A stretch of DNA of 64,000 bases, taken from positions 124,001-188,000 of the forward strand of contig NZ_BBYK01000048.1 of the NCBI RefSeq assembly GCF_001570365.1, given 5' to 3'. The position numbers and the translations under genes were made by a program. Origin of the DNA: Microtetraspora fusca. GTDB taxonomy: Bacteria > Actinomycetota > Actinomycetes > Streptosporangiales > Streptosporangiaceae. This document shows positions 1 through 64,000 of the stretch, piece after piece (position 1 is the first letter of the stretch; the number at the start of each line of letters is the position of its first letter). The notes under the pieces are model-generated. The model did no database searches. It saw only the letters and a program-made list of their open reading frames with translations, and was not told the DNA's origin.

Positions 1-2
1 CC

Positions 3-653
3 GCCGTCGTCTCGCTCGTCCAGGGGCTCAACCCGGTCGTCGTCGTGCTGGCCTCCCGGTTCCTGGGTGAGACGGTCTCCCGGCGGCAGGCTCTCGGGTT
101 CGTCCTCGGCGCGGCGGGCGTGGTCCTCGCGGTCGCCGACCGCGTGAGCCTCTCCGCCTGGGGCGTGGCGCTGTGCCTGGTCGGGCTGTCCGGGCTGAGC
201 GCCGGCACCCTCTACCAGAAGCGTTTCGTCCCCGTCATGGACGTCCGCACCGGGACCGCCGTGCAACTGCTGGCCAGCGCCCCGGTGGTCGGGTTGGCGT
301 GCGTCGCGCTGGAGACCCCGCGGGTGTCGGACTGGGCGGCCTTCGGCGGGTCGGTCGCCTGGATGGTCCTGGTGAACTCCATCGCGGCGTTCATCCTGCT
401 CAACACGATGCTGCTCCGCTGGTCCGCCGGCCGGGTGAGCACCCTTTTCTTCCTGACCCCCTCGGTGACGGCGGTGATGGCCTGGCTGATCGCCGGACAG
501 ACGTTGCACCCGCTCGCCGTCGCCGGGCTGGTCCTCGGCGCCGCCGGCGTCCTGCTCGCCAACCATCGGGCGTCCACGGACCAGCCGAACGGCCCCGTCC
601 CCCGGCGTGGCGCCACCCAAGACATCCTGGAAACACCCGGAGAGGTGAAGTGA
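3..653 (+). CDS. EamA/DMT-family membrane transporter, 5' end outside window
   Basis: Inner-membrane drug/metabolite exporter of the EamA (RhaT-like) family. The frame is open from base 3, so the N-terminal half lies before the window; what remains is about 216 residues of the C-terminal half, with five hydrophobic helices separated by short loops. The opening residues LVQGLNPVVVVLASRFLGE are typical of the end of the first EamA repeat, and the helix LGFVLGAAGVVLAV follows. A second such helix (LVLGAAGVLLAN) near the C-terminus closes the second repeat. The stop overlaps the ATG of the alcohol dehydrogenase by one base (TGATG), so the two are probably cotranslated. Substrate cannot be told from sequence; amino-acid or small-metabolite export is usual for the family. 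Confidence 0.88.
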   Translation, partial: AVVSLVQGLNPVVVVLASRFLGETVSRRQALGFVLGAAGVVLAVADRVSLSAWGVALCLVGLSGLSAGTLYQKRFVPVMDVRTGTAVQLLASAPVVGLACVALETPRVSDWAAFGGSVAWMVLVNSIAAFILLNTMLLRWSAGRVSTLFFLTPSVTAVMAWLIAGQTLHPLAVAGLVLGAAGVLLANHRASTDQPNGPVPRRGATQDILETPGEVK

Positions 654-1780
654 TGAGGATCCGCGGAGCCGTCCTTGAGGAGGTCGGCCGGACCCGCCCC
701 TACGCCGCGTCCCGGCCGCTGTCGATCTGCGAGCTGGAGCTGGCCCCGCCCGGCCCCGGCGAGATCCTGGTCAGGATCGAGGCCGCGGGCGTCTGCCACT
801 CGGACCTGTCCGTCGTCGACGGAACCCGGGTGCGGCCCGTCCCCATGCTCTTGGGCCACGAGGCGGCCGGCCGGGTGGAACGGGTCGGCCCCGGCGTCGA
901 CGACATCGAGGCCGGACGGCGGGTCCTCATGACCTTCCTGCCGCGCTGCGGCGCCTGCGAGGGCTGCGCCACCGATGGCGTGACACCGTGCGTCCGCGGC
1001 AGCGCGGCGAACAACGAGGGGACGCTGCTGTCGCGCGGCGTCCGCCTGCGCCGTGACAGCGCGCCGGTCCTGCACCACCTCGGGGTCTCCGGGTTCGCCA
1101 CCCACGCCGTCGTCGACCGGCACTCGGTCGTCCCGGTGGACGACGACGTCCCTCCCGAGGTCGCCGCGGTCCTCGGCTGTGCCGTCCTGACCGGCGGCGG
1201 CGCGGTCGTCAACGCCGGACGCCCCTCCCCGGGCCAGACGGTGACGGTCGTCGGGCTCGGCGGGGTCGGCATGGCCGCGCTGATCACCGCCCTCGCGGTG
1301 GACGGCGTCACGGTCGTCGGGGTCGACGGCAACCCCGACAAACTCGCCGCCGCGCGGAAGCTGGGCGCGCACGCGACGTACAGCCCGGCGGAGCTGGTCG
1401 AGTCCGGGATCAGGGCGCCGATCGTGATCGAGGCGGCCGGGAACGTCCGGGCCTTCGAGACCGCCGTCGCCGCGACCGCCCCGGGCGGCCGCACCGTCAC
1501 CGTCGGGCTCCCGGCACCCGACGCGCGGTCGTCGATCTCGCCGCTCGGGCTGGTGGCGGAGGGCCGGACCATCATCGGGAGCTACCTCGGCTCGGCGGTC
1601 CCCGCCCGCGACATCCCGGTCTTCGCGCGGATGTGGCGCGAGGGCAGGCTGCCGGTCGAGGCGCTGGTGTCGGCGAGGATCCGGCTCTCCGATGTGAACG
1701 AGGCGATGGACCAGCTCGCCGACGGGACCGCCATCCGGCAGGTCATCGTGTTCGACGACGCACCCGACCGGCGCGACTGA
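653..1780 (+). CDS. Zinc-dependent alcohol dehydrogenase (MDR superfamily)
   Basis: Cytosolic NAD(P)-linked oxidation of an alcohol to an aldehyde or ketone, 375 residues, normal length for class III-like zinc MDR enzymes. Catalytic zinc ligands are visible at Cys48 (GVCHSD) and His69-Glu70 (GHE); the structural zinc lobe is Cys99, Cys102, Cys105 and Cys113. The Rossmann fold starts at GLGGVG, followed by the acidic residue expected for NAD binding in VVGVDGN. The start is the ATG that overlaps the preceding transporter stop; a much longer in-frame opening upstream overlaps that transporter and is not used. The gene is last in the pair; a transporter plus dehydrogenase suggests handling of one small metabolite, which is inference. 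Confidence 0.92.
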   Translation: MRIRGAVLEEVGRTRPYAASRPLSICELELAPPGPGEILVRIEAAGVCHSDLSVVDGTRVRPVPMLLGHEAAGRVERVGPGVDDIEAGRRVLMTFLPRCGACEGCATDGVTPCVRGSAANNEGTLLSRGVRLRRDSAPVLHHLGVSGFATHAVVDRHSVVPVDDDVPPEVAAVLGCAVLTGGGAVVNAGRPSPGQTVTVVGLGGVGMAALITALAVDGVTVVGVDGNPDKLAAARKLGAHATYSPAELVESGIRAPIVIEAAGNVRAFETAVAATAPGGRTVTVGLPAPDARSSISPLGLVAEGRTIIGSYLGSAVPARDIPVFARMWREGRLPVEALVSARIRLSDVNEAMDQLADGTAIRQVIVFDDAPDRRD

Positions 1781-2166
1781 GCCCGTACGTCTGACGCGGC
1801 CGGCCGGATCCCGTGTTCATTGGCGCTCGCTTCGCTCGCGCGGGCTCGGGGCGCCTTGAGGCGATGTCTTCCCTCGTCGCTCGGAGTCGCTCGTTCCTCG
1901 CTCCCCACTCGCTCCTCAGTCCAGACACCGCCGCGCCCCTCGCGGCCGATCTGCTTCGGTGGCGGACTGGCCCAGCGGGTGTGACCAATGTTTGCGGGAT
2001 GGTACCGATCGGTTCGATCGACTGCTAGCATCGCAGATCGTACCGATCGGTTCGATCTATGGAGTCCACCGTGCCGGCCCTTCTCGTCCGTCGGCCCGAC
2101 AGTGGCGCGCTTCGCCGAGAGACCGCTCCCGCCCGCCATGCGCGATGAACGACAAGGAGTACGACC
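1781..2166. other. Intergenic region with operator-like repeats
   Basis: 386 bases without a credible gene. The first part (about 1815-1935) is rich in CGCTCG/CTTCGCTC runs, a low-complexity intergenic composition common in high-GC actinobacteria. The second part holds two 18-bp direct repeats listed separately, and an AAGGAG ribosome site at about 2153 for the alpha/beta hydrolase. Short open frames here show no domain and no codon bias. Confidence 0.6.
2002..2057. promoter_or_regulatory. Two 18-bp direct repeats, probable repressor operator
   Basis: GTACCGATCGGTTCGATC occurs exactly at 2002-2019 and again at 2040-2057 (38 bp between starts, nearly four helical turns less a few bases). Each copy has the perfect 10-bp palindrome ACCGATCGGT (2004-2013 and 2042-2051). 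Between them lies TGCTAGCAT, which could hold a -10 element. The pattern fits a repressor such as a TetR or MarR protein binding two sites over the promoter of the hydrolase at 2167. No regulator gene is adjacent, so the cognate protein is unknown. Confidence 0.65.
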
Positions 2167-2874
2167 ATGGCCGCGTTTGTCCTGATCCCCGGCATGTGTC
2201 ACGGCGGCTGGTGTTTCGACGAGCTCACCGGAGGGCTCCGCGACCACGGGCATCGTGTCCACCCGCTGACCCTGACCGGGCTCGGCGAACGCGCCCACCT
2301 GCTGCGCGGCGGGGTGAACCTCGACACGCACATCCAGGACGTGGCCGGCGTGCTGGCGGCCGAGGACATCCGGGACGCCGTCCTGGTCGGCCACAGTTAC
2401 GGCGGAATGGTGATCACGGGGGTCGCCGACCGCATGCCCGACCGCGTGGCCGCCCTGGTCTACGTGGACGCCGTCGTGCCCGGGAACGGCGACTCCTGCT
2501 GGAGCCTGGTCTCCGACCGCGAGCGGCAGTGGTACGCGGACGTGGAGGAGACCGGCTACGCCACGCGGCCGCTGCCGTTCTTCGACGCCCGGGCGACGCC
2601 GCACCCGATCGCCTCGCTGCTCCAGCCGCTCCGGCTCACCGGCGACCCCGCGCAGGTCCGGCGCCGAGTCTACGCGTACGCGGCGGGCTGGGACGGCGAG
2701 TCCCCCTTCACCCCCGTCTACCGGCGGTTGCGCGAGGACCCCTCGTGGACGACGCACGCGCTGGACGGCGGGCACAACCTCATGCGGGACGCCCCGCAGG
2801 ACCTGCTGAAGATCCTGCTCGACGCCGTCGAACCCCACGCGCACCCGTCGTCGGCGACCGCGGTCATTCCGTAG
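2167..2874 (+). CDS. Alpha/beta-fold hydrolase
   Basis: Small serine hydrolase of 235 residues, likely cytosolic (no signal peptide). The nucleophile elbow is GHSYGG with Ser77, the oxyanion region is LIPGMCHGGW near the N-terminus, and the probable catalytic histidine is in DGGHNLMRD near residue 205. This arrangement matches the salicylate-esterase/hydroxynitrile-lyase-like alpha/beta hydrolases common in actinobacteria. Start ATG 2167 follows AAGGAG with good spacing. It is monocistronic: the next gene is convergent. Probably controlled by the direct repeats just upstream. Substrate unknown. Confidence 0.88.
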   Translation: MAAFVLIPGMCHGGWCFDELTGGLRDHGHRVHPLTLTGLGERAHLLRGGVNLDTHIQDVAGVLAAEDIRDAVLVGHSYGGMVITGVADRMPDRVAALVYVDAVVPGNGDSCWSLVSDRERQWYADVEETGYATRPLPFFDARATPHPIASLLQPLRLTGDPAQVRRRVYAYAAGWDGESPFTPVYRRLREDPSWTTHALDGGHNLMRDAPQDLLKILLDAVEPHAHPSSATAVIP

Positions 2875-2907
2875 GTTCCGACATGTCGCCCGGCCGAGCC
2901 GGTCGGG

Positions 2908-3567
2908 TCAGCACCAGGTGTAGAGGTGCTCGGGGCGGCCGGTCGCGCCGTACCTGAGCGTCATGGCGACCCGTCCGGACTCGGTGAGGCCCGCGAGGTA
3001 CCGCTGCGCGGTGGCTCGTGAGACGCCGATGCGAGCGGCGATCTCCGCCGCCGACAGCGCGTTCTCGCTGGCCCGCAGGATGTCGGCGATCAAGCGGACG
3101 GTGACCGGCGAGTGCCCCTTGGGCCCGCGCGCGGGGGCCTGGTCGGCACGGTGCAACACGCGTAGCGCCTCGTCGATGGACGACTGGTTCATGCCGGTCG
3201 CCGAGCCCAGCAGGCGGCGGTAGCGCGCGTACCCCCTGAGCCGGTTGCCCAGGTCCTGCGCGCCGAAGGGCTTGATCACATAGTGCAGGGCTCCCCTGGA
3301 GAGGGCGGCGCGCACGGACGCGGCGTCGTCGGCCGCGGTCAGCACGATGACGTCGGCGGCCAACTCCCGGATCAGGTCCAGCCCGGACCCGTCGGGGAGA
3401 TAGACGTCCAGCAGGACGAGGTCGGGACGGAGCCGGGCCGCCGTCTCCGCCGCCGCCACGGCGGTGTGGGCCTGCCCCGCAACCCGGAACCCGGGGACGA
3501 GCTCGACGAACCCGGCGTGGACCTGCGCCACGCGGAAGTCGTCGTCGACCACGAGCACATCGATCAT
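2908..3567 (-). CDS. Response regulator, CitB/DcuR family
   Basis: 219-residue DNA-binding response regulator. N-terminal receiver domain (about 1-115) has the acidic pair VDDD at the start, phosphoacceptor Asp in LVLLDVYLPDG (near residue 53) and the conserved Lys in VIKPF. The C-terminal half (about 150-219) carries a winged-helix-like HTH (SAAEIAARIGVSRATAQRYL), the CitB/DpiA/DcuR output type and not NarL. Its start overlaps the stop of the upstream kinase by four bases (ATGA), so kinase and regulator are one operon. It most likely controls the divergent ABC importer at 5382-8107. Confidence 0.92.
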   Translation of the reverse strand: MIDVLVVDDDFRVAQVHAGFVELVPGFRVAGQAHTAVAAAETAARLRPDLVLLDVYLPDGSGLDLIRELAADVIVLTAADDAASVRAALSRGALHYVIKPFGAQDLGNRLRGYARYRRLLGSATGMNQSSIDEALRVLHRADQAPARGPKGHSPVTVRLIADILRASENALSAAEIAARIGVSRATAQRYLAGLTESGRVAMTLRYGATGRPEHLYTWC

Positions 3568-5231
3568 CTCAGCACCCCCGGCAGGCGAGCGAGGAACATG
3601 GTGCCATCCCGTTCGGGCCGGGGCGTACCGCCGGGCGGCTCGGACGCCCGCGCGGCCCCGGCGTGCTCCGCCTCCCCCACGGTCACGACGGCTCCGTGAC
3701 CGAGGACGATGTCTCCGCCGCGGGCCCGGGCGACCTGACGCGCCAGCGCCAGGCCGAGCCCGCGCGGCCGGTCCCCGGTCTTGGTGGTGAAGCCGTCCTC
3801 GAACACCGCCTCGGCGAGCTCCGGCGGGACGCCCTCCCCGGAGTCCGTCACCGTGACATGCAGGTCGTCGCCGTCGCGGAGCAGCTCCACCTCGACGTGC
3901 GCCGGCCGGTCGGGACCCTGCTGGGCCGCCTCGAGCGCGTTGTCGACCAGGTTCCCGACGACCGTCGTCACGTCCAGAGGGCTGACGACCTCGCCGGGCG
4001 CCCAGCTCCCCGGCGCCACGATGAAGCGGATGCCGCGCTCCGCCGCGACGGCGGCCTTGGCCGCGAGGAAGGCCAGCAGGTACGGGTCGGTGATGACGTC
4101 CCCGGCCGCGCCGGGGACCGCGGCGAGCGGCTCCACCGTGAGCATGTGCAGGTAGTCGGCGGCCTGCTCGTGATGGCCGAGTTGCAGCAGTCCGGCGACG
4201 GTGTGCAGCCGGTTGGCGTGCTCGTGCCGCTGCGCCCTGAGCGCGTCGAGCAGGTCGCGCTCCGCGTGCAGTTCCCGGGTGAGCTTCTCGAGGTCGGTGC
4301 GGTCGCGCAGGGTCAGGACGGTGCCGAGCTCCCGGCCCTCCCTGCGCACCTGCCGCCGCCCGACCACGAGCACGCGGTCATCCGCGACGACGAGTTGGCT
4401 GGCGGCCTCGTCGGCGCCGCCGAGCGCGGCCTGCAGCCGGGGCGGCAGCGGCAGGTCGCGGAAGGGCCTGCCCAGAACCTCCGGTGACTCCTCCCCCAGC
4501 CCGAGCAGCCTGGCCGCCTCGGCGTTGCACACGGTGACCCGGCCGTCGGCGTCCACGGCGAGCACGCCCTCGCCGATGCCGTGCAGCACCGCCTCCCGCT
4601 GCGAGATGAGCTCTCCGAGCTCGGACGGCTCCAGCCCCAGCGTCTGGCGGCGCAGGCGGTGACCGATCGCGGCCGAGCCGACCACCCCGAGCAGCAGCGC
4701 CGCCCCGGTGAACAGGGCGGCCAGCACGAGGACCCGCCCCACGCGCACGTGGATCTGCTGGACGGCGAAGCCCACACTGACCTCGCCGACGATCCGGCCG
4801 TCCGGCGTCCGCAGCGGCACCTTGCCCCGCGCCGACAGGCCGAGCGTCCCTTGCTCGACCGTCACCACCTCGCGCCCGGACAGCGGCCCCGACGGATCGG
4901 TGCTGACCCGCCTGCCGATCTGCTCGGCGCGCGGGTGCGACAGGCGGATGCCGCGCCGGTCGGTGACGACCACGAACAGCGCTCCGGTGGCCGCCCGCAC
5001 CGCCTCCGCCCTCGGCTGGATCAGGCGCGCGGGGTCGTCCAGCGCCGCGGCGACCGCGACGGAAGGGTCGGCGGCGAGCGCCCGGGCCACCGACACCGCG
5101 CGCTCGCCGTACTGGACAGTCAGCTCGTCGCGCATGAGCCACGCGGCCAGCGCGAAGCCGGATCCCGCGACCAGCATGACGACGACGATCTGCAGCGCGA
5201 GCACCTGATGGGCGAAACGGAGCGAGCGCAC
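3564..5231 (-). CDS. Sensor histidine kinase, CitA/DcuS family
   Basis: 555-residue membrane kinase. Order: TM1 (VLALQIVVVMLVAGSGFALA, residues about 10-30), an extracytoplasmic PDC/CACHE sensor domain (about 35-165), TM2 (LVLAALFTGAALLLGVV), a cytoplasmic PAS domain, then a SpoOB-type dimerisation helix with the phosphoacceptor in RHEHANRLHT and a HATPase_c domain (N box near NLVDNALEAA, DSGEGV, GLGLALARQ). CitA/DcuS kinases sense citrate or C4-dicarboxylates; here the neighbour is an NMT1-type importer, so a carboxylate or related organic ion is the likely signal, by inference. Start GTG 5231; coupled to the response regulator by ATGA. Confidence 0.92.
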   Translation of the reverse strand: MRSLRFAHQVLALQIVVVMLVAGSGFALAAWLMRDELTVQYGERAVSVARALAADPSVAVAAALDDPARLIQPRAEAVRAATGALFVVVTDRRGIRLSHPRAEQIGRRVSTDPSGPLSGREVVTVEQGTLGLSARGKVPLRTPDGRIVGEVSVGFAVQQIHVRVGRVLVLAALFTGAALLLGVVGSAAIGHRLRRQTLGLEPSELGELISQREAVLHGIGEGVLAVDADGRVTVCNAEAARLLGLGEESPEVLGRPFRDLPLPPRLQAALGGADEAASQLVVADDRVLVVGRRQVRREGRELGTVLTLRDRTDLEKLTRELHAERDLLDALRAQRHEHANRLHTVAGLLQLGHHEQAADYLHMLTVEPLAAVPGAAGDVITDPYLLAFLAAKAAVAAERGIRFIVAPGSWAPGEVVSPLDVTTVVGNLVDNALEAAQQGPDRPAHVEVELLRDGDDLHVTVTDSGEGVPPELAEAVFEDGFTTKTGDRPRGLGLALARQVARARGGDIVLGHGAVVTVGEAEHAGAARASEPPGGTPRPERDGTMFLARLPGVLR

Positions 5232-5320
5232 GCGTGCACGTTAGCCGAGGTGGGTCGCGAAAGGACCGTGCGCGTAAAGCGCAGAACCCTCTAAATCGCA
5301 ATTAACAGCGCGAAACATGA

Positions 5321-5343
5321 CTTGCGCGGCTTAGCTGCGCAAG
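5321..5343. promoter_or_regulatory. Dyad between divergent kinase and ABC importer operons
   Basis: CTTGCGC at 5321-5327 pairs with GCGCAAG at 5337-5343; inside, one G-T pair and two G-C pairs extend it to ten pairs around a TTA centre. It lies in the 150-bp gap between the CitA-like kinase start (5231) and the importer start (5382), where a CitB-type regulator would bind. It could instead be an RNA hairpin in the importer leader. Confidence 0.5.
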
Positions 5344-5381
5344 GGTTCACCGCGTCCGGGCCGCTCCGTACGGTCCCGGCC

Positions 5382-6197
5382 ATGACATCCGAAACTGTGC
5401 CGGTGATCGAACTCGTCGGCGCGACGAAGCGGTTCCGGTCCGCGTCGGGCGGCGTTCACACCGCCGTACGCGATCTGGACCTCACCGTGGCGGCGGGCGA
5501 GTTCGTCGCCGTCGTCGGTCCCACCGGGTGCGGCAAGTCCACCACCCTTTCCCTCGTCTCCGGGCTGGAGCCGCCCTCGCACGGCCGCGTCGCCGTGAAC
5601 GGCCGGGAGGTGACCGGCATCCCCGAGGGGGTCGGGTACATGTTCCAGGCCGACGCCGTGTTGCCGTGGCGCAGCGTGTTGGACAACGTGGCCCTCGGGC
5701 CGCGCTATCGCGGCGCCACCTCGTCCGAGGCCCGCGACCGCGCCCGCGACTGGGTCGGCCGGGTCGGCCTCGGCGGATTCGAGGACTACTACCCGCACCA
5801 GCTGTCCGGCGGCATGCGCAAGCGCGTCGCCCTCGCCCAGACCCTCGTCAACGAGCCGCGGATCCTGCTGATGGACGAGCCGTTCTCGGCCCTGGACGTG
5901 CAGACACGCGGGCTGATGCAGGCCGAGCTGCTGCGGCTGTGGTCCGGCACGGGCGCCGCGGTCGTCTTCGTCACGCACGACCTGGAGGAGGCGCTGGTCC
6001 TCGCCGACCGGGTCGCCGTGATGACCGCGGGGCCCGCGACGGTCAAGCAGGTCTTCGACGTACGGCTGCCGCGCCCGCGCGACGCGGAGGAGATCCGGCT
6101 GACCTCCGGCTTCCTCGACGTCTACCGCGAGGTGTGGGAGTCCCTCCGCGAAGAGGTCCAGATCACCAGGGAGAGGATGTCCGGCCGTGTCGCATGA
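5382..6197 (+). CDS. ABC transporter ATP-binding protein, SsuB/TauB/NitD type
   Basis: 271-residue nucleotide-binding subunit of a nitrate/sulfonate/taurine-class importer. Walker A is VGPTGCGKST, the signature is LSGGMRKR, Walker B is ILLMDEPFSALD, and the switch histidine is in VTHD. SGGM in place of SGGQ is normal for this subclass. Start ATG 5382 was chosen at the conserved N-terminus; it has no clear ribosome site, and an in-frame GTG lies farther upstream at 5322. The last codons overlap the permease start by 11 bases, so translation is coupled. Probably under the adjacent CitA/CitB-type system. Confidence 0.92.
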   Translation: MTSETVPVIELVGATKRFRSASGGVHTAVRDLDLTVAAGEFVAVVGPTGCGKSTTLSLVSGLEPPSHGRVAVNGREVTGIPEGVGYMFQADAVLPWRSVLDNVALGPRYRGATSSEARDRARDWVGRVGLGGFEDYYPHQLSGGMRKRVALAQTLVNEPRILLMDEPFSALDVQTRGLMQAELLRLWSGTGAAVVFVTHDLEEALVLADRVAVMTAGPATVKQVFDVRLPRPRDAEEIRLTSGFLDVYREVWESLREEVQITRERMSGRVA

Positions 6198-7062
6198 CGT
6201 CGCCCTGCCCGGCTCCGCCGCGCCCACCGACGAGGATTTCGCGGTGTCGTCGGCCCGTGCCGCCGTACGGCGCAGGAAGCTGACCGTCACCGGCGTACGG
6301 CTGCTGCTCGTCGCCGTCTGGCTCGGCTCGTGGGAGCTGTCGGCCACGTACCTGATCGACCCCTTCTACTACTCGAAGCCGTCGGCGATCGGGGGGAAAC
6401 TCGTCGACTGGTTCACGCGGACGACGGCCTTCGGCTCCATCTGGACGCAGATCTCGTACACGCTCCAGGAGGCCGTCGCCGGGTTCGTGCTCGGCGGCGT
6501 CGCGGGCGTGCTGCTCGGCATCGTCCTCGGGCGCAGCCGGTTCGTCGCCGACGTCCTCGCCCCGTTCATCAAGGCCGCCAACGCGATCCCCCGCATCGTG
6601 CTCGCCTCGCTGTTCGTGATCTGGTTCGGGCTCGGCATGTCGTCCAAGATCGCGACCGCGTTCATCCTGGTGTTCTTCGCGGTGTTCTTCAACGCCTTCC
6701 AGGGGGCGAGGGAGGTCGACCGGGGCCTGGTCAACAACGCCAGGATCCTCGGCGCGGGCCGCGCCCAGATCCTCTGGACGATCGTGGTGCCGAGCGCCAC
6801 CTCATGGATCCTCGCCTCGCTCCATTCGGCGTTCGGCTTCGCCATCATCGGCGCCGTGGTCGGCGAGTACTCGGGCGCCGACAAGGGCCTCGGCCTGTTG
6901 ATCAACAACGCGCAGGGCACCTTCGACTCGGCCGGCATCTACGCCGGAATGATCATCATCACGCTGATCGCGCTGGTGGCCGAGTGGCTGCTGACGCTGC
7001 TCGAACGCCGCCTCCTCCGCTGGCGGCCCGCCGTCTCCGGCTCCCACGACGTGCAGATCTGA
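6187..7062 (+). CDS. ABC transporter permease, SsuC/TauC type
   Basis: 291-residue binding-protein-dependent permease with six predicted helices. The EAA loop that contacts the ATPase is visible as AARILGAGRAQILWTIVVPSA-like sequence (residues about 182-200). Cytoplasmic N-terminus of about 35 residues precedes TM1 (LLLVAVWLGSWELSA). Start GTG 6187 has AGGGAGAGG upstream inside the ATPase gene. A conserved YSGADKGLGLLI segment before the last helices is typical of the SsuC/TauC/NrtB group. It forms the membrane channel with the ATPase before it and the lipoprotein after it. Confidence 0.92.
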   Translation: MSHDVALPGSAAPTDEDFAVSSARAAVRRRKLTVTGVRLLLVAVWLGSWELSATYLIDPFYYSKPSAIGGKLVDWFTRTTAFGSIWTQISYTLQEAVAGFVLGGVAGVLLGIVLGRSRFVADVLAPFIKAANAIPRIVLASLFVIWFGLGMSSKIATAFILVFFAVFFNAFQGAREVDRGLVNNARILGAGRAQILWTIVVPSATSWILASLHSAFGFAIIGAVVGEYSGADKGLGLLINNAQGTFDSAGIYAGMIIITLIALVAEWLLTLLERRLLRWRPAVSGSHDVQI

Positions 7063-7087
7063 CCCACCTGAAAGGCGAACCCCCCAC

Positions 7088-8107
7088 ATGAAGAAGCACC
7101 TCGCGCTCACCGCCGCGGCCCTCGTCCTCGCCGGCGCGACCGGCTGCAGCGGGTCGGCGTCCGGAACCGACCAGGTCAAGATCATGGTCGGCGGCATCGA
7201 CAAGGTCATCTACCTGCCGGCCAAGCTGAGCGAGCAACTCGGCAACTTCACCCAGGAGGGCCTGAACGTCCAGCTGCTCACCGAACCCGCCGGAGCACAG
7301 GCCGAGAACGTGATGCTGTCCGGCGACGTCCACGGCGTCGTCGGCTTCTACGACCACTCCGTCGACCTGCAGGCCAAGGGGAAGTGCGTGAAGAGCGTCG
7401 TCCAGTTCGCCGACGTGCCCGGCGAGGTGGAGATCGTCGCCGCGGACAAGGCGGACGCCATCACCGGGCCCAAGGACTTCGCCGGGAAGAAGCTCGGCAT
7501 CACCAGCCCCGGGTCGTCCACCGACTTCCTGACCCAGTACCTCGCGGTCAAGCACGGCGTGGCGCCCGAGTCGTACACGCGGGTGAAGGCCGGGGCGGGC
7601 GCCACCTTCATCTCCGCCATCGAGAACGGCGGCATCGACGCGGGCATGACCACCGACCCCACCGCCGCGCAGCTCGTGACCACCGGCAAGGGCAAGGTGT
7701 TCATCGACATGCGCACCAAGGAGGGCACCCGCGCCGCGCTCGGCGGTCTCTACCCGGCGAGCTCGCTGTACATGACCTGCGAGTGGGTCGAGGGACACAA
7801 GGAGACCGCGCAGAAGCTGGCCAACGCGTTCGTGCGCACGCTTCGGTGGATCGACGCGCATTCCGCGCAGGAGATCGCCGACAAGATGCCCGCCGAGTTC
7901 AAGGGCGCCGACGAGACGCTGTACGTCAAGGCGATCAACGATTCCAAGAGCATGTTCACCGCCGACGGCATCATGCCGGACGAGGGCCCGAAGAACGTGC
8001 TGGAGGTGCTGTCGGCGTTCAACCCCGACGTGAAGGCCAAGAAGGACCAGATCGACCTGTCCACGACCTTCACCACCGAGTTCACCTCCAAGGTCCCCCA
8101 GTCCTGA
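7088..8107 (+). CDS. NMT1/SsuA-like substrate-binding lipoprotein
   Basis: 339-residue extracytoplasmic solute-binding protein of the NMT1/THI5/SsuA type. The N-terminus is a lipoprotein signal: KKH, a hydrophobic stretch LALTAAALVLAGA, then the lipid-accepting Cys20 in ATGCSG. The mature domain has the family layout with VMLSGDVHGVVGFYDH in lobe 1 and KLGITSPGSSTDFLTQYL at the lobe crossover. It delivers ligand to the 6187 permease. Related proteins bind sulfonates, nitrate, pyrimidine precursors or aromatic acids; the ligand here is not readable. Last gene of the operon, followed by a strong hairpin. Confidence 0.9.
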   Translation: MKKHLALTAAALVLAGATGCSGSASGTDQVKIMVGGIDKVIYLPAKLSEQLGNFTQEGLNVQLLTEPAGAQAENVMLSGDVHGVVGFYDHSVDLQAKGKCVKSVVQFADVPGEVEIVAADKADAITGPKDFAGKKLGITSPGSSTDFLTQYLAVKHGVAPESYTRVKAGAGATFISAIENGGIDAGMTTDPTAAQLVTTGKGKVFIDMRTKEGTRAALGGLYPASSLYMTCEWVEGHKETAQKLANAFVRTLRWIDAHSAQEIADKMPAEFKGADETLYVKAINDSKSMFTADGIMPDEGPKNVLEVLSAFNPDVKAKKDQIDLSTTFTTEFTSKVPQS

Positions 8108-8118
8108 CGGTGCCCGGC

Positions 8119-8156
8119 GTCACGGCGGCCCGGTTATCCCCCCCGGCCGCCGTGAC
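8119..8156 (+). terminator. Stem-loop terminator after the ABC importer operon
   Basis: GTCACGGCGGCC at 8119-8130 is perfectly complementary to GGCCGCCGTGAC at 8145-8156 (12 bp, 14-base loop), starting 12 bases after the lipoprotein stop. There is no U-tract, as is frequent for actinobacterial terminators. Confidence 0.7.
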
Positions 8157-8223
8157 CGGCGTCGGCCACCCGCGGACACCTCAGCGATCGCGGCGGGAAT
8201 GGGCGGCCGGTTAGTCTCGGTGG

Positions 8224-9210
8224 GTGAGAGTGCTGGTCACCGGGGCGGCCGGCTTCATCGGAAGCCACGTCGCAGAGATCCTGGGCGAGGCCGGTCATGA
8301 TGTGTCCGGGTTCGACGTGCGCGACGGTGCGGACATCCGGGACGCGGACGCGCTGGACCGTGCGACGGACGGCGTGGACGCGGTCGTGCATCTGGCGGCC
8401 AAGGTCGGGCTCGGCGTGGACGTCGCGGACATGCCCTCCTACGTCTCCATCAACGCGTACGGCACCGCTGTGCTGCTGGCCGCGATGGCGCGGCGCCGCG
8501 TCGCGCGACTGGTCCTCGCCTCGTCGATGGTCGTCTACGGCGAGGGCGCCTATGACTGCGCCGCGCACGGCAGGGTGCGGCCGGGACCCCGCGCCGTGCG
8601 GGATCTGGCGGCCGGGTTCTTCGAGCCACGCTGCCCGCGCTGCGGCGCCGAGCTGACCCCGGCCGCCATCGGCGAGGGCGCGCCCCTGGACCCGCGCGGT
8701 GTGTACGCGACCACCAAGGTCGCCCAGGAGCACCTGGCCGCGAACTGGGCACGCGAGACCGGTGGCACGGCGGTCGCGCTGCGCTACCACAATGTGTACG
8801 GTCCACGGATGCCCAGGGACACTCCGTACTCCGGTGTGGCCGCGATCTTCCGATCCGCGCTGGAGGCGAGGCGGGCGCCGACGGTGTTCGAGGACGGCGG
8901 GCAGCTGCGTGACTTCGTCCACGTGCGTGATGTCGCCCGTGCGAACGCCGCCGCGCTCGACGCCGGGGTGCCCGGCGCGTTGGCCGCGTACAACATCGCC
9001 AGCGGAGAACCGCACACCGTCGGTGAGCTGGCGGCCGCGCTCGCCGCGGAACGCGGCGGCCCCGAACCGTTGATCACCGGCGAGTACCGGCTGGGAGACG
9101 TGCGGCACATCGTCGCCTCGCCGGACCGGGCGGCGGCGCAGCTCGGATTCCGCGCCCGCGTCGGCTTCGCGGCCGGGATGAGGGAGTTCGCCACCGCGCC
9201 GCTCGGCTGA
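8224..9210 (+). CDS. NAD-dependent nucleotide-sugar epimerase/dehydratase (dTDP-L-rhamnose 4-epimerase-like)
   Basis: 328-residue extended short-chain dehydrogenase. The NAD-binding glycine motif is GAAGFIG (residues 7-13); the active site has Ser in LASSMVVYGEG and Tyr161-x3-Lys165. A Cys-rich insert with Cys112 and Cys137-x2-Cys140 (EPRCPRCG) before the Tyr is characteristic, from memory, of proteins annotated as dTDP-L-rhamnose 4-epimerase, as are NVYGPRMPRDTPYSGVAAIF and EDGGQLRDFVHV. It would therefore interconvert deoxysugar nucleotides in the cytosol. Start GTG 8224. It sits beside glycosyltransferases (13-16 kb), suggesting glycan synthesis. Exact sugar not proven. Confidence 0.85.
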   Translation: MRVLVTGAAGFIGSHVAEILGEAGHDVSGFDVRDGADIRDADALDRATDGVDAVVHLAAKVGLGVDVADMPSYVSINAYGTAVLLAAMARRRVARLVLASSMVVYGEGAYDCAAHGRVRPGPRAVRDLAAGFFEPRCPRCGAELTPAAIGEGAPLDPRGVYATTKVAQEHLAANWARETGGTAVALRYHNVYGPRMPRDTPYSGVAAIFRSALEARRAPTVFEDGGQLRDFVHVRDVARANAAALDAGVPGALAAYNIASGEPHTVGELAAALAAERGGPEPLITGEYRLGDVRHIVASPDRAAAQLGFRARVGFAAGMREFATAPLG

Positions 9211-9218
9211 ACCGCCCG

Positions 9219-11033
9219 TCACGGGCACGACGGCCGGCCCACGTCGCCGATCGCCCGGGCGGCGTTGATCAGGCCGATGTGGCTGAACGCCTGGGGGAAG
9301 TTCCCGATCGGCTCCCCGGTGGCCTGGTCCACCTCCTCGGCCAGCAGGCCGACGTCGTTGGCGTGCGAGGCCGCGGTACGGAACACCCGCTCACCACGTC
9401 CGGCCTGGCCGGTGAGAGCCAACGCGTGGGCGAGCCAGAAGGTGCACAGCAGGAACGTCCCCTCGTGGCCGGTGAGCCCGTCGCGGGTACGGTAGCGGAG
9501 CACCAGCCCACGCCTGTCCGCCAGCCGCGTCGCGACGGCTTCCACAGTCGACCGCACACGCGGGTCGTCGCCGGGCAGGAACCCCACCAGCGGGAGCATC
9601 AGCGCCGACGCGTCCAGATCCGTCCCGTCGAGTACCTGGGTGAACGCGCCCGCGTCCTCGTTCCAGCCCCGGGTGAGGATCGCGGCCCGGATCCGCTCGC
9701 GCGTGTCTTCCCAGAAGGGCACCCTGTCGGCGGCCCCGAGAGCAGGAGCCAGGGCGACGGCCCTGTCCAGGGCGACCCAGCACATGAGTTTTGAATGCAG
9801 GAAATGCCGGCTTGGACCGCGTATCTCCCACATACCCTGGTCGGGTTCCTGCCAGCGGCGCGCGGCCGATTCGGCCGCGCCGAGCAGGAAGGAGCGCGTG
9901 AGCGGGTCGAACCGGCCGGGGGAAAGCTCGTGGGCCGCGTCGAGCAGTTCACCGTAGACGTCGAGCTGACGCTGGCGCCAGGCGTCGTTGCCGATCCTGA
10001 CCGGGGCGCTGCCGCGCCACCCGGTCAGGTGCGGCAGGGTCCTCTCGCTCAGATCGCGTTCGCCGCCCACGCCGTACATGATCGGCAGGTCGGTGTCGTG
10101 GTCGAGCAGACCGGCCGCGGCGCCGGCGAGGAAGGAGAAGAACGCGGTCTCCTCCTTCTCGCATGCGGCGGTGGCGAGCGCCTGCAGGGTGAGGCTGGCA
10201 TCCCGTACCCAGGTGTAGCGGTAGTCCCAGTTCCGCTCGCCGCCGACGCACTCGGGCAGCGAGGTGGTCGCGGCGGCGACGATGGCGCCGGTGGGAGCGA
10301 AGGTCAGCGCGCGCAACACCCGCCCGCTGTGCCCGACCAGTTCCTGCCAGGGGCCCTGGTAGCGCGCGTGCGCACGAGACCAGGAGCGCCAGCCCTGCGC
10401 CGTGTCCCCGATCCGGCGGTGGACGCGCCACGGGCGCCAGCACGGCGGGGCCGGCTCCCAGACCGGCCCGATGCGCAGGGCGAGGCCGAGCCGCTGTCCG
10501 GCGCGCAGCGTGACCGTGGCCCGCGCGGTGGCGTCGCGCACCCGCAGCTCGACCGGGCACGACAGGGTCAGCACCTGGGCTCCTCCTCGCGCCACCAGCC
10601 CGCCGCGCACCGGTTCCATCAGGGGTCGGATGAGCCCGAACTCGGGTCGGGGGGCGAAGTCCACGGTGATCGGCACCTGTCCTTCGACGCAGGTCACCTC
10701 GCGCAGGAGGGCGCTCGGCGAGGCCGCGCCGAGCGCGTGCCCGCGTTCCCGGCGGCCGAGGGCGAGCGTGTCGCGGAGCACCGCGATCCCGGTCGCGGTG
10801 CGGAAGGTCGTCTCGACCACGAGGGTGTCGTCCAGGTACCTGCGGGTGATCTCAGCCGGGCAGGCCGGGCCGACGCACCAGTGCCCGGCGTTCTCGTCCA
10901 GCAACCGGGCGAAGATCGCCGGGCTGTCGAAACGGGGAGAGCACAACCAGTCGACCGAGCCGTCCGATGAGACCAGGGCCGCTGACCGGCAGTCCGACAG
11001 CAAGGCGTAGTCGCTGATCGCTCGCGTACTCAC
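9219..11033 (-). CDS. Glycoside hydrolase family 15 protein (glucoamylase/trehalase type)
   Basis: 604-residue cytosolic enzyme, normal length for bacterial GH15. N-terminal beta-sandwich domain (about 1-240) begins with the characteristic ISDYALLSDCRSAALV and GSVDWLCSPRFDSP. The (alpha/alpha)6 catalytic domain follows, with ERNWDYRYTWVRDASLT (residues about 265-280) and the closing GNFPQAFSHIGLINAA. Actinobacterial members include trehalases that hydrolyse trehalose to glucose, and glucoamylases; the two cannot be separated here. The start is GTG 11033. It is convergent with the epimerase, with only eight bases between stops. Confidence 0.9.
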   Translation of the reverse strand: MSTRAISDYALLSDCRSAALVSSDGSVDWLCSPRFDSPAIFARLLDENAGHWCVGPACPAEITRRYLDDTLVVETTFRTATGIAVLRDTLALGRRERGHALGAASPSALLREVTCVEGQVPITVDFAPRPEFGLIRPLMEPVRGGLVARGGAQVLTLSCPVELRVRDATARATVTLRAGQRLGLALRIGPVWEPAPPCWRPWRVHRRIGDTAQGWRSWSRAHARYQGPWQELVGHSGRVLRALTFAPTGAIVAAATTSLPECVGGERNWDYRYTWVRDASLTLQALATAACEKEETAFFSFLAGAAAGLLDHDTDLPIMYGVGGERDLSERTLPHLTGWRGSAPVRIGNDAWRQRQLDVYGELLDAAHELSPGRFDPLTRSFLLGAAESAARRWQEPDQGMWEIRGPSRHFLHSKLMCWVALDRAVALAPALGAADRVPFWEDTRERIRAAILTRGWNEDAGAFTQVLDGTDLDASALMLPLVGFLPGDDPRVRSTVEAVATRLADRRGLVLRYRTRDGLTGHEGTFLLCTFWLAHALALTGQAGRGERVFRTAASHANDVGLLAEEVDQATGEPIGNFPQAFSHIGLINAARAIGDVGRPSCP

Positions 11034-11073
11034 ACAGGCACCTCGTCCGGTTGGTTGCGTGTCGGGCGACCGG

Positions 11074-11625
11074 TCACCCCTGTCCGGGACCGGGTGGGCC
11101 GTCCGGTCGTGCGGCGGATCCCTTCCTCTCAGGCTGCGCCCGCCGGCGCAGCCTGACGGCGTAGGCCAGCGCCGATCCGGCGAAGAGCAGGCCGGTCACC
11201 AGGAGCCACCGTCCCAGGTAGGGGGTCGTGTCCAGCGCCACCGACCTCCGGTACCCGTCCTGGGACAGGCGGAGGATCAGCGGGAACCAGACAAGCAGCA
11301 ACAGTGCCGACAGGGCGAGGGGAACGCGCAGGTAGTTGATCCACGGCGGCGGGTGGGAGAGCGCGGCCGACGGCCGCACACGACGCCAGGGTCGCCACCG
11401 CACGGCGATGTCGGCGACGGCGTACAGAGGATAGAGCACAAGGTCATGGATGATCGCCGCGCCGACGAACCACACGACGAAGCCCACCCAGATGCCGGCC
11501 ACGACGACGCGGCTCGCGGCGTAGCCGGCCAGCGTGAAGCAGGCGAGCAGCGCGAGCAGGTGCAGCGGGTCGGCGCCGTAACGGCCGGCGGCCCACTGCC
11601 GCAGGGCACGCGCCCGGGAGGCCAT
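11074..11625 (-). CDS. Small membrane protein, partner of the molybdopterin oxidoreductase
   Basis: 183-residue protein with about four hydrophobic helices (LHLLALLACFTLAGY, VAGIWVGFVVWFVGAAIIHD, LRVPLALSALLLLVWFPLIL, WLLVTGLLFAGSALAYAVRL) and a basic C-terminal tail. The sequence HDLVLYPLY is conserved in related actinobacterial proteins found beside sulfite-oxidase-like enzymes; I know no assigned function. Start ATG 11625 is five bases after the oxidoreductase stop; an in-frame GTG at 11634 overlapping that stop (GTGA) is equally possible and adds three residues. It is the last gene of the - strand run from 15939 and may help with electron transfer or anchoring, by inference. Confidence 0.75.
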   Translation of the reverse strand: MASRARALRQWAAGRYGADPLHLLALLACFTLAGYAASRVVVAGIWVGFVVWFVGAAIIHDLVLYPLYAVADIAVRWRPWRRVRPSAALSHPPPWINYLRVPLALSALLLLVWFPLILRLSQDGYRRSVALDTTPYLGRWLLVTGLLFAGSALAYAVRLRRRAQPERKGSAARPDGPPGPGQG

Positions 11626-11630
11626 CGCCG

Positions 11631-12977
11631 TCACCCGCTCGGAGGCCGGAAGGTGAGCCTGCGCACCCACTTGGTGTTGTGCACGCCGGGCGCGTTGGGG
11701 ACGATGATCCGGGCCGGATAGCCGTGGTCGAGGGAGAGATCCGCACCGTTGACCCGTAAGGCCAGCAGGGAGCGGTGGTCGGCCACCTGCCTGGCGCTCA
11801 GCGACGCCTCGGAGAACGCGCCGCCACGTTCCAGCGACTCCACGTAGGCCTCGACGCGGCCCGGGACCGCCCCCGCGAGCCGGGCGAGGTCGGCGAGGCG
11901 CGGGCCGGTCCAGGTCTGCTGGGTCGACCAGCCCTCCACGCACGCGATGGGCAGCGCGTAGGTGTACTGCGGCAGCGCCAGCAGTTCCGCGCGTGACAGC
12001 CGCAGGTCGGTCCCGGCCAGTTCCAGCCGCCAGCCGGGACCGGTGCTCATCGGGTCGACGCCCATGGCGGACGCGGACTTGTTCACCTGGAAGTCGTTCG
12101 GCCCCAGACCGTACATGCGTCCATGCGGGGCGAGCAGGGCGGTGCGGCGCAGCGGCCCGTCCAGTGTCTGCCCCACGGACAGACCGAAGATCAGCAGGGA
12201 GCCGCCGCCGACGAAGCCGAGGAGACCGCGCCGGGAGAGGCTGGGCTCCGCGGGACGGGTGGCCACCAGGCCGTCGGGGTCGGGCGGCTCCGGCCTTGTG
12301 CCGTCCAGGCCGGTGCGGAGTTCGCGGCGCAGGCTCCGCGACCGCAGTGCGCTGACCATCCGCGGCAGCTTGAGCGCGACGTGTACGGCGAACGCGGCGA
12401 TGAAGATCCACGCTCCGTAGAGGTGCGCCGGATAGAAGGAGAACGGGAACACGGTGTAGAAGAGCTGGATGTTGAGCACACCGGTCACGAACTCGAACAC
12501 CGCGCCGCCGACGAGCAGCAGCAGGCTGGCGCGTTCGACGGCCATGGCCAAAGAGCGGGTCGGCGGCCACGTGAACAGTTTGGGGATGACCGACCACAGC
12601 TTGGCCAGCAGCACGGGGATGAGCGTCAGACCGAGGATGACGTGGGCTCCCTGCGTGACCCGGTACAGCCACGCGGGCCAGGTCGGCCAGTCGAAGAAAT
12701 AGAACCCGAGCAGGCCCCTCTCCGGTGTCGTGTCGTTGCCGGGCAGCCACGGGTTGTACGCGGCGTACGACAGCAGGCCGGTGATCGCGATGATCGGGAT
12801 GCCGACCAGCAGGACCAGACCGAACACCGAGGTCAACCAGGAACCACGCAGCGGACTGCGCCAGAAGTCCGGCCGGAACGGCCCGGGCGGTGGATGCGAT
12901 CCCAACCACGCGCCGCCCCTCCGCCACACGGACTCGCCGCCCTCGCGCCCCTGCTCTTCGCCCGGCTGATCTGGCAC
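11631..12977 (-). CDS. Membrane-anchored molybdopterin-dependent oxidoreductase (sulfite oxidase family)
   Basis: 448 residues. The N-terminal third (about 45-210) holds four to five helices resembling a cytochrome b561-like domain, with histidines His112 and His185 or His199 available as haem ligands. A twin-arginine-like SRRGLLGFVGGG follows (248-258), then another hydrophobic segment and the molybdopterin catalytic domain (about 285-448) with the molybdenum-ligating Cys346 in IACVEGW and WTGPRLADL. It would oxidise or reduce a small substrate on the outer face and pass electrons to the membrane. Usual sulfite-oxidase families lack this long helical part; similar fusions occur in actinobacteria. 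Substrate unknown. Confidence 0.86.
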   Translation of the reverse strand: MPDQPGEEQGREGGESVWRRGGAWLGSHPPPGPFRPDFWRSPLRGSWLTSVFGLVLLVGIPIIAITGLLSYAAYNPWLPGNDTTPERGLLGFYFFDWPTWPAWLYRVTQGAHVILGLTLIPVLLAKLWSVIPKLFTWPPTRSLAMAVERASLLLLVGGAVFEFVTGVLNIQLFYTVFPFSFYPAHLYGAWIFIAAFAVHVALKLPRMVSALRSRSLRRELRTGLDGTRPEPPDPDGLVATRPAEPSLSRRGLLGFVGGGSLLIFGLSVGQTLDGPLRRTALLAPHGRMYGLGPNDFQVNKSASAMGVDPMSTGPGWRLELAGTDLRLSRAELLALPQYTYALPIACVEGWSTQQTWTGPRLADLARLAGAVPGRVEAYVESLERGGAFSEASLSARQVADHRSLLALRVNGADLSLDHGYPARIIVPNAPGVHNTKWVRRLTFRPPSG

Positions 12978-13079
12978 CGGATCACCACCCCCGCGTCGGC
13001 GGCCGACGGTATTCGCGCACGAACACCGGCCTACTAGAAATATCCAGACATGCCCCTTTCGCGTATTGTAGCGACACGA

Positions 13080-14660
13080 TTACGCTCCGGCACGCCGGGT
13101 CAGTTCAACCGCGAGCCGGTGAAAGGCCGCCGAGCAGGACGCGCCGCCGACGGGGAGCCACAGCTCGGCCGGCCGTACCCGGGGCCCGGTGACCGGACGG
13201 AACACCTGCCGAGGAACGCCCGCGAGCAGAGTCCCGGGGCAGCGGCGGTAGGTCCGGGCCAGGCCGGCCGGGAAACCTTTGAGGTCCTCGGGCTGCTCGA
13301 CGACGATCGCCGCGAACCGCCGTTCGCCGATCGCCCATGCGATGGACCGGCTCAGCGACGCCTTGCCGGCGGCGCTCGTGCCACGCAGGATGTCGTAGAC
13401 GGCTCCCCGATGGGCGACCGGCGGCTGCCCGGCCGCCACGCCGAGACCGGGATCGGAGAAGACCGCCACCCGACCGCCGAACCCCCGCACCCACGCGACC
13501 AGCGCGTCGCCCACGCGCCGGTCGGCGGCGGTGGGGACCATCCGGACCGGGGCGAACGTCGTCGCGGCCAGGAACGCGATCTGCAGCAGGACCAGCGCAC
13601 CGGCCGTGGCACGGCGCCACTCCGAACGGGGGCCGCCCATCGCGACGCCGGCGAGCAGCGCCACCGCCGCGAAGGCGGGGAGCATGTTGTTGACCGCGCC
13701 GCCCGCGTGCAGCAGGCCCGCATAGCCCTCCGCCATCAGGGCGAGGCAACCCGCGCCGACGACCGGGGTGACCCTCCCCGCGGCGAGCAGCGCCGCACCG
13801 AGCGCGACCCCCATGACCGGGAACAGATACCAGATCCAGAACCCGGCCCACGCTCCCCGTTCCCAGGAGTGCTGTCCGAGCAGTTGGAAGACGTAGAACA
13901 CGTACCAGCCCCGGCTTGCCGTACCCCAGACGAGCGTAACCAGTGCGACCACGCCCGCGAACGTCCCCGCCATGATCACCGCCAGGCGGCGGGCGGGGCC
14001 GCAGAGCAGGACCGCGGTGACCGCCACCACCTCGGCGAGCGCGCTCTGCTTGGTGAGAAACGCCGCGGCGAGCAGCGCCCCCGACACCACCGCGCCCCGC
14101 GTCCGGCGCATCCAACGGGCGCCGTACAGCCCCGCCAGGCTGAAGGCGAGGAACAGCGAGTCCACCCGGGCGAGATCGAACCACGCGCCGGCCGCGAAGT
14201 AGGTCGCGGCGTACAGTCCCGCCGCCGCGACTCCGGCGGCGAGATCACCGGTCTCCCGCTGGACAAGCCGGGCGAGCGCGACGAAGCAGCCCACCGACGC
14301 GAGCGACGACACCAGCCGGAGCGGCAGGTAGGACACTCCCAGGAGAGCGGCGGGGCCCGCCGAGATGACGAAGTACAGCGGCGGATAACCGTCCGGCACA
14401 TAGTCGACGGTGGGGGCGGAGTACAGCGGCAGTCCGGCGCGGAGCCGCCACACCTCGACCAGCGAGTTGCCCTCCAGCCACTCGAGCGCGTACGGATAGT
14501 CCAGGCGGCGTGCTGCGGTCCACAGGAACACCGCGATCGCCGCGAGCCCCGCCACCGCGGCGAAGCGGCGGGCGGCGCGCGCGCCCGTCTCCCAGATGTG
14601 CGGACCTCGTGCGAGCGGCGGTCCCGCCTTCGCTCCGAAGCTCACGGGCGATCGTCCCAC
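13080..14660 (-). CDS. GT-C family polyprenyl-phosphate-sugar glycosyltransferase, membrane
   Basis: 526 residues, about ten transmembrane helices followed by a soluble C-terminal part (about 390-526). The first long loop after TM1 contains PYALEWLEGNSLVEVWRL and VDYVPDGYPPLY; the acidic residues there fit the catalytic loop of GT-C enzymes of the GT39/ArnT/PMT kind, which transfer sugar from a polyprenyl phosphate outside the membrane. The start is GTG 14660, overlapping the TIGR04282 gene by 19 bases; an in-frame GTG at 14645 would make a GTGA overlap and removes five residues. With the GT2 gene upstream, which can make the lipid-linked donor, this looks like a surface glycosylation unit. 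Confidence 0.75.
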   Translation of the reverse strand: MGRSPVSFGAKAGPPLARGPHIWETGARAARRFAAVAGLAAIAVFLWTAARRLDYPYALEWLEGNSLVEVWRLRAGLPLYSAPTVDYVPDGYPPLYFVISAGPAALLGVSYLPLRLVSSLASVGCFVALARLVQRETGDLAAGVAAAGLYAATYFAAGAWFDLARVDSLFLAFSLAGLYGARWMRRTRGAVVSGALLAAAFLTKQSALAEVVAVTAVLLCGPARRLAVIMAGTFAGVVALVTLVWGTASRGWYVFYVFQLLGQHSWERGAWAGFWIWYLFPVMGVALGAALLAAGRVTPVVGAGCLALMAEGYAGLLHAGGAVNNMLPAFAAVALLAGVAMGGPRSEWRRATAGALVLLQIAFLAATTFAPVRMVPTAADRRVGDALVAWVRGFGGRVAVFSDPGLGVAAGQPPVAHRGAVYDILRGTSAAGKASLSRSIAWAIGERRFAAIVVEQPEDLKGFPAGLARTYRRCPGTLLAGVPRQVFRPVTGPRVRPAELWLPVGGASCSAAFHRLAVELTRRAGA

Positions 14661-15292
14661 CCTGCGGCGATCCGGGCCAGGCAGGCGGCGAAACGGGTAC
14701 CCGGCGCGAGGGCGGCCACCGCGGCGGCGTCCTCAGCGGTGTCGACGTCCCGCAGAAGCGGCAGCACGGCCACCCGCAGTCCGGCCTCGCGCAACCTCAG
14801 GAGCTGCGCGGCGCCGGTGTCCGGCGTGGAGACGGGGACGCCGCGCACGAGAGCCGGGTCCGGCACGCGCAGGCCAAGAGCCCAGAACCCGCCATCCGCG
14901 GCGGGACCGAACCACGCGTCGACGCCTTCCCATTCGACGGCGAGCAGTTCCGGCGCCACTTGCGGGGTGTCCATGCCGATCAGGAGCGCCGGCCCCCGCA
15001 CCGCGGCGAACGCCGAGGCCAGCCGCTCGTCGAGTGGGCCGCCACTCTGCGGGATCACTTCGAAGCCGTCCGGCAGCCACGGCCCGGGCCGCCCCTCCAG
15101 AACCAGGACGCGGCGGCACGCGGGAACCGTGAGCGCCGCCGCGAGCGTGTCGGACAACGCCGCCTCGGCCAGCTGCGCGGCCTGCTCGAAGGTGTACGGC
15201 GGCACCAGCCGGGTCTTCACCCGGCCGGGCAACGGCTCCTTCGCGATGACCAGCAAGGTCGTGCGCATACCGTCCCCGCCCCCTGTCTTCAC
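14642..15292 (-). CDS. TIGR04282/DUF2064-family nucleotidyltransferase-like glycosyltransferase
   Basis: 216 residues, GT-A/CofC-like fold. The hallmark IAKEPLPGRVKTRL is at residues 16-29, with LLIGMDTPQ as the metal-binding region and GPAADGGFWALGL downstream, all standard for TIGR04282 (annotated as glycosyltransferase, sometimes linked to arsenosugar synthesis). The GTG at 15292 overlaps the GT2 stop (GTGA); a better ribosome site (GGGGGCGGGGA) precedes the in-frame ATG at 15268, which may be the true start. Members are commonly adjacent to GT2 and molybdopterin oxidoreductase genes, as here. Biochemical role uncertain. Confidence 0.85.
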   Translation of the reverse strand: MKTGGGDGMRTTLLVIAKEPLPGRVKTRLVPPYTFEQAAQLAEAALSDTLAAALTVPACRRVLVLEGRPGPWLPDGFEVIPQSGGPLDERLASAFAAVRGPALLIGMDTPQVAPELLAVEWEGVDAWFGPAADGGFWALGLRVPDPALVRGVPVSTPDTGAAQLLRLREAGLRVAVLPLLRDVDTAEDAAAVAALAPGTRFAACLARIAAGWDDRP

Positions 15293-15939
15293 TGGGCGAG
15301 CACCTTGCGCATGTCGCGCACGGCCTGCCAGTAGCCGCGCGCGGTCCCGGTGACCTTCGAGCGGCCGATGCGCGGACGGTAGTCCACGTCGGTCTCGCTC
15401 ACCCGCCAGCCGGCGTCGGCGGCGCGCACCAGCATCTCCAGCGCGTACCCGGACCGCCGGTCGGCCAGGTTCAGCGCGAGAAGCTCCGCGCGCCGGGCCG
15501 CCCGCATCGGCCCCAGGTCGTGTACGCGCACGCCGGTGCGGCGCCGTACGAGCCGGGCGAGTTCACGGTTGGCGAGCCGCGCGGGCAGCGGCCAGGCGCC
15601 CCTGGCGACGGGCCGCCGGCGCCCGAGCACCAGATCCGCGTCGCCGCGGAGGACCGGCCCGGCCACCCGCGGGAGCTGCCAGGGGTCCAGGGTGGCATCG
15701 CAGTCACAGAAGCACACCACGTCCGTGGTGGCCGCCAGCAGACCCCGGCGGCAGGCCGCGCCGAAGCCGCGCCGGGGTTCCGCCACGACGACGGCCCCGA
15801 GCGACCGGGCGATCTCCGCCGACCCGTCGGACGAGCCGTTGTCCACGACGATGGCACGGAACCCCGGCGGGAGGCGGCCGATCACCCATGGCAGCGCTCC
15901 GGCCTCGTCCAGGCAGGGCAGGACCACATCCACACTCAT
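15289..15939 (-). CDS. Family 2 glycosyltransferase, dolichol-phosphate-sugar synthase-like
   Basis: 216-residue soluble GT-A enzyme. It opens with VVLPCLDEAGALPWVIGRLP, has the nucleotide-binding VVDNGSSDGS, and a metal-binding acidic cluster CDCDATLDP where most relatives have DADLQ. C-terminal VDYRPRIGRSKVTGT is typical of DPM1-like enzymes that charge polyprenyl phosphate with a sugar. It lacks C-terminal membrane helices. First gene of the - strand set, coupled by GTGA overlap to the TIGR04282 gene; likely donor-lipid synthase for the GT-C transferase at 13080-14660, which is inference. Confidence 0.87.
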   Translation of the reverse strand: MSVDVVLPCLDEAGALPWVIGRLPPGFRAIVVDNGSSDGSAEIARSLGAVVVAEPRRGFGAACRRGLLAATTDVVCFCDCDATLDPWQLPRVAGPVLRGDADLVLGRRRPVARGAWPLPARLANRELARLVRRRTGVRVHDLGPMRAARRAELLALNLADRRSGYALEMLVRAADAGWRVSETDVDYRPRIGRSKVTGTARGYWQAVRDMRKVLAQ

Positions 15940-16296
15940 TCGTCCACTTTAAGCGACCGGACAATTACGAATCGTGATGGGCGGGATTGGGCGCGCGGCT
16001 CGGCGTGGGGTCCGCGCTTCGCTCGAACGGCATCACTGTCGCCCACAGCTGTCTCGCCGACAGAAGCACGTCGTTCACGCTGCGAGGTCCGGTCCGCCGT
16101 CCGCGAATTGGCTTCGCGTTCGGCCGATTCACCGACGTGCCAGACGCGTTCGATGCCGCAATGGCTGGTTTGAGGCGCAGCCCAACGAGGCGACGAAATG
16201 GCGTGGCCGGTTTGTGACATTTCTCTAGCGGTTCACAATGGCGTCCCGTAGCCTTCCCGCAACGCAAAAACGATCTTCGAATGAGGGGATTCAAGG
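15940..16296. other. Intergenic region between divergent genes
   Basis: 357 bases separating the GT2 gene (leftward) and the secreted protein (rightward). Composition is less GC-rich than coding neighbours and the short open frames on both strands have no actinobacterial codon bias. It must hold promoters for both sides; one candidate is listed at 16212-16239. GAGGGG at 16284-16288 with TCAAGG nearer the ATG serves as the ribosome region for the secreted protein. Confidence 0.55.
16212..16239 (+). promoter_or_regulatory. Candidate promoter of the tendamistat-like secreted protein
   Basis: TTGTGA (16212-16217) and CACAAT (16234-16239), each four of six to the sigma-70-type consensus with a 16-bp spacer, about 57 bases before the ATG. 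Weak but the best match in an AT-richer stretch. Confidence 0.3.
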
Positions 16297-16611
16297 ATGC
16301 TGCGAGCGGGTTTCAAGGCGTGGGCCGTGGCCTCGGGTGCCGCGCTTCTGCTGGTCGCCGGAGCGGGCAGCGCGAGTGCGCAGACCGCACGCGCGACGTC
16401 GTGGGCGACCTGCGTGAAGAAGGTGGACGGGGGCCGGAAGATAACGGGCGACCCCTGGGTCAAGGTGAAGAGCGGGTGCGCCTGGACGTACAAGGTCAAG
16501 GTGGTGTGGAAGGCCGGACCGGACAGCAGGTGTTTCGACCTCGCGCCGGGTAAGACGGCCACGAGCGAGTCCATCCCCCTCGCTACATACCAGGGCGTGG
16601 CGTACTGCTGA
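16297..16611 (+). CDS. Small secreted protein with alpha-amylase-inhibitor (tendamistat) fold signature
   Basis: 104 residues: a signal peptide (charged MLRAGFKAW, hydrophobic core VASGAALLLVAGAG, cleavage after SASA near residue 28) and a mature part of about 76. It has exactly four Cys: 39, 61, 79, 104. The segment from Cys61 to Cys79 (GCAWTYKVKVVW...C, 18 apart) lines up without gaps with Cys27-Cys45 of Streptomyces tendamistat, sharing GCA and VKVV, and C-x3-APG follows the third Cys in both. Two disulfides, 39-61 and 79-104, are therefore predicted. The Trp-Arg-Tyr triad that blocks amylase is absent, so inhibition of amylase is doubtful. Monocistronic, with its own terminator downstream. 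Fold call is from remembered tendamistat sequence. Confidence 0.75.
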   Translation: MLRAGFKAWAVASGAALLLVAGAGSASAQTARATSWATCVKKVDGGRKITGDPWVKVKSGCAWTYKVKVVWKAGPDSRCFDLAPGKTATSESIPLATYQGVAYC

Positions 16612-16730
16612 AATCGCCGAGCCGGGTAAAAAATGGTGCGCTGCGGCGTACCGCGCAACCGCTGTCGACCTGATCAGGGCACTGCCGGATATCGGGACAG
16701 CGCGATGATGTGCCGCGGAATCGCGTGAAG

Positions 16731-16776
16731 GCAAAAGAGCCCTCCGGATATCTCACCCAGGGGCTCTTTTGCTTTT
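16731..16776 (+). terminator. Rho-independent terminator
   Basis: A perfect 12-bp stem (GCAAAAGAGCCC at 16731-16742, GGGCTCTTTTGC at 16761-16772) followed by TTTT. It ends transcription of the secreted-protein gene, 120 bases after its stop, and sits between convergent genes. This classic intrinsic form is rare in such GC-rich DNA. Confidence 0.88.
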
Positions 16777-16891
16777 CCCGTCCCATCGACTCCGTCGCGG
16801 TGGCCGACCGGTGCGCGATTCCGATGCCGCGCAGGTGGACGCCCAGTGGTGCGGGAGCGAGTCTCCCTTCCTTCTCAGGAGGTGGGGCCGG

Positions 16892-17476
16892 TCAGGCGGC
16901 GCCGGGGATGGTGACGTTCTGCTCCTTGAACGGGTAGCCCGTCTTGGTGGCGTCACCCTGGAGGGCGTCCATGGAGCCCTTGCTGGCGTCGAGGTCGGCC
17001 GACGTGGCGGTGCCGCTCTTCAGCTTGTCCGTGAGGTTGGTGAAGTGGCCGGTGACCCCCTCGACGGCCTTGCACAGCTTCGGATTGGCCGCGGCGAAGC
17101 CCTTGGCGACCTTCAGCTCATGCAGGGCGAAAGCACCGGCCACCGCCGCCTTCAGGAACGTGCGTTTCCGCTTCTCCGCCCCGGCCTGGAAGCCACCGCT
17201 GCGCAGCGGCTTGTAGATGTAGCGATGAAAGGCACCCAGCGCGAGACCCGCGTGCAGCGCGAAGCGGGTCTTGGCGAACCGCTTGGCGTTGCCTCCCGTC
17301 GGACACGCGCCGGCGTACTCGCCCTCGGTGCTCGTGGGAGCCACCGCCTTGGGGGCGCCCGCGCCTTCGCGGGCCACGGTGGTGGTCGTGCTGCCGCCGC
17401 AGCCGGCGAGCAGCGTCACCGCCAGCAGAGCCGCCGCCGCGTTCACGCCGACAGATCGAATACTCCGCGCCGCCAC
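16892..17476 (-). CDS. Uncharacterised lipoprotein
   Basis: 194 residues. Start GTG 17476 is set by a strong AGGAGGA six bases upstream; longer in-frame openings lack one. Lipoprotein signal: VAARSIRSVGVN, hydrophobic AAAALLAVTLLAG, then lipid-anchored Cys in LAGCGG near residue 24, and a Ser/Thr-rich linker. The mature domain (about 65-194) is basic and mostly helical, with a Cys pair (YAGACP and PKLCKAV), a His/Tyr-rich stretch FHRYIYKPL, and an inner hydrophobic helix AAVAGAFALHELK. I do not recognise a characterised family. It would be anchored on the outer face of the membrane. Divergent from the siderophore importer but not obviously linked to it. Confidence 0.7.
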   Translation of the reverse strand: MAARSIRSVGVNAAAALLAVTLLAGCGGSTTTTVAREGAGAPKAVAPTSTEGEYAGACPTGGNAKRFAKTRFALHAGLALGAFHRYIYKPLRSGGFQAGAEKRKRTFLKAAVAGAFALHELKVAKGFAAANPKLCKAVEGVTGHFTNLTDKLKSGTATSADLDASKGSMDALQGDATKTGYPFKEQNVTIPGAA

Positions 17477-18139
17477 TTCGTTCCTCCTATGGATGCCTGT
17501 TATCCGGCGGCGTACCGGTCCGCGATCGTCGGGGTTCTCGGATGCCGGACCGCCGCCGGTCGATGTGCTCATGGCCCTGTGTCGTCGAGTCGGGACGCGC
17601 CGGGCATCGGCACGACTTTCGTCCGGATGGTGGCTCCGGACGCCGCCCTTCGCTCGCGCCCGGCCCGACGAACCCAATCTGACAGGGCCCGTTCGACGTC
17701 TTCGCTCGGCCACCGTCCGTGGCTGGTCATGAAAAACTCAACACCTCGGCGGGCCGAGCCGCCGCCGGGCGTCGTTCAGGCGATCGGGTCGCCACGGCGC
17801 TCTCGGCCGGCCCGCCCTCCGGCGCCGACTCCGCCGGCCGGATCGGCCCGGCCACGACCATGCGGTTCAGCGGCGCGACCTGCCGCACCGCAGGCATTCG
17901 CGTACCCTCCCGGCCTCTTCGCGTGGCCGACCCGACGGCCGAACGCCGCCGGGTAATGATCCGGTCATCGACAGGTAGATTGCGCACGAAGGGCCGGTTA
18001 GGTTAGCCTCACCTAAGTGCATGGCCCTGGTGGTGACCTGCGCGGTTTTCCGCTCGGGCTCATTCCGCGGGGCGCGTACCTCCGCCTCCTCGCGGAGGGG
18101 AACACGACCCGCGCCGTCCGCAAAACGCAAGGAACATCG
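17477..18139. other. Long divergent regulatory region
   Basis: 663 bases between the lipoprotein start and the siderophore-binding protein start. It contains the lipoprotein ribosome site at its left edge and the iron box at 17998-18016 near its right end. Open frames on both strands (for example about 17720-18006 rightward) lack a ribosome site, domain or codon bias. The 123 bases after the iron box form the untranslated leader of the importer mRNA. Confidence 0.55.
17998..18016 (+). promoter_or_regulatory. DtxR/IdeR-type iron box
   Basis: TTAGGTTAGCCTCACCTAA is a 19-bp near-perfect match to the DtxR/IdeR/DmdR consensus dyad (TTAGGTTAGGCTAACCTAA; 17 of 19). It stands 124 bases before the siderophore-binding lipoprotein gene. 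Fe(II)-loaded repressor bound here would shut the importer when iron is plentiful. Confidence 0.9.
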
Positions 18140-19186
18140 ATGCCGTTCTCGTTCACCCGTGTGCGCCGCCGCGCGCTCACCGTCTCGACGATCGCCGCCG
18201 CGGCCGTCCTCGCCCTGGGGGCCTGCTCGGCGACCGATGAGAAGCCCGCCCCCGAACCGGCGAAAGCCGCGAGCGCCGTCTTCCCCGTCACGATCGACAG
18301 CGCGCTCGGCCAGGCGACGATCAACGAGAAGCCGGAACGGATCGTCACCCTCGGACAGGGCTCGGCCGAGACCGCGATCGCGCTGGGCCACACACCGGTC
18401 GGCATCGAGAGCTACCCGTGGGGCAGCGACAAGACCGGGTACCTGCCGTGGATCCACGAGGCGGTGACCAAGGCCGGCGGCACGCTGCCGAAGCAGTTCG
18501 CCGGCGGTGAGGACATCGACTTCGACACGATCGTCGAACTCCGCCCGGACGTGATCCTGGCCCCCTGGTCCGGCATCACCAAGGAGCAGTACGACATCCT
18601 CAAGGACATCGCGCCCACCGTGGCCTACCCGGGCGAGCCGTGGACGACGAAGTGGGACGAGCAGATCCAGATCATCGCCAAGGCGCTGGGCCGGCCCACC
18701 GACGGCGACACGCTGATCGCGCAGATCAAGCGGCAGCTCGCCGACGCGGCCGCGTCCCGCCCGCGGTACAAGGACGTGACCTTCTCCTACATCTACACCA
18801 CCGGTCCCGGCACGCTCGGCGTGTTCCTGCCGGGGGAACAGCGGGTCGACATGGTCTCGGCTCTGGGACTCACGGTCGACCCGGTGGCGAACTCCTTCGA
18901 GGAGACCAAGGGCACCGCCTCCGCCCTGATCGGCCTGGAGAACGCGCCGAAGCTCGCGAACAGCGACCTGATCTTCACCTTCTACATGGACGACAAGACC
19001 CGCAAGGAGATCGAGGCGCAGAAGCTGTACGCCGCGATCCCGGCGGTCAAGCGCGGCGGCGTCGTGTCCAGCGACGACAACTCGTTCGTCACCGCGTCGT
19101 CGATCATCAACCCGCTCACCGTTCCGTGGGTGATCGATCGGTACCTGCCACTGATCGACAAGGCCGTGTCCACCCTCGACCGCTGA
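18140..19186 (+). CDS. Iron-siderophore ABC transporter substrate-binding lipoprotein (FecB/FhuD family)
   Basis: 348-residue lipoprotein. Signal: basic RVRRRAL, hydrophobic TVSTIAAAAVLALG, lipobox LGAC with Cys near residue 29. The mature part is a two-lobed periplasmic-binding-protein class III (TroA-like) fold: ERIVTLGQGSAETAIALGHTPVGI in lobe 1, FDTIVELRPDVILAPWSGI, a rigid connecting helix, and a second lobe with NSDLIFTFYMDD. Start ATG 18140 follows AAGGA at six bases; longer in-frame openings run back to the iron box and lack a ribosome site. It captures a ferric siderophore for the two permeases downstream. Iron-regulated through the box at 17998. Confidence 0.93.
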   Translation: MPFSFTRVRRRALTVSTIAAAAVLALGACSATDEKPAPEPAKAASAVFPVTIDSALGQATINEKPERIVTLGQGSAETAIALGHTPVGIESYPWGSDKTGYLPWIHEAVTKAGGTLPKQFAGGEDIDFDTIVELRPDVILAPWSGITKEQYDILKDIAPTVAYPGEPWTTKWDEQIQIIAKALGRPTDGDTLIAQIKRQLADAAASRPRYKDVTFSYIYTTGPGTLGVFLPGEQRVDMVSALGLTVDPVANSFEETKGTASALIGLENAPKLANSDLIFTFYMDDKTRKEIEAQKLYAAIPAVKRGGVVSSDDNSFVTASSIINPLTVPWVIDRYLPLIDKAVSTLDR

Positions 19187-19208
19187 GCCCGCGGACGGCC
19201 CGTCGCCC

Positions 19209-20246
19209 ATGTCCACCGGTTCCCTGTCCCGTCCGCGCGAGGCCGCGGCGAAACGCGCCGGCCTCGCGCGGCGGCTGTCCTTCCTGCTCCTCGCCCTGGT
19301 CGTGCTCGCTCTGGCGATCCTCGCGAGCGTCGCGTTCGGCAGCCACCCCACCTCGCTCTCCCAGGTGTTCGCCGTACTGAACGGCACCGCGGACCCCGAC
19401 ATCGCCGTCGTCGTGGAGAGCCGCTATCCGCGTACGGCGCTCGGCCTCCTGGCCGGGCTCTGCCTCGCCGTCGCGGGCACGCTCATGCAGGGCGTGACCA
19501 GGAACCCCCTCGCCGACCCCGGTCTGCTCGGCATCACGGCCGGCGCGTCCGCCGGGATCGTCACCGCCACGGCCTTTCTCGGCGCGTCCGGCCAGTGGGC
19601 CGCCGTCTGGTGGGCGCTGGCCGGGGCGCTCGCCGCCGGGGTGCTCGTCCACGTCATCGGAACGGCGGGATCCGCCGGCGGCCTGGTACGGCTCGTCCTC
19701 GCCGGAGCCGTGGTCTCGGCGGTTCTCGGGGCGTACGTGCAGGCGGTGGCGCTGAGCAAGCCGCAGGTCTTCGACAGCTACCGCTACTGGGTGGTCGGCG
19801 CTCTGGGCGGCCGGGACTTCGACGTCTTCGTCTCGGTGCTCCCGCCCGCCGTCGCCGGTCTCGTCGTCGCGGTGCTGCTGAGTTCGGGCCTGAACACGCT
19901 CGCGCTCGGCGACGAGTCCGCGGCGGCGCTCGGCGCCAACCCGGCCGTGATGCGTTCGGGTGGACTCCTCGCCGCCGTGCTGCTGAGCACGGCGGCGACC
20001 GCGGCGGTCGGCCCCATCGCCTTCGTCGGCCTGGCCGTGCCGCACATGGTCAGGGCGCTGGTCGGCGTGGATTTCCGGGTCCAGATCGCGTTCTCCGCCG
20101 TCATCGGTCCCGCTCTGCTGCTTCTCGCCGACGTGGTGGGCCGCCTGGTGCTGCGGCCGCAGGAACTCATGGTGGGCGTCGTGACCGCGTTCATCGGAGC
20201 CCCGGCGCTGCTCCTCGCGGTGCGCAGGATGAAGGGCGCCTCATGA
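19209..20246 (+). CDS. FecCD-family siderophore ABC permease, subunit 1
   Basis: 345 residues, ten predicted transmembrane helices as in BtuC/FecCD permeases. Family marks: ESRYPRTALGLLAGLCLAVAG near the N-terminus, MQGVTRNPLADPGLLGI, and GPIAFVGLAVPHMVRALVG before the last helices, the ATPase-contact region. Its stop overlaps the next permease ATG by four bases (ATGA). The two different permeases form a heterodimer. Confidence 0.94.
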   Translation: MSTGSLSRPREAAAKRAGLARRLSFLLLALVVLALAILASVAFGSHPTSLSQVFAVLNGTADPDIAVVVESRYPRTALGLLAGLCLAVAGTLMQGVTRNPLADPGLLGITAGASAGIVTATAFLGASGQWAAVWWALAGALAAGVLVHVIGTAGSAGGLVRLVLAGAVVSAVLGAYVQAVALSKPQVFDSYRYWVVGALGGRDFDVFVSVLPPAVAGLVVAVLLSSGLNTLALGDESAAALGANPAVMRSGGLLAAVLLSTAATAAVGPIAFVGLAVPHMVRALVGVDFRVQIAFSAVIGPALLLLADVVGRLVLRPQELMVGVVTAFIGAPALLLAVRRMKGAS

Positions 20247-21295
20247 CCAGAACCCGCGCCGCGTCCCCGCGCGGCTTCGTCACGATCGGACGCGCCGTGG
20301 CGATCCCGGTCGCGCGCGTCTCCGTGGTCGTCGCGATCGTCACGGTCGTCCTCATCGTCGCGGCCGCCGTCGCCACGCTGTCACTGGGCCGGCTCGGCGT
20401 CCCCGTCACCGATCTTCCCCGTGCGCTCACCGGAGGCGCGGACGGCGCGCAGGCGTTCGTGCTGGGACGGCTGCGCGGGCCCCGCCTGGTCGTGGCCGTC
20501 GGTACCGGGGCCGCGCTCGGGCTCTCCGGCGCGCTGTTCCAGACCGTCACCCGCAACCCGCTCGGCAGCCCCGACGTGATCGGGCTCGCCGCCGGCGCGG
20601 GAGCGGGCGCCGCGGTCGTCGCGCTGTACCTGCCCGGCGTGCTGCCGGTGCCCGTCGGCGCCTTGGCCGGCGCCGCGGCCGCGATGGCGCTGGTCTACGT
20701 GTCGACCGGGACCGGCTTCCGCAATCCCGGGCGGCTCATCGTGGCCGGCATCGGCGTCTTCTCGATCGCCACGGCGTTCACGCAGTACGTGGTGTACGCC
20801 GTGGAGCGGGACAAGGCCGCCGTGCTCACCGCGTACGTCAACGGCAGCCTGGCGGCGCGGTCCTGGAGTCACGCGGTCACGATCTGGGCGGTGCTCCTTG
20901 TGGTGGTGCCGTTGGTCGCGCTCATCGCCGGACGCCTGGAGATCGGCGAGATGGGCGACGAACTCGCCGGAGTGCTCGGAGCCGGGCCGAGATCCACCTG
21001 GGCATGGGCCGTCACGCTCTCGATCGTCCTTTCCGCGGGGGCCGTCTCCGTGGCCGGGCCGATCGCCTTCATCGCGCTGACCGCCCCGCAGATCGCCAAA
21101 CGGGTCACCGGACGGCCGGGCCCGCATCTGACGCCGTCCGCGCTGGTCGGCGCCCTGCTGCTGGTGCTGGCGGATCTCGCCGCGCAGCAGTCGCCCCTCC
21201 CGGTGAACCTGCCGGTCGGCATCTACACGCTGGCGCTCGGCGGCGCCTACCTCGGCCATCTGCTGATCCGCGAGTGGAGAAAGGGACGCCTGTGA
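20243..21295 (+). CDS. FecCD-family siderophore ABC permease, subunit 2
   Basis: 350 residues, ten helices after a cytoplasmic N-terminus of about 25 residues. Shows LRGPRLVVAVGTGAALGLSGALFQTVTRNPLGSPD-type sequence in the first third and GPIAFIALTAPQIAKRVTG in the last. Start is the ATG overlapping the previous stop; the frame is open far upstream but only as a shadow of the first permease. GTGA overlap couples it to the ATPase gene. Confidence 0.94.
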   Translation: MTRTRAASPRGFVTIGRAVAIPVARVSVVVAIVTVVLIVAAAVATLSLGRLGVPVTDLPRALTGGADGAQAFVLGRLRGPRLVVAVGTGAALGLSGALFQTVTRNPLGSPDVIGLAAGAGAGAAVVALYLPGVLPVPVGALAGAAAAMALVYVSTGTGFRNPGRLIVAGIGVFSIATAFTQYVVYAVERDKAAVLTAYVNGSLAARSWSHAVTIWAVLLVVVPLVALIAGRLEIGEMGDELAGVLGAGPRSTWAWAVTLSIVLSAGAVSVAGPIAFIALTAPQIAKRVTGRPGPHLTPSALVGALLLVLADLAAQQSPLPVNLPVGIYTLALGGAYLGHLLIREWRKGRL

Positions 21296-22122
21296 ACACT
21301 CCAGCTGAACCGGGCGGGAAAGGGCTGAACGTACGGGAGGTGACGCTCTCCTACGGCGGCGCCCCGATCGTGCGCGAGGTCAGCCTCGACATCCCGCACC
21401 GCGGCTTCACCATGATCATCGGGCCGAACGGGTGTGGCAAGTCGACCCTGATCAAGGCGCTGGCGCGCGGGCTGAAGCCGGCTGGCGGTCGCGTGCTGCT
21501 GCACGGCAGGGACCTCTGGACGTACCGGGGCAAGGAAGCCGCCCGCCACGTGGCACTCCTGCCGCAGACCCCGGTCGCGCCCGACGGGATCACCGTACGA
21601 GACCTGGTACGCCGGGGCCGCTACCCCCACCACACGCTGCTCCGCCAGTGGTCACCGGACGACGACACGGCGATCGGCTTCGCGCTCGACCGCACCGGCC
21701 TGTCCGATCTCGCGGACGCGCAGGTGAACGAGCTGTCCGGTGGCCAGCGGCAGCGTGCCTGGATCGCCATGGTCCTGGCGCAGCAGACGAACCTGCTGCT
21801 CCTCGACGAGCCGACCACCTTCCTCGACATCGCCCACCAGTACGAGTTGCTGGAGCTCTGCCGGGAACTCCACGACGAGGGCAAGACCATCGTCGCCGTG
21901 CTCCACGACCTCAACCAGGCCGCCCGGTTCGCCTCCCATCTGGTCGTGATGCGTCGCGGTCAGGTGGTCGCCGAAGGTCCACCGGCCGAGGTGCTGACCT
22001 CGGGGCTCGTCGCGGACGTCTTCGGGCTGGCCTGCGACATCGTGCCCGACCCGCGGACGTTCACCCCGATGGTCGTCCCGCACGCCCGCTTCCCCGCGAG
22101 TTCGAGTCCCGGCGCCGCCTGA
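21292..22122 (+). CDS. Siderophore ABC transporter ATP-binding protein (FecE/FepC type)
   Basis: 276-residue ATPase. Walker A is IGPNGCGKSTL, Q loop in LLPQTPVAPDG, signature LSGGQRQR, Walker B LLLLDEPTTFLD, switch His in VLHDLNQAARF. These match the FepC/FhuC subclass. Start GTG 21292 overlaps the permease stop (GTGA). With the 18140 lipoprotein and both permeases it makes a complete ferric-siderophore importer. No siderophore biosynthesis or reductase gene is in the window, so the ligand may be made elsewhere or taken from neighbours. Confidence 0.95.
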   Translation: MNTPAEPGGKGLNVREVTLSYGGAPIVREVSLDIPHRGFTMIIGPNGCGKSTLIKALARGLKPAGGRVLLHGRDLWTYRGKEAARHVALLPQTPVAPDGITVRDLVRRGRYPHHTLLRQWSPDDDTAIGFALDRTGLSDLADAQVNELSGGQRQRAWIAMVLAQQTNLLLLDEPTTFLDIAHQYELLELCRELHDEGKTIVAVLHDLNQAARFASHLVVMRRGQVVAEGPPAEVLTSGLVADVFGLACDIVPDPRTFTPMVVPHARFPASSSPGAA

Positions 22123-22266
22123 CGACCTACCGGCGTAGGAGCCCCTACTCGTAGTACTTGAGAGCTACGCGAGAAGTTCGCTCCCTGGCGGGACGCCGCC
22201 CAGGAGGGGTGGTCCATAGCTTCGGTTCCCGACGTACGAGAGATCCGTTACGGAAGGACCACCCCC

Positions 22267-23232
22267 ATGGCGTCCACCCCGCTGCGCCGTGCCCTGCTCG
22301 CCGCGCTCGTCGCCGGGTCGGTGGCGGTGCCGGTGTCGGGCGCGGCCCGCTCCGCGGCCGTCCCCGCGCCCGTCCCCGCTGTCTCCGCCGCCTGGGCTCC
22401 GCCGCGGGCCGTGACTCCCCCGGCTTTGACCGAGCAGTACGCCGTCAGCCGTGCGGCCATCCGGGCGGCCGAGCGGACGGCCGCCGGTCACGGCGACCGG
22501 TGGCGGGCCGGGATGCTGCGGGCGCTGGCGGATCCGGCGCGACAGTTCCTGTTCTTCGACGGCCGTGACGGTGGCCGGGCGGCCGAGGTCTACGGCGACC
22601 TGTCGGCGGCGGAGCGGATCGCCGTGCTGGTTCCCGGCGCCGACACCAATCTCGACAAGTACGGGCTCCTGCGCGGCGGCGCGTCGCGGCTGGCGCGGGA
22701 GCTCGGTACGCGGTCCGCGGTCATCGCCTGGTTGGGCTATCGGACGCCCAGCACGGTGAGCCTGGCGGCGCTGACGCCCGGCCGAGCGGATGAGGCCGTC
22801 CCCGTTCTTCGGGCGTTCGTCCGGGGGTTGGGGGTGGCCCGGCCCGGCGCGCGGATCTCGCTGCTGTGTCACTCCTACGGGAGCGTGGTCTGCGCCCGGG
22901 CCGCGTCCGACCTGGAGGTCGCGGACATCGTCCTGTACGGCAGCGCCGGGGTGGCCGCCGGCGACGTCGCCGCGTTGCGGACGCGGGCGACGGTGTGGGC
23001 CGGCCGGGGTGGCGGTGACTGGATCGCCGGCGTGCCGCACGTCCAGCTCCGTCTTCCGTTCGTCACGGTCGGGTTCGGGGTCGATCCGGTGTCCCCGGAG
23101 TTCGGCGCGCGCGTCTTCGCGGCGGGTGACGGCGGGCACAGCGACTACCTGAAGGCGGGTTCCCCGTCGCTGGAGAACATCGCCAGGATCGTCCGCGGAC
23201 AGCTCCCTCCGGTGGTGCGTCGTGGTGCGTGA
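22267..23232 (+). CDS. Secreted alpha/beta hydrolase, DUF1023-like
   Basis: 321 residues with an N-terminal signal peptide (TPLRRALLAALVAGSVAVPVSGAARSA), likely exported. The catalytic core has VLVPGADTNLDKYG as oxyanion region, nucleophile Ser203 in CHSYGS, acid candidate Asp in GVDPVSPEFG, and His in GDGGHSDYL, as in the DUF1023 family of actinobacterial hydrolases. Start ATG follows GGAAGG. It overlaps the acyltransferase gene by 11 bases, so the two are cotranslated; a hydrolase acting on an acylated cell-surface product is a reasonable guess only. Confidence 0.88.
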   Translation: MASTPLRRALLAALVAGSVAVPVSGAARSAAVPAPVPAVSAAWAPPRAVTPPALTEQYAVSRAAIRAAERTAAGHGDRWRAGMLRALADPARQFLFFDGRDGGRAAEVYGDLSAAERIAVLVPGADTNLDKYGLLRGGASRLARELGTRSAVIAWLGYRTPSTVSLAALTPGRADEAVPVLRAFVRGLGVARPGARISLLCHSYGSVVCARAASDLEVADIVLYGSAGVAAGDVAALRTRATVWAGRGGGDWIAGVPHVQLRLPFVTVGFGVDPVSPEFGARVFAAGDGGHSDYLKAGSPSLENIARIVRGQLPPVVRRGA

Positions 23233-24370
23233 CCTCATCCGGCGGATCGACGCGGTGACTCCCGCCGGCCGCGACCGTGCCGTGGACGCGCTGCGCGCCC
23301 TGGCCGTCGGCGGTGTGGTGGTCGGCCACTGGCTGGTGACCGCCCTGGTTCTCGACAGCGGCACGGTGCGTACCGCCAGCCCGCTGCGCTCCATGCCGCA
23401 GCTCGCCCCCTTTTCCTGGACGTTCCAGACGTTGGCGGTCTTCTTCCTGGTGGGCGGCTGGACGGGGGCGCGTGGCTACGCCTCGGCGCGTGCCCGAGGC
23501 CGGACGTACGGACGGTGGCTGGGCGGGCGGATGGCCCGCCTGTCGCGGCCGGTCGCCGTCGTGCCGGCCGTATGGGTCCTGGTCGCCGTGGTGCTCCTCG
23601 CCTCCGGCGCCGGGCTGGAGACCGTGCGCGTGCTGGTCAAGCTGGTGTACTCCCCGTTGTGGTTCCTGCTGGTCTTCGCGGCGCTGACGGCGGCGACCCC
23701 GCTGGCGGCGAAGCTGCACCCGCTGTGGCCGTTCGCCGCCGTCGCGCTCGTCGACCTGGTCCGGTACGGCCTGGGCGGGCCCGCCTGGCTCGGCTGGATC
23801 AACGTGGCCGCCGGCTGGCTGGTGCCGTACTGCCTGGGGGCGGCGTGGGGGCGGGGCGGTCTGCGCGGCGGCGCGACCGGATGGGTTCTGCTGCTCGGCG
23901 GCGCCGCCGCCACCGCGGCGCTCATCGGCTGGGGCGGCTATCCGGTCGCCATGGTCGGGGTGCCCGGCGCCGCGATCTCCAACCTCGCCCCGCCCACCCT
24001 CGCGGCCGTCACGTTCGGGGTGGCCCAGTGCGGTGCGGCGCTGCTGCTGGCCGGCCCGCTGCGGCGGGCGCTGCGCCACCCCGTCGCCTGGGCGGTCGTG
24101 GCGCTGGTGAACCTGTCCGCGATGACGATCTTCCTCTGGCACCAGACCGCGATGATCGCGGTGACCGCCCTCGGCCTGCTCGCGGACGCGCCCGTGCCCG
24201 GCCTGCACACCGTCCCCGACAGCTCAGGCTGGGTGCTCGCCCGGCTGGCCTGGCTGCCGGCGTTCCTCCTGGCCTTGCTGGTGTGCGTGGCCGCGTTCGG
24301 CGTCCACGAGCACGGGCGGACAGTACGCGGAAAGCGCCCCACGCAGGAGTTGGAGGTGCGGCGTGCTTAG
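23222..24370 (+). CDS. Acyltransferase 3 family membrane protein
   Basis: 382 residues, ten or so hydrophobic helices. The acyltransferase-3 signature is in the N-terminal part: RAVDALRALAVGGVVVGHW, with the catalytic-site His in VGHW, followed by FFLVGG. A basic loop RARGRTYGRWLGGRMARL sits between helices. Members O-acylate sugars, lipids or peptides at the membrane from cytosolic acyl-CoA. Start GTG 23222. It overlaps the histidine-kinase start by eight bases, placing hydrolase, acyltransferase, kinase and regulator in one operon. Confidence 0.87.
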   Translation: MVRDLIRRIDAVTPAGRDRAVDALRALAVGGVVVGHWLVTALVLDSGTVRTASPLRSMPQLAPFSWTFQTLAVFFLVGGWTGARGYASARARGRTYGRWLGGRMARLSRPVAVVPAVWVLVAVVLLASGAGLETVRVLVKLVYSPLWFLLVFAALTAATPLAAKLHPLWPFAAVALVDLVRYGLGGPAWLGWINVAAGWLVPYCLGAAWGRGGLRGGATGWVLLLGGAAATAALIGWGGYPVAMVGVPGAAISNLAPPTLAAVTFGVAQCGAALLLAGPLRRALRHPVAWAVVALVNLSAMTIFLWHQTAMIAVTALGLLADAPVPGLHTVPDSSGWVLARLAWLPAFLLALLVCVAAFGVHEHGRTVRGKRPTQELEVRRA

Positions 24371-25700
24371 GGTGATTCCCGTGCAAAAGGGGGAGACAGG
24401 CGCCGGGGCGCGGTTCGTGGCGGCGCTGCGGGCGGTGCCGCGCAACCTGCGCGACGACCTGTGGACGACGGCGCATGACCCGCTATCGCGTACGGAGCGG
24501 CCCGGCTGGCGGGACTGGATGCCGGCGTTCGCGCTGGTGCTGGGGTTCACCGCGGCGTTGATCGCCATCCCCAACGTCAACCAGCTCACCGCGGTCTACG
24601 GGCTGAACATGTCGTACGCCGTGCTGCTCGGCGGACTCCAGTCGGCGGCGCTCGTCCTCGCGCTCGTCCGGCCGGTGCCGGCGTGGTGGGCGGTCACGAT
24701 CGCCATGGTCATCGTCACGGCGCTCGCGGAGCCACGCGCCCCGGACGTGTTCCTCCCCTGGACCGGCCCCGGGCTCGCCCTGCAGGCCGGAGTGTTGCTG
24801 CTCCTGGCGTTGCGGGTCCGCCCGCGGGCCGCGGTCGAGGCGCTGCTGATCAGCATTCTGGTGGGACTCGCCGGCGGCCTGTTCGTCTCCCGGGCGCACG
24901 ACTACGACATCGGTGCCGCCGCCGCGATTCTCACCACCGTGGTCGTGATCGGCGCCGCGCTGCGCGCCAGCCGGGTGGCCCGTACGGAACTGGTCATGCA
25001 GGAGGAGCTCACCGCCGAGGAGCGGGCCCGGCGCACCCTGCTGGAGGAGCGCAACCGGATCGCGCGCGAGCTGCACGACGTGCTCGCCCACCACATGTCG
25101 TTGATCTCCATCCAGGCGCAGGTCGCGCCGCACCTGGTCGAGGACCCGCCCGACGAGCTGAAGGAGAACCTCGCGGCGATCCGGGAGAACGCGGTGGAGG
25201 CGCTGACCGAGCTGCGCCGTGTGCTGGGCGTGCTGCGGTCGGAGGACCCCCTCTCGGAGGGGGCACGGCACACGCCGCAGCCCACCCTCGACCGGCTGGA
25301 CGAGCTGGTCGGCAATGTGCGCGACGCCGGGCAAACCGTCACCGCCCGGACCACCGGTGAGCCACGTCCGCTGTCGCCGGGCGTCGAGTTGTCGGCGTTT
25401 CGCATCGTCCAGGAGGCGCTCAGCAACGTGATGCGGCACGCCCCCGGAACGGAGGCGCGGGTGGAACTCGGGTACGAGCCGCACGCTCTCGCCATCCGGG
25501 TCACCAACACCGCCCCGGCCGAGCCCGCCCCGCCTTCCCGGACCGCCGGGCACGGGCTCTTGGGCATGCGCGAGCGCACGACCATGCTGGGCGGCGAACT
25601 GGCCGTCGGGTCCACCCCCGACGGGGGCTACGAAGTGACCGCGATCCTGCCCGCCACCCCGCGGAAGCCGCCCGCCAACCAGGTTGAGGACACCCCGTGA
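24363..25700 (+). CDS. Sensor histidine kinase, NarL-system (HisKA_3) type
   Basis: 445-residue membrane kinase. About five hydrophobic helices (residues about 45-200) form the sensor. The HisKA_3 domain has phosphoacceptor His in RNRIARELHDVLAHHMS, and the C-terminal HATPase_c has NVMRHAPG-like N box and GHGLLGMRERTTMLGG. No extracytoplasmic domain of any size, so it senses at or within the membrane. ATGA overlap with the response regulator at 25697. Start GTG 24363; a second candidate is GTG 24382. Confidence 0.93.
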   Translation: MLRVIPVQKGETGAGARFVAALRAVPRNLRDDLWTTAHDPLSRTERPGWRDWMPAFALVLGFTAALIAIPNVNQLTAVYGLNMSYAVLLGGLQSAALVLALVRPVPAWWAVTIAMVIVTALAEPRAPDVFLPWTGPGLALQAGVLLLLALRVRPRAAVEALLISILVGLAGGLFVSRAHDYDIGAAAAILTTVVVIGAALRASRVARTELVMQEELTAEERARRTLLEERNRIARELHDVLAHHMSLISIQAQVAPHLVEDPPDELKENLAAIRENAVEALTELRRVLGVLRSEDPLSEGARHTPQPTLDRLDELVGNVRDAGQTVTARTTGEPRPLSPGVELSAFRIVQEALSNVMRHAPGTEARVELGYEPHALAIRVTNTAPAEPAPPSRTAGHGLLGMRERTTMLGGELAVGSTPDGGYEVTAILPATPRKPPANQVEDTP

Positions 25701-26368
25701 CGAACATCCGCGTACTGATCGCCGACGACCAGATGATGGTCCGCCAGGGCTTCACGGTGCTGCTCAACGCCGAGCCCGGCATCGAGGTCGTCGGCCAGGC
25801 CGTGGACGGCCTCGACGCCGTCGCCAAGGTCGCCGAGCTCGCCCCGGACGTCGTCCTGATGGACATCCGGATGCCCCAGCTCGGCGGCATCGAGGCGACC
25901 CGCCGGATCACGGCGCCGCCCGGCGCCGCCGTCAAGGTCCTCGTTCTGACCACCTTCGACCTCGACGAGTACGTGTACGAGGCGCTGCGCGCGGGCGCCT
26001 CCGGTTTCCTGCTGAAGGACGCCTCGGCCGCCGACCTGGCCCAGGCGGTGCGGGTGGTGGCGGCCGGCGACGCCCTGCTCGCCCCGAACATCACCAAGCG
26101 CCTCATCACCGAGTTCTCCCGGCTGACCGGCACCGCCCGCGCCCCGCTCAAGGAGCGCGTCGGCGACCTGACGGAACGCGAGTCCGAGGTGTTGTCCCTG
26201 ATCGCGCAGGGCCTGTCGAACGCGGAGATCGCCGAGCGACTGGTGGTGGCGGAGCAGACCGTGAAGTCACACGTGAGCCGCATCCTGGTCAAGCTGGGCC
26301 TGCGCGACCGTACCCAGGCCGCGGTCTACGCGTACGAGACGGGACTGGTGCGCCCGTCCGGACAGTAG
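25697..26368 (+). CDS. Response regulator, NarL/LuxR family
   Basis: 223 residues. Receiver domain with DDQ (N-terminal acid pair), phosphoacceptor Asp in VVLMDIRMPQ near residue 55, and Lys in FLLKDAS. C-terminal LuxR HTH with LTERESEVLSLIAQGLSNAEIAERL and VKSHVSRILVKLGLRDR. It is the partner of the kinase immediately upstream and ends the operon. Targets unknown; the hydrolase/acyltransferase genes ahead are the natural candidates. Confidence 0.95.
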   Translation: MTNIRVLIADDQMMVRQGFTVLLNAEPGIEVVGQAVDGLDAVAKVAELAPDVVLMDIRMPQLGGIEATRRITAPPGAAVKVLVLTTFDLDEYVYEALRAGASGFLLKDASAADLAQAVRVVAAGDALLAPNITKRLITEFSRLTGTARAPLKERVGDLTERESEVLSLIAQGLSNAEIAERLVVAEQTVKSHVSRILVKLGLRDRTQAAVYAYETGLVRPSGQ

Positions 26369-26435
26369 GTTCGCGGGGGTGTGGATCAGTCGTCCGGCCA
26401 GGTCAGGCCGCGTCCCGTTCCGTATGCCGACAGCT

Positions 26436-27296
26436 TCATGACCGATCCCGGTCGCCGGCGTCCTCGTCGTCCGGCTGTGCCGAGCGGACGATGTTGGTGG
26501 CGCGGGCATGCTCCCACGCGCCGGCCTCCAACTGCTCGACCCACAGCACGCGGGCCGGCTCCTCCCCCGGGTTGTCCCAGGCGAACGGGGTGTGAGCGGG
26601 CAGAATGACCGAATCGCCGTCCGCCAGGACGATCTCCTCCTCGTCGGGAAGCGTGACCCGCAACCGACCGGCCAGGACGAAGGCGAACGACTCCCCGGGA
26701 CGGGCGTAGGCGCCGTGACTGGCCTCGCCGGGTGGCACGGTGAGCAGCGACGACTCCATCCGGTATCCGGGCAGCGTGAGCTCCTCCCAGATCACACCGC
26801 CGGCGAACAGTCCACGAGCGCGCTCGTCCTGGCGCACGACCATCGTTCCCTGGGCGCGGAACGTGGCGAGCGCGCTCGGCGGCACGAGCAGGGCGTCCGC
26901 GATGCGCATGATGAGCTGTGTGGAGACGCCGGTGTCACCGCGCTCGACCGCGCCGAGATGGGCGGGCGACACTCCGACCATCTCCGCGAGCTCTTTCAGG
27001 GTGAGCCCGCCGGCCCGTCTGGCGTCCCGTATCGCCCTGTTGTCCTCCCAGCGGCGCCTGCCCCCCTCGGGGGCGGACTCCTGGGCCAGGGACGTGCGGA
27101 TCGCCGCCGGATTCCAGCCCTGTCTACGGCGCAGGTCGGCGATGCGCAACGCCCGCGCCAGATGCTCGTCGGTGTAGCGCCGCTGGCCGCCGCCACTGCG
27201 GTCGGGAACCAGCAGCCCCTGCGATTCCCAGACCCGCAACGTCTGCGGGCTCACGCCGACCGCCGCGGCGACCTCGCCGATCGTGCGGTACGTCAT
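26436..27296 (-). CDS. Three-domain transcriptional regulator: MerR HTH + XRE HTH + cupin
   Basis: 286 residues. Residues 1-70 form a MerR winged helix (TIGEVAAAVGVSPQTLRVWESQGLL; RRYTDEHLARALRI). Residues about 86-142 form a complete XRE/Cro HTH (LTLKELAEMVGVSPAHLGAVERG). Residues about 180-255 are a cupin_2 domain (PGESFAFVLAGRLRV; LADGDSVILPAHTPFAWDN). XRE-cupin regulators usually govern nitrogen-compound, polyamine or amino-acid catabolism; the extra MerR domain is uncommon. It faces the permease-hydrolase operon with a perfect dyad in the shared promoter, so it is the obvious local regulator, with the cupin sensing a pathway metabolite (inference). Confidence 0.9.
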   Translation of the reverse strand: MTYRTIGEVAAAVGVSPQTLRVWESQGLLVPDRSGGGQRRYTDEHLARALRIADLRRRQGWNPAAIRTSLAQESAPEGGRRRWEDNRAIRDARRAGGLTLKELAEMVGVSPAHLGAVERGDTGVSTQLIMRIADALLVPPSALATFRAQGTMVVRQDERARGLFAGGVIWEELTLPGYRMESSLLTVPPGEASHGAYARPGESFAFVLAGRLRVTLPDEEEIVLADGDSVILPAHTPFAWDNPGEEPARVLWVEQLEAGAWEHARATNIVRSAQPDDEDAGDRDRS

Positions 27297-27332
27297 GGAT
27301 CGCGAGTTTAGCGGGACGCCGGGGATCGACTA

Positions 27333-27362
27333 TCGACAAACCTACATTTCTTTTGTAGGTTT
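27333..27362 (+). promoter_or_regulatory. Promoter with embedded dyad upstream of the permease-hydrolase operon
   Basis: TCGACA (27333-27338), a 17-base spacer and TAGGTT (27356-27361) make a good actinobacterial promoter. Overlaid is a perfect inverted repeat, AAACCTAC at 27338-27345 and GTAGGTTT at 27355-27362, separated by ATTTCTTTT. A dyad inside the -35/-10 spacer is the classic MerR-type arrangement and fits the regulator divergently encoded from 27296. The segment is strikingly AT-rich for this genome. Confidence 0.72.
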
Positions 27363-27393
27363 CCCTCACCGTTTTCCAACGCTCTCGGTGGAG

Positions 27394-29658
27394 ATGCCCT
27401 TGAGCAGCCACGTTTCCGTCTCCTCCCATCCCCACTCCACCTCCACACCCGCGCGACTCCTGCGCATGATCGAGGTTCGCTCCATCGACTACATCCCGTC
27501 GTCCGAACGTCGGGGCAAGGCCTGGCACCAGGCGCCGTTCTGGTTCACCGGCCAGCTCGTGGTCTCCACGATCATCGTCGGGTTCATCGGGCCCGCTCAG
27601 GGCCTGTCGGTGGGCCTGTCGATCCTGGCCAGTGCGTTGGGTGCTCTGGCGGGGGCATTCCTCATGGCCTTCCACGCCAACCAGGGCCCGACCATGGGCC
27701 TGCCGCAGATGGTCCAGTCCAGGGCGCAGTTCGGCGTCAAGGGCGCCGCCCTGCCGATGCTCGGCGCGATCTTCCTCTACGTGGGGCTCAGCGTGTTCGG
27801 CGTCGTGCTCGGCGGCCAGGCGATCTCGCTGGTGCTACCGGGCCCCCCGCTCATGTGGGGGGCGGGCGTGGTGGTGCTCGCCACTCTGCTGGCCGTCGTC
27901 GGCCACGACCTGCTGCACGCTGTGCTGCGGTGGCTGTCGTACCTGGTGGCGCCGGTCTTCGTCGTACTGACCGTGCTCGCCCTGGTCCACCTCCACCCTC
28001 AACCGGCCAGCGGAGAAACGAACACGCCGGCCGCGATGCTGGTCCAGTTCGTCGCCGCCGCGGGATACCTGCTGGGATACGCGGTCTACGTCTCCGACTA
28101 CTCGCGCTACCTGCCGGCGTCCACCTCCCCCAGGGCGGTCATCGGCTGGACCTATCTGGGCGCCGCGGCGTCCGCGATCTGGCTGATGTCGCTCGGCTCG
28201 TTCATCGCCTCCTCCGTGCCGGTCGCGGACGCGCTGCCGAACCTGCGGGACATCGGCGACCGGCTGTTCCCCGGGTTCGGCACGTTCGCGGTGGTGATCA
28301 CCCTGGTGCCGAGCGCGATCGCCCTGATGGGCGTCAACCTGTACGGCACGATGCTGTCCGGGGTGAGCATCGCGGCGGGTTTCCGCCCCATCGCTCTGTC
28401 GGTGCGGGCCCGGGTGATCGGGATCGTGGCCGGCGGCGCGTGCGCCTTCCTGGTCGCGCTGGCGATGCCGGACGCCTATCTCGGCGCCTTCAACGACTTC
28501 GTCACGATGGTGCTGTACCTGCTGGTGCCCTGGTCCGCGGTGAACCTCGTCGACTACTACTGGGTGCGGCGCGGCCGCTACGCGATCACGGCGCTGTTCG
28601 ACCAGAACGGCATTTACGGCCGGTGGGGCGTCGCCGGGCTGGTCGCCTACGGGCTGGGCTTCGTGGCGATGATCCCCTTCATGTCCACCGGCTTCTTCAC
28701 CGGCCCGGCGGTACCCGCGCTCGGCGGAGCGGACATCGCGTTCGCCGTCGGACTGCTCGTCGCCGGCGGGGCCTACCTGGTGGGCAACCGGGGCTTCCAC
28801 CCGTCGAGCGAGCGGCCCGCCATCCTGGCCAGCCTGCGGCTGCTCGGCGAGGGCGCGCACGACGGCGAGCACACGGCGGACGACGTCGAGCGGCGGACCG
28901 TCGACACCGCGACGGGACCTCTGTCCGTCCTCCTGCGTCGCGGTGACGAGGGGACGACGCCGGTCCTGTTCCTGCACCCGGCCAACCTGTCCGCCCGCTG
29001 CTGGCGCATGGTGGCCGAGCGGCTGCCGGCGGACCGGGGGTGGATCGCGCTCGACCTGCGCGGTCACGGGGAGTCGACCCGATCAGGCACGTACGACGTC
29101 GAGGGCTGGGCCGAGGACTGCGCGCACGTCCTGTCCTCGCTCGGCGTGCCCAGGGCACACCTGGTCGGCGGGTCGGCGAGCGCGGCCGTCGCGGTCGAGC
29201 TGGCCGCGAGGCATCCGGACCTGACCGCCTCGGTCGTCACGGTCGGCGGCGCCTTCCGCCCCGTCGACCCCGAGGAGGGCGGACTGATCGAGGAGATCGT
29301 CGCGCTCGGGTCCGAACAGGCGCTCAGGCGCCACGCCGCGGCCGAGGCGGTGGCCGTGCCCGAGGCCGCGGAGGAGGCGATCGCCGACCTCAGCCGCAAC
29401 GACGACGCCACGACGATCGCCATCTGGCGCGCGGCGGCGGCCACCGACTCGGAGCGCGCGGCGGCGACGCTGCGCCGCCCCGTGCTGGTCGTGGTGGGCG
29501 AACTCGATCGCACGTGCCCGGCCGAGGAGTCCACCTGGTTCGCCGAGGTCACCGGAGCGCGCCTGGAGGTCCTCCCGGGGATCGGCCACCTGCCGATGTA
29601 CGAGGCCCCCGATGACCTGGCGTCGCTGCTGACCGAGCACCTGCGGAGGCTCTCATGA
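27394..29658 (+). CDS. Fusion: NCS1 nucleobase-type permease + alpha/beta hydrolase
   Basis: One uninterrupted frame of 754 residues. Residues about 25-465 are an NCS1 (cytosine/purine/allantoin) symporter with twelve predicted helices: IEVRSIDYIPSSERRGKAW, GLPQMVQSRAQFGVKGAALP, SDYSRYLP and VNLVDYYWVRRGRY are family marks. After a charged linker (about 466-515) comes a complete alpha/beta hydrolase with VLFLHPANLS, nucleophile Ser594 in GGSAS (last Gly of the usual GxSxG replaced), Asp705 in VGELDRTCP and His732 in GIGHLPMY. With an even helix number both ends are cytosolic, so the hydrolase could act on substrate as it enters. Start ATG 27394 follows GGTGGAG; an in-frame ATG lies at 27469. 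Coupled by ATGA to the amidohydrolase. Ligand unknown, likely an N-heterocycle. Confidence 0.88.
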   Translation: MPLSSHVSVSSHPHSTSTPARLLRMIEVRSIDYIPSSERRGKAWHQAPFWFTGQLVVSTIIVGFIGPAQGLSVGLSILASALGALAGAFLMAFHANQGPTMGLPQMVQSRAQFGVKGAALPMLGAIFLYVGLSVFGVVLGGQAISLVLPGPPLMWGAGVVVLATLLAVVGHDLLHAVLRWLSYLVAPVFVVLTVLALVHLHPQPASGETNTPAAMLVQFVAAAGYLLGYAVYVSDYSRYLPASTSPRAVIGWTYLGAAASAIWLMSLGSFIASSVPVADALPNLRDIGDRLFPGFGTFAVVITLVPSAIALMGVNLYGTMLSGVSIAAGFRPIALSVRARVIGIVAGGACAFLVALAMPDAYLGAFNDFVTMVLYLLVPWSAVNLVDYYWVRRGRYAITALFDQNGIYGRWGVAGLVAYGLGFVAMIPFMSTGFFTGPAVPALGGADIAFAVGLLVAGGAYLVGNRGFHPSSERPAILASLRLLGEGAHDGEHTADDVERRTVDTATGPLSVLLRRGDEGTTPVLFLHPANLSARCWRMVAERLPADRGWIALDLRGHGESTRSGTYDVEGWAEDCAHVLSSLGVPRAHLVGGSASAAVAVELAARHPDLTASVVTVGGAFRPVDPEEGGLIEEIVALGSEQALRRHAAAEAVAVPEAAEEAIADLSRNDDATTIAIWRAAAATDSERAAATLRRPVLVVVGELDRTCPAEESTWFAEVTGARLEVLPGIGHLPMYEAPDDLASLLTEHLRRLS

Positions 29659-30881
29659 GAACGATCTATCGCGGCGCGGCCGTCCACGACGGCACCGGAG
29701 CGCCGCCCGTGACCGCCGACCTCGTGGTCGCCGACGGGCGGATCGAAGCCGCCGGGCATGCCGATCCCGCCACGCCCGTCGTGGACGTGTCAGGGCGCAG
29801 CATCATCCCCGGCCTGATCGACTGCCACACCCACGTCACGCTGCCGACCCTCGACCCGCTGCGGCTGATGAACACCCCGCTCTCCCACCGCTTCCTGGAG
29901 ACGGGACGTACGCTCGCCACGACACTCGACCTCGGCATCACCACCGTGCGCGACGCGGGCGGGGCGGATGCCGGCATCGCGCAGGCGGTCGCCGACGGCG
30001 TCGTCCGCGGCCCGAGGGTGCGTACGGCCATCGCGATGATCTCGCCGACCGGGGGTCACTCGGACCCCTGGCGGCTGTCCGGAGTCGACGCGCGCTGGCT
30101 GTTCCCGCTCTACCCGGGCATGCCCGACAGCGTGGCGGACGGGCCGGTCGGGCTGCGCCGCGTGGTCCGCGAGATCGTCAGGGCGGGCGCCGACGTGATC
30201 AAGGTGGCGGTCTCCGGCGGGATCAGCTCGCCGCGCGACGACCCCCGGCACTGCCAGCTCCGCCAGGACGAGCTCGGCGCCCTGGTGGAGGAGGCGGGCG
30301 CGGCGGGCCTGCGGGTGATGGCGCACGCGCACGGACCGGCGGCGATCACCGCGGCGGTCCGGGCCGGGGTGGCCTCGATCGAGCACGGGGTGTTCATCGA
30401 CGAGGAGAGCATCGCCCTGATGGTCGAGCACGGCACCTTCCTGGTGCCCACGCTCACGGCGGCGCGCGCGTTCCTCAAGGTCGCCTCGGCCGATCCGGAC
30501 AGCCTGGCCCAGGCGAGGGAGGCCGTCGCGGTACACGAGACCAACCTTCGCCGTGCGCTGGCGGCGGGGGTGCGGGTCGCGATGGGGTCGGACTCGGGGT
30601 TCTCTCCCCACGGCCGCAACCTCGACGAGCTTGCGGCCCTGGCCTCGGCCGGTCTCGATCGGGCCCAGGTGCTGCGCAGCGCGACGTCGGGCGCGGCCGA
30701 ACTGCTCGGCCTCGACCACGAGATCGGCACACTGCGGCCCGGCATGCGGGCCGACTTCTGCGTCGTGACCGGAGACCCGCTCGACTTCGCCGGGCTCGCC
30801 GACCGCATCGAGGCGGTCTACCAGGACGGCGTCCTGGTCGGCGGCACGGCGTTCACCAAGAAAGTAGAGGAAGAGAGATGA
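29655..30881 (+). CDS. Metal-dependent amidohydrolase (imidazolonepropionase/prolidase-like)
   Basis: 408-residue cytosolic enzyme of the amidohydrolase superfamily. Metal ligands: His58-x-His60 in DCHTHV, bridging Lys183 in VIKVAVSGG, His in VMAHAHG and ASIEHGV, and the last Asp in MGSDSGF. Composite beta-sandwich sequence at both ends (VVADGRIEAAG; LRPGMRADFCVVTGDPL). It would hydrolyse a cyclic amide or peptide-like C-N bond. The position directly behind the permease-hydrolase fusion and in front of a flavin-type oxidoreductase argues for ring opening of the imported compound. ATGA overlaps on both sides. Confidence 0.9.
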   Translation: MRTIYRGAAVHDGTGAPPVTADLVVADGRIEAAGHADPATPVVDVSGRSIIPGLIDCHTHVTLPTLDPLRLMNTPLSHRFLETGRTLATTLDLGITTVRDAGGADAGIAQAVADGVVRGPRVRTAIAMISPTGGHSDPWRLSGVDARWLFPLYPGMPDSVADGPVGLRRVVREIVRAGADVIKVAVSGGISSPRDDPRHCQLRQDELGALVEEAGAAGLRVMAHAHGPAAITAAVRAGVASIEHGVFIDEESIALMVEHGTFLVPTLTAARAFLKVASADPDSLAQAREAVAVHETNLRRALAAGVRVAMGSDSGFSPHGRNLDELAALASAGLDRAQVLRSATSGAAELLGLDHEIGTLRPGMRADFCVVTGDPLDFAGLADRIEAVYQDGVLVGGTAFTKKVEEER

Positions 30882-31435
30882 CGGACAACGACGTCCAGTA
30901 CATGACCCGTACCGCGTCGGCCGAGGACATCGACGAGATCCTGCGGCTGAACCGGGAGTGGTGGGAGTCCAACATCGGCTACGACATCCCCCGCATGACG
31001 GAGGTGTTCCCCTCGCCGGGCGAGGAGTACCTGATGTTCAACTTCAACGGCCACCCCTACTTCAACATGCGGGAGAAGGTCGCGCTCTGGAGCTACTACC
31101 GCGCGCGTGAGGACTTCGTCGGCAGGCCCGACGTACGGATCATGCGCCTGGAGGTGCGCGGCGACACCGCGTGGCTGGCCTGTGAGGCCAGGATCGACGA
31201 GATCGCGCTGGACGACGGCGAGCACGCGCCCGACACGAGGAACACCCTGCTGGTGCGGGCCACCGAGATCTACCACCGCGACAACGGCGACGGTCTCCCG
31301 CAGTGGCGGATGTGGCACACCCACATCAGCCCGCTCCCGCCGGCGGACGAGCCGCGGCCCGGGTTCGGCGACACCACGGAGCAGCGCGGCCTCGGCTGGG
31401 TGCCGTGGCAGCCGCTGCCCGAGCGGGAGGCGTGA
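30878..31435 (+). CDS. SnoaL/NTF2-like protein
   Basis: 185 residues, single NTF2-like cone fold (SnoaL_3-type): SAEDIDEILRLNREWWESNIGYD at the start, then MFNFNGHPYFN, DVRIMRLEVRGDTAWLACEARID and EIYHRDN strands. Members are small cyclases, isomerases or ligand-binding proteins. No invariant catalytic set can be named here, though Trp, Tyr and His line the predicted pocket. Start ATG 30878 overlaps the amidohydrolase stop and follows GAGGAAGAGAG. It shares one base with the next gene's ATG. Role in the pathway is unknown. Confidence 0.8.
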   Translation: MTDNDVQYMTRTASAEDIDEILRLNREWWESNIGYDIPRMTEVFPSPGEEYLMFNFNGHPYFNMREKVALWSYYRAREDFVGRPDVRIMRLEVRGDTAWLACEARIDEIALDDGEHAPDTRNTLLVRATEIYHRDNGDGLPQWRMWHTHISPLPPADEPRPGFGDTTEQRGLGWVPWQPLPEREA

Positions 31436-32433
31436 TGACCCGCGCCGTGCGTCCCGCCCTCGGGCTCGTGCTCGGCAGCTCGCAGTCGCCGCAGGACATC
31501 CTGACCGCCGCCGCCGCGGCCGAGCGGGCCGGTCTGGACGAACTCTGGCTCGGCGAGGACTACTTCTTCACCGGGGCCTTCGCCACCGCCGCCACACTCC
31601 TGGCCACCACGCGGTTGCCGGTCGGCGTCGGCATCGTCCCGGCCACCACGCGTCACCCGGCGGTGACCGCGATGGAGGTCGCCACCCTGGCCGGGTTGCA
31701 CCCGGGACGACTGCGCGCCGGGATCGGCCTCGGCGTACCCGAGTGGCTGGACGCGATGGAGCTGCGTCCCCGCTCTCCGCTCGGCGCGGTGCGGGACACC
31801 CTGCGCGGGTTGCGCACCCTGCTGGGGGGCGGCGCGCTCAGCGGCGAGTTCACCTCGTTCACCGCGCACGAGATCAGGCTCGAACACCCGCCGGCGACGC
31901 CGCCACCGCTGTACGCGGGGGTGGGCGGGCCCAAGGCGCTGCGGCTGTCCGCGGCCGAGGCGGACGGCACCGTGCTGTCCGTGCTGGCGGGTCCGGACTA
32001 CGTGCGCTGGGCCCGGGAACAGCTGACCGAGGCGGGAGCCCACGCCGGTCACCGGGTCGTGGTCTACGCCATGTGCATGATCGACGACGACCGTGACGCC
32101 GCGCGGGCCGCGCTGCGCGAGCTGTTCGGGTTGTACCTGCTCAGCGGACCCCGCAATCCGATGTCGGAGGTGCAGGGCATCGCCGACGAGGCGGAGGTGC
32201 TCGCGGCACGGGGAATCGAGGCCGCGATCCCCGACATCCCCGACGAGTGGCTCGACCGGCTGGCCGTCGTGGGTACGCCGGACGACTGCGCGCGCCGGCT
32301 GGCCGACCTCGCCGAGGCGGGAGCCGACGCGGTCGCGCTCGCCTTCCCGGCCGACCAGCCGATCGACACGATGGTCGAGCGGCTCGCCGCGGACGTGATC
32401 CCGCTGCTCGGCGCGACTGCGGGTGCGCGATGA
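31435..32433 (+). CDS. Luciferase-like (LLM) flavin/F420-dependent oxidoreductase
   Basis: 332-residue TIM-barrel enzyme of the bacterial luciferase-like family. It shows AAAAERAGLDELWLGEDYFF near the N-terminus, TRLPVGVGIVPATTRHP (family Nei-x-TRHP block), GRLRAGIGLGVPEWL and PPPLYAGVGGPKALRLSAAEADG. LGVP-type loops fit Mer/F420-dependent reductases as well as FMN monooxygenases such as RutA and SsuD; actinobacteria have both cofactors and the choice cannot be made by eye. No flavin reductase is in the operon, which slightly favours F420 or a shared reductase. Start ATG overlaps the previous stop by one base. Confidence 0.9.
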   Translation: MTRAVRPALGLVLGSSQSPQDILTAAAAAERAGLDELWLGEDYFFTGAFATAATLLATTRLPVGVGIVPATTRHPAVTAMEVATLAGLHPGRLRAGIGLGVPEWLDAMELRPRSPLGAVRDTLRGLRTLLGGGALSGEFTSFTAHEIRLEHPPATPPPLYAGVGGPKALRLSAAEADGTVLSVLAGPDYVRWAREQLTEAGAHAGHRVVVYAMCMIDDDRDAARAALRELFGLYLLSGPRNPMSEVQGIADEAEVLAARGIEAAIPDIPDEWLDRLAVVGTPDDCARRLADLAEAGADAVALAFPADQPIDTMVERLAADVIPLLGATAGAR

Positions 32434-33320
32434 CGTTCTCCATCGTCGCCCGCGACGAGCGGACGGGACGGCTCGGCGTCGCGGCGGCCTCGCACTTCCT
32501 CGGCGTCGGACGGCTCGCGGTGTGGGCCAGGCCCGGAGTGGGCGCGGTCGCCACCCAGGCGTTCGTCGACCCGGCCTACGGCCCGCGCGGGCTGGACCTG
32601 CTCGCCGAGGGGAACTCCCCGCGGTACGCGCTGGACCGGCTGATCGCGGACGACCCCGATCAGGGCCAGCGCCAGGTGGCGCTGGTGGACGCCGCGGGCG
32701 CGGTCGCCGTCCACACCGGACGGCACTGCTACGCCGAGGCGGAGCACTGGACCGGGCCCGGCGTGTCGGCGCAGGGCAACATGCTGGGCGCCCCGGGCAT
32801 CCCGCGCGCCATGGTCGAGGCCTTCCTCGACGCGGAAGGAGACTTCGCCGGCCGCCTGCTCGCCGCCCTACGGGCGGGCGAGCGGGCCGGCGGGGACGCC
32901 CGGGGACGGCAGTCGGCGAGCCTGTACATCGTGTCCGCGAATCGGGCCGAGCCGCCCGTCGCCGGGGTGGAGGTCGATCTTCGGGTCGACGACCACGACG
33001 ACCCGCTGGAGGAGCTCGGCCGGCTGGTCGAGCTGCACCGCGCCTACGTGGACATCGGGGTCATCTTCACGCCCGGTGTGGTCAGCGGTGACCGGGCTCC
33101 GGAGGACGACGAGGTGGCGCAGGCTCTCGCCGCGCTGTCACGCGCGGCCGGGCTTCTGCCCGGACAGGCCGAACCGCTCATGTGGACCGCCATCGTGCTC
33201 GCCCGCGCCGGTCGGCTCGACGAGGCGGCCAAGGCGAGCGCGGAGGCTGTGGCCGCCAACCCCGATCTCGGCCGCTTCTTCGACCGGCTCCGCGAGCAGG
33301 GCGTCGTCCCGGGCGCCTGA
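32430..33320 (+). CDS. DUF1028 protein with C-terminal TPR-like/peptidoglycan-binding-like extension
   Basis: 296 residues. Residues 1-210 are DUF1028: FSIVARDERTGRLGVAAASHFLGVG, VGAVATQAFVDPAYGPRGLDLL, VSAQGNMLGAPGIPRAM are its marks. Pfam groups it, as I recall, with Ntn-hydrolase folds, so an amidase-like role is possible. Residues about 212-296 are a helical extension (LEELGRLVELHRAYVDIG; LARAGRLDEAAKASAEAVAANPDL) resembling one TPR unit. DUF1028 genes recur beside amidohydrolases and RidA-like genes. Last gene of the operon, ATGA-coupled, followed by two hairpins. Confidence 0.87.
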   Translation: MTFSIVARDERTGRLGVAAASHFLGVGRLAVWARPGVGAVATQAFVDPAYGPRGLDLLAEGNSPRYALDRLIADDPDQGQRQVALVDAAGAVAVHTGRHCYAEAEHWTGPGVSAQGNMLGAPGIPRAMVEAFLDAEGDFAGRLLAALRAGERAGGDARGRQSASLYIVSANRAEPPVAGVEVDLRVDDHDDPLEELGRLVELHRAYVDIGVIFTPGVVSGDRAPEDDEVAQALAALSRAAGLLPGQAEPLMWTAIVLARAGRLDEAAKASAEAVAANPDLGRFFDRLREQGVVPGA

Positions 33321-33337
33321 GGAGGTCCGTCCGGTTC

Positions 33338-33370
33338 TCCTGGCACACGCCCACCACACGTGTGCCAGGA
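33338..33370 (+). terminator. Terminator hairpin of the permease-hydrolase operon
   Basis: TCCTGGCACACG (33338-33349) and CGTGTGCCAGGA (33359-33370) form a perfect 12-bp stem with a 9-base loop, 17 bases after the DUF1028 stop. No U-tract. Confidence 0.75.
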
Positions 33371-33390
33371 ACCAGCGCGCCGGTGCGGAT

Positions 33391-33433
33391 CGGCCCCGCC
33401 GGCGCGCCTCCCTTGGGCGCGTCGGCGGGGCCG
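33391..33433. terminator. Second, bidirectional hairpin between convergent operons
   Basis: A 16-bp stem (33391-33406 with 33418-33433) with one G-U pair and an 11-base loop, followed by TTGTGTG. It lies between the convergent DUF1028 operon and the ABC exporter operon and can serve both directions. Confidence 0.7.
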
Positions 33434-33499
33434 TTGTGTGATCGAGCTCAGAGCACCGCACCCCCCTCACGGACGTGGGAGACGGCGATGGTGCGAGAG

Positions 33500-35455
33500 C
33501 TAGTCCACCTCCGCGACAGCCTGGGCGAACTGGGCCGAGTACAGCCGGGCGTAGGCGCCGTCCGCGGCCAGCAGCGACTCGTGCGTGCCCTGCTCGACGA
33601 TCCGCCCGTTCTCCATGACCAGGATCAGGCTCGCGTCGCGGATCGTGGACAACCGGTGGGCGATCACGAAGCTGGTGCGCCCCTCGCGCAGCGAGCTCAT
33701 CGCCCGCTGGATGAGCACCTCGGTCCGGGTGTCGACCGAGCTGGTCGCCTCGTCCAGGATCAGGATCGCCGGCTCGGACAGGAACGCCCGGGCGATCGTG
33801 ATCAGCTGCTTCTCGCCCGCGCTGACCGTCGCGCCCTCCTCGTCGATCACCGTGTCGTAGCCGTCGGGCAGCGTGTGCGCGATGCGGTCCACGTGGGCGG
33901 CCTCCGCGGCGGCTTCGATCCGTTCGCGCGTCGCGCCTTCCGCCCCGTAGCCGATGTTCTCCGCGATCGTCCCGCCGAACAGCCAGGTGTCCTGCAACAC
34001 CATGCCGATGTTGGCGCGCAGCTCCTCCCTGGACATCTCGGCGATGTCGACGCCGTCGAGCGTGATGCGGCCGCCGGTCACCTCGTAGAAGCGCATGATC
34101 AGGTTGACCAGCGTCGTCTTGCCCGCTCCCGTGGGACCGACGATGGCCACGGTCTGGCCGGGCTCCACGGTCAGCGACAGGTCCTCGATCAGCGGCCGGT
34201 CCGGCGCGTACCGGAAGGACACGTTCTCGAACGCCACGCGGCCCCTGACCTGCGCGGGCCGCGCGGGCTCGGCGGGCTCCGGCGACTGCTCCGGAGCGTC
34301 CAGCAGCTCGAAGACCCGCTCGGCGGACGCGACGCCCGACTGCACCAGGTTCGCCATGCCGGCCACCTGGGTCAGCGGCTGGCTGAACTGCCGCGAGTAC
34401 TGGATGAAGGCCTGCACGTCGCCCAGCGAGATCGAGCCCGAGGCCACCTTGAACCCGCCCACCACCGCGACCAGCACGTAGTTGAGGTTGCCGATGAACA
34501 TCATCGCCGGCTGGATGATCCCGGAGATGAACTGGGCGCGGAAGCTGGAGGTGAACAGGGCCTCGTTGTGCTCGGTGAAGGTCTCGGCGGCCTCCTTCTG
34601 CCTGCCGAACACCTTGACCAGCGTGTGCCCGCCGTACATCTCCTCGATGTGGCCGTTGAGCTTGCCGGTCGACGACCACTGCTTGACGAACTGCGGCTGC
34701 GACCGCTTGCCGATGACCGTGGTGACATAGACCGACAGCGGGACGGCGACCAGCGCGATGAGCGCCAGGACCGGCGAGATCCAGACCATCATCACCAGCA
34801 CCGCCAGGACGGTCAGCACCGACGTGATGAGCTGGCTCATCGTCTGCTGCAGGGTCTGCGCGATGTTGTCGGTGTCGTTGGTGGCGCGGCTGAGGATCTC
34901 GCCGCGCGGCTGGCCGTCGAAGTAGCTCAGCGGCAGCCGCGCCAGCTTGGCCTCGATCTGCTGGCGCAGCCGGAACGCCGCCCGCTGCACGATGATCGTG
35001 GTCAGCCGGAACTGCACGATGCCGAGCAGCGCCGCCAGCAGGTAGATCGCCAGCACCCAGACCAGCACCCGGGCCAGCGCGGTGAAGTCGATGCCGTGGC
35101 CCGGCACCACGCTCATCGACGACACCATGTCGGCGAGGGTGCCCTGGCCCTTGGCGCGCAGCCCCGCCACGGCCTGCTCCTTGGTGATCCCCGCGGGCAG
35201 CCGGGCCCCGACGATGCCGGAGAAGATCAGGTCCGTCGCGTGGCCGAGGATCTTGGGACCGGTCACGGTCAGCGCGACGCTGGCCGTGCCGAGGGCGAGC
35301 ACGACCGTCAGCAGGGCACGCTCGGGGCGCAACAGCCGCAGCAGGCGGCGGAACGTACCGCCGAAGTCGAGGGCCTTCTCGGCGGGGCCGGACATCATCC
35401 TGGCCGCCGGGCCGAAAGCGCGCTGAGGTCGGCGTGGGGGCGCCTCGGTGGTCAT
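33500..35455 (-). CDS. Heterodimeric ABC exporter half-transporter, consensus-site subunit
   Basis: 651 residues: an ABC_membrane domain of six helices (about 50-350) fused to an ATPase (about 395-651). Walker [13 protein letters not shown] loop VLQDTWLF, signature VSAGEKQLI (a variant of LSGGQ), Walker [13 protein letters not shown] with the catalytic Glu, and switch His in IAHRLST. It resembles YheH/LmrD/TM288-type partners. Overlaps the other subunit by ATGA and its TetR lies upstream, so drug or lipid efflux under local repression is likely. The long N-terminus includes a proline/arginine-rich start. Confidence 0.93.
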
Positions 35456-37191
35456 GCCGCGGCCTCCTGCTCGGTGAGCTGGGACAAGACGATCTCCCGA
35501 TATGTCGGGCAGGTGGTCATGAGCTCGGCGTGTCTGCCGCTGCCGACCACGCGGCCGTCGTCGAGCACGAGGATGCGGTCGGCGTCGCGGATCGTGTTCA
35601 CCCGCTGGGCCACGATGACGATCGTGGCGTCGGTGATCTCCTCGGCCAGCGCGGCGCGCAGCCGCGCGTCGGTGGCGTAGTCGAGAGCGGAGAAGGAGTC
35701 GTCGAACAGGAAGATCTCAGGCCGGTGCACCAGTGTCCTGGCGATGGCCAGGCGCTGGCGCTGGCCGCCGGAGACGTTCGTACCGCCCTGGGAGATCGGC
35801 TCGTCCAGGCCGCCGGGCATCGCCTCGACGAACTCCCGGGCCTGGGCCACCTCCAGGGCCCGCCACAGCTCCTCGTCGGTCGCGTCCGGCCTGCCGTACC
35901 TCAGGTTGGAGGCGATGGTGCCGGAGAAGAGGTAGGGCGACTGCGGGACCAGGCCGACCGCTCGGGAGAGCGCCGCCGGGTCGAGCTCGCGCACGTCGAC
36001 GCCGTCCACCAAGACCTCGCCGGCGGTCGCGTCGAACAGGCGCGGGATGAGGTTGAGCAACGTCGTCTTGCCGCTGCCCGTGCTGCCGATGATCGCGGTG
36101 GTACGGCCCGGCCGCGCCGTGAAGCTCACGCCGCTCAGCACCGGCTCCTCGGCTCCCGGGTAGCGGAAGTCCACGGACCGCAGCTCCAGCTCGCCGAGGC
36201 GTCGTTCCGGGGTGACGGGGCTCGCCGGCGGATGGACGGTCGGCTCGGTGTCGAGCACCTCCTGAATGCGCTCGGCGCAGACCTCGGCCCGGGGGATCAT
36301 CATGAACATGAACATCGCCATCATCACCGACATGAGGATCTGCATCAGGTAGGAGATGACCGCGGTCAGCGCGCCCACCTGCATGGTCCCGTCGGCGATG
36401 CGGTGGCCGCCGAACCACACCACGGCGACGCTGGACAGGTTCACCACCAGCATGACCGTGGGGAACATCAGCGCCATCAGCCGCCCGACGCGCAGTGACA
36501 CGTCGGTCAGCTCGTCGTTGGCCACGCCGAAGCGCTCGCGCTCGTGCCGGTCGCGGACGAAGGCCCTGATGACCCGGATGCCGGTGATCTGCTCGCGCAG
36601 CACCTGGTTGATCCGGTCGATGCGCTCCTGCATAGTGCGGAAGAGCGGGCGCATCCGCATCACGATCAGGCCCACGATGACGATCATCACGGGCAGCACG
36701 ACGAGCAGCAGCGACGACAGCGCCGCGTCCTGGCGCAGCGCCAGCACGATGCCGCCGACGCACATGATGGGCGCGGCCACCACCATCGTGAACGTCATCA
36801 GCGCGAGCAGCTGGATCTGCTGCACGTCGTTGGTGGTGCGGGTGATCAGGGACGGCGGGCCGAACCTGTTGACCTCCGCGGCGGAGAAGTCCTGGACCCG
36901 GTGGAAGATCGCGGCCCGCAGGTCCCTGCCCAGGGCCATCGAGGTCCGCGCGCCGTAGTACACGGCCACGATCGAGCAGGTGATCTGAACGAGCGTCACA
37001 CCGAGCATCACCAGCCCGACCCGGGCGATGTAACCGGTGTCGCCCTTGACGACGCCGTCGTCGATGATGTCGGCGTTGAGCGTGGGGAGATAGAGCGTGG
37101 CCAGCGTCTGCACGAACTGGAAGAGGACGACGAGCGTGATCTCTTTCCTGTACGGCCTGAGCTGGACCCGCAGGAGACGGAGCAGCATCAC
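35452..37191 (-). CDS. Heterodimeric ABC exporter half-transporter, degenerate-site subunit
   Basis: 579 residues, six-helix membrane domain (about 15-310) then ATPase (about 340-579). Walker [12 protein letters not shown], signature [13 protein letters not shown] is canonical, but Walker B reads [11 protein letters not shown], with Asp in place of the catalytic Glu, and the switch residue is Gln in VAQRVNT instead of His. These two changes mark the non-hydrolysing site of asymmetric heterodimers (TM287/BmrC kind). It therefore pairs with the 33500 subunit. ATGA couplings on both sides, to the TetR gene before and the partner after. Confidence 0.94.
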
Positions 37192-37811
37192 GAGGCGCTT
37201 TCTGTGGAAGGGGTGGGGGAAGGCCGCACGAGCAGCCCGTCGAGCAGGTCGGAGACGATCTCCTCGTCGTCCATGTCTCCGAACTCGCCGCCCTGGCCGA
37301 AGCCGCGGTGCACACTCGCCACGATCAGCATGAGCAGCAGTTGTGCCGCGGCCTCCGGGGAGCGGCGCAGCCGGTCGCGGTCGGGCTCGATCAGGGCGGC
37401 GAGCCCGGCCATTATCCGGCGCCGGCCGGCCATCATCCGCTCGCGGAACTCGGCGTCCTCGGCCATCAGCTCCCTGGGCGCGGTGATGAGGGTGGCGTTG
37501 GCGCTCATCCCTGCCCGCAGCATCGTGACCGCCTCGCGCAGCCGCGCGCGCAGGTCGGTCTTCGTGCCGATGGTCGCCAGGGCGTCCACCGCCGGCTGCG
37601 GGTCGAACGCGCTCATCAGCGCCGCCCGCAGCAGCGAGGCCTTGTCGGGGAAGACGCCGAAGATCGTGCCCTCGGCCACGCCCGCGGCCTCGGCGATCTG
37701 GCGGGTGCTGACCGCGGGGCCGTGCTCGCGGAGCAGAGGGAGCGTGGCGGCGATGAGCGCGGCGCGGCGGTCCTCGGGTGCCATGGCCGGCACCCTTCGC
37801 CTTTTGGTCAT
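37188..37811 (-). CDS. TetR-family regulator of the ABC exporter
   Basis: 207 residues. N-terminal HTH (about 10-60): RRAALIAATLPLLREHGPAVSTRQIAEAAGVAEGTIFGVFPDKASLL. The C-terminal half is a helical ligand pocket without recognisable subtype. First gene of the operon, overlapping the exporter gene by ATGA, so it probably represses itself and the pump through the operator-like palindrome 13 bases upstream of its ATG. Confidence 0.93.
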   Translation of the reverse strand: MTKRRRVPAMAPEDRRAALIAATLPLLREHGPAVSTRQIAEAAGVAEGTIFGVFPDKASLLRAALMSAFDPQPAVDALATIGTKTDLRARLREAVTMLRAGMSANATLITAPRELMAEDAEFRERMMAGRRRIMAGLAALIEPDRDRLRRSPEAAAQLLLMLIVASVHRGFGQGGEFGDMDDEEIVSDLLDGLLVRPSPTPSTESAS

Positions 37812-37823
37812 GCGGGCGAGCTT

Positions 37824-37845
37824 AATGAGCGAGCACTCACTCGTT
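37824..37845 (-). promoter_or_regulatory. Imperfect palindrome, probable TetR operator
   Basis: AATGAGCGAG and CTCACTCGTT flank a CA centre-offset; eight of ten positions are symmetric. GAGTGAGTGCTC-like dyads are common operators for TetR proteins of drug pumps. It lies just before the TetR start codon at 37811. Confidence 0.6.
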
Positions 37846-37973
37846 CAACCGGATATCGCCCGGCACCGATTTCGGGGTTCCAGCACCAAGGACAACTCGC
37901 CCTCCTCAGGGAGGGCATGTTCCGCTCGCCGCGACGGGCCGCCCACCCCATGGGCGCGTCCCGCCTGCCCGGT

Positions 37974-38279
37974 TTACGAGGGTCTGTGGGATCGGTGGCG
38001 GATCTTGATGTCGCGCATGTCCGTCACTGCGATCTTCAGGATCTCGTACGGGTGCCCGTGCGCGTCCAGAGCGGCCATCGCGCCCAGGGCCGCCTCGTCC
38101 TCGCCGTCGTCCGGACCGGCGGGCACCTGGCAGCGGAAGGTGAAGACGGACACGGTCGCATCGTGCGTGAACGTCCCCGCCTCGTTGTAGGCCGCGCCAC
38201 CCGCCGCCATCACGGCGGCCCGACCGGCGTCGTCGAGCCCCGCGAACTTCCCTCTGATCGTCACCCTGAACACGGTCAT
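37974..38279 (-). CDS. DUF6204-like small protein
   Basis: 101 residues, compact alpha/beta: MTVFRVTIRGKFAGLDDAGRAAV, then NEAGTFTHDATVSVFTFRCQVP and a C-terminal HGHPYEILKIAVTDMRDI. The GKFAGLDD and FTFRC strands match, from memory, the actinobacterial DUF6204 family, whose function is unknown. No signal or membrane segment. Its ATG overlaps the stop of the upstream TetR gene (ATGA), so the two are one operon. Confidence 0.75.
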   Translation of the reverse strand: MTVFRVTIRGKFAGLDDAGRAAVMAAGGAAYNEAGTFTHDATVSVFTFRCQVPAGPDDGEDEAALGAMAALDAHGHPYEILKIAVTDMRDIKIRHRSHRPS

Positions 38280-38914
38280 CCCTCTCGTACGGCATAGGTG
38301 AGGACGCGCTCGCCGAGCAGGTCCTCGGCGACGTCCAGCAGGTCCAGCACCGCGGCGGCGATCGCGTCGGGACTCTCGCCCGCCGTCGTGCGCCGGCCGA
38401 TCTCGGCGTACACGAGCGCGTGCAGGCAGCCGATGTGCCAGGCGACCAGGCGCGGCAGCGGATCGTCCTCGGCCGCGCCGGTCTCCTCGGCCAGCGCGAC
38501 GGCCAGCGCGTCGGTCATCTGGCGGCCCAGGTCCTCCAGGCGCGCGGTCAGCGTGGGGGCGGCCCGCATCATCTGCAGGACGCGCCCGAACCCCGCACTC
38601 AGCCCGACCCTGCGCTCGCGGTCGCGTATCTCCTGGCGCAGCCGTGCCAGCACCGCGCCCGCCGCGGACCGGCCCGGCGGCCGCTCCCGCACGATCTCGG
38701 CCAGCCGCTGCGGGGACGCCTCCTCCGGCGGCAGGACCAGGTCCTCCTTGGACTCGAAGTAGTTGTAGACGGTGTTGACCGACACGTCGGCCGCCGCCGC
38801 GACCTCGGCGATCGTGACCCGGTCGAAGCCGCGCTCCACGAACAGGCCGATGGCCACCTCGGAGATGCGCTGCCGGGTCTGCCGCTTCTTACGCTCCCGC
38901 AGCCCTTCCTGCAT
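38276..38914 (-). CDS. TetR-family transcriptional regulator
   Basis: 212 residues. HTH at about 10-60: TRQRISEVAIGLFVERGFDRVTIAEVAAAADVSVNTVYNYFESKEDL. The C-terminal domain is helical and acidic. It leads a two-gene operon with the DUF6204-like protein and is divergent, with 196 bases between, from the flavin-binding protein at 39111. It could control either side. AT-richer sequence directly upstream (38930-38965, including TACATTTTTAC) is likely its promoter. Confidence 0.9.
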   Translation of the reverse strand: MQEGLRERKKRQTRQRISEVAIGLFVERGFDRVTIAEVAAAADVSVNTVYNYFESKEDLVLPPEEASPQRLAEIVRERPPGRSAAGAVLARLRQEIRDRERRVGLSAGFGRVLQMMRAAPTLTARLEDLGRQMTDALAVALAEETGAAEDDPLPRLVAWHIGCLHALVYAEIGRRTTAGESPDAIAAAVLDLLDVAEDLLGERVLTYAVREG

Positions 38915-39110
38915 GCATGGAGTCTACTGCAAACTTTGAGTCCACTACATTTTTACACCGCGATGCGGTTTCCTCTGCGGCCTGTCCGCCACACTCCGGG
39001 TCCGTGAGTCTTGGGGCCGGGGACAGCGGGCGGCCAGGGAGCGACGCCGTTTTGTCGGTCCCGGGTGACAGGCTGGGCAGGTTGCCCAAGATCGTGCGAC
39101 AGGAGCTCGA

Positions 39111-39602
39111 ATGGCCAACTGGCGCGAAGTCACCGAATCGGCGCCGGAGTTCGCCGCCCGCGTCCGGGAGTCGTTCGAGGCGCACAAGCACAAGACCATC
39201 GCGACACTGCGCAAGGACGGCGCGCCGCGAGTCAGCGGCATCGAGGCCTACATCATCGATGACGAACTGTGGTTCGGATCGATGCCCGGCGCCTTGAAGG
39301 CCCGCGACCTGCTGCGCGACCCACGATTCGCTCTGCACGGCCCTCCGGTTCTCCTCAACGCCGACGACTCCCCCACCTCACCGGGTGACACGAAGCTGTC
39401 CGGCTACGCGGTCGAGGTCACCGACCGGGACCGGCTCACGCCGATGCTGGCCGCGCGCGGCTTCGGTCCCGACGCTTTCCGTGACTCACATTTCTTCATG
39501 GCCGACATCCGCGAGATCGCATTGACGCATATCGAGGGATCAGCCATGGTCATCGACCTTTGGCGCCCCGGCGGCGAACTCCGGCGCTTCACGCGCTCAT
39601 AG
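39111..39602 (+). CDS. Pyridoxamine-5'-phosphate-oxidase-like FMN/F420-binding protein
   Basis: 163 residues, split beta-barrel. KTIATLRKDGAPRVSGIEAYIIDDELWFGSMPG shows the first strands of the PNPOx-like fold with the usual Arg-x-Ser/Gly-Ile pattern, followed by KARDLLRDPRFALH. Members bind FMN or F420 and reduce varied small molecules. Start ATG 39111; GACAGGAG lies ten bases upstream. Single gene, hairpin after the stop. Confidence 0.88.
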   Translation: MANWREVTESAPEFAARVRESFEAHKHKTIATLRKDGAPRVSGIEAYIIDDELWFGSMPGALKARDLLRDPRFALHGPPVLLNADDSPTSPGDTKLSGYAVEVTDRDRLTPMLAARGFGPDAFRDSHFFMADIREIALTHIEGSAMVIDLWRPGGELRRFTRS

Positions 39603-39653
39603 ACCACGGCCGGCGCTGCCGCAACGGCCGGCGCTGCCGCCCGGCGGTGGTCG
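39603..39653 (+). terminator. Hairpin with internal direct repeat
   Basis: GACCACGGCCGG (39603-39614) pairs with CCGGCGGTGGTC (39642-39653) with one mismatch. Within it ACGGCCGGCGCTGCCGC occurs twice in direct orientation (39607-39623, 39625-39641). It directly follows the PNPOx-like stop and probably terminates it. Confidence 0.5.
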
Positions 39654-39749
39654 CCGGCCACCGGAAACGGGCGGGAAACTTTCGCCATGAATCGGGCGTC
39701 GCCCCCCACCCCGGCGAGCCGTCGTCCAGTGCCGGGTAGGGGTCAAGCC

Positions 39750-40547
39750 ATGCTGATCGACCTCACCGGCAGGACGGCCTTCGTCAGCGGCTCGACCCAG
39801 GGGATCGGTCGCGTGATCGCCGCGCGGCTGGCCGCCGCGGGCGCGGACACCACGATCAACGGCCGCGACGCCGAACGCGTCGAGGCGGTGGTCGCGGAAC
39901 TACGCGCGGAGCTGCCGCCGGGCACGCGGCTCGATGGTGTGGCGGCCGACGTGTCCACGCCGGAGGGCGCCGACGTGGTCGTCGACCGGCTGCCGTCGGT
40001 GGACATCCTCGTCAACAACCTCGGCATCTTCGCTCCCCGACCGGTGCTGGAGGTCGACGACGACACCTGGCAGAGGTTCTGGGACGTAAACGTCATGTCG
40101 GCCATCCGGCTGACGCGTCACTACCTGCCTGGGATGCGCGACCGGGGCTGGGGCCGGGCACTGTTCATGGCTAGCGACTCCGCTCTCGTGATCCCCGAGG
40201 AGATGGCCCACTACGGCGTGACGAAGACGGCGCTGCTCGGTGTTTCGCGGGGCTTCGCCAAGGCGATGGCCGGTACGGGCGTGACGGTCAACGCGGTGAT
40301 CGCCGGGCCGACGCACACCGAGGGGGTGGAGGACTTCGTCCGCGCCCTCGTCGGTGACGAGCTGCCCTGGGATCGGGCCCAGGCCGAGTTCATGAAGCGG
40401 CACCGGCCGGGATCGCTGATCCAGCGCCTGATCGAGCCGGATGAGATCGCGGCCATGGTGGTCTACCTCAGCTCGGACCACGCCTCGGCGACCACCGGCG
40501 GTGCGCTGCGCGTCGACGGCGGCTACGTGGACTACATCGTCCCCTGA
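39750..40547 (+). CDS. Short-chain dehydrogenase/reductase (FabG/YohF-like)
   Basis: 265-residue classical SDR. Cofactor motif SGSTQGIG (residues about 12-19), NNLGIF in place of NNAG, catalytic Ser in MASDSAL, and Tyr-x3-Lys as YGVTKTAL. C-terminal GGALRVDGGYVDYIV. Start ATG 39750 follows GTAGGGGT; an in-frame ATG at 39687 lies upstream without conserved sequence. Reduces or oxidises an unidentified carbonyl/alcohol. Single gene. Confidence 0.92.
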   Translation: MLIDLTGRTAFVSGSTQGIGRVIAARLAAAGADTTINGRDAERVEAVVAELRAELPPGTRLDGVAADVSTPEGADVVVDRLPSVDILVNNLGIFAPRPVLEVDDDTWQRFWDVNVMSAIRLTRHYLPGMRDRGWGRALFMASDSALVIPEEMAHYGVTKTALLGVSRGFAKAMAGTGVTVNAVIAGPTHTEGVEDFVRALVGDELPWDRAQAEFMKRHRPGSLIQRLIEPDEIAAMVVYLSSDHASATTGGALRVDGGYVDYIVP

Positions 40548-40647
40548 TGCCCCTGATCCCACGATCCCGGAGTGCTCTCGCGTCGTGGCGGGGCGCCGCT
40601 CTCACGCGCCGCCCCGACGGCGATGAAACCCGGCCGCGGACCCGCGA

Positions 40648-41841
40648 TCAGGCGGCGGCCGAGCATCGCGGATCTTCACGACGCGCCATGGACCGCTGCG
40701 GGCTGAACCGGCCCATCGCCTCCACGCCGAGGAGCGCCAGGGCCAGTACGGCGAGGCCGGCGCCGATCCAGGACACGGCCGGGTAGCCGAGCCCCGCCGT
40801 GAGCGCGATCCCGCCGAGCCACGGGCCGACGCTGATGCCGACGTTGAAGGCGGCGGTGTTCCCGGCTACCGCCAGGGTCGGCGCCGCCGGGGCGATCCCG
40901 AAGACGCGCGAATTGAGAGCCGGGTTGGTACCGAACCCGGCGAGCCCGAGCAGGAACACCACGATCACCACAGGGACGACGTGGCGCGCGGTCAACGCCA
41001 TGAGGATCGACGTCGCCAGCACCCCCGTGAAGCCGACAGCCAGAACGCCCAACGGCCGGGCGTCGGCGGCGCGGCCTCCGATCGCGATCCCGATCAGAGC
41101 TCCGACGCCATAGGTGAGCAGCACCGCCGGCACCCAGCGCGCGTCCAGTCCGGTGACCTCGATCAGCATGGCGCCGAGGTAGGAGAAGGTGCCCAGCAGC
41201 GCGGCGGTCGAGCCCGCCGTCATCGCGTACGACAGCCACAGCCGTGGTGTGGCCAGTCCGCGCAGTTCGTCACGCACCCGTGGCGGCCGGTCGGGGCGCA
41301 GGTCGGGAACCTTGACCAGGACGGCGGCCATGGCCAGGACGGACAGCACGGCGACGGCCCAGAACGCTCCCCGCCAGCCCAGATGTTGTCCGATCCAGGT
41401 CCCCGCCGGGAGGCCGATCACCGTGGCGACGGTCAGTCCTCCGGCGACGACGCTCATCGCTCGGCCCCGCCGGTTCTCCGGCACCAGCGCCATCGCGGTG
41501 CTGCCACCGATCGCCCAGAAGCCGGCGTAGACGAAGGCGCCGATGAAGCGGCTCGCGAACAACACCGCATAACTCGCGGTCACCGCCCCCACAACGTGGG
41601 CGAGAATGAAGATCACAAGGAACGCCAGCATGGCACGGCGACGCGGCCACCGCAGGGTGACGACCGCGAGCACCGGCGCGCCGACCAGCATGCCGAGCGC
41701 GAACCCGGAGATCAGCAGGCCCGCCTGCGGGATGGTGGTGCCCAGGTCGGAGGCGATCTCGGGCAGCAGCCCGGCGAGCATCAGCTCGCTGGTGCCCTGC
41801 GCGAAGATCGCGAACCCGATGATGACGACGGCGATCGGCAT
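40648..41841 (-). CDS. MFS efflux transporter, Cmx/CmrA-like (DHA1 12-TM)
   Basis: 397 residues, twelve predicted helices. Begins [29 protein letters not shown], with motif A-like LRWPRRRAML after TM2 and LGWRGAFWAVA in the middle; this pattern matches actinobacterial chloramphenicol-type efflux proteins (Cmx/CmrA) and arabinose-exporter relatives. Start ATG 41841 shares one base with the SDR stop, so the two genes are coupled. Actual substrate unknown; chloramphenicol resistance is not established. Confidence 0.88.
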   Translation of the reverse strand: MPIAVVIIGFAIFAQGTSELMLAGLLPEIASDLGTTIPQAGLLISGFALGMLVGAPVLAVVTLRWPRRRAMLAFLVIFILAHVVGAVTASYAVLFASRFIGAFVYAGFWAIGGSTAMALVPENRRGRAMSVVAGGLTVATVIGLPAGTWIGQHLGWRGAFWAVAVLSVLAMAAVLVKVPDLRPDRPPRVRDELRGLATPRLWLSYAMTAGSTAALLGTFSYLGAMLIEVTGLDARWVPAVLLTYGVGALIGIAIGGRAADARPLGVLAVGFTGVLATSILMALTARHVVPVVIVVFLLGLAGFGTNPALNSRVFGIAPAAPTLAVAGNTAAFNVGISVGPWLGGIALTAGLGYPAVSWIGAGLAVLALALLGVEAMGRFSPQRSMARREDPRCSAAA

Positions 41842-42593
41842 CAGAGCATCGACCCGCCACTGCCATCGATCCACTGCCCCGTCACCCAGCGGGCGTCGTC
41901 GGACGCCAGGAACGCCACGATGTCGGCGATGTCGGCGGGCTGGGCCACCCGGTTCAGCGGCGACAGCGCGGCGATCGCGGCCCGGCCTTCCTCCGTCGAC
42001 AACCGGGCGGCGTTCATGTCCGTCTCGGTCGCGCCCGGCCCGACCGCGTTCACGGTGATCCCGCGCGAGCCGAGCTCCTTGGCCAGCGCCGCCGTGAGCG
42101 AGTCGAGCGCGGCCTTCGACATCGCGTACGCCGTCAGCTCCGGGCTCCGGGCACCGCGGGTGAACCGGGTCGAGATGTTGACGATCCGTCCCCCGTCCCG
42201 CAGCCGCGACAGGCCGTGCTGGATCACGAAGAACGGCGCCCTGGTGTTGATCGCGAAGATCCGGTCGTAGATCGCCTCGTCCACATCGGCGTACGGCATG
42301 CGGCCCCCGAGAATCCCGGCGTTGTTGACCAGGATGTCCACTCCGTCGGCATGCTCGTCGAAGGCGGCCCACAACGCGGCCGCGTCCCCGGGCGTCCCGA
42401 GGGCGGCCTGGATCGCGAAGGCGTCACCGCCCGCATCCGTGATCGCGGCGACCGTCTGGGCCGCACCATCGGCGCTGCTGCCGTAGTGCACCCCCACCCG
42501 GGCACCGTCGCGCGCCAACCGCAGCGCGATCGCCCGACCGATCCCCCTCCCCGCGCCGGTCACCAAAGCGGTCTTCCCCGCCAGCGAACCCAT
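41841..42593 (-). CDS. Short-chain dehydrogenase/reductase (FabG-like)
   Basis: 250 residues. TGAGRGIG cofactor motif (residues 11-18), NNAGIL, catalytic Ser in VNISTRF, Tyr-x3-Lys as YAMSKAAL, and [14 protein letters not shown] at the end. Start ATG 42593 places the glycine motif at the normal distance; in-frame codons farther upstream run through the operator region and are not used. Operon with the MFS pump, divergent from a TetR gene; all three are probably controlled by the repeated site between them. Confidence 0.93.
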
Positions 42594-42609
42594 GACGAAC
42601 CCACTTTCT

Positions 42610-42656
42610 CTATCGATCGTTACAGAAATCGACCATAGCACCTTTTCTATCGATCG
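42610..42656. promoter_or_regulatory. Direct-repeat operator between SDR-MFS operon and TetR gene
   Basis: CTATCGATCG occurs at 42610-42619 and 42647-42656, each followed by a pyrimidine and TA, 37 bp apart in the 78-base divergent gap. The AT-rich spacing and position fit binding of the TetR encoded from 42672 over both promoters. Confidence 0.62.
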
Positions 42657-42671
42657 CTATAAAATTGGGTC

Positions 42672-43262
42672 ATGGTGACAGCGGCACGGGGACGTCCTCG
42701 CTCGTTCGACCGGGACGCGGCACTGGACAAGGCCATCCGGCTGTTCTGGCGGCGCGGCTACGAGACCACCTCGGTGCGGGACCTCACCGAGGAGCTCGGG
42801 ATCGGCGCCCCCAGCCTCTACAGCGCTTTCGGCGACAAGCAGCAGCTGTTCATGGAGGCGCTGCGGGTCTACGACGAGAGGTACGGCGGATTCATCGACC
42901 GCGCCCTCGCCGACGAACCCACCGCCAAGCGCGCCGCGGCTCGCGTGTTCGCCGAGGCGCCGGAACGCTATACCCGCTGCAACCTCCCGGCGGGGTGCCT
43001 CATCGTCAGCGGCGACGCCGGCACCACCAGTACTGAGATCGCCGAGCACCTCAGGCGGATGCGCGACAGCAAGGTCGACGCGTTCGCGGCCAAGATCCGC
43101 ACCGACATCGCCGCCGGCCGCCTTCCCGCCGACATCGACCCGCGGGCTCTCGGCCGCTACACCATGGCCGCTCTCAACGGGATCGCCCAGGCCGCACGCG
43201 ACGGTGTCACTCGCGCCGAACTTGATCGAGTCGCCGAGATCGCGCTCCACGCCTGGCCGTGA
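42672..43262 (+). CDS. TetR-family regulator
   Basis: 196 residues. N-terminal [51 protein letters not shown]-type sequence (about 5-60), characteristic of the AcrR/ComR-like group whose C-terminal domain carries [13 protein letters not shown] with a reactive-looking Cys (residues about 103-117). ComR-like members respond to metals or electrophiles. Divergent from the SDR-MFS operon and the likely repressor of it and itself. Confidence 0.92.
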
Positions 43263-43301
43263 GACAGCCCGAGGCGGCCCGAAGAGACGCTCCCCCGCAG
43301 C

Positions 43302-43667
43302 TCAGCGGTAGTCGTTCTCCTTCAGCTCGATCACCCAAGCCCGGCGCTCGGCGATCTTCCCGTCCCGCATGACGAACACCTCGGCCATGGACATCCGCAT
43401 GACCTCGCCCGTGTCGCGCACCGCGGAACCGGTGAGCTCCGCCATGACCACGTCGTCCTGTTCCACCATGCGAACCACCTCGAGCGTGGGCGGCCCGGCG
43501 AAGCCGGGCCCCTCGATGGCCTCGTCGTACGCCTGCTTGCCCGTGAGGTGGAAGGCGCCGAAGACGGTCCATTCGATGTCGTCGGTGAGGCAGGACAGGA
43601 TCTGCGCGTGGTCGCCCTTGCGGAAGCCGTCCAGGTAGGTCTCGACGGTCTGCGTGTTCCTCGACAT
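43302..43667 (-). CDS. SnoaL-like/NTF2-fold protein
   Basis: 121 residues, one cone-shaped NTF2 domain: TVETYLDGFRKGDHAQILSCLTDDIEWTVFGAFH, with the typical acidic DDIEW, then VMAELTGSAV and MSMAEVFVMRDGKIAERRAWVIEL. Start ATG 43667 is preceded by GGGGAGAGAG. Such proteins next to HxlR regulators are common; here the HxlR gene on the other side is broken (43769-43918). Confidence 0.85.
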   Translation of the reverse strand: MSRNTQTVETYLDGFRKGDHAQILSCLTDDIEWTVFGAFHLTGKQAYDEAIEGPGFAGPPTLEVVRMVEQDDVVMAELTGSAVRDTGEVMRMSMAEVFVMRDGKIAERRAWVIELKENDYR

Positions 43668-43768
43668 GCGCTCTCTCCCCGATCTCGAAACCACTTGCGG
43701 GTTGCAAGCGGAAAACCCCGTTTCCACGGAGTGACACTAAAATGCAAGCAGTCTCTGCTGGGGGTGAA

Positions 43769-43918
43769 ATGAGCGACGCGCCGCGTTCCGGCTGTCCCAT
43801 CAATGCCGCGATCGAGGTTCTGGGAGATCGCTGGACGCTGCTGGTCCTGCGGGACGTGATGTTCGGAGACCGCCGCCACTTCCGGCTGACCCCGGTCTGC
43901 CCGCCGGCTCCGCCGTGA
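43769..43918 (+). pseudogene. Truncated HxlR-family regulator
   Basis: 49 codons and a stop. The first 40 residues are a clean HxlR N-terminus (SGCPINAAIEVLGDRWTLLV, LRDVMFGDRRHFR), with the redox-type Cys and the start of the winged helix. Right after HFR, where ELL and the recognition helix should follow, the frame reads LTPVCPPAPP and stops. Normal length is 110-160 residues, so most of the DNA-binding domain is gone, by deletion. The sequence to about 44045 does not resume HxlR in any frame that I can see. Divergent from the NTF2-like gene it presumably once regulated. Confidence 0.75.
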
Positions 43919-43953
43919 TCTCGGGCTGGTGGCGCCTTCGGCACAAGCCGAGT

Positions 43954-43971
43954 GCGTGCCTTCAGGCACGC
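43954..43971 (-). terminator. Short palindrome downstream of the cysteine desulfurase
   Basis: GCGTGCCT at 43954-43961 pairs with AGGCACGC at 43964-43971 around TC. It lies 75 bases past the stop of the leftward desulfurase gene and may help end that transcript. Tight loop makes it uncertain. Confidence 0.35.
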
Positions 43972-44045
43972 CGCCGGACCCGACCCGCCGTCCGAGCGAC
44001 GCCCAGTCGGCGAGGTGGATCTTCGGAGGTGAGGTGACCCCTGGG

Positions 44046-45521
44046 TCATTGGCCGGACTCGTCCCGATGCCAGGGCCGGTCGGGCCGGGTCCGCCGTTCT
44101 GACGAGGCGAGGCGGACGGCGTAAACCGGAGGACCGTCGCCGGGGACGGGGCCGAGGTAGTCGTGGCCGGTCATGTGGCACCAGGCGGGCAGGTCGACCG
44201 GGGCCACCGGGTCGGTGGCGATGATGTGCACCACGGTCCCGGGCGCGGCGCCCTCGATGCGGTCGCGCAGCTTCAGCAGAAGGGTGACGCAGAGAAGGCC
44301 GGTGCCGTCGACGGTGATGTCGGCTTCGGGTGGCATGGAGTTCTGAGCGCTCACGGTGGCCGCCGCGTCGGTCAGTGCGGTGGCCGCTTTCGCGATGTCG
44401 TCGCCTGTGGTCCACCGGCCCAGGGACAGCCGCAGTGCCCCGAGCGCCCGGTCGGCGTCCAGGCCCATGGCGGTCAGCACAGGTGACGGGGTGTGGGCGC
44501 CGCTGTGGCAGGCCGAGCCGGTGGATGCCGCGATGCCGGGTGTCGAGGCGAGGAGTTCATGTCCGGCGATGCCGTCGATGCTGATGTTGAGCGTGTTCGG
44601 CAGGCGTCCCTTCCGCGGCCCATTGAGCCGCACGCGGCCGGGCAGGCCGTCGGCCAGCCGGCGGTGCAGGTCGTCGCGCAGCGCTTCGATCCGGATGGCG
44701 GCGCCGTCGGCGAGTTCGTCGGCGGCCAGTCGGGCGGCGGCGCCGAGGGCGACGGCGAAGGCGACGTTCTCGGTCCCGGCCCGGAGCCCGCGTTCCTGCC
44801 CGCCGCCGTAGACGACCGGCTCCAGGCGTACGCCGTCGCGCACGTACAGGGCTGCGATTCCCTTCGGGGCGTACATCTTGTGCCCCACGAGGGTGAGGAG
44901 ATCCACGCCCAATGCCGTGACGTCGAGAGGGATCTTCCCCGCCGCCTGAGCGGCGTCGCAATGGAACAGCGCCCCGTGCGCGCGGGTGCGGGCGGCGAGT
45001 TCGCCGATGGGCTGCAGGGCGCCGGTCTCGTTGTTCGCGGCCATGACCGACACCAGCACGGTGTCCTCGTCGAGGGCTTCGGTGAGCGCGGCCGGGTCGA
45101 CCAGGCCGTCGCCGTCGACGGGTAGCAGCGTCACGCGGACATCGTGCAGCCGTTGCAGGGCGCGGCAGGACTCCAGCACGGCCGGGTGCTCGGTGACCTG
45201 GGTGATCACGTGTGGGCGCTCCCGGCCGGAGGCCAGGACCGCACCACGAAGCGCGAGCAGATCGGCCTCGGATCCGGAGGCGGTGAACACGATCTCGTCC
45301 GCGCGTGCCCCGATCAGCGCGGCCACCTGGGCGCGGGCGTGGGCCAGGGCCGAGCGGGGCTCGACGCCGTAAGTATGGCCACTGGAGGGGTTGCCGAAGA
45401 AACGCGTCAGGTGGGGCAGCATCGCCTCGGCGACGCGGGGATCGACCGGGGTGGTGGCGTTGTAGTCCAGGTAGACCGGTTGTCCGGTCAGCCCGGGATG
45501 CTGCGGCGTGCCGTGCGTCAT
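44046..45521 (-). CDS. Cysteine desulfurase (IscS/NifS) fused to a TusA-like sulfur-carrier domain
   Basis: 491 residues. Residues about 14-392 are a class V aminotransferase: YLDYNATTPV, FFGNPSSGH, PLP-binding His112 and Lys215 (GHKMYAPKG), and persulfide Cys338 in STGSACHSG. Residues about 399-457 are TusA-like: VDGTGLLC with Cys411 and VVHIIATDPVAPVDLPAWCHMTGH. TusA normally has Cys-Pro; here it is Cys-Val, but the thiol is kept. The enzyme would strip sulfur from cysteine and hand it to its own carrier domain. Start ATG 45521 overlaps the rhodanese stop (ATGA), chosen over GTG farther up. The partner rhodanese suggests a dedicated sulfur-relay chain. Confidence 0.92.
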   Translation of the reverse strand: MTHGTPQHPGLTGQPVYLDYNATTPVDPRVAEAMLPHLTRFFGNPSSGHTYGVEPRSALAHARAQVAALIGARADEIVFTASGSEADLLALRGAVLASGRERPHVITQVTEHPAVLESCRALQRLHDVRVTLLPVDGDGLVDPAALTEALDEDTVLVSVMAANNETGALQPIGELAARTRAHGALFHCDAAQAAGKIPLDVTALGVDLLTLVGHKMYAPKGIAALYVRDGVRLEPVVYGGGQERGLRAGTENVAFAVALGAAARLAADELADGAAIRIEALRDDLHRRLADGLPGRVRLNGPRKGRLPNTLNISIDGIAGHELLASTPGIAASTGSACHSGAHTPSPVLTAMGLDADRALGALRLSLGRWTTGDDIAKAATALTDAAATVSAQNSMPPEADITVDGTGLLCVTLLLKLRDRIEGAAPGTVVHIIATDPVAPVDLPAWCHMTGHDYLGPVPGDGPPVYAVRLASSERRTRPDRPWHRDESGQ

Positions 45522-45889
45522 GCCGGTTCCTCGATGGCCACGGGGAGGGCCGCCAGCCGCCACTCCAGCATGCCGTCGTTGAGGCGGATCGCGCGTCGGC
45601 CGCAGTCGCTCAGCAGCCGGACGGCGTCGTAGGCGAGCACGCAGTACTCGCCCCGGCAGTAGCCGACGATCTCGGCGCCCTCGGGTAGCTCGCCGATGCG
45701 GTCGGCGAGCTCGTCGACGGGGATGGAGACGGCTCCGGGGATGTGGCCGGCCAGGTACTCCTCCACCGGACGCACGTCCAGGACCATGGCCTCCCCCGCT
45801 TCCACGCGGGCGCGCAGCTCTTCGCGGCTGACCTCGCGGCCCCCGTCGTGGCCGAGGTACTTCCGCTCGCGATTAATCCATAAATCCAT
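45518..45889 (-). CDS. Rhodanese-like sulfurtransferase, resembling an ArsR-rhodanese fusion lacking its HTH
   Basis: 123 residues. Rhodanese fold with MVLDVRPVEEYLAGHIPGAVSIPVDEL and active-site loop CRGEYCV; the catalytic Cys is in VGYCRGEYC. C-terminal RLNDGMLEWRLAALPV. N-terminal ERKYLGHDGGREVSREELRARV equals the linker that follows the ArsR HTH in actinobacterial ArsR-rhodanese fusions, but the HTH is missing. The ATG 45889 lies in an abrupt AT-rich patch (ATTAATCCATAAATCC), so either it is a stable single-domain product or a truncated fusion. Overlaps the IscS-TusA start. Confidence 0.8.
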   Translation of the reverse strand: MDLWINRERKYLGHDGGREVSREELRARVEAGEAMVLDVRPVEEYLAGHIPGAVSIPVDELADRIGELPEGAEIVGYCRGEYCVLAYDAVRLLSDCGRRAIRLNDGMLEWRLAALPVAIEEPA

Positions 45890-46139
45890 GGAATATGGTA
45901 GTCGAGCGCCCACGGTACCGGCATGCGACGCTCCGCGCGCTCTGCGAGAGCGCGGTCGTCGTACGGGGTCATCGGCCGCGAGCGGCGATCGCGACGGCGG
46001 GCAGGACGGCCGGCGCGAGGACGCCGGAGGTCAGGGCGTTGAGCGGTGGACGGCTCCTTGTCGCCGGCCACCGCTCACGTGATCGGATCCGCCGCCCGAG
46101 GGCGGAGACGTCGGACGGCTCCCCGCCGGGAAACTCCTG

Positions 46140-47795
46140 TTACTGCGGGGCGACCGTGCAGATCGGCTCACCGGCTTGCGCGGGTACGCTCACCGCGGCC
46201 CAAGCGGCCTTGGTCGCGTTGACCTCGGCGCAGCTCTCCGGGAAGAGCGACCTCGCCGCGCGCACGGTGGCCAACCGCGCCTTGGCGTATGTCCACGGGA
46301 TCGTCTTCATGTTCAGGCCGGCCTGGAAGATCCTTCCGGCCTTCTGGATGCCGATGCCCGTCACGGTGGTGCTGTTGCAGGTCGGGCTGGCCGGCTTGCC
46401 GCCGCCGGGGTTGCTGCCCTCGGCCAGCAGGTAGAACCAGTGATTCTGCGGTCCAGCCCCCACGTGCGGATCCATGGTCCCGATCCCGGGGCCGTAGCAG
46501 TTGGGGTCGCCAAGGGCGCTCGGGTTGTACATGTTGCGGATCGGCCCGGTGCCGATGAGGTTGACCCCCTCGCCGACAAGGTAGTCCGGCGTGTCGTACG
46601 GCGCGGGCTCGTTCGCGTAGTGCTCGGTCAGCGCGCCGAAGATGTCGCCGGTCGACTCGTTCAACGCGGCTTCCTCGCGGTTGTTGCTCTCCTGAGAGCT
46701 GCCGGAGTACTTGAAGACGACGTGGCCGTATTCGTGGGCGACCACGTCGATCGCGGTCGCCTGCTTGTTGTTGGCCTGGTTGTGGCCGAAGTTGGTGTAG
46801 CTGCCGTTCCAGTACGCGTTGACGTCGTTGAGGCCGACCCGGGCCGGGAAGGCGCCGCCGGAGCCGTTGAAACCGTTGCGCCCGAGCCAGTCGCGCAACA
46901 TGTCCCATTCCTTCTGCGCCGCGAACATCGCGTCGACGCAGGCGGTCTCCAGGTCGGTGCCCGACCCGTTGCCCCATGCGTCGGAGGTCTTGGTGTACGC
47001 GGTGCCGTTCTGACCCCCGCACCGCAGGCCGGGACGGATCGGGTCGGTCATCGAGTAGGAGGAGCCGGTGTTGATGGTGCTGATCGTCACGGGGCCGTTG
47101 TAGTTGCTGTTGCCGGTGCCGGCCTTGACCTCGTCCCAGGAGTCGAAGGCCGAGCCGTCCCGGGCGTCCACGTAGACGTGCAGCACGCTCGGGCCCTTGT
47201 CGGTGGCGCCGGTGACGACCACCTCCCAGGCGAGGCGGGGCCGCTCGCCGATCGCGTGCACGAGGAGGGTGGGCTCGCCCACGCTCTCGACAACGGACAG
47301 CTTGGCCCTGGCCGTGGTCGCGGCCTCGCTCGCGGTGACCGAGCTCTTGGGGTCGATCTTGAGGGTGGCACGCTGGCCGGTCGTGACGGTCTGGACGACC
47401 TGGCCCGACTTGTCGGTCGCGACCACGACGTCGCCGCCGTACACCGGCAGGCCCCGGTGTGTCCTCCGGTAGGTCAGGTACTGGAGGCCCTGGCTGCCGG
47501 CGACCGAGCGCTCAAGTTGGAACGCGTCGTCGGAGGAGGTGTGCAGCGCCGTCGCGTCGGTGAGGAGCGCGCTGCCCGCGCTGCTGATCGCCCGCTTGCG
47601 CTCGTCGGGACTCGGCGGACTGAAGGCGGGTGAGGGGTCGGCGGCGGATGAGGTCGACGTGGGTCCGACCGGGCTCCATCCGCTCGTGGCCGACGATGTC
47701 CGCGCGGCTGAGGCCCCGGGGCCGGCCTCGAGCGAGGCGGCGGCCACGCCCGCCGCGAGCACGGCGACGACGCCCGGCCTGACTTTGGGATTCAC
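46140..47795 (-). CDS. Secreted M4 (thermolysin-family) zinc metallopeptidase
   Basis: 551-residue preproenzyme. Signal peptide (VRPGVVAVLAAGVAAASLEAG...ASA, cleavage near residue 31), then FTP/PepSY-like propeptide (about 60-215) and the mature peptidase. Zinc ligands are His354 and His358 (HEYGH) and Glu380 (AALNESTGD), with catalytic Glu355; VNAYWNGSYTNFG precedes them. The late His of M4 enzymes is in GTMDPHVGAGPQNHWFY. Start GTG 47795 has AAAGGAG upstream. Secreted to degrade protein. The IS element lies 120 bases upstream of its start and may separate it from its promoter. Confidence 0.94.
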   Translation of the reverse strand: MNPKVRPGVVAVLAAGVAAASLEAGPGASAARTSSATSGWSPVGPTSTSSAADPSPAFSPPSPDERKRAISSAGSALLTDATALHTSSDDAFQLERSVAGSQGLQYLTYRRTHRGLPVYGGDVVVATDKSGQVVQTVTTGQRATLKIDPKSSVTASEAATTARAKLSVVESVGEPTLLVHAIGERPRLAWEVVVTGATDKGPSVLHVYVDARDGSAFDSWDEVKAGTGNSNYNGPVTISTINTGSSYSMTDPIRPGLRCGGQNGTAYTKTSDAWGNGSGTDLETACVDAMFAAQKEWDMLRDWLGRNGFNGSGGAFPARVGLNDVNAYWNGSYTNFGHNQANNKQATAIDVVAHEYGHVVFKYSGSSQESNNREEAALNESTGDIFGALTEHYANEPAPYDTPDYLVGEGVNLIGTGPIRNMYNPSALGDPNCYGPGIGTMDPHVGAGPQNHWFYLLAEGSNPGGGKPASPTCNSTTVTGIGIQKAGRIFQAGLNMKTIPWTYAKARLATVRAARSLFPESCAEVNATKAAWAAVSVPAQAGEPICTVAPQ

Positions 47796-47997
47796 TCTCG
47801 TGACTCCTTTGTGGGGGGTGGGGGAAGCCCGGATATGGGCTGCGTAAAACTCACATCGAGAGCGCGGGGATGGGCGCCCTCAAACAATTCAATAGCGCCG
47901 CGATTTAGAACTGTCCACTGAGCCATTGCCGGTAACGGCTTGTTGCGCTGGGTAACGAGCGGGGGCAGGATGATCAGAAAGCGTAAAGCCCCTGGTA

Positions 47998-48025
47998 GAA
48001 GTGATCTTGCCTAGAGATCAACTTC
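47998..48025. repeat. Subterminal hairpin before the transposase
   Basis: GAAGTGATCT (47998-48007) and AGATCAACTTC (48015-48025) pair with one bulged base. It lies inside the IS just before the transposase start, where such structures can shield the gene from outside transcription. Confidence 0.45.
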
Positions 48026-48042
48026 ACAACCAGAGGCTTCAC

Positions 48043-48897
48043 GTGCCCACAAGTGTCACATACACCGCGACCTTGAGCATCCGCCGGGAAACCGTCCTGT
48101 TCCTGGCGACTCTCCTACGCGAGGAACGCCGCCGTCGAGGTACCCGCCGAGGCCGCCGCGCGATCACCTGCTTCACCCAGGCCGTGCTCATCCTGCGCTG
48201 GTTCCTGGACGGCGCCAGGATCGGGCAACTGGCGATCGATCACGGCATCAGCCGCACGACCGCCTACCGGTACCTGCACGAAGGCATCGACGTCCTCGCC
48301 GCCATGGCACCCGACCTGCGCGATGTCCTGGAGAAGGCGAAGCACGCAGGGCTCACGCACGTCAACCTCGACGGCATCGTGATCGCCACCGACCGAGTCG
48401 CCACTCCAGGCCCCAACCGCGCCGACCTGTGGTGGTCGGGCAAGCACAAGCATCATGGCGGGAACGTGCAGGTCGTCTCCGCGCCGGACGGCTGGCCGCT
48501 ATGGGTGTCCGACGTCCGGCCCGGCCGCGAACACGACATGACCTGCGCTCGCCGCCACGGGGTCATCACCACTCTCGCCACTTTCCGCCCCGACCTGCCG
48601 GCCCTGGCCGACCTAGGTTACGAAGGCGCCGCCGACGTCGTACGCGTCCCTACCAAGAAGAAGTCCGGTCAGCCCAAGCTCGGCCATGACCAGCACACCT
48701 ACAACAAGCTGCTTCGCGGCTTGCGAGGAATCGGCGAGCGGGCGAACGCCCTGCTCACCGTCACCTTCAAGGCCTTACGCCGGGTCAGCCTCGACCCTTG
48801 GCGCATCGGGAAAATCGTTCAGGCCGCGCTCGTCCTGCTCAACCAGGAGCACAAGTGGACCATGTCAGCATCACACAACGTGATCTTCAGTTACTGA
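48043..48897 (+). CDS. IS5-family transposase (DDE, DDE_Tnp_4 type)
   Basis: 284 residues. N-terminal HTH_Tnp_4-like region (RRAITCFTQAVLILRWFLDGARIGQLAIDHGISRTTAYRYLHEGIDVL) and a DDE catalytic domain: first Asp in VNLDGIVIATDRV, second in LADLGYEGA, Glu region in GIGERANALL. GTG 48043 matches the usual N-terminus of actinobacterial relatives (VPTSVTYTATL); an in-frame GTG at 48001 lies in the hairpin. No frameshift, so it may be active. Confidence 0.9.
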   Translation: MPTSVTYTATLSIRRETVLFLATLLREERRRRGTRRGRRAITCFTQAVLILRWFLDGARIGQLAIDHGISRTTAYRYLHEGIDVLAAMAPDLRDVLEKAKHAGLTHVNLDGIVIATDRVATPGPNRADLWWSGKHKHHGGNVQVVSAPDGWPLWVSDVRPGREHDMTCARRHGVITTLATFRPDLPALADLGYEGAADVVRVPTKKKSGQPKLGHDQHTYNKLLRGLRGIGERANALLTVTFKALRRVSLDPWRIGKIVQAALVLLNQEHKWTMSASHNVIFSY

Positions 48898-48910
48898 CAA
48901 TGGCTCACTG

Positions 48911-49569
48911 TCTTTCACGTGGTTTGTCGAACTTGCGGAAGGCTCGCCGTCCTGCAGACGCACCACACCGGGGCACTTCAGGGATTTATTCACGCTCGAC
49001 GAACCCTTTTATCACCACATTTGGCGGCCTTATTCGCGTTCACAAGAGCCCGGCAGCAGGTTGATACGGTCGCACCGAAAGTCCCACTTCTGGCGCCCGT
49101 CGCACTCCAGCAGGTTTTCCAATTCGGACGATGAAATCGATTACCGCGCGAAGCCGCGCTTTCCACCGGTGACGGCGACAACGCGCGGACTCTTTTTCTG
49201 GACCGCTGAATCCCTGATTACGTGGATGGACCGGAACCGAAACATCCCACACCCGCGACCTCGCCGGAGTCGTCGAACAGAGCCCCTGCCCGCCGGGCAG
49301 GGACGTCCTGCTGTCGGCGGGAACCGTCCGACGTCACCGGATCGGGCATCGGCATCCTCGCCTCGGACATGTCGCGGCGCCCCGGACCTGGACGCGGCGT
49401 GGCCGTGGTGATCAAAACTGGGAAAGCTCCGGGAAAATGCGCTGACGCCTGATTTAGTGGACATGGCAGGCACTCGGCGCCCTGGGCATCGGCCGTTCCC
49501 CGCGGCCGGGAAACCCATGTCCGGTCACCCCGTCCGAACCGTCGCGACATCGTGAGCGAAGGAGAGCCC
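48911..49569. other. Gene-free stretch right of the IS, AT-richer than its surroundings
   Basis: 659 bases. About 48940-49230 is visibly less GC-rich (TTTATTCACG, CCCTTTTATCACC, GACTCTTTTTCTGG) and has no coherent open frame on either strand. The rest (49240-49560) has high GC but no domain-bearing frame. It may be degraded foreign DNA associated with the IS. GGAGAG for the MFS gene begins at 49560. Confidence 0.5.
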
Positions 49570-50793
49570 ATGGACCCCCGGCCGGCGTCAGACACAACGG
49601 AGCCGGGCGAGCGGATCCGGCCGCGCTCGCAGTGGGCGACCATCGTCATCGTCTACATCGGCGGGGTCGTCGCGGCGATGAGCTTCGGCAAGTTCGCCTC
49701 GGTCGGGCCGGTGGTGGCGGAGCAACTCGGGCTGTCGCTGTCGCAACTGGGCTGGGTGATCTCGGCTGTGACCGGCGTGGGAGCCGTCGCCGGCCTGCCC
49801 GCCGGGTACCTGGTCCGCCGCTTCGGCGCCGATCGATCACTGGTCGCCGGGTTGATCCTGATCGCGGCGGCGAGCGCGGTGAGCACGGCGGCCGGCGACT
49901 TCGCCTGGATGCTGGCCGTCCGGGGCGTCGAAGGCATCGGATACCTCCTGGTCACCATCTCCTGCCCGGTGCTGATCCTCCGTCTCGCCCAGGAGCGGGA
50001 CCGCGGCACGGCCCTGTCGATCTGGGCCACCTTCGTCCCGGTGGGCCTCGGAGCGAGCACGCTGGCTGGGGGCGCGCTCGGCTCGGCCCTGGGCTGGCGC
50101 GGCTGGATCGCGGTGCTCGCCGGCCTGACGTTCGTGATGGCGCCGCTCGTCTGGACGCGGCTGCCGCGCGGGGCCGGACGGCAGGCGGCGGCCGGGTCGG
50201 TCCCCCGCGCACGGGCGTTGACGTGGCCGGTGGTGCTCGCCGCGTCCTTCTGCCTCACCGCGCTGGTGACCATCCCGGTGGTCGTGCTGTTGCCCACGCT
50301 CCTCATCGACCAGCAGGGACGCTCGGCCGCCGCAGCGGGCGCCATGACCTCGGCGATCTCGCTGCTCAGCGCGCTCGGCGGGCTCGCTGTGGGAGTGCTG
50401 CTCCGCCGGGGCACGCCGGTCGGCGTCGTGGCGCTGTTCGGGCTGCTCGCCGTACCGGCCGCCTGGCTCCTGTTCGGCGGCGACGCCCCGCTGGCCGCCG
50501 CGCTGACCGGCGCGGGCGCCATCTCCCTGGTGAACGGATATGTGGGCGCTCTCGTCTTCGCCGCGCTCCCCCTGGTGCTGGAACGACTCGACCATGCCGA
50601 CGTCGGCAACGGCGTGGTCGCCCAGGCGGGCAGCCTCGGATCGCTGCTCGGCCCGCCGCTGTTCGGCCTGCTGGCCGGCGAGTTCGGCTTCCCGTCCCTG
50701 ATGCCGGTCATCGCCGTCGGCATGCTCACCGCCGTCGGCTCGTTGCTGCTGGTCGGGAGGCGAACCGCCCGTCCCCTGCCGAGCGGCGACTGA
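49570..50793 (+). CDS. MFS transporter, CynX/NimT-like
   Basis: 407 residues, twelve predicted helices: TM1 ATIVIVYIGGVVAAMSFGKF, motif A-like YLVRRFGADRSL, GALGSALGWRGWIAVLAG after TM5. The pattern fits the CP family (CynX/NimT, cyanate/2-nitroimidazole) of MFS carriers. ATG 49570 follows GGAGAG at four to five bases; an in-frame GTG 49552 would add six residues. Single gene, convergent with the response regulator, six bases between stops. Confidence 0.87.
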   Translation: MDPRPASDTTEPGERIRPRSQWATIVIVYIGGVVAAMSFGKFASVGPVVAEQLGLSLSQLGWVISAVTGVGAVAGLPAGYLVRRFGADRSLVAGLILIAAASAVSTAAGDFAWMLAVRGVEGIGYLLVTISCPVLILRLAQERDRGTALSIWATFVPVGLGASTLAGGALGSALGWRGWIAVLAGLTFVMAPLVWTRLPRGAGRQAAAGSVPRARALTWPVVLAASFCLTALVTIPVVVLLPTLLIDQQGRSAAAAGAMTSAISLLSALGGLAVGVLLRRGTPVGVVALFGLLAVPAAWLLFGGDAPLAAALTGAGAISLVNGYVGALVFAALPLVLERLDHADVGNGVVAQAGSLGSLLGPPLFGLLAGEFGFPSLMPVIAVGMLTAVGSLLLVGRRTARPLPSGD

Positions 50794-50799
50794 CTCATC

Positions 50800-51420
50800 T
50801 CAAATGAGCCCTCGCTCCAAGGCCACCGCGACCGCCGCGGCCCTGCTGTCGACACCGAGCTTGGCGAAGATGTGCTTCAGATGCGTCTTCACCGTCGTCT
50901 CGCTGATCAGCAGGGCTCTGGCGATCTCCTTGTTCGCCGAGCCCCGTGCCACCAGGCGCAGCACCTCCAGCTCGCGCCGGCTCGGTTCCTGGGTCGGGGG
51001 CCTGCCGATGAGGGCGGACGCGATCGACGGGGCCAGGACCGCCCCGCCCGCGGCGGCCGTACGGACCGCCCTGTGCAGTTCCTCCCGTGGCGCGTCCTTC
51101 AGCAGGTAGCCCGCCACCCCGGCGGCCATGGCCCGCGTCACGTCCGCGTCCGTGTCGTACGTGGTCAACACGATCACCTTGATCTCCGGATGGTCCGTCC
51201 GGAGCCGCTGGATCGCGCCGACACCGTCCAGGCCGGGCATGCGGAGGTCCATCAGCACCACGTGCGGCCGCGCCCGCCTGGCCATGACCAACGCCTCGAA
51301 CCCGTCGGAGGCCTCCGCCACCACCTCGATGTCCGCCACGTGGTCGAACATGCCGCGCAGCCCGTCGCGGACCACCGGATGGTCATCGACGATCATCAGC
51401 CTGAGGGGATGCGCAGGCAT
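50800..51420 (-). CDS. Response regulator, NarL/LuxR family
   Basis: 206 residues. Receiver: MIVDDHPVVRDGL, phosphoacceptor Asp in VVLMDLRMPG (near 54), Lys in YLLKDAP. LuxR HTH: SRRELEVLRLVARGSANKEIARALL and VKTHLKHIFAKLGVDSR. It overlaps the kinase gene by 25 bases, the last gene of an ABC-kinase-regulator operon. Confidence 0.95.
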   Translation of the reverse strand: MPAHPLRLMIVDDHPVVRDGLRGMFDHVADIEVVAEASDGFEALVMARRARPHVVLMDLRMPGLDGVGAIQRLRTDHPEIKVIVLTTYDTDADVTRAMAAGVAGYLLKDAPREELHRAVRTAAAGGAVLAPSIASALIGRPPTQEPSRRELEVLRLVARGSANKEIARALLISETTVKTHLKHIFAKLGVDSRAAAVAVALERGLI

Positions 51421-52481
51421 AACGCCGTCCCTTCTCCTGGAGAGGACTCCACCGTCAGCGTGCCCCCCACGCTGCCGGCCCGCTCACGCATGGCCGCCAG
51501 CCCGTAACCCGCGCTCCGCACGGTGGGGTCGAAGCCCACCCCGTCGTCGAACACGTCGAGCGCCACCTCATCGTCCATATAGGTCAGCGTGATCGCCACC
51601 CTGCCCGCCCGAGCGTGCTTGGCGGCGTTCGACAGCCCTTCCTGCGCCGCCCGCAACAGGGTCGTTCCCACCTCACCCGACAGCGGCCGGGGTGTGCCTT
51701 CCACGGACACGGTCGCCGTCACCCCCGACGTCCGCGACCACCGTCCGGCCACATCCGCGAGTGCCGCGTCGAGCCCCGCGTCGGTGAGAGGGCCCGGCCG
51801 CAGCGCGTCGACCGAGCGCCGCGCCTCCTGCAGGTTCTCGCGCGCCAGCTCCTTGGCCAGCGCGACCCTCTTCTGTACGGCGTGCGGATCGGGCATCGCC
51901 TGCTCGGCCGCCTCCAGCTGGGTGACGATCCCGCTCAACCCCTGCGCGAGCGTGTCGTGGATCTCCCTGGCCAGTCTCGCCCGCTCCTCCAGGATCCCGA
52001 GCATTCTGTTCTGCGCGCTCTGCCGGGACACGTAGTCCACGAACGCCCCGATCGCCACCACCAGACCGGAACTCCCGATGAGCTCCCAGAAGGCGTTGGG
52101 CTCGGCCAGATGGCCTCTGGCGGCGAACGTGCTGAGGACCGTCGCCACCGCCCCCACGTAGGACCAGGGACCGGCCAGCATCAGGTACGGCTGGGGCATC
52201 AGCCCGAAGATCACCACGTCGAAGGACCGATCCCGCACCACCAGCGCGACGTAGAGCGCGCAGATCACCGCCAGGTGGACCGCCATCGGGTTGAGCCGCC
52301 CGAGCAGATGCGGCCGCCGTACGACGAAGAAACCGTGCCAGCCGGCCATCGACGCGAGAATCCCCACCGTCAGCGGCTCGGGGGCCGTGTTCTCGCCGAA
52401 CGAAAGGATCAGTCCGAGCGCCAGGCAGACGTAATAAAGCAAATGGAAGGCGCGCAACCAGCGCGCCTCCCAGACGTTCAC
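51396..52481 (-). CDS. Sensor histidine kinase, DesK/NarL type
   Basis: 361 residues. Five or six helices (about 10-140) form an integral-membrane sensor with no large outside loop. HisKA_3 phosphoacceptor in RARLAREIHDTLAQGLSG, HATPase_c with SNAAKHARAG, DDGVGFDP and GYGLAAMRERAGSVGG. It follows an ABC-2 exporter; DesK-like kinases next to such exporters usually sense membrane state or peptide antibiotics and switch the pump on. Start ATG 52481, four bases after the permease stop. Confidence 0.93.
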   Translation of the reverse strand: MNVWEARWLRAFHLLYYVCLALGLILSFGENTAPEPLTVGILASMAGWHGFFVVRRPHLLGRLNPMAVHLAVICALYVALVVRDRSFDVVIFGLMPQPYLMLAGPWSYVGAVATVLSTFAARGHLAEPNAFWELIGSSGLVVAIGAFVDYVSRQSAQNRMLGILEERARLAREIHDTLAQGLSGIVTQLEAAEQAMPDPHAVQKRVALAKELARENLQEARRSVDALRPGPLTDAGLDAALADVAGRWSRTSGVTATVSVEGTPRPLSGEVGTTLLRAAQEGLSNAAKHARAGRVAITLTYMDDEVALDVFDDGVGFDPTVRSAGYGLAAMRERAGSVGGTLTVESSPGEGTALCLRIPSG

Positions 52482-52485
52482 GTCC

Positions 52486-53175
52486 TCACTCCCATCGGAA
52501 GAGCGCGGCGGCGACAGCCGTGGCCGCCACGATTATCCCGGTCAGGATCAGCAGGGGGAAGGCTGCGGCGGTGCCGGACCAGGCGTCGCCGAGGGCTTCC
52601 ACGCCCTGGGTCAGGGGCAGGAAGTCGCCGATCCGGCGCAGCGACTCGGGCAGGGCCGTCCTCGGCACGGCCGCGCCCGCCAGGAAGATCATCGGGAACA
52701 TGACCAGCATGCCGATCAGGCTCGCGCCTCTGGTGTTGCGTACGACGGCGGCTATCACGAAGCCGAGTGAGCAGACCATCACCGAGCAGAGCAGGAAGGC
52801 GACGGCCAGCAGGAGGACGTTGCCGGGCGCCTTCGCGCCGAACAGCGCGATCGCCGCGACCACCAGCAGCACCGAGCCCGCCAGACCCGCGGCGACCTGC
52901 GCCACCAATTGGGCGCCGAGCAACAGGACGGGAGAGATCGGCGTGACGGCCAGCCGCTTGAGCACCTTGCGCTCGCGATAGGACGCCACGATGCCCGGCA
53001 ACGCGCCCATGCCCCCAATGGCGACGACCATCGCGACGTACCCGGGGACCGCGCCGCTGTCGCCGCGCTTGAGCACCAACAGCATGAGCGGGAAGGCCAT
53101 CATGAAGAACAGTGAGGCCGGGTCGCGGAACAGCAGCCTGAGCTCGGTGGCCGCCAGAGCGGTGAACGCCTTCAT
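52486..53175 (-). CDS. ABC-2 type transporter permease
   Basis: 229 residues, six helices typical of ABC-2 exporters: DPASLFFMMAFPLMLLVL at the N-terminus, LLGAQLVAQVAAGLAGSVLLVVAAIALF, VMVCSLGFVIAAVVRNTRGASLIG, then PMIFLAGAAVPRTALPESLRRIGDFLPLTQGVEAL. Exports a drug, lipid or peptide with the ATPase upstream. ATG 53175 overlaps the ATPase stop (ATGA). Confidence 0.92.
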   Translation of the reverse strand: MKAFTALAATELRLLFRDPASLFFMMAFPLMLLVLKRGDSGAVPGYVAMVVAIGGMGALPGIVASYRERKVLKRLAVTPISPVLLLGAQLVAQVAAGLAGSVLLVVAAIALFGAKAPGNVLLLAVAFLLCSVMVCSLGFVIAAVVRNTRGASLIGMLVMFPMIFLAGAAVPRTALPESLRRIGDFLPLTQGVEALGDAWSGTAAAFPLLILTGIIVAATAVAAALFRWE

Positions 53176-53885
53176 CGGTCTGCTCCCTCCAGGGCGAAGT
53201 AGGCCTCTTCCAGCGAGGCGGTTCCGGTCCGGGCGATGATGTCGTCCGGCGTGCCCATGGCCACCACGCGGCCGCGGGCGAAGACGGCGACCCGGTCGCA
53301 GAGCGCCTCGGTCTCGTCGAAGTAGTGGCTGACCAGCACGACCGTGGTGCCCACCGCCTTCAGGTCATCGACCAGTCGCCAGGTCTCACGGCGGGCGATC
53401 GGGTCCAGGCCCGTGGTCAGTTCGTCGAGCACGACCACCTCCGGGTCGCCGACCAGGGCGAGCGCGAGCATCAGCCGCTGCTTCTGCCCGCCGGACAGGT
53501 CGCCGAACGCCTTCCTCGCCAGAGGCCGCAGGCTCCAGCGCTCCATCACCTGCCGCCAGTCGGCCGCCTCGCGGTAGAAGGTGGCGAACATGCGCAGCGC
53601 CTCGGCGACCTTGATCCGCTCGGGCAGCGAGCTCTCCTGCAGTTGCGCCCCGATCCGCTGGGCGAGGGCCCGCCGCCTGCGTGCCGGGTCCTCGCCGAGC
53701 ACCCGCACCGTGCCCGCGTCGGGTCGCTTGAGGCCGATCAGGCACTCGACGGTCGTCGTCTTGCCGGCGCCGTTGTGGCCGACGATGCCGAACGTCTCGC
53801 CGGTCCGTACCGTGAAGGTCACCCCGTCCACGGCGTGCGTGTCTCCGTACGTCTTGCGAAGGTCTGTCACCTCGATGGCGTCCAT
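53172..53885 (-). CDS. ABC-2 type transporter ATP-binding protein
   Basis: 237-residue ATPase of the DrrA/BcrA group. Walker A VGHNGAGKTTT, signature LSGGQKQRL, Walker B VVVLDELTTGLD (Leu where Pro is usual in DEPT), switch His in VSHYFDE. First gene of the four-gene operon to 50800. The AFARGRVVAMGTPDDI tail is typical. The divergent gap to 54027 holds only about 140 bases with no clear operator. Confidence 0.94.
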   Translation of the reverse strand: MDAIEVTDLRKTYGDTHAVDGVTFTVRTGETFGIVGHNGAGKTTTVECLIGLKRPDAGTVRVLGEDPARRRRALAQRIGAQLQESSLPERIKVAEALRMFATFYREAADWRQVMERWSLRPLARKAFGDLSGGQKQRLMLALALVGDPEVVVLDELTTGLDPIARRETWRLVDDLKAVGTTVVLVSHYFDETEALCDRVAVFARGRVVAMGTPDDIIARTGTASLEEAYFALEGADR

Positions 53886-54026
53886 GCCTCAAGGTTCGTG
53901 CCGGAGCGAGTCGCGCGGCATCGCCCATCACGTCGTCCGGCATCCCCCATTCGGAGGATGACCGAGCGACATGCCCGTAGAGGGAGTGGCGGCCGCTCGG
54001 CGCGCGGGCCGTACGGCGGCCGCGGG

Positions 54027-54593
54027 TCAGGCGGCGTCGTAGACGAGGAGCCCGTCATCCAGAAGGCGCGCGCCCGGGGTCGGCCGGTGTTCGGTGAGCC
54101 GCCCGTCATGGGCCAGGTGCAGGACGGGGACGTGGTGGACGAGCACGGCGTAGTCGGCGATGATCCGCCGATGGCAGCGCCACCAGACGGTCTCGCTGCA
54201 CATGATCGCGGTACGGCCGGCCGCCGCCTGGTCCAGGAGGTCCTTCAGTGCGGCGTGGAACTCCGGTTCGCGGCTGTAGCCGGCGTACCCCCGGAAGGAG
54301 TCGTTCCGCCAGAACGTGTCGGGCGAGTCGGGAGCCGGCTTGCGGAAACCGCCGAGCCGCTTCTCCCACCGATAGCCGATGCCCTCCTCCGGCAGCCAGG
54401 TGGAGAGCTCCTCCCTGCCCACGTCGGGGACGCGTCGGCTCCCCGGCGCGGTACGCACGTCCACGACGGCCTCCGCGTCGACGCGGTGGAGGAGGTCGGC
54501 GATCAGGGCCCGGGAGGCCGTGCCGTGGCCGAAGGTCAGCAGCGGAGGCGCCTGGACGTCGGCGGACGACGGATGGAGGTCGGCGGTACCCAC
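54027..54593 (-). CDS. DUF488-family protein
   Basis: 188 residues. FGHGTASRALIADLLHRVDAEAVVDVRTAPGSRRVPD is the DUF488 N-terminus, and MCSETVWWRCHRRIIADYAV is the conserved Cys...CHR block (Cys residues about 131 and 139) found in the family; KRLGGFRKP and FRGYAGYSREPEF lie between. Function unknown; the CHR motif suggests nucleotide or metal chemistry. No signal or membrane helix. Divergent from the SecY paralogue, 136 bases between starts. Confidence 0.88.
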   Translation of the reverse strand: MGTADLHPSSADVQAPPLLTFGHGTASRALIADLLHRVDAEAVVDVRTAPGSRRVPDVGREELSTWLPEEGIGYRWEKRLGGFRKPAPDSPDTFWRNDSFRGYAGYSREPEFHAALKDLLDQAAAGRTAIMCSETVWWRCHRRIIADYAVLVHHVPVLHLAHDGRLTEHRPTPGARLLDDGLLVYDAA

Positions 54594-54729
54594 CAGCGGC
54601 GCCTACCCCGGGGCCCCGAGCGCCAACCCCCTGATCAGGACGCCGTCTCCAGACGTACGCGGATCCGCGTAGGACGAAGCCGCCGGTGAGCGGATGCCCC
54701 GCCGCCGTCCCCGCGACCACACTCGGCGC

Positions 54730-56043
54730 ATGCTGACCGTGCTCATCCGTGCCTTCCGGGTGCCCGACGTCCGGAAGAAGATCCTTTTCACCCTCGCGCT
54801 GATCGTGTTGTTCCGTTTCGGGCAGATCCTCCCCGCACCCGGCGTGAACGTCCTCGCGGTGCGGGAGTGCCTCAGCGGCAGCCGGGGCGGGATCGTCGAC
54901 ATGCTGCAGCTGTTCAGCGGCGGGGCGATGCTGAAACTGTCGGTGTTCGCCCTCGGGATCGTGCCGTACATCACCGCGGGCATCGTCATGCAGCTGCTCG
55001 CCGTGGTGATCCCGCGCCTGGAGGCGCTCAAGAAAGAGGGACGGCAAAGCCAGGCGAAGATCACCCAGTACACCCGCTACCTGACAATGGTGCTGGCGCT
55101 CCTCCAGGCGGCCACGATCGTGTCCCTGGCCCGCTCAGGCGGCATCTTCCCGACCTGCCACCGTCCCCTGCTGCACGACCAGGGCCCGCTGATGCTTGTG
55201 GTGATCGTGACCACCATGGTGGCGGGGACCGCCGTGATCATGTGGCTGGGCGAGCTGATCACCGACAGGGGCATCGGGAACGGCATGTCCATCCTGATCT
55301 TCACCCAGGTGGTGGCCGCGTTCCCCTCCTACGTCTCGAACATCTTCCTGCTCAACCCCTTCGCGCTGTCCGCGATGCTGATCGCGGGTGTCTTCCTGGT
55401 CGCGGCGGTGGTGTTCATGGAGCAGGCACAGCGGCGGATCCCCGTCCAGTACGCCAAGCGGATGGTCGGGCGCAGGATGTACGGCGGCACCTCGACCTAC
55501 CTGCCGCTGAAGATCAACCAGGCCGGGATCGTGCCGGTCATCTTCACCTCGTCGCTGCTCTTCCTCCCGCAACTGGCGACCCAGCTGACGGGCGGCGCCG
55601 GGCCGGTATCCGAGTGGATCGCGCGATATCTCGTCTCCGGCGACCATCCGATCTACGTGACGACGTATCTCCTCCTGATCGTGGGATTCACCTACTTCTA
55701 CGTGTCGATCACCTTCGACCCGATGGAGGTGGCCGACAGCATGAAGCGATACGGCGGCTTCGTCCCCGGCGTACGGCCCGGCCGGCCCACAGCGGAGTAC
55801 CTGCGGTACACACTCTCGCGGCTGACCGCGCCGGGCGCGCTCTATCTCGGCGCGCTGTCACTGATCCCGATCATCGCGTTCGTGCTGCTACGCGATCCGG
55901 CGACTCAGCAGAGCTTCCCGTTCGGCGGGACGACCATCCTCATCATGGTCGGAGTGGGGCTGGACACGGTGAAGCAGATCGAGGCGCAGGTGGAGCAGCG
56001 CGCGTACGCGGGCTTTCTCAAGGAACCGTCAGCCCGGACCTGA
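54730..56043 (+). CDS. secY: SecY-family preprotein translocase subunit, isolated paralogue
   Basis: 437 residues, ten predicted helices of full SecY length. Marks: FRVPDVRKKILFTLALIVLFRFGQILPAPGVN at the N-terminus with TM1, GGAMLKLSVFALGIVPYITAGIVMQLL (plug/TM2 region), GELITDRGIGNGMSILIF, ERRIP-equivalent AQRRIPVQYAKRMVGRR, PLKINQAGIVPVIF, and the large cytosolic loop NQAG...RPTAEYL. It forms the channel of the Sec translocon with SecE/SecG. No ribosomal-protein, adk or secE genes flank it, unlike housekeeping secY, so it is probably a second copy. ATG 54730 is chosen on homology; an in-frame ATG at 54694 adds a basic tail. The 3' end overlaps the convergent regulator by 26 bases. Confidence 0.88.
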   Translation: MLTVLIRAFRVPDVRKKILFTLALIVLFRFGQILPAPGVNVLAVRECLSGSRGGIVDMLQLFSGGAMLKLSVFALGIVPYITAGIVMQLLAVVIPRLEALKKEGRQSQAKITQYTRYLTMVLALLQAATIVSLARSGGIFPTCHRPLLHDQGPLMLVVIVTTMVAGTAVIMWLGELITDRGIGNGMSILIFTQVVAAFPSYVSNIFLLNPFALSAMLIAGVFLVAAVVFMEQAQRRIPVQYAKRMVGRRMYGGTSTYLPLKINQAGIVPVIFTSSLLFLPQLATQLTGGAGPVSEWIARYLVSGDHPIYVTTYLLLIVGFTYFYVSITFDPMEVADSMKRYGGFVPGVRPGRPTAEYLRYTLSRLTAPGALYLGALSLIPIIAFVLLRDPATQQSFPFGGTTILIMVGVGLDTVKQIEAQVEQRAYAGFLKEPSART

Positions 56044-56728
56044 CCGCGAAGACGACCAGCTGGGCGCGGTCGCGGGCTCGGAGCTTCACCATGGCCCGGC
56101 TGACGTGGGTACGCACCGTGTCAGGGCTGATGACCAGTTCCCTGGCGATCTCGGCGTTCGACCGGCCGGTGGCGACCCACGCGACCATCTCGCGTTCCCT
56201 CGGCGTGAGCGTCCCCAGGCCCTCGACCGGAGCGACGCCGTGGCGGCCGAACAGGCCGATGACCTTTTTGGTGACGGACGGGGAGAGCAGCGCCTCACCC
56301 GAGGCGACGACCCTGATCGCGTGGGCGAGCTCCTCCGGGGCGCTGTCCTTCAGCAGGAACCCGCTGGCCCCGGCCTGCAACGCGGCGAACACGTACTCGT
56401 CGATCTCGAAGGTGGTGACCACGACCACCCGGGTGCCGTTGAGGTCGGGGTCGGCGGCGATCGCGCGCAGTGTGGCGATGCCGTCCATGCCGGTCATGCG
56501 GATGTCCAGCAGCAGGACGTCGGGACGGGTCTCACGCAGCAGCCGGAGCGCCGCCGCGCCGTCCGCCGCCTCTCCGGCGAACTCCAGGTCGGGCTCGCGG
56601 TCGATGAGCGCCCTCAACCCCATGCGCACGACCGCCTGATCGTCGGCCAGCGCCACCTTGACCCGATCCGCCGACGGGCCCACGCGGTCGGCGTACGGTG
56701 CGGCCGCGCCATGCGTTCCCGGGATCAC
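56018..56728 (-). CDS. Response regulator, NarL/LuxR family
   Basis: 236 residues including a 22-residue unstructured N-terminal lead. Receiver from VKVALADDQAVVR with Asp in VLLLDIRMTG and Lys in FLLKDSA; LuxR HTH LTPREREMVAWVATGRSNAEIAREL with VRTHVSRAMVKLRARDR. The true start may be a GTG at 56659 (VKVALADD), as the lead is not conserved. Coupled to the kinase by ATGA. Tail-to-tail overlap with the SecY gene. Confidence 0.94.
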   Translation of the reverse strand: MIPGTHGAAAPYADRVGPSADRVKVALADDQAVVRMGLRALIDREPDLEFAGEAADGAAALRLLRETRPDVLLLDIRMTGMDGIATLRAIAADPDLNGTRVVVVTTFEIDEYVFAALQAGASGFLLKDSAPEELAHAIRVVASGEALLSPSVTKKVIGLFGRHGVAPVEGLGTLTPREREMVAWVATGRSNAEIARELVISPDTVRTHVSRAMVKLRARDRAQLVVFAVRSGLTVP

Positions 56729-57789
56729 GCGGTCTCCGCGGGCAGGGGGAATCGGGCCACGACACGGAAGCCGCCCCCTTCACGGGCCCCCGCGGCGAAG
56801 ACGCCGCCGGCGTCGGTCGCGCGTGCCCGCATCCCGGCCAGCCCTCGGCCCTCGGCCGTTCCGAGCGGACCGCGCCCGCCGTCGGCGATCTCCAGGACGA
56901 ACTCGCCCGGTTCCGTGGCGGCGCTGACCAGGGCCGTGGTCGGACCGGCGTGCCGCACGACGTTGGTCAACGACTCGCGTACGACCCGGTAGACGGTGTC
57001 CTGAAGGTGGGCGGGAACGTCCGGCTCCGCCGGTCGCAGCTCCACGGGGAGCCCCGCCGCGCGCACCTCGTCGATCAGGCGGGGCAGGTCGTGATCCGGC
57101 GCGACGGGATCGATGAGGTCGAGCGCCGAACGCAGCCGGTCGAGAGCCCTCGTGCTGGTGGCGCGGATCGCCTCAAGGGACTCGCGGACCTGGTCCGGCC
57201 GCTCGTCCAGCATGAGCAGGGCCACGCCGGCCTGCATGGCGATGGTGGCGAGACCGTGCCCGGCGACGTCGTGCACTTCCGCGGCGATGCGTGCCCGCTC
57301 CGCGGCGATCAGTTGCCCCGCGCTCAGCTCCCGCCGGTCCTGGCCCCGTACATTCGACGGATTCGACTTCGACGTGACCGGAACCGCGGGACGCCGTTCC
57401 GGCTTGACCAGGAGCGGCGGCTGAGCGGGCGGCGCGGGCAGCGACCAGCCCGTCGCGACAGCAGCGCCCGGACCGTCACCGGCCGACGCACCAGGATCGG
57501 CAACCGGCTCAGCATCGGTGTCGTGAGCGTCTCCGATATCGGCGCCGATCGTACGATCCGGGGATGTTCCCGCGCTGAGGCGCTGATCTCCGGCGCTGAG
57601 GCGCTGGTCGGCCGTGCCACGAGCCTGGCCGGGGCCGCCGAACGGCCACGGGATGGCCAGCCAGCCGACCCATGCCAGCATGAGGACCACCGGCATGTCA
57701 CGCAACCGCCCCAGCTGGGACAGCGTCGCCACGGCCGCCGCCAGTGAACTGCGCGGGCGGCCTTCCGGCTGCGTGTGCTCGGTCACCAT
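56725..57789 (-). CDS. Sensor histidine kinase, DesK/NarL type, reduced sensor
   Basis: 354 residues. Only one hydrophobic stretch (MPVVLMLAWVGWLAIPWPF, about 32-50) instead of the usual four to six, then an acidic, low-complexity linker (about 52-155) containing the tandem DQRLSAG-DQRLSAG. Kinase core: AERARIAAEVHDVAGHGLA with phosphoacceptor His, LTNVVRHAGP N box, and GRGLAGMRARATDAGG. The sensor domain may have been lost or replaced by the linker. Partner of the 56018 regulator. Confidence 0.88.
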   Translation of the reverse strand: MVTEHTQPEGRPRSSLAAAVATLSQLGRLRDMPVVLMLAWVGWLAIPWPFGGPGQARGTADQRLSAGDQRLSAGTSPDRTIGADIGDAHDTDAEPVADPGASAGDGPGAAVATGWSLPAPPAQPPLLVKPERRPAVPVTSKSNPSNVRGQDRRELSAGQLIAAERARIAAEVHDVAGHGLATIAMQAGVALLMLDERPDQVRESLEAIRATSTRALDRLRSALDLIDPVAPDHDLPRLIDEVRAAGLPVELRPAEPDVPAHLQDTVYRVVRESLTNVVRHAGPTTALVSAATEPGEFVLEIADGGRGPLGTAEGRGLAGMRARATDAGGVFAAGAREGGGFRVVARFPLPAETA

Positions 57790-57817
57790 CCCCCATCAGA
57801 ACAGGCACAGATGATCT

Positions 57818-57833
57818 GATCCTAGCCAGGATC
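57818..57833. promoter_or_regulatory. Small dyad upstream of the histidine kinase
   Basis: GATCCT-AGCC-AGGATC, a perfect 6-bp inverted repeat 29 bases before the kinase start at 57789. Possible regulator site or simple chance. Confidence 0.3.
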
Positions 57834-57984
57834 CGATGGTCCTCGCTCGGACCGGCTCTCCTGTCGTCGGCCCGAACGGCCGACCGCTCCCGCCCACCCC
57901 TGCCCAGAGGTTGTCTGGCGGCTCGTCGCACGGGCCTTGACGGCACCCGGATCGGCCGCGCCGCCGTCCGGGCGTCTCATCGGA

Positions 57985-59235
57985 TCACATCGCGAACTTC
58001 CGGTGCCGCTCGGTGCGCCACTCGACGAGCATCACTGTCGCGTCATCCTGAAGCACGCCGTGCTGATGGTCCAGAACGCTACGAATGAGCCGTCGTCCGG
58101 TCTCCGGGGCCGACACGCCGTCCGCCTCCCAGCGAAGAACGAAGTTGGTGAAGCGGTCCATACCGAACGGCTCCCCTTGGGGGCTATGGGCCTCGATGAT
58201 GCCGTCGGTGTAGAACAGCAACCGGTCACCGGGCTCAAGGTGGTAGCGGCTGATTCCGCTGGACACGCCCAGCCGCAGGCCCATCGGCGGTGACGGCGGC
58301 GCCTCGTCCAAGGTGGCGACCTGCCGCCCCCGCCTCAGGACCAGGGGTGGGGGATGCCCCCGGTTGACCCAGGCCAGCCAGCCGGCCTTGGTATCCAGCA
58401 TGGCAAGGACGCCGGTGGCGAAGCGGCCGCCGCCGAACTGGTCGTCGATGGCTTTGTCGATCAACTCGCTGGTCTCGATCAGACCGAGACCACGCCGTCG
58501 GCTGTTGCGGTACGAGCCCACGGCGATGCTCGCGGTCAATCCGGCGGCGGTGTCATGACCCATCGCGTCGAAGATGGCCAGGTACGCGATGTCTCCTCTC
58601 ATGGCGTAGTCGAACGTGTCTCCGCCCACGTCATATGCCGGCTCCAGGGAGGCACTGATCACCACACGGTCGTTCGCGAAGGTCGAGGCGGGCATCAGGT
58701 TCCACAGCACCTCGGCCGACAGGGTCATCGGATGGGCGCGCACCAGGCACGCGTACGCGTCGCTGCGGTCGCGTTTGGTCACCACCAGCAGGGCCATCAG
58801 GGTGCCCAGCCGCTTGGCCCGCCACCGGTTCGTCTCGTTGTCCGTGGGCACGGTGACCCCGAGAACGCCGATCCGCTCGGCGCCGTCCAGCATCGGCACC
58901 CACAGCCGCCGCTGCTCAGGGGCGGCGGCCGCGATCACCTGCTCGCCGGCGAGCAGGTCGGGGGCCTGCGGGGCCGCGACAACGTCGAGATCGCGAAAGG
59001 CGCGCCCCGCCACCGTGACGTCGATGCGAAGGGGGTCGAGCGGCTTGCCGCGCACGTCCAGTTGGCCCGGCAGCGGCAACAGGAACTTCTGCTGCAGGTC
59101 CGGCACATAGATCATGATCTGGGAGAAGCCCACGAGCGCCGCGTGCTCGGCGAGCAGGCCGGGCAGATCTTCTATCGTCGTCAAATGGCTCGCGCGTAGC
59201 AGGCCGCCCAGCATCAGTTCGGCCTTGCTCTGCAT
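57985..59235 (-). CDS. PP2C-type serine phosphatase (SpoIIE/RsbU-like) with N-terminal GAF-like sensor
   Basis: 416 residues. The N-terminal half (about 10-160) looks like a GAF domain (EHAALVGFSQIMIYVP; RRLWVPMLDGAERIGVLGVTV). The SpoIIE domain (about 195-410) has SLEPAYDVGGDTFDY, IFDAMGHDTAAG, FYTDGIIEAH and DDATVMLVEW, holding the metal-binding Asp residues. Such proteins dephosphorylate anti-anti-sigma factors to release stress sigma factors. Start ATG 59235 is preceded by AGGAGGGAGAGAAGG. No anti-sigma gene is adjacent. Single gene. Confidence 0.92.
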   Translation of the reverse strand: MQSKAELMLGGLLRASHLTTIEDLPGLLAEHAALVGFSQIMIYVPDLQQKFLLPLPGQLDVRGKPLDPLRIDVTVAGRAFRDLDVVAAPQAPDLLAGEQVIAAAAPEQRRLWVPMLDGAERIGVLGVTVPTDNETNRWRAKRLGTLMALLVVTKRDRSDAYACLVRAHPMTLSAEVLWNLMPASTFANDRVVISASLEPAYDVGGDTFDYAMRGDIAYLAIFDAMGHDTAAGLTASIAVGSYRNSRRRGLGLIETSELIDKAIDDQFGGGRFATGVLAMLDTKAGWLAWVNRGHPPPLVLRRGRQVATLDEAPPSPPMGLRLGVSSGISRYHLEPGDRLLFYTDGIIEAHSPQGEPFGMDRFTNFVLRWEADGVSAPETGRRLIRSVLDHQHGVLQDDATVMLVEWRTERHRKFAM

Positions 59236-59311
59236 TCGCCTTCTCTCCTCCCTGGAAGACCCATGCGACTATCTACCCCTTGTCCGTCCCGTCAGCCGTG
59301 CGCCGCACCCC

Positions 59312-59742
59312 TCAGAGGGCCCGGGTGATCGCGTCGGCCGCAGCCGTGATCGCGGCGATGAGCGGCTTGACCTGCTTCGGGGAGTAGCGGACGCTGGGCA
59401 TCGAGATCGCCAGCGCCGCGACGGTCGCGCCGGTGCGGTCCTTCACCGGGCACCCCACCGCGACCACTCCCCGCTCGGTGCGCTCGAGGTTGAGCGCGAC
59501 GCCGCTGTGTCGTACGGACCCGAGTTCCCGGCGCAGCTTCGCCAGATCCGGCAGTTCCTCGGCGGGGTCGCTCCGATCGTCGGCGGCGTACAGGCGCTCA
59601 AGTTCCTCGTCCGAGAGTGCCGCCAGCGCGACCAGGCCGCCGGTGGCCTGGTGGGCCGGGAAGACCATGCCCTCGCGGCTGCCCACCCGCAGGGCCTGCG
59701 CACACTCGACGGAGGCGATGAACCGGACGTCGGAGATGGGCC
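59312..59742 (-). pseudogene. IclR-family regulator remnant, C-terminal effector part only
   Basis: The frame from the stop at 59312 back to about 59742 encodes the second half of an IclR effector domain: DVRFIASVECAQALRVGSREG, VFPAHQATGGLVALAALS, SGVALNLERTERGVVAVGCPV, VAALAISMPSVRYSP. Complete IclR proteins are about 250 residues; the HTH and first 100 or so residues are gone. An internal ATG (59686) could give 124 residues but these would lack DNA binding. At the 5' end it runs straight into a truncated fumarylacetoacetate-hydrolase gene on the other strand. Confidence 0.8.
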
Positions 59743-59745
59743 GCG

Positions 59746-60225
59746 ACGGAGGCCGAGCTCGCCGTGGTCATCGGCCGGCAGGTGCGCCGGGCGGACGAGG
59801 AGCAGGCGGTCGCCGCGATCGCCGGGTTCACCGTACTCAACGACATCACCTGCCGCGACTGGCAGTTCCGGACCCGGGAGTGGCTGCAGGGCAAGAACTG
59901 GGACTCGACCACCCCGATCGGTCCGTTCCTCGTCACCGCGGACGAGACCGGCCCGCGGCCGGCGCTCGACATCCGCTGCGAGGTCGACGGCCAGGTGATG
60001 CAGTCCGACAACACCGGCGATCTGCTCTTCGACCCGGTCCACCTGGTCCGCTACGTCTCGACGATGGTGCGGCTCAACCCGGGCGACGTGATCGCGACCG
60101 GCACGCCGGGCGGCGTCGGCCACGCCCGCAAGCCCCCGGTCTTCCTGAAGGGCGGCGAGCTGGTCGTGACCGAGATCGAGGGGCTCGGCCGGCTCGAGAA
60201 CCGCGTCGTTCCCGACGGCGCGTGA
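59746..60225 (+). pseudogene. Fumarylacetoacetate hydrolase (FAH) family remnant, C-terminal part
   Basis: About 160 codons beginning abruptly with EAELAVVIG, the interior of the FAH fold, followed by AVAAIAGFTVLNDITCRDWQ, GKNWDSTTPIGPFLV, VMQSDNTGDLLF and LNPGDVIATGTPGGVG. The usual first 100-110 residues, including the early metal-binding region, are missing, and no start or ribosome site precedes it. Family members hydrolyse acylpyruvates or decarboxylate in aromatic-acid catabolism. The left boundary coincides with the truncated IclR gene, so both were cut by one event. Confidence 0.82.
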
Positions 60226-60414
60226 TGGCGCGACCTCGCCACCACGCTCGCGTTGGTCGACGCGGGGACCCGACCCGCCGGGATTTGGGGGTCAGGGCGC
60301 ACGCATCCGCCTTCGGCGAGGCCGGCGCGGGCCTCCGGCTCGCGCCGAACCGCACCCGCCCCCTGGAATCGACGACCGCGACCCGATCATGACGTGGGTG
60401 ACGGCTGCTCGGCC

Positions 60415-61512
60415 TCAGCCGCGGACGCTCTCGCCGCTCGGATCGTCCAGCGGGGTCAGGGCCGCCGTGGCCTCGTCGTGGTCCATCCCGGTCGCCTCGA
60501 GCAGATCGACGGCGATGGAGCGCAGCTGCGCGAGAGTGACGTTCGCGGAGAAGCCCAGGTTTCTGGGCCGCTCCCGTGCGGCGACGGCGAGCAAGGCCTG
60601 CCTGGCCAGCATCGGTTCGCGCCCGGCCCCCAGTTCGAGTTGGAGCAGCAGCGCCGCCTCCGAGACCTCGCGCAACGACTCGGCCAGCTCGGCCGGCGGC
60701 GGGCTGGTCTCCCCCAGCGCCGCGAGCGTGCGGCGGGCCAGGACCCGCGCGTTGCGCAGCGCCAGGTCCACCGGCACGGCGGCGGTCCCGTACCTGGCCA
60801 GCCTGGCCCGGTGATGCCAGCGCAGCGGCGAGATCCTGATGATCTCCTTGCTGTTCTCCAGCGCCGCCGCGAACTCCTCGACCACCGTCTGGGTCCTGCG
60901 TCCGCACTCCAGAGCCTCGGCGGCCAGGTCCATGTCACCCTTCTCGATCGCCTCCGCCGCCTGCTCCAGCAGAGTGGAGAGGGCGTCCAGCACGCCGGAC
61001 AGATGCTTGCCCGCGATGGTGAGCGGGCTGGCGGGCAGCAGCGCGACCGCGGCGATGCCGACGAGGCCGCCGGTGAGCGCGTCGGCCATCCGGTCCACCC
61101 CGCCGGAGTCCGCACCCGGCACCAGCATGGTGACCAGCACCGCGGACGACCCCACCTGCGAAACGAACAGCTCACCGCTGTTCAGCAGCGCCGCGACGGT
61201 CATCGCCAGCGCGATCACGAGCGCCATCTGCCAGGGCCCCGAGCCGATCCAGGACACCAGCAGGTCACCGATGCCCACGCCCAGGCTGACGCCGAGCACC
61301 AGCTCGACCACTCTGCGCAGCCGCTGCCCGAGCCCCACGCCCACGCAGATCATCACGGAGATGGGCGCGAAGAGGGGGTGGTCGTGACCGAGCAGATAGA
61401 CGGCGATGATCCAGGCCAGCGCGGCGCCCAGGGAACATTGCGCGATAGAAGGCACGAGCAGGCCAAACGTGCCCAGCCGTTTCTTGACTTGATCACTGAG
61501 CCACGTTCGCAC
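60415..61512 (-). CDS. FUSC/aromatic-acid-exporter family membrane protein
   Basis: 365 residues. N-terminal half has five to six helices (residues about 15-170): LVPSIAQCSLGAALAWIIAVYLLGHDHPLFAPISVMICVGVGLGQRLRRVVE and ELFVSQVGSSAVLVTMLV are FUSC/ArAE_1-like. The C-terminal half (about 175-365) is a long soluble helical domain. Such proteins are putative exporters of aromatic acids or regulators of envelope traffic. Start ATG 61512. Single gene divergent from the kinase at 61890. Confidence 0.85.
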   Translation of the reverse strand: MRTWLSDQVKKRLGTFGLLVPSIAQCSLGAALAWIIAVYLLGHDHPLFAPISVMICVGVGLGQRLRRVVELVLGVSLGVGIGDLLVSWIGSGPWQMALVIALAMTVAALLNSGELFVSQVGSSAVLVTMLVPGADSGGVDRMADALTGGLVGIAAVALLPASPLTIAGKHLSGVLDALSTLLEQAAEAIEKGDMDLAAEALECGRRTQTVVEEFAAALENSKEIIRISPLRWHHRARLARYGTAAVPVDLALRNARVLARRTLAALGETSPPPAELAESLREVSEAALLLQLELGAGREPMLARQALLAVAARERPRNLGFSANVTLAQLRSIAVDLLEATGMDHDEATAALTPLDDPSGESVRG

Positions 61513-61889
61513 GCCTCCACAATGGCGGATCTTTATGACATTAGGATCACATTTGCCCTGGATTCTTATGATTCGCGAACCAACAGGCGGTGATCAGGGT
61601 GACCACCGCCTCCTGTCCGCCGGGACCGGCGGACCGGAGCGGCGCGCCTGCCGACCACGCCGTCCACTTCACGCGGGCTCCGGACATCCGGGGCGGTGCG
61701 CATCGGGCCGCCTGTGCCCCCGCCCGTCGGGGGAGCTGCCCGACGGCACGTCCGCGGACCTGGGATGATAGACGTCACGGACGCATCATCTTGAGTGTCA
61801 CCGAGGTGGTCGAACGTGGGAATAGAGAGAAGCCCATCCGCTGTTCGGGTGGCGAGACCTTCCACAGCTACATCCAGGGTGTCTCCAGG
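61513..61889. other. Divergent intergenic region
   Basis: 377 bases between the FUSC-like gene and the histidine kinase. AT-richer near the left end (ATCTTTATGACATTAGGATCAC), the likely FUSC promoter. An in-frame extension of the kinase runs back to about 61590 but contains no conserved sequence. Nothing else recognisable. Confidence 0.5.
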
Positions 61890-62936
61890 ATGATCAGCTT
61901 GAGAGCATGGCATCACTGCTCCGTCAGAACCCGTGTGACCACTGTGGCGAGCGCCGTCATGGCGCTACTCTGCGTCTGCGCCACCCTGCTGCTGCTGTTG
62001 GCCGCTCCCTCGCCTCCGCTTTACGGCAGCGCCGCCGTACTGGCCGGATTCATCGGTGGGTCACTCCTGCTGATCGTGGCCACCGCGTTCGGGACCTACT
62101 GGATGATGAGCACGACCCTGCGGCCGGTGCGCGCCATCAGCGGGAAGCTCGCCACGATCCGGCCTTCCAATCTGAGCGAACGGGTTCCGCTGCCGAGCCA
62201 TGACGACGAGTTCAGGGAGCTCGCGCGGGCCACCAACCAGGCGTTGGAGCGGGCCCAGGCGGCGATCCAGGAGCAGCTGAGGTTCGCCTCGGACACCTCC
62301 CATGATCTGCGCAACCCGCTCGCGGCGATGCGTACGGAGATCGAGGAGTCGCTCATGCGGCGGGAGGAGACCGACTGGGCGGAAACCGCCGACAGGCTGC
62401 TGGACTCCGTCGAGCGGCTGCAGGAACTGGTGAGCAACCTGCTGGAGATCTCCCGGCTTGACGCGGGCGTCGTCGGCCACCACGACTTCCTCAACCTCGG
62501 CGTCCTGGTGGCGGGCGAGCTCGACCATCGGCAGAGCAAGGTCAGGGTGGTCAGGAGGTTCAGCAGCGGTGTGATGGTCTACGGAGAGCGGATCGGCCTC
62601 ACCCGGCTGCTGAACAACCTCATGGACAATGCCGAGCGCCACGCCCGCTCCACCGTCAGGGTCACCGTCGAGCACCGGGGGGACGCGGCGGTGCTGGAGG
62701 TCTACGACGACGGGAACGGGGTGCCGCCCGAGCAGCGGGAGGTCATCTTCGAGCGCTTCGCGCGCCTGCAGGAGGCGCGGGCCAAGGACGCCGGCGGCAG
62801 TGGCCTCGGCCTGCCGATCGCCCGGCAGATCGCCGAAGACCATGGCGGCACCCTCACCGTCGAGGACAGCCCCTCCGGAGCGCGGTTCGTCGCGCGCTTC
62901 CCCCGGCCGACCGCACTGGGGTCGCCCGACAGGTAG
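61890..62936 (+). CDS. HAMP-containing sensor histidine kinase (classical HisKA type)
   Basis: 348 residues. TM1 (VTTVASAVMALLCVCATLLLLLA), a very short outside loop, TM2 (LAGFIGGSLLLIVATAFGTYW), HAMP (LRPVRAISGKLATI...LSERVPLP), HisKA with phosphoacceptor in DTSHDLRNPLAAMR, HATPase_c with NNLMDNAERHA, DDGNGVP and GSGLGLPIARQIAEDHGG. No response regulator is adjacent, so in this window it is an orphan. ATG 61890 has only a weak CCAGG before it; GTG 61881 is possible. Confidence 0.88.
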   Translation: MISLRAWHHCSVRTRVTTVASAVMALLCVCATLLLLLAAPSPPLYGSAAVLAGFIGGSLLLIVATAFGTYWMMSTTLRPVRAISGKLATIRPSNLSERVPLPSHDDEFRELARATNQALERAQAAIQEQLRFASDTSHDLRNPLAAMRTEIEESLMRREETDWAETADRLLDSVERLQELVSNLLEISRLDAGVVGHHDFLNLGVLVAGELDHRQSKVRVVRRFSSGVMVYGERIGLTRLLNNLMDNAERHARSTVRVTVEHRGDAAVLEVYDDGNGVPPEQREVIFERFARLQEARAKDAGGSGLGLPIARQIAEDHGGTLTVEDSPSGARFVARFPRPTALGSPDR

Positions 62937-62962
62937 CGGACATCGGCCGACGTGCCGGAGCT

Positions 62963-62998
62963 CGCTGACGCCGCGCTCATGGGGAGCGCGCGTCAGCG
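62963..62998 (+). terminator. Hairpin after the HAMP histidine kinase
   Basis: CGCTGACGCCGCGCTC (62963-62978) pairs with GAGCGCGCGTCAGCG (62984-62998), 15 bp with one bulged C and a short loop. It lies between convergent kinase genes and can terminate the rightward one. Confidence 0.68.
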
Positions 62999-63081
62999 GT
63001 CGGCTCAGGACCGTAGGTTCGATCACCAATTGGACATGACCGGAACAGGGCATGATCCTTAACTCGCCGGAAACGGCGTGA

Positions 63082-64000
63082 TCATGCTGTTTCCGGCGCG
63101 ACGGGAGTCGTCGCGAAACGCCGTACCGGCGGCGCGCCGGTCGTGGGGACGGGGAGCATGACCTCCACCGTGGTGCCCGCCCCCGGCTCCCCGGTGATGA
63201 GGCAGATCCCGCCCAGCTCTGCCGTGCGCTCGCGCATGGAGGTCAGGCCGACGCCCGAGCGGCGCTCCGGCGGCAGGCCCACGCCGTCGTCGGCGATCAG
63301 CAGGCGCAGCGCCGCGGGCTCGCGGCGCAGCTCGACCCGGACGCGGGTGGCGCGCGCGTGCCGCCGGACGTTGGTCAGCGCCTCCTGCACGATCCGGTAG
63401 ACGGCCACCTCGACGGCGGCGGGCAGATCGGCCAGGTCGCCCTCGACGCTCACCTCCGCGGCGAGGCCTTCGGGATCGTCCGGCCCGGCCAGCGCCTGTA
63501 CGGCGGCGGCCAGGCCCAGATCATCCAAGGCGGGCGGGCGCAGGCCGTACACGAGCTGCCGAAGGTCGCCCGTGACCGCGTCCATGCCGGAACGCAGCTC
63601 GCGCAGCAGCCCGTCCGCCGCATCCGGGGAGGTCTTCAGGCTGACGCGGGCGATGTTGACGGTCATGGCCATCCCGGTGAGCGTCTGACCCAGGCCGTCG
63701 TGCAGGTCGCGGCGCAGCCGCCGCCGCTCCTCCTCCCGGGCGGCCAGGATGCGCTCCCGGGAACGCTGCAGGGCGGCCGCCATCCGCACCGCGTGCGCCA
63801 CGTCGGCCGCGTACGGGACCAGCGTGTCCAGCACCCGTTCGTCGTGCGCGGCGGGGAAGCGGCGCGGCGTGGGCGGGCCGACCAGCAGCCGCCCGACCTG
63901 CTCGCCGTGCCAGACCAGCGGCACCTCGCGCGGAGCGTCGCCGACCTGCCCGCTGACCGTGCTCGCCACGCTGACCTGGTGCCCCGGCTCGCCACCGGTC
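63082..64000 (-). CDS. Sensor histidine kinase, NarL-system type, 5' end outside window
   Basis: At least 306 codons; the frame is open to the window edge, upstream of the internal GTG at 63969. A GAF-like domain probably ends near the visible N-terminus (VPLVWHGEQVGRLLVG). HisKA_3 phosphoacceptor is in RRLRRDLHDGLGQTLTG; HATPase_c has LTNVRRHARAT, DDGVGLPPE and GVGLTSMRERTAELGG. The partner regulator may lie outside. C-terminal tail is proline/arginine-rich. Confidence 0.9.
   Translation of the reverse strand, partial: TGGEPGHQVSVASTVSGQVGDAPREVPLVWHGEQVGRLLVGPPTPRRFPAAHDERVLDTLVPYAADVAHAVRMAAALQRSRERILAAREEERRRLRRDLHDGLGQTLTGMAMTVNIARVSLKTSPDAADGLLRELRSGMDAVTGDLRQLVYGLRPPALDDLGLAAAVQALAGPDDPEGLAAEVSVEGDLADLPAAVEVAVYRIVQEALTNVRRHARATRVRVELRREPAALRLLIADDGVGLPPERRSGVGLTSMRERTAELGGICLITGEPGAGTTVEVMLPVPTTGAPPVRRFATTPVAPETA

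Follow-up and report, generated by a model that had tools for sequence, protein, structure and literature searches.

The NCS1 permeases are importers of nucleobases and drugs, and are known as stand-alone proteins. The Rut pyrimidine-utilisation operon brings together a luciferase-like enzyme, an alpha/beta hydrolase, a nucleobase-type transporter and an amide hydrolase; RutG belongs to another transporter family. PMC13390362 describes MetT, the metformin NCS1 transporter of Aminobacter, as lying outside the characterised nucleobase clades and as clustered with an enzyme of the ureohydrolase superfamily, and gives its conserved pocket residues as W43, F47, W117, W231 and T260.

In the window, a 64,000-nucleotide stretch of the Microtetraspora fusca genome, an NCS1 permease and an alpha/beta hydrolase were found to be encoded by a single gene on the forward strand (27394..29658). 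The frame runs from an ATG at 27394, preceded by the purine-rich GGTGGAG, to a TGA at 29656-29658, and its 754 codons contain zero internal stops. The permease domain (residues about 26-487; 27469..28854) has 12 predicted transmembrane helices, and PF02133 (Transp_cyt_pur) covers residues 33-453 with 132.8 bits against a cut-off of 23.5, the whole profile being aligned (1-440 of 440). It is followed by a linker of variable length (residues about 484-497; 28843..28884), delimited from the alignment, the start-codon list and pLDDT values below 50 at residues 488-497, and by the hydrolase domain (residues 498-754; 28885..29655), in which PF00561 (Abhydrolase_1) matched residues 523-739 with 53.8 bits (cut-off 25.8). 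The predicted catalytic residues are Ser594 in a GGSAS motif (29173..29175), Asp705 (29506..29508) and His732 (29587..29589), which fall on the invariant columns S101, D212 and H239 of an alignment (A3) of 11 hydrolases, fused and unfused. The triad is kept in all 11, and an HPxN motif is also invariant in this subgroup.

The first-pass annotation had described an uninterrupted frame across the domain boundary and two complete halves, and both claims were borne out: no stop occurs between 27394 and 29658, both Pfam domains exceed their cut-offs, and the triad lies at the residues that had been named. The database search it had proposed for the same architecture returned the identical fusion in Nonomuraea spiralis and N. 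sediminis, with the same frame open in both. Two complete domains in one uninterrupted chain are present in more than one genome, and the window gene is confirmed, at the level of its sequence, as a genuine single-chain NCS1 permease and alpha/beta hydrolase, a real but narrowly distributed fusion.

The chain of N. spiralis (L038) is 90% identical at the protein level to that of the window, and the chain of N. sediminis (L067) is 85% identical. The three proteins align end to end, and both Nonomuraea linkers are shorter by the same 7 residues. Third-position GC content was 1.0 in codons 460-499, 0.8-1.0 per 20-codon block over codons 400-599, and 0.94 for the whole gene. A lost stop or a frameshift, introduced as an assembly or sequencing artefact, was considered as the source of the join and was rejected: the identical join occurs in three separate assemblies, the length difference in the linker is a multiple of three, and the third-position GC content of codons 460-499 stays at its maximum. 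As the same single-chain gene is present in two separately assembled species with an in-frame linker difference, the join is not a sequencing error, and an artefact can be regarded as practically excluded.

The hydrolase might also, or exclusively, arise as a free protein, through internal initiation or linker cleavage. The variability of the linker and its low model confidence would be compatible with this, as would in-frame GTG codons at positions 505 and 518 of the N. spiralis chain and at position 524 of the N. sediminis chain. In the window gene, by contrast, no in-frame ATG, GTG or TTG was found between codons 464 and 538, and the first downstream start, ATG539, is located past the first strands of the hydrolase and its HPxN motif, so that an independent intact hydrolase would be possible only from a rarer start codon. 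Separate translation is unlikely in the window genome, and a separate hydrolase, by whichever route, is considered improbable.

The permease part was modelled by AlphaFold2 with pLDDT values mostly above 90, and a reading of the helix list gave 12 membrane helices, the number put forward in the first-pass annotation. Foldseek placed the permease with Mhp1 (4d1a, 2jln, 2x79) and CodB (7qoa), which made up all of the top five matches of the full model; the E-value was 2.5e-10 for 4d1a (TM by target 0.75) and 4.5e-10 for 7qoa_B (TM by target 0.82). A LeuT-type 12-helix fold close to that of Mhp1 and CodB is thus predicted for this half. The nucleobase:cation symporter model TIGR00800 scored 111.9 bits, under its curated cut-off of 353.1, and the permease half appears to be a member of the NCS1 superfamily outside this subfamily. 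With loops assigned by hand, 17 lysine and arginine residues were counted in the N-terminus, the inside loops and the C-terminal stretch versus 2 in the outside loops, which places the hydrolase in the cytosol by prediction, in agreement with the earlier suggestion of a cytosolic hydrolase half. The termini of Mhp1 are likewise cytosolic.

In the full-length model (alignment A2) the hydrolase part was folded poorly, so that contacts between the domains are unreadable from that model. When the hydrolase was modelled alone, AlphaFold2 gave a mean pLDDT of 93.5. The closest solved folds were small esterases, perhydrolases and an enol-lactonase (Z 32-33.5, 246-252 aligned residues, rmsd 1.7-2.5), with the best VIA-align match reaching Z 33.5 at an rmsd of 1.9 over 252 residues. 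Among family models, those for 3-oxoadipate enol-lactonase (TIGR02427, 83.9 bits against a cut-off of 255.85) and PcaDC were among the top scores, all under their cut-offs, and RutD (TIGR03611) gave 30.5 bits (E 2.3e-7), not reaching its cut-off of 238.5. The domain could also be read as a non-catalytic sensor gating the transporter, in the manner of D14 or RsbQ, with which its model aligns almost as well as with the esterases (Z 30.7 and 30.2, respectively). Against this, the 50 listed fold matches span only Z 30.0-33.5 and come from a wide range of hydrolase groups, all aligned sequences have the complete triad, and seven relatives encode the domain as a separate protein; a sensor role is judged highly improbable.

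The fusion gene is part of a cassette of six genes, comprising a divergent MerR/XRE-cupin regulator and, on the forward strand, the permease-hydrolase, an amidohydrolase, a SnoaL-like protein, a luciferase-like (LLM) oxidoreductase and a DUF1028 protein. The amidohydrolase-superfamily gene (29655..30881; PF01979) starts in an ATGA overlap with the stop of the fusion, and its best NCBIfam match was NF051886 (Xaa-Pro dipeptidase), at 270.5 bits under a cut-off of 500. The SnoaL-like protein (30878..31435; 185 aa) matched PF13474 with 27.2 bits (cut-off 22). The oxidoreductase (31432..32433; PF00296) resembles the F420 family, as its top NCBIfam matches were F420/Mer families, all under cut-off; its GTG start, and the ATG start of the DUF1028 gene (32430..33320; 296 aa; PF06267, 238.9 bits), were assigned by homology to N. 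spiralis. With these two assignments, the start of each gene after the fusion overlaps the preceding stop by 4 bases. A search of 27290-29900 gave neither a sigma-70-type promoter nor a terminator. The arrangement is that of a compact, presumably regulated operon led by the fusion gene, which is the first on its side of the divergent regulator.

The regulator (26436..27296, reverse strand; 286 aa) combines a MerR helix-turn-helix (PF13411), an XRE-type helix-turn-helix (PF01381) and a cupin domain (PF07883). With the duplicate records L126, L127 and L130 excluded, an orthologue (48-90% identity) was divergent beside the cassette in all eight other loci (L038, L040, L041, L042, L051, L067, L128 and L129), and one was similarly placed in L142. 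A palindrome, AAACCTACA-N7-TGTAGGTTT (27338..27362), was detected as an inverted repeat between the divergent genes and is a possible operator of the regulator. The pattern, which was drawn from the site itself, had one match within the window at up to 3 mismatches (0.01 expected) and no second match in the 9,023,190-base genome at up to 2 mismatches, where a backwards control had two matches on each strand. This uniqueness is no greater than the control allows, and says only that no wider regulon was seen. A related motif could be read by eye in the same intergenic gap of the 8 other clusters printed; the inverted-repeat test reported it in three of them (L128, L042 and L051) and did not report it in L038, L067, L129, L040 and L041, where the motif has poorer symmetry or a different repeat was scored.

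Six short peptide patterns were scanned over 84,980 species genomes, and 36 loci were confirmed; the full-length fused chain was encoded in two of these, from N. spiralis and N. sediminis. In the family survey (341 genomes, E<=1e-60), 3 of the 66 listed places span both domains, namely the window, N. spiralis (G221) and N. sediminis (G212); no more than 3 candidates were scored per genome, and the place counts are lower bounds. The window itself was the only place spanning both domains among 17 in a phylum sample (396 genomes) and among 4 in a class sample (394 genomes, E<=1e-120), these being overlapping genome sets in which two candidates were scored per genome. The fusion was present in one of four Microtetraspora genomes, and a wider search of 60 relatives gave no further two-domain match among the matches listed. 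Some tblastn matches extended beyond residue 500 (L043, L049, L058, L068 and L071), and the cassette hydrolase was looked for in these five loci and was not found. Since the surveys listed mostly permeases without a fused hydrolase, the earlier statement that NCS1 transporters are normally stand-alone held. In a plasmid collection, the hydrolase DNA query matched one record, from Embleya sp. NBC_00888. At the matching region, the plasmid records H1 and H2 are unannotated. The L137 locus entered the analysis through its BLAST hits and its hydrolase frame only. A narrow literature search of open-licence papers, which is weak evidence of absence, found no account of such a fusion, and within the same scope nothing on DUF1028 or on the combination of genes in the cassette.

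The homologues are not uniformly encoded as two genes: the single-chain form is present in three species and the two-gene form in seven cassettes. The latter are from actinomycetes (L040, L041, L042, L051, L128, L129 and L142), six of them being Embleya scabrispora, E. hyalina, Actinomadura chibensis, Amycolatopsis jejuensis and two members of the family of the window, G320 and G321, and the seventh Embleya sp. NBC_00888. The regulator, hydrolase, SnoaL, LLM, DUF1028 and permease genes occur together in each of the first six. An M20 hydrolase is encoded in all seven, and the one scored (L041) was of the ArgE/DapE type; the amidohydrolase of the fused clusters was not seen in any of the seven. 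In L128 and L129 (G321 and G320) the gene order is that of the window, and the hydrolase gene, in another frame, begins within an ATGA that it shares with the permease stop. In three clusters (L040, L041 and L142) the gene next to the regulator is that of the hydrolase; the permease gene closes the cassette, 4-5 kb away.

The fused chains keep nearly all of both native ends, which indicates an end-to-end join, and are joined where the L128 and L129 genes overlap. The fused sequences form a single clade in the tree of each domain (support 100/99 for the permease and 97/99 for the hydrolase), which fits a single fusion event, and the fusion is apparently of single origin. Nine of the ten members of the permease clade (support 100/100), the window included, have the hydrolase cassette. 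The closest unfused relative, sister to the fused permeases, is L039, which lacks the cassette hydrolase, and L128 and L129 are not sister to the fused clade in the permease tree. The ATGA arrangement may therefore be parallel instead of ancestral, and the G320 and G321 loci are a plausible, not a proven, precursor. Overlapping ATGA genes remain a plausible pre-fusion state, from which translationally coupled permease and hydrolase genes would probably have been joined in frame.

For the fused chains, dN/dS was 0.15-0.26 in the permease and 0.47-0.56 in the hydrolase. The corresponding values were 0.15 and 0.55 for the unfused L128/L129 pair and 0.18 and 0.30 for an unfused Embleya pair, so that in a test for relaxation the fused hydrolase equalled one unfused pair and exceeded the other. 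Both domains appear to be under purifying selection. The junction gave 0.45-1.16 over 33 codons and its 24-codon core 1.08-3.70, the latter with no more than 2.5 synonymous changes behind it; the value for the first 25 residues of the fusion was 1.5-1.7, again on very few synonymous changes. These values indicate next to no constraint on the linker and the N-terminal tail. A linker that evolves almost freely gives no sign of selected contacts between the domains.

At the DNA level, the window matched N. spiralis with 91% identity over 26463-33369, and no DNA match was found in the rest of the 18-kb N. spiralis locus. N. sediminis matched with 88% identity over 26467-33308, with further matches of 68% over 594 bases, in the response-regulator gene adjoining the regulator, and of 71% over 128 bases elsewhere; in the window and in N. 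sediminis alike, the cassette is preceded by genes for a histidine kinase-response regulator pair. The cassette would thus be common to the window and N. spiralis as a block in differing surroundings, and N. sediminis may share one flank. Mobility of the cassette is a possibility suggested by the sharp ends of the N. spiralis match, but weakened by the N. sediminis flank match. In a same-genus genome (G001) nothing of the cassette is left except a 1.3-kb stretch (93%) with parts of the SnoaL and LLM genes.

We consider it probable that the fusion is an importer and hydrolase in one chain, encoded in a compact catabolic operon under regulation. The permease half would take up a small nitrogen compound by alternating access of the Mhp1/CodB type. 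The hydrolase, tethered by the flexible linker to the cytosolic C-terminus of the permease, would cleave an ester, lactone, lactam or amide bond, either in the imported compound itself or in an early intermediate, with the remaining steps of breakdown left to the amidohydrolase (in relatives, an M20 deacylase) and the luciferase-like oxidoreductase. The MerR/XRE-cupin protein may sense the substrate at the palindrome 5' of the fusion gene. The minimal effect of the fusion would be a fixed 1:1 ratio and membrane tethering of the enzyme.

On balance, the genomic neighbourhoods favour a substrate that is a small, nitrogen-containing molecule with amide-type bonds. For the 29 named loci that lack the cassette hydrolase, in which the permease is 37-68% identical, enzyme families were tallied by BLAST against one representative per family, with one or two members per family scored: CN-hydrolases were present in 18, ureohydrolases in 14 and amidases in 6, and at least one of the three was present in 26, none being found in L050, L068 and L070. 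Distant clusters have relatives of the SnoaL and DUF1028 proteins, and some of them also of the LLM protein or the hydrolase, at 36-50% identity to the cassette genes (28% for the LLM protein in L141). L138 (SnoaL, DUF1028, LLM) encodes an allantoinase/dihydroorotase-like protein, below cut-offs, and an allantoate-amidohydrolase/carbamoylase above cut-off; L139 (SnoaL, DUF1028) encodes hydantoinase A and B, isochorismatase and arginase-family proteins. L140 alone among the distant clusters combines SnoaL, hydrolase, DUF1028 and LLM; none of the amide-type enzymes of L138 and L139 was seen in it, and a peptide-type ABC transporter was recognised by eye. As a guess, a cyclic amide or ureide is put first, a lead which comes from the enzymes in these distant clusters, and a guanidino compound second.

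A guanidino compound would imply a permease acting like MetT, with the hydrolase trimming an attached acyl or ester group. The agmatinase-family ureohydrolases and the CN-hydrolases of the unfused permease loci argue for this, as do the ureohydrolase in the L042 cassette and the precedent of MetT, an NCS1 clade member clustered with an enzyme of that superfamily (PMC13390362). A ureohydrolase is nevertheless absent from the six window genes and from seven of the eight other cassette loci, and we regard the guanidino reading as unlikely.

Within the importer-hydrolase reading, capture of the substrate on entry by the tethered hydrolase, as put forward in the first-pass annotation, is possible. 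In its strongest form, the hydrolase would sit under the inward-open mouth and cleave the compound as it emerges, with irreversible hydrolysis pulling uptake, and the compound would be a nitrogen compound new to NCS1. This version is speculative and rated unlikely; if true, such a self-capturing secondary-active transporter would amount to group translocation in a single polypeptide. In relatives, the gene for the hydrolase accompanies the cassette without always adjoining that of the permease, so that the enzyme could act on a later intermediate; together with the cassette hydrolase missing from L039, this means that a direct match between hydrolase and substrate is not forced. The fusion might be functionally silent, with the hydrolase acting on a later intermediate and only stoichiometry and location changed. 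The 4-5 kb between the two genes in L040, L041 and L142, the nearly unconstrained linker and the restriction of the fusion to three of the genomes surveyed are in favour of this. All three species have retained the fused gene (85-90% protein identity), and purifying selection acts on both domains, but a neutral join predicts likewise. A silent fusion is a serious contender, somewhat short of an even chance. The natural fusion ties an NCS1 permease to an enzymatic step, making the substrate searchable from either end, and the fused and unfused orthologues of one cassette are a ready pair for testing whether a tethered enzyme speeds uptake.

Mhp1 (hydantoin) and CodB (cytosine) share PF02133 with the permease half and were its best Foldseek matches, whereas they are stand-alone proteins with 17-18% identity to it. 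Trp117 and Gln121 of Mhp1 fall on Tyr129 and Ser133 of the fusion in a weak alignment (E 0.034). The permease half resembles MetT in being an NCS1 member, and in gene context, 14 of the 29 unfused-permease loci also having agmatinase-family genes; MetT differs in being stand-alone, and the window cassette has no ureohydrolase. The hydrolase resembles in its fold the group of 3-oxoadipate enol-lactonase and small esterases (Z 32.7 to 2xua, with esterases and perhydrolases up to 33.5), but differs from it in being fused to a permease and in having an HPxN motif invariant in its own subgroup; no other beta-ketoadipate gene was matched by Pfam or NCBIfam among the six cassette genes. The window cassette has the same kinds of parts as the Rut operon. 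The RutD match of the hydrolase is weak, the 25 NCBIfam families that matched the LLM protein do not include RutA, and the NCBIfam models of RutB, C, E and F had no match among the six window genes. The component families are known, and the combination of permease and hydrolase in one chain is a new architecture.

A histidine kinase-response regulator pair was observed ahead of the cassette in the window (24363-26368) and in Nonomuraea sediminis (locus L067, 5293-7073), with the response regulator DNA being 68% identical between the two. In N. spiralis, the cassette was present without a preceding pair of this kind. The three fused clusters encode an amidohydrolase-superfamily enzyme (29655-30881 in the window), whereas the seven unfused clusters have an M20 hydrolase instead. 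This difference is an apparent exchange of unrelated metallo-hydrolases, which would serve one step.

The SnoaL-like and DUF1028 genes occurred together repeatedly across clusters (window 32430-33320, and the more distant clusters L138, 8908-9819, and L140, 9805-10728), often with a luciferase-like gene and sometimes with the cassette hydrolase. This gene pair was adjoined by hydantoinase/allantoinase-type enzymes in L138 and a third distant cluster, L139, and by peptide-type ABC transporter genes, as judged by eye, in L138 and L140. A literature search of open-licence papers returned no match to DUF1028 by name.

In a genome of the same genus (locus L136, 8055-9361), a cassette remnant of 1.3 kb was detected at 91-93%; it covers the terminal part of the SnoaL gene together with the greater part of the LLM gene. 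The DUF1028 gene of Amycolatopsis jejuensis (locus L051, 12541-13406) appears to be in two pieces whose frames differ, through either a frameshift or a sequencing error. A permease homologue in genome G016 (locus L037, 7195-8576) is also in two pieces, one of them containing a TGA, and is perhaps a decaying gene.

Close unfused permeases are accompanied by amidases, often ureohydrolases, or CN-hydrolases (L047, L052, L060, L061, L063, L071 and other loci), and a flavin amine oxidase was found near the unfused permease in six Pseudomonas loci. These loci are candidate guanidino or amide uptake systems.
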